A stretch of 5,541 nucleotides of DNA from NCBI GenBank assembly GCA_903930515.1, contig CAIYYW010000344.1, forward strand, positions 1-5,541, written 5' to 3'. Below are positions 1 to 5,541 of this stretch, piece after piece. The DNA is from an uncultured delta proteobacterium (GTDB lineage Bacteria; RBG-13-61-14; DRUE01). Each line of letters starts with the position of its first letter. Positions within the stretch are counted from its first letter, which is position 1. The notes beneath the pieces were generated by a model that had not been told where the DNA came from, ran no database searches, and saw only the letters and a program-made list of their open reading frames with translations. Both the position numbers and the translations under genes were made by a program.

Positions 1-194
1 AAATCCGGCCGTCCATTCAGATGGATGGCGGGGATATAGAATTGGTGGAAGTGTCGGACCAGGGCGTGGTCAAGGTTCGTCTGAGAGGGGCCTGCTCCGG
101 ATGTCCGGGCGCGGCGATGACCCTTAAATTCGGCGTGGAGAAAATCCTCAAGCAGAAGGTGCCGGGAGTGACCGAAGTAGTGCTCGCCCAGTAG
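1..194 (+). CDS. NifU C-terminal-domain Fe-S cluster scaffold/carrier protein (5' end outside window)
   Basis: The frame read from base 3 gives 63 residues ending at TAG (192-194); the gene begins before the window. The visible part starts with a short RPSIQMDGGD segment and carries a CSGCPGA motif, the CxxC (visible residues 31 and 34) of the NifU C-terminal domain. In that family two such domains pair to hold a 4Fe-4S cluster through the CxxC cysteines and pass it to client proteins in the cytoplasm. Almost the whole domain (usually about 70-75 residues) is visible, so it could be a stand-alone small Nfu protein or the tail of a longer Nfu/NifU; the missing 5' end prevents a choice. It converges on the lipocalin gene with 12 bases between the stops and no clear terminator. 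An Fe-S carrier fits the neighbouring polyferredoxin, but the opposite strand means the link is only contextual. Confidence 0.9.
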   Translation, partial: IRPSIQMDGGDIELVEVSDQGVVKVRLRGACSGCPGAAMTLKFGVEKILKQKVPGVTEVVLAQ

Positions 195-206
195 CCCCGA
201 TCCAGA

Positions 207-788
207 CTACTTATTCCCAGACAGGTATTTCTTCTGCTCGGTCATTTTAAACTTGGAGAAGTCGTATCCCTGGGCCGTGAGGTTCTTGACGATCTGGTCG
301 AGCGCGGGTTTTGATAGTTCCGGGGTCCGGCTCAGGATCCAGCCGTATTGCCGCGAGGGATGACCGACCACCGCGTATTCATAATTCGGCCCCAGGTCAA
401 TGACCCAATAATCCCCGCCGAACCATTTCAGCCCCAAGGGCAGGAAGCTTACCTTTAATTTGGCATGAGTATTCTTGTCCACCACCCAGGCCACGCCGTT
501 GGCGGACTTGACCTTGCCGTCGGTTTGGACGCACTGGTTCAAGACGCTGACATCGCCGTTATCCTTGAGGGTGTAGGTAGCCGTGGTCCCGCCCGCGCAG
601 TCCTTCTGGAACCACATGGTGATGGTCGCGATTTCATACCACTTGCCCAGGTAGCGGCCCAAGTCAACCTTGGGGACCGTCTTGACTTCGGGAGAAATTT
701 TGGGGTTTTCGGTTTTGGCAAACGCCGTCATTATTGCCAGGCCGGCGCAAGCCGGGAAAAGCACGGCCATAATCAGATGGTTTTTCAT
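207..788 (-). CDS. Exported Blc-type lipocalin
   Basis: This 193-residue protein has a signal peptide: MKNH, then a hydrophobic stretch to about residue 22, with a likely signal peptidase I site after Ala-Phe-Ala (22-24). The cysteine at 14 is not in a good lipobox, so unlike E. coli Blc it looks soluble and periplasmic or secreted. The lipocalin GxW motif is at Gly48-Lys-Trp50 within YLGKWYEIA. Further family blocks are TATYTLKDNGDV (69-80), LKVSF, GDYWVIDLGPNYEYAVVG and YGWILSRTP, which follow the Blc/apolipoprotein D-like order of strands. Bacterial Blc proteins bind fatty acids or lysophospholipids and are tied to envelope maintenance. Cys64 and Cys86 could form a disulfide. A strong ribosome-binding site (AAGGAGGA, 794-801) lies 5 bases upstream of the ATG. 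It is the last gene of the leftward run, 54 bases after the phosphoesterase. The family is clear; the ligand is unknown. Confidence 0.92.
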   Translation of the reverse strand: MKNHLIMAVLFPACAGLAIMTAFAKTENPKISPEVKTVPKVDLGRYLGKWYEIATITMWFQKDCAGGTTATYTLKDNGDVSVLNQCVQTDGKVKSANGVAWVVDKNTHAKLKVSFLPLGLKWFGGDYWVIDLGPNYEYAVVGHPSRQYGWILSRTPELSKPALDQIVKNLTAQGYDFSKFKMTEQKKYLSGNK

Positions 789-793
789 TTTCG

Positions 794-801
794 TCCTCCT
801 T
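794..801 (-). promoter_or_regulatory. Strong ribosome-binding site of the lipocalin gene
   Basis: On the minus strand AAGGAGGA ends 5 bases before the ATG (788-786), which fixes the lipocalin start. A small inverted repeat, TTAAT-CAG-ATTAA (802-814), lies just upstream of it and could be chance. The remaining gap up to 842 shows no convincing promoter, so the gene may be read from the upstream operon. Confidence 0.7.
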
Positions 802-842
802 TTAATCAGATTAAGCGCAGTCTCATTACCGCGCCGCCTAGT

Positions 843-1379
843 TCATTCCAGTTCAATATGCTCTCCCCAAATTTTTTCCTCCAGGTGCAGGATGCCGATG
901 GTCCGTTTCAGGGCGAACCTGCGGTCGGTAGGCGAGCCGGGATTGAACATCAGGATTCCTTCCTCCATTTTGTCATAGGGTTGATGGGAATGACCGAACA
1001 CGATGCAGTCCAATTTTTCCCCGGTGAATTCCTTGCGGATGCGAATGGAAAGCCCCTCCGGCGATCCCCATCCGTGCATCATCCCGATCCGGAATCGGTC
1101 TAGTTCCAGGATTCTCTTTTTCGGGAGCTGAGCCTGGACCGCGGCGGGATCCATATTCCCGGCGATGGCGTAAACCTTTCCGAATTTTCCCAGCGCGTCC
1201 AAGACCAGGAGGTCCACCAGATCCCCGCAATGGAGGATGACTTCCACCCCCTGGAAATGGGGCAGGAGCAGGCGATAGAGGCCGTCCAGGTCTTCGCTCA
1301 CCTTTTGGATCAACCTGGTCGCCACTCTCCGGATGCCCCCGGAGGCCAGATGGGTATCGGAAATGATCCCGACTTTCAT
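843..1379 (-). CDS. MJ0936/YfcE-type metallophosphoesterase
   Basis: This 178-residue protein is a small calcineurin-like metallophosphoesterase. The metal-binding motifs appear in family order: SDTH (Asp8, His10), CGD (Asp53), GNMD (Asn75), MHGW (His102) and FGHSH (His130, His132), followed by the NPGSPTDRR segment typical of YfcE/MJ0936 proteins. These enzymes are cytoplasmic, bind two divalent metals and hydrolyse phosphodiesters in vitro; physiological substrates are mostly unknown. The stretch between the first and second motifs (residues 11-50) looks longer than in MJ0936 and is rich in Arg and Leu. The ATG is the only usable start, because an in-frame TAG lies two codons upstream. No ribosome-binding site is seen in the usual place; the nearest AGGA is about 21 bases away, next to the GMC stop codon. 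The 25-base gap to the GMC gene suggests coupled expression. The family is certain, the role is not. Confidence 0.93.
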   Translation of the reverse strand: MKVGIISDTHLASGGIRRVATRLIQKVSEDLDGLYRLLLPHFQGVEVILHCGDLVDLLVLDALGKFGKVYAIAGNMDPAAVQAQLPKKRILELDRFRIGMMHGWGSPEGLSIRIRKEFTGEKLDCIVFGHSHQPYDKMEEGILMFNPGSPTDRRFALKRTIGILHLEEKIWGEHIELE

Positions 1380-1404
1380 TGGCTATTTTTGCGCGCCCAT
1401 TCCT

Positions 1405-2718
1405 TTATACCCGGTTGGTTTTCAAAAGATGGTCTCCCAGTCTCTTGCCTAAAGAGATCACGGTCAAAACCACGGGCAGATCCAGGGTTTCCGGGATCAC
1501 GCTCGCGTCGCAGCAGAACAGGTTCTTGATTCCGGTTTCCAGGTTGTCATTCACCACCTCGCCGATCCGCGCGGTGCCGCCCGGATGAGTGAGCCGGATC
1601 GGGGTGACGGCGATGGAATTCGGGTTCGCGCCGGCCTTGGTCAGGATCTTGACGGAAATCTCCGTGCCTTTTTTCAGCCGGTCCAGCTCGGTCTTGCGCA
1701 TGGGCTTGTGAAGGCGCTCGCTGGCAAAGATTTGTCCGTTCATCTCGTCTCCCACCTTGACCATAATTCCGAGGGCGCGTCCGAGCTGTAAGGCCTGCCA
1801 GAAGCGGGTCGGTCTTCCGAGCGCCATCATTGCCGGGAGCATCAGCCAGGGATCGGCCAGATTGGCAAAGACAATCCGCTCGTCATAATGGGCCAGGCTC
1901 CCAACCGACATCGGCGGATCATAGAGGGTGCCCTTGATGTCGCCTTTGGCGATTCCATAGACCATCACCACCGGATCGGTGAAAAATTTCTTGCCCGCTT
2001 CCTCAATCCCGCTCCGCAAGAGCACGCCCGGAGTCCCCACTCCGCCGGCGCTGATAATGGTGATCTTGGCTTTGAATTGCTTTTCCCCCTCCGGGGTTTT
2101 GGCCAGCACGCCGGTGCAAGAGCCATTGTCCCGGAGCACGCGTATAACTTTGCTTTTGAGGAAAAGCTCGGCGCCGAGCGAAACCGCCTGGTCAGCATAC
2201 TCAGCCGCGGTCCATTTCATCCCGCAACTGCATCCCATCATACAACTGCCCCCGGTGCAGTTTCCCTTGGCGCGCTCGGGCTTGAAAAATTTCCGGAACG
2301 GCTCCCAGTGATAGCCCAGGTCATTGGCCGATTTCATGATCAGCCGTCCGCTTTCCCCCAGTTGATGGTCCGGGAGCGGTTTCAGATCCAGTTCCTCAAT
2401 AGTCTCGTCCGCGTATGCTTCCAGGCCGATGTTATATTTTTCCTTCAGCCATTTCGGCGGGTATGCCGCGGTACCGCAATAGAGCAAAGTAGAGCCGCCC
2501 AAAGCAATTCCCCGGACAATCATCGGAGAGATCAAGCCCGGCATCATTCCCATTAAATCCACGGCCCCGAGCATTCCCAGCACTGTTCCCGGTTTTTCCA
2601 CCCGCGGACCCCGCTCCAGGATGCAGACCTTTTTCTTCGCCTTTGACAATTGAAGAGCCACCGCGGCCCCCGCGGGCCCGGAACCCACCACAATCGCGTC
2701 ATAAATTTTTTCCGCCAT
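1405..2718 (-). CDS. GMC-family FAD-dependent oxidoreductase with a cysteine cluster
   Basis: This 437-residue flavoprotein belongs to the glucose-methanol-choline oxidoreductase superfamily. The N-terminal Rossmann fold has GSGPAG (12-17) and Glu35 at the end of the second strand, both for FAD. ALGGST (72-77) matches the first GMC signature. The C-terminal domain has HPGGTARIG, with His378 at the position of the usual catalytic histidine, then CDASVIPE. The second catalytic residue, normally His or Asn before a proline, appears to be Leu414. Cysteines 154, 159, 163 and 165 cluster ahead of Gly-Met-Lys, resembling the cysteine segment of long-chain alcohol oxidase-like members. I chose the ATG at 2718 because a GGGGG ribosome-binding site (2727-2731) lies 8 bases upstream and the family N-terminus begins here; an in-frame ATG at 2775 would add 19 unlike residues and cover two hairpins. 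The upstream ferredoxin is a likely redox partner. The substrate is unknown; a hydrophobic alcohol, ketone or sterol/terpenoid-like compound is a guess. Confidence 0.9.
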   Translation of the reverse strand: MAEKIYDAIVVGSGPAGAAVALQLSKAKKKVCILERGPRVEKPGTVLGMLGAVDLMGMMPGLISPMIVRGIALGGSTLLYCGTAAYPPKWLKEKYNIGLEAYADETIEELDLKPLPDHQLGESGRLIMKSANDLGYHWEPFRKFFKPERAKGNCTGGSCMMGCSCGMKWTAAEYADQAVSLGAELFLKSKVIRVLRDNGSCTGVLAKTPEGEKQFKAKITIISAGGVGTPGVLLRSGIEEAGKKFFTDPVVMVYGIAKGDIKGTLYDPPMSVGSLAHYDERIVFANLADPWLMLPAMMALGRPTRFWQALQLGRALGIMVKVGDEMNGQIFASERLHKPMRKTELDRLKKGTEISVKILTKAGANPNSIAVTPIRLTHPGGTARIGEVVNDNLETGIKNLFCCDASVIPETLDLPVVLTVISLGKRLGDHLLKTNRV

Positions 2719-2749
2719 TTTTTTATCCCCCTTTTTCTTTTGGTTCGCG

Positions 2750-2771
2750 GCGCAGACACCCTTCTCTGCGC
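2750..2771. repeat. Inverted repeat in the ferredoxin-GMC gap (first hairpin)
   Basis: A perfect 7-base inverted repeat, GCGCAGA (2750-2756) and TCTGCGC (2765-2771), flanks an 8-base loop. In the leftward transcript it forms a hairpin about 20 bases before the GMC ribosome-binding site. No T-run follows it immediately. It could affect RNA processing or translation, or be chance in GC-rich sequence. Confidence 0.5.
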
Positions 2772-2779
2772 TCAATCCG

Positions 2780-2804
2780 TTGGCCGACAGGAGTGTCGGC
2801 CCAA
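2780..2804. repeat. Strong inverted repeat in the ferredoxin-GMC gap (second hairpin)
   Basis: A perfect 8-base inverted repeat, GGCCGACA (2782-2789) and TGTCGGCC (2794-2801), has a GGAG tetraloop. The outer bases TT (2780-2781) and AA (2803-2804) extend the stem to 10 pairs if C2802 bulges. It sits about 30 bases beyond the ferredoxin stop codon on the leftward transcript. There is no T-tract in either direction, so it is a poor intrinsic terminator. It may be an interspersed palindromic repeat or an RNA-stabilising or processing stem that lets the two genes be expressed at different levels. Confidence 0.6.
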
Positions 2805-2832
2805 CAATAGTCGCTCCCGTCCGCGCGCAATT

Positions 2833-3933
2833 TTAGTTTCTCTCCTGCCGTTCCTTCATCAGCTCCATCCCCAGTTCCAGAAAAGACCCTTTGGGCAAAA
2901 TCACCTGGTCTTGAGGACGGGCGACCATTGTAATCGCCTGCTCCTTGCATTTGAAAACGCACAGCCCGCAGCCGATGCACCGGCCCAGGTCGCGCTTAAG
3001 GATCTTTTTCTTGGGACGGGCCGGGTCGTCTTCCATCCAGAGAGCTTTCACCTGGCAGCGTTTGGCGCAGATCCCGCAGTCATTGCATTTTTCTTCATCC
3101 ACCTGGATCACGAACCCGCTGTTGGCGACCACCGACGGCAGGTTAAGCTTGTTGATCGCGCTCAAGAAACCGCAGCAGCACCCGCAGCAATTGCAGATGA
3201 AGCTGATCTTGTCCTGGATATTGTCCGTGATATGCACCAGCCCGGCTTCTTCGGAGAGCGCCAGCTTTTCCAGCATCTCCTCTTTTTCCGCTTTCCTCGC
3301 GAAGCCGCGTTGGATCGCGAAATCCACGAACGGCCCGAAGACCATACAGACTTCCTTCGGCTTCCTGCAGGCGTCTCCGAGCAACTCGTGCTCGTGCCGG
3401 CAGAAACAATTGGTCAGCGCCATCCATTTGGAATTTTCAATGATGTCCTTCACCCGCTGATACGGCTTGATGCTCTGGCCGGGCGCGATCGCCTGCTGGA
3501 TCGGGATGGTGCGGGTGAAATGGGTGCGGAACCCGAAGCTGGCCTTGCCCCAGCCGTTGAAATAGTATTCGTTGAAAAGCTTTGCCAGGGCGCGGGATTT
3601 CGGGTCATACCCGGCTTTCATAAACTGCAACTCGAAAATACCCGGCACCAGGGGAAGCAGAGTGTAAGTGCATTCGCCGTCCTTTTGATAAGCGAACACC
3701 AGCCCCTTGTCCGCGAGCGTCTCCAAAACCGGTTTCAGTTTTTCCGGCGCCATCCCGATCTGGTCGCAGAGCTTGTTCAGTTTTTCCCGAATCGGCTGGA
3801 TCGGTAATTGACTCGCGATCCCTGCTTCTTCCACGGTGAACAGTATTTTCAGGATCTGCTGCAGATGCTCGGTATTGGGAGCGCCGGTCGGGAACTGGTT
3901 TAAACGCTCGGCCAAAGCCTGGTAACTATCCAT
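2833..3933 (-). CDS. Polyferredoxin-like 4Fe-4S protein of the CxCR...CNCCGCCC type
   Basis: This 366-residue cytoplasmic protein has an N-terminal helical part (about 1-90) that may hold a winged-helix-like fold, a middle region (about 91-240) and a C-terminal ferredoxin domain. Cysteines 176, 178, 189 and 196 form a CxC(x10)C(x6)C pattern starting CFCRH. A very dense cysteine string, CNCCGCCCG, lies at 247-255. Two classical 4Fe-4S motifs follow: CNDCGICAKRC (283-293) and CIGCGLCVFKC (319-329). The protein could therefore hold two low-potential 4Fe-4S clusters plus one or more further metal centres. From memory, this architecture recurs in anaerobic bacteria and archaea without an assigned function. 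The ATG at 3933 is chosen because AGGAGGTG (3937-3944) lies 3 bases upstream and the promoter candidate is just beyond; the in-frame ATG at 3990 would fall inside that promoter. The GMC flavoprotein follows 114 bases downstream, suggesting electron transfer between them. Confidence 0.88.
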   Translation of the reverse strand: MDSYQALAERLNQFPTGAPNTEHLQQILKILFTVEEAGIASQLPIQPIREKLNKLCDQIGMAPEKLKPVLETLADKGLVFAYQKDGECTYTLLPLVPGIFELQFMKAGYDPKSRALAKLFNEYYFNGWGKASFGFRTHFTRTIPIQQAIAPGQSIKPYQRVKDIIENSKWMALTNCFCRHEHELLGDACRKPKEVCMVFGPFVDFAIQRGFARKAEKEEMLEKLALSEEAGLVHITDNIQDKISFICNCCGCCCGFLSAINKLNLPSVVANSGFVIQVDEEKCNDCGICAKRCQVKALWMEDDPARPKKKILKRDLGRCIGCGLCVFKCKEQAITMVARPQDQVILPKGSFLELGMELMKERQERN

Positions 3934-3936
3934 CAA

Positions 3937-3944
3937 CACCTCCT
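3937..3944 (-). promoter_or_regulatory. Ribosome-binding site that decides the ferredoxin gene start
   Basis: AGGAGGTG on the minus strand ends 3 bases before the ATG at 3933-3931. It is a near-perfect anti-16S match and favours this start over the in-frame ATG at 3990, which has no comparable site. Confidence 0.75.
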
Positions 3945-3961
3945 GGTTAAAACTACCGACT

Positions 3962-3990
3962 AATCTAGCAAATTTAAAGCCGGTTGGCAA
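3962..3990 (-). promoter_or_regulatory. Candidate sigma70-type promoter of the ferredoxin-GMC-phosphoesterase-lipocalin run
   Basis: On the minus strand a -35-like TTGCCA (3990-3985) and a -10-like TAGATT (3967-3962) are separated by exactly 17 bases. They match the consensus hexamers at 5 of 6 and 4 of 6 positions. Transcription would start near 3955, leaving a leader of about 20 bases before the ATG at 3933 that still includes the strong ribosome-binding site. The region is more AT-rich than its surroundings. This is a pattern match only, and in an unknown phylum the consensus may differ. Confidence 0.45.
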
Positions 3991-4036
3991 TAATGGGTGT
4001 GTGACATATTTGGTGAGATCTATATGGGGGCGGTCT

Positions 4037-4069
4037 TGGCAGGGGCCCGCCCGAGGCGGGACCCTGCCA
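4037..4069. repeat. GC-rich palindrome after the Nudix gene (possible terminator stem or interspersed repeat)
   Basis: The arms TGGCAGGG (4037-4044) and CCCTGCCA (4062-4069) pair perfectly. After one G/A mismatch (4045/4061), CCCGCC (4046-4051) pairs with GGCGGG (4055-4060) around a CGA loop. That makes 14 pairs, nearly all G-C. It lies 20 bases past the Nudix stop codon on the leftward transcript and upstream of the ferredoxin promoter. No T-run follows on either strand, so a classical intrinsic terminator is not supported. It may still block exonuclease or stop transcription through its stability, or be one copy of a dispersed palindromic repeat. The rest of the 3945-4089 gap holds the promoter candidate and no gene. 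Confidence 0.65.
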
Positions 4070-4089
4070 GAGCTGTAATTTGTCGCCAG

Positions 4090-4809
4090 TTATGTCGCAC
4101 AGCCGGCAACAAGAAAGGAAAGCGAACCCGGAGAAAATGTTTTGCGGATGAATTTGAATCGGTCAGACCCGGCCGGCCGGAGCAATCCCCGGCCCATCAT
4201 TTTTTCCGTTAGTATTTTCTCATTATATTTCTTTCCGAAAATCTCGCGGCAAAGCCCGGTCAATTCCCGGCTGGAAAAAGTCTTGGGCAGAAGATCAGAA
4301 AGCGCGGGGGTAAGGATGGCCAGTTCCCGGAGCCGGGACAGCGCTCCTCTTAAAGCCAACTCGTGATCAAACGCCAGCTCCGGCGGCTTGCGGGCCAAAA
4401 ACCAGCCATAGTCCGCGGCGTCATCCCCGGCTTTTGGTTGGACCTGATCTTTTCGCGTCAACGCCAGGTAAGCGATGGTGACGGTCCTGGCCCGAGGGTC
4501 GCGATGGGGATGTCCGAACGCGCCGAATTCCAGCAGCTTCAAACCCTTGATCCCGGTCTCTTCAAACAGTTCGCGGGAAGCGGCCTCCGCCAAATCTTCC
4601 TCCATCTCCACGAACCCGCCGGGGATTGCCCAATATCCCTGGAAGGGCATTTTTTTTCGCCGGATCAAAAGCGCCTGCAGTCGGTCATCAAAGTAGCGGA
4701 AGATCACGATGTCCGCGGTCGCGGATTGGCCGGGATATTGGGATCGGTCATACCCGGCTGGGAGCCGATACCCGGGCCGGTTGATATATTTAGAGTAATC
4801 CTTGCTCAC
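4090..4809 (-). CDS. Nudix hydrolase domain fused to a winged helix, NrtR-like
   Basis: The 239-residue protein starts at GTG (4809), with GGGAG (4817-4821) 7 bases upstream. Residues about 31-145 form a Nudix domain. The Nudix box at 65-87 is a full match to Gx5Ex7REUxEExGU, with Glu71, Arg79, Glu80, Glu83 and Glu84 present. FGHPHRDPRAR (98-108) is the conserved loop of ADP-ribose-binding NrtR relatives. Residues about 147-225 resemble the NrtR C-terminal winged helix (LAFDHELAL, then LLPKTFSSRELTGL). NrtR proteins bind ADP-ribose-type ligands and repress NAD synthesis and salvage genes; many have degenerate Nudix boxes, but this one looks catalytic, so it may be an ADP-ribose pyrophosphatase, a regulator, or both. 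The start overlaps the end of the nicotinate phosphoribosyltransferase gene by 20 bases, showing translational coupling and a shared NAD role. An A8 run falls in the codons just before Met54. Confidence 0.9.
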   Translation of the reverse strand: MSKDYSKYINRPGYRLPAGYDRSQYPGQSATADIVIFRYFDDRLQALLIRRKKMPFQGYWAIPGGFVEMEEDLAEAASRELFEETGIKGLKLLEFGAFGHPHRDPRARTVTIAYLALTRKDQVQPKAGDDAADYGWFLARKPPELAFDHELALRGALSRLRELAILTPALSDLLPKTFSSRELTGLCREIFGKKYNEKILTEKMMGRGLLRPAGSDRFKFIRKTFSPGSLSFLVAGCAT

Positions 4810-5541
4810 GCTTGATCTCCCGAACCAGCTTCTGCCGGAGCCGGGTCAATTTTTCCGAATGCCGGACCGGGAAATGGCCCGGGCTGGACAAGCTCTTCAC
4901 CCGCGGGGGCAAGCGCTTCAGTTCCGCCTGAACCTTCTTCTGAATCTCTTCCAGGCCCGGCAGCTTCCTGGTCCGCTTCCCGTTTTCCATTACTTTTTTG
5001 AGCAAGGGCCTTCCGGAAATCTTCTCGTCAAAAAGCCCGATCAGGTCCTCGCTGGATAATCCCTTCTCGCCCAGTTTCCGGAAGACCTGTTTCATTCCCG
5101 GATAGGTGGCTTTCTGGCTGCTCAGCTTGAGCGTGTATTTAATACCCTTTTCCGTCTCAACCTCCACCAGCTTGTAAATCCCCCCCAGGGCCGGAGCGTC
5201 CCGGCTGGTCACCAGCTCGGTGCCCACTCCGAACAGATCAATCGGAGCCTTCTTCCTGATCAACTCGTCAATCAGGTATTCGTTCAAGTCCCCGCTCGCC
5301 ACGATCCGGGATGATTTTTTCCCGGCTTGATCCAGGATCCGGCGGACGGACTTGGAGAGCTTGAGCAAATCCCCGGAATCCAGGCGCACCCCGCGAACCT
5401 CGCCCTTAAGCTCGGAAACGATATGCGCGGAATGGATGGTGTCATAGGTGTCAATCAGGAAAGTGGTATTTTCCGGAAAACTGCTCAGGTATTTTTCAAA
5501 CGCGTCCTTCTCGCTCGCAAACGACATCACATACGAATGAG
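4790..5541 (-). CDS. pncB: Nicotinate phosphoribosyltransferase, C-terminal part (5' end outside window)
   Basis: The open frame runs from the window edge to TAA (4792-4790), giving about 250 residues. It begins HSYVMSF, a conserved internal block of the enzyme, so the GTG at 5530 is internal and the real start lies beyond 5541. Other family blocks are FLIDTYDT, GVRLDSGDL, RIVASGDLNE, FGVGTELVTSRDAPALGG (substrate and phosphate-binding region of the barrel domain), YKLVE and KQVFR. The enzyme joins nicotinate to phosphoribosyl pyrophosphate, with ATP hydrolysis, to make nicotinate mononucleotide in the Preiss-Handler NAD salvage route. The conserved phosphorylatable histidine and the N-terminal domain are not visible. 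The C-terminal tail (about the last 80 residues) is rich in Lys and Arg. The last 20 bases overlap the Nudix-winged-helix gene, indicating one operon. The family assignment is secure; the symbol pncB follows function rather than a tested orthology. Confidence 0.93.
   Translation of the reverse strand, partial: HSYVMSFASEKDAFEKYLSSFPENTTFLIDTYDTIHSAHIVSELKGEVRGVRLDSGDLLKLSKSVRRILDQAGKKSSRIVASGDLNEYLIDELIRKKAPIDLFGVGTELVTSRDAPALGGIYKLVEVETEKGIKYTLKLSSQKATYPGMKQVFRKLGEKGLSSEDLIGLFDEKISGRPLLKKVMENGKRTRKLPGLEEIQKKVQAELKRLPPRVKSLSSPGHFPVRHSEKLTRLRQKLVREIKREQGLL
4817..4821 (-). promoter_or_regulatory. Ribosome-binding site inside the phosphoribosyltransferase gene for the GTG-started Nudix gene
   Basis: GGGAG lies 7 bases before GTG (4809-4807), within the final codons of the upstream gene. 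It supports GTG as the Nudix start and suggests translational coupling. The family N-terminus, which begins a short distance before the Nudix domain, agrees with this start. Confidence 0.6.

Follow-up and report, generated by a model that had tools for sequence, protein, structure and literature searches.

The window analysed here is a contig of 5,541 bases, taken whole, from a metagenome-assembled genome of 3.65 Mb; the host is probably an anaerobe. The genes follow one another on the minus strand in the order nicotinate phosphoribosyltransferase (fragment), Nudix, cysteine-rich ferredoxin-like protein, GMC protein, YfcE-type phosphodiesterase and Blc-type lipocalin, and a NifU-like domain is encoded on the plus strand. 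All features described below lie on the minus strand. The two genes under study encode P0002, a multi-[4Fe-4S] ferredoxin-like protein of 366 amino acids (2833..3933), identified from its translation, Pfam matches, a family alignment (A2) and an AF2 model, and P0001, a GMC-fold flavoprotein of 437 amino acids with an Fe-S ligand motif (1405..2718), identified from its translation, Pfam, an AF2 model and the Foldseek and VIA comparisons. Both start with ATG, and an AGGAGG ribosome-binding site precedes the ferredoxin gene (3939..3944). The list of open reading frames began the GMC gene at a TTG at 2775. That start is not supported: a sister protein, 92% identical, begins at the equivalent of 2718, and we therefore assign the start to the ATG at 2718.

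A stretch of 114 nt separates the two genes in the window (2719..2832), compared with 3 nt in the sister genome (L030), where this stretch is missing. It contains a strong hairpin, GTTGGCCGACAGGAGTGTCGGCC, at 2779-2801, which is present in the genome in a single copy; a REP or other repeat element was discarded for that reason. The preliminary description of the locus, a cysteine-rich 4Fe-4S protein directly followed by a GMC protein, is borne out, as the Fer4, GMC_oxred_N and GMC_oxred_C models score above their cut-offs and the GMC gene comes after the ferredoxin gene across the hairpin-bearing gap. Its proposal that both are expressed from one promoter is compatible with the sequence. A sigma-70-like sequence matching the consensus (TTGCCA-17-TAGATT, with TG before the -10) is located upstream of the ferredoxin gene, at 3962..3990, and agrees with the proposal; a second promoter-like match (2955-2927) falls within the ferredoxin gene, with 0.5 matches expected by chance.

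Pfam Fer4 models pass their cut-offs in P0002, which contains two CxxCxxCxxxC motifs with invariant cysteines. These [4Fe-4S] motifs, assigned from Pfam and A2, are C283-C286-C289-C293 (3055..3087) and C319-C322-C325-C329 (2947..2979). Two further groups of cysteines, invariant or nearly so in A2, are possible cluster sites: CxCR...C...C (C176, C178, C189 and C196; 3346..3408) and CxCC-x2-CC (C247, C249, C250, C253 and C254; 3172..3195). The AF2 model (pLDDT 92.6) resembles known structures chiefly over residues 20-94, predicted to form an N-terminal winged-helix domain of ArsR/MarR-like fold (3652..3876), and over residues 271-345, a 2[4Fe-4S] ferredoxin fold (Z about 9-10). Foldseek returned no whole-chain match with E < 0.001, only the winged-helix and ferredoxin parts being matched; this does not show that the fold of the middle part is novel. 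The best scores against the NCBIfam equivalogs HdrA, NuoI, FwdF and RnfB were 20-36 bits, all under the cut-offs. Identity with a known polyferredoxin (FwdF, MvhB, HdrA, or chains O and T of 9sfi) was rejected as well, the best stretches corresponding to 4Fe-4S repeats and not to the full chain.

The ferredoxin family is strongly paralogous: of 12 genomes, each had between 3 and 62 matches to its profile. The Desulfobacterota-group genome G271 (8.9 Mb) contains 62 of these matches and five GMC-subfamily loci (L120, L124, L125, L127 and L138). In the phylum of the window, paralogues are found near genes for acyl-CoA dehydrogenase, acyl-CoA ligase, GlpA-like proteins and molybdopterin enzymes, as expected of a family of general electron carriers. 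At L047 (5930-9812, genome G002), a gene of this family directly precedes a GlpA-like gene and a second gene for an FAD protein; since it adjoins that pair, the ferredoxin may replace the usual third subunit there.

P0001 scores 61.7 bits with GMC_oxred_N (cut-off 23) and 31.3 bits with GMC_oxred_C (cut-off 24.6), and the FAD motif GxGxxG...E (G12, G14, G17 and E35) is conserved in the subfamily alignment. No signal peptide is evident. With the NCBIfam equivalog for the mycofactocin GMC dehydrogenase MftG, the score was 48.9 bits, below the cut-off of 400. The top PDB sequence match was FAD-glucose dehydrogenase (FAD-GDH, 6a2u), both for P0001 alone and for a profile built from 16 relatives. 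An AF2 model obtained with 52 sequences (pLDDT 91.9, pTM 0.92) gave fructose dehydrogenase and FAD-GDH as top Foldseek matches (TMq about 0.8), with VIA Z scores of 34.5-35.6 over about 420 residues. By its predicted fold, P0001 is a member of the GMC superfamily. The VIA ranking is not decisive by itself, because cholesterol and choline oxidases reach Z 34-34.5; hydroxynitrile lyases, which are non-redox GMC-fold enzymes, are also among the structural matches. From both sequence and model, we place P0001 closest to the FAD-glucose and fructose dehydrogenases, which among GMC enzymes are those that contain a 3Fe-4S cluster of their own.

In FAD-GDH, C212, C218 and C222 ligate a 3Fe-4S cluster that lies 12-13 Å from the flavin N5 and passes electrons on to a separate subunit (PMC6719666). 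P0001 contains a cysteine ladder, C154-X4-C159-X3-C163-X-C165 (2224..2259), that the preliminary description did not mention and that aligns with these ligands. The HMMER alignment sets C..CMxGC of the subfamily on C212..CMPIC of 6a2u, the spacing in P0001 (CX4CX3C) being one residue shorter than that of FAD-GDH (CX5CX3C). A C-x2..6-C-x3-C ladder was found in 47 of the 56 collected members of the subfamily; as the other nine are devoid of it, the cluster is not universal in the subfamily. Because the ladder is aligned and kept in 47 of 56 members, P0001 probably holds an Fe-S cluster of its own. Ladders such as CHGCGVCTLGC are also encoded by three further GMC genes of the same genome (L003, L004 and L005), and Fe-S-type GMC proteins may therefore be common in it; two of the three show an Asn in the C-terminal motif. 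At L067 (6868-9546, genome G026), two GMC-subfamily genes are arranged in tandem, one of them without the usual ladder spacing.

The likely catalytic pair of FAD-GDH is His476/Asn519 (PMC6719666). In the subfamily alignment, His378 (codon 1585..1587), the GMC catalytic histidine by motif order, and Pro415 (codon 1474..1476), which occupies the column of Asn519, are invariant in all 53 aligned GMC sequences. The second catalytic Asn/His of classical GMC oxidases and dehydrogenases was thus not found in P0001, and because the classical two-residue active site fails, the name GMC oxidase is unfit for this protein.

Relatives of the GMC protein were drawn, flanks included, from genomes of the same phylum, another small phylum, 297 genomes of the Desulfobacterota group and a few others. 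The nearest named one, an uncultured 'delta proteobacterium' from Alinen lake sediment (L030), belongs to the same genus, its GMC protein being the 92% identical one mentioned above, and keeps the order ferredoxin-GMC-YfcE-lipocalin-NifU. Its ferredoxin gene (8892-9997) is interrupted near residue 173, the two parts lying in different frames, by either an assembly error or a true frameshift. The exact pair of the window was found in these two genomes only. A gene of the ferredoxin family lies within 3.5 kb at 12 of the 56 GMC loci, two of them from this genus and one, L070, with the gene about 2.8 kb away; the remaining 44 have no such gene nearby. Outside the genus, it is the direct neighbour at 9/54 loci, and both gene orders occur. 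At the highest ferredoxin density observed, which is an upper bound, 0.84 cases would be expected by chance (P about 1e-7), an estimate that treats loci as independent, which near-copies such as L125/L126 are not. With per-genome ferredoxin counts, the expectation falls to 0.27 against the nine observed, the 12 genomes used having been picked partly because pairs were seen there. Part of the excess may be due to the abundance of the ferredoxin family.

When the presence of the ferredoxin was mapped on the GMC tree, seven changes were needed, at least five of them on well-supported branches. In the ferredoxin tree, the paired proteins are scattered over several places: six from the Desulfobacterota group share one branch and have no winged helix, and that of the window groups with an unlinked orthologue (57%) of the same order, in which ferredoxin orthologue and GMC relatives occur apart. 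A ferredoxin branch dedicated to GMC proteins was considered and rejected. Its best-scoring members adjoin GMC genes, yet for 16 of 24 hits the DNA stretches covered contain no adjacent GMC match, so that membership of the branch is not confined to GMC loci. Considering the nine loci outside the genus, with fewer than one expected, and the seven changes in the tree, the adjacency is not merely local. The preliminary description had set restriction to close relatives against the pairing; what we find is an adjacency recurring in kind outside the genus, in Desulfobacterota. Its term 'dedicated' for the ferredoxin partner is too strong, because the pair occurs in two genomes, an orthologue from the same order has no GMC gene beside it, 44 of 56 GMC loci are unpaired and the Desulfobacterota ferredoxins belong mostly to another branch. 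A search of the open-access literature (subscription papers being outside its scope) found no description of this pair.

Commoner than the ferredoxin around the wider GMC subfamily are genes for a BadF ATPase and/or HGD-D proteins (2-hydroxyacyl-CoA dehydratase or class I benzoyl-CoA-reductase-like), present within 3.5 kb at 15 of the 56 loci. GMC-subfamily genes are located within such sets at L120, L124, L127, L128, L134, L136, L137 and L149. This link may be weightier for function than the ferredoxin pairing. Acyl-CoA ligases, acyl-CoA dehydrogenases and enoyl-CoA hydratases are recurrent neighbours, 3-hydroxyacyl-CoA dehydrogenase is also found, and DUF1302/DUF1329 proteins recur in one clade. 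None of the BadF/HGD-D, acyl-CoA or DUF1302/DUF1329 genes is near the pair in the window; five HGD-D matches are present elsewhere in the genome. By analogy, our guess is that the substrate could be an acyl-CoA or a hydrophobic cyclic compound. A link to the flavoproteins of benzene activation was ruled out, these being of the VAO/PCMH type with an HdrC-like partner, and not GMC proteins.

We propose that the pair consists of a flavo-iron-sulfur dehydrogenase that works without O2 and of a polyferredoxin to which it is wired, a reading whose cofactors, complex, direction and substrate are predicted from sequence, models and analogy and to which we assign a probability of about 0.5. P0001 would bind FAD and also, close to its surface, a single cluster of the [3Fe-4S] or [4Fe-4S] type, with C154, C159, C163 and perhaps C165 as ligands. 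It would act on a small organic substrate with His378, lacking the usual His/Asn pair as Asn is replaced by Pro. Electrons would move between the FAD, this cluster and the adjacent multi-cluster ferredoxin, which would fill the role that a cytochrome c subunit has in FAD-GDH. We lean towards the oxidative direction, from substrate to FAD, cluster and polyferredoxin, because of the homology to FAD-GDH and the beta-oxidation-like neighbours. The proposal finds support in ferredoxin-family genes beside other dehydrogenase genes (the GlpA-like/FAD pair, acyl-CoA dehydrogenases). The ladders of other GMC proteins of the genome, some keeping the Asn, count against it. From sequence comparison, an oxygen-independent use of the GMC fold is plausible, because like pairings recur in relatives of sulfate reducers. 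The earlier idea of such a GMC protein with an Fe-S partner thus gains from the ligand motif at the 3Fe-4S site and from the adjacency outside the genus, and is weakened by the unpaired state of most members.

Electrons may instead run from the polyferredoxin through the GMC cluster and FAD to an unsaturated or carbonyl substrate, in a ferredoxin-driven reductase in which His378 alone would be the acid and the loss of Asn would reflect lost alcohol oxidation. Reduction of a low-potential ferredoxin by an alcohol is uphill, and BadF/HGD-D-type ATP-dependent reductases use reduced ferredoxin. This direction is favoured by that energetic barrier, flow from a low-potential ferredoxin being downhill, as well as by the invariant change of Asn to Pro and by the BadF/HGD-D genes near 15 of 56 loci. 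However, the cluster of the closest solved relatives drains electrons from FAD (PMC6719666), and the acyl-CoA ligase, acyl-CoA dehydrogenase and 3-hydroxyacyl-CoA dehydrogenase neighbours suggest oxidation; we regard the reductase as possible, if rather doubtful. Unlikely, in our opinion, is a single transcription unit devoid of physical partnership, with the GMC protein using another carrier and the ferredoxin serving something else. The separate occurrence of both proteins in the same order, the lack of a ferredoxin neighbour in most GMC members, the abundance of the ferredoxin family and the hairpin-bearing gap, which weakens coupling in this genome, are consistent with it, but adjacency recurs far above chance at distant loci and in both orders, and synteny within the genus includes a gap of 3 nt. 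A non-redox GMC-fold enzyme with a structural or metal-binding ladder and an unrelated ferredoxin, as hydroxynitrile lyases among the structural matches and the lost catalytic Asn could suggest, is highly improbable given the alignment of the ladder with a proven Fe-S site (PMC6719666) and the recurrence of iron-sulfur proteins as neighbours.

If the flavo-iron-sulfur dehydrogenase reading is true, the GMC fold would be extended into anaerobic low-potential metabolism, and the subfamily, which occurs in relatives of sulfate reducers and in candidate phyla, would provide a gene target for unexplained steps by which anaerobes degrade hydrophobic or cyclic compounds. Only tentatively do we suggest a broader interpretation, a new GMC subfamily of anaerobes with a His/Pro site and FAD-cluster-ferredoxin wiring that would act as companion or subunit of ATP-dependent acyl-CoA reductase sets; in it, the GMC fold would catalyse redox reactions coupled to ferredoxin, with no O2, quinone or cytochrome involved.

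With respect to known systems, the wider subfamily is flanked most often by the HGD-D pairs and BadF typical of class I benzoyl-CoA reductase and 2-hydroxyacyl-CoA dehydratase, which are absent beside the pair in the window; the GMC protein is not known as a subunit of these systems. GMC enzymes are known to pass their electrons to O2, quinones or cytochromes. The classical oxidases (choline, cholesterol and glucose oxidase) have the fold, the FAD motif and the active-site His in common with P0001, which differs in its cysteine ladder and in the Pro that replaces the Asn/His partner in 53/53 aligned members. Residues 271-345 of P0002 resemble the 2[4Fe-4S] domains of the PFOR delta subunit (9bt4_G), formate hydrogenlyase (7z0t_F) and the FwdF/HdrA ferredoxin domains; the winged-helix N-domain and two further cysteine motifs go beyond these, and no solved relative was found over the whole length. 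The large subunit of fructose dehydrogenase from Gluconobacter japonicus (8jej, 9jqa) is the best fold match of P0001 (Z 35.0-35.6). That enzyme is membrane-bound with a haem c partner, whereas P0001 has no evident signal peptide and a ferredoxin-like gene as neighbour. The FAD-GDH alpha subunit of Burkholderia cepacia (6a2u, 8grj) has the same GMC fold over some 420 residues (VIA Z 34.5-34.6). P0001 differs from it in the Pro at Asn519, in being about 100 residues shorter and in an identity of about 20%. The hitchhiker (gamma) and multihaem cytochrome c genes of FAD-GDH and fructose dehydrogenase are absent beside the pair, whose neighbours within the window are ferredoxin, YfcE, lipocalin, Nudix and nicotinate phosphoribosyltransferase genes. 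FAD-GDH and P0001 share the cysteine ladder at the 3Fe-4S site, and the electron route that we propose is patterned on the relay from FAD to cluster in FAD-GDH.
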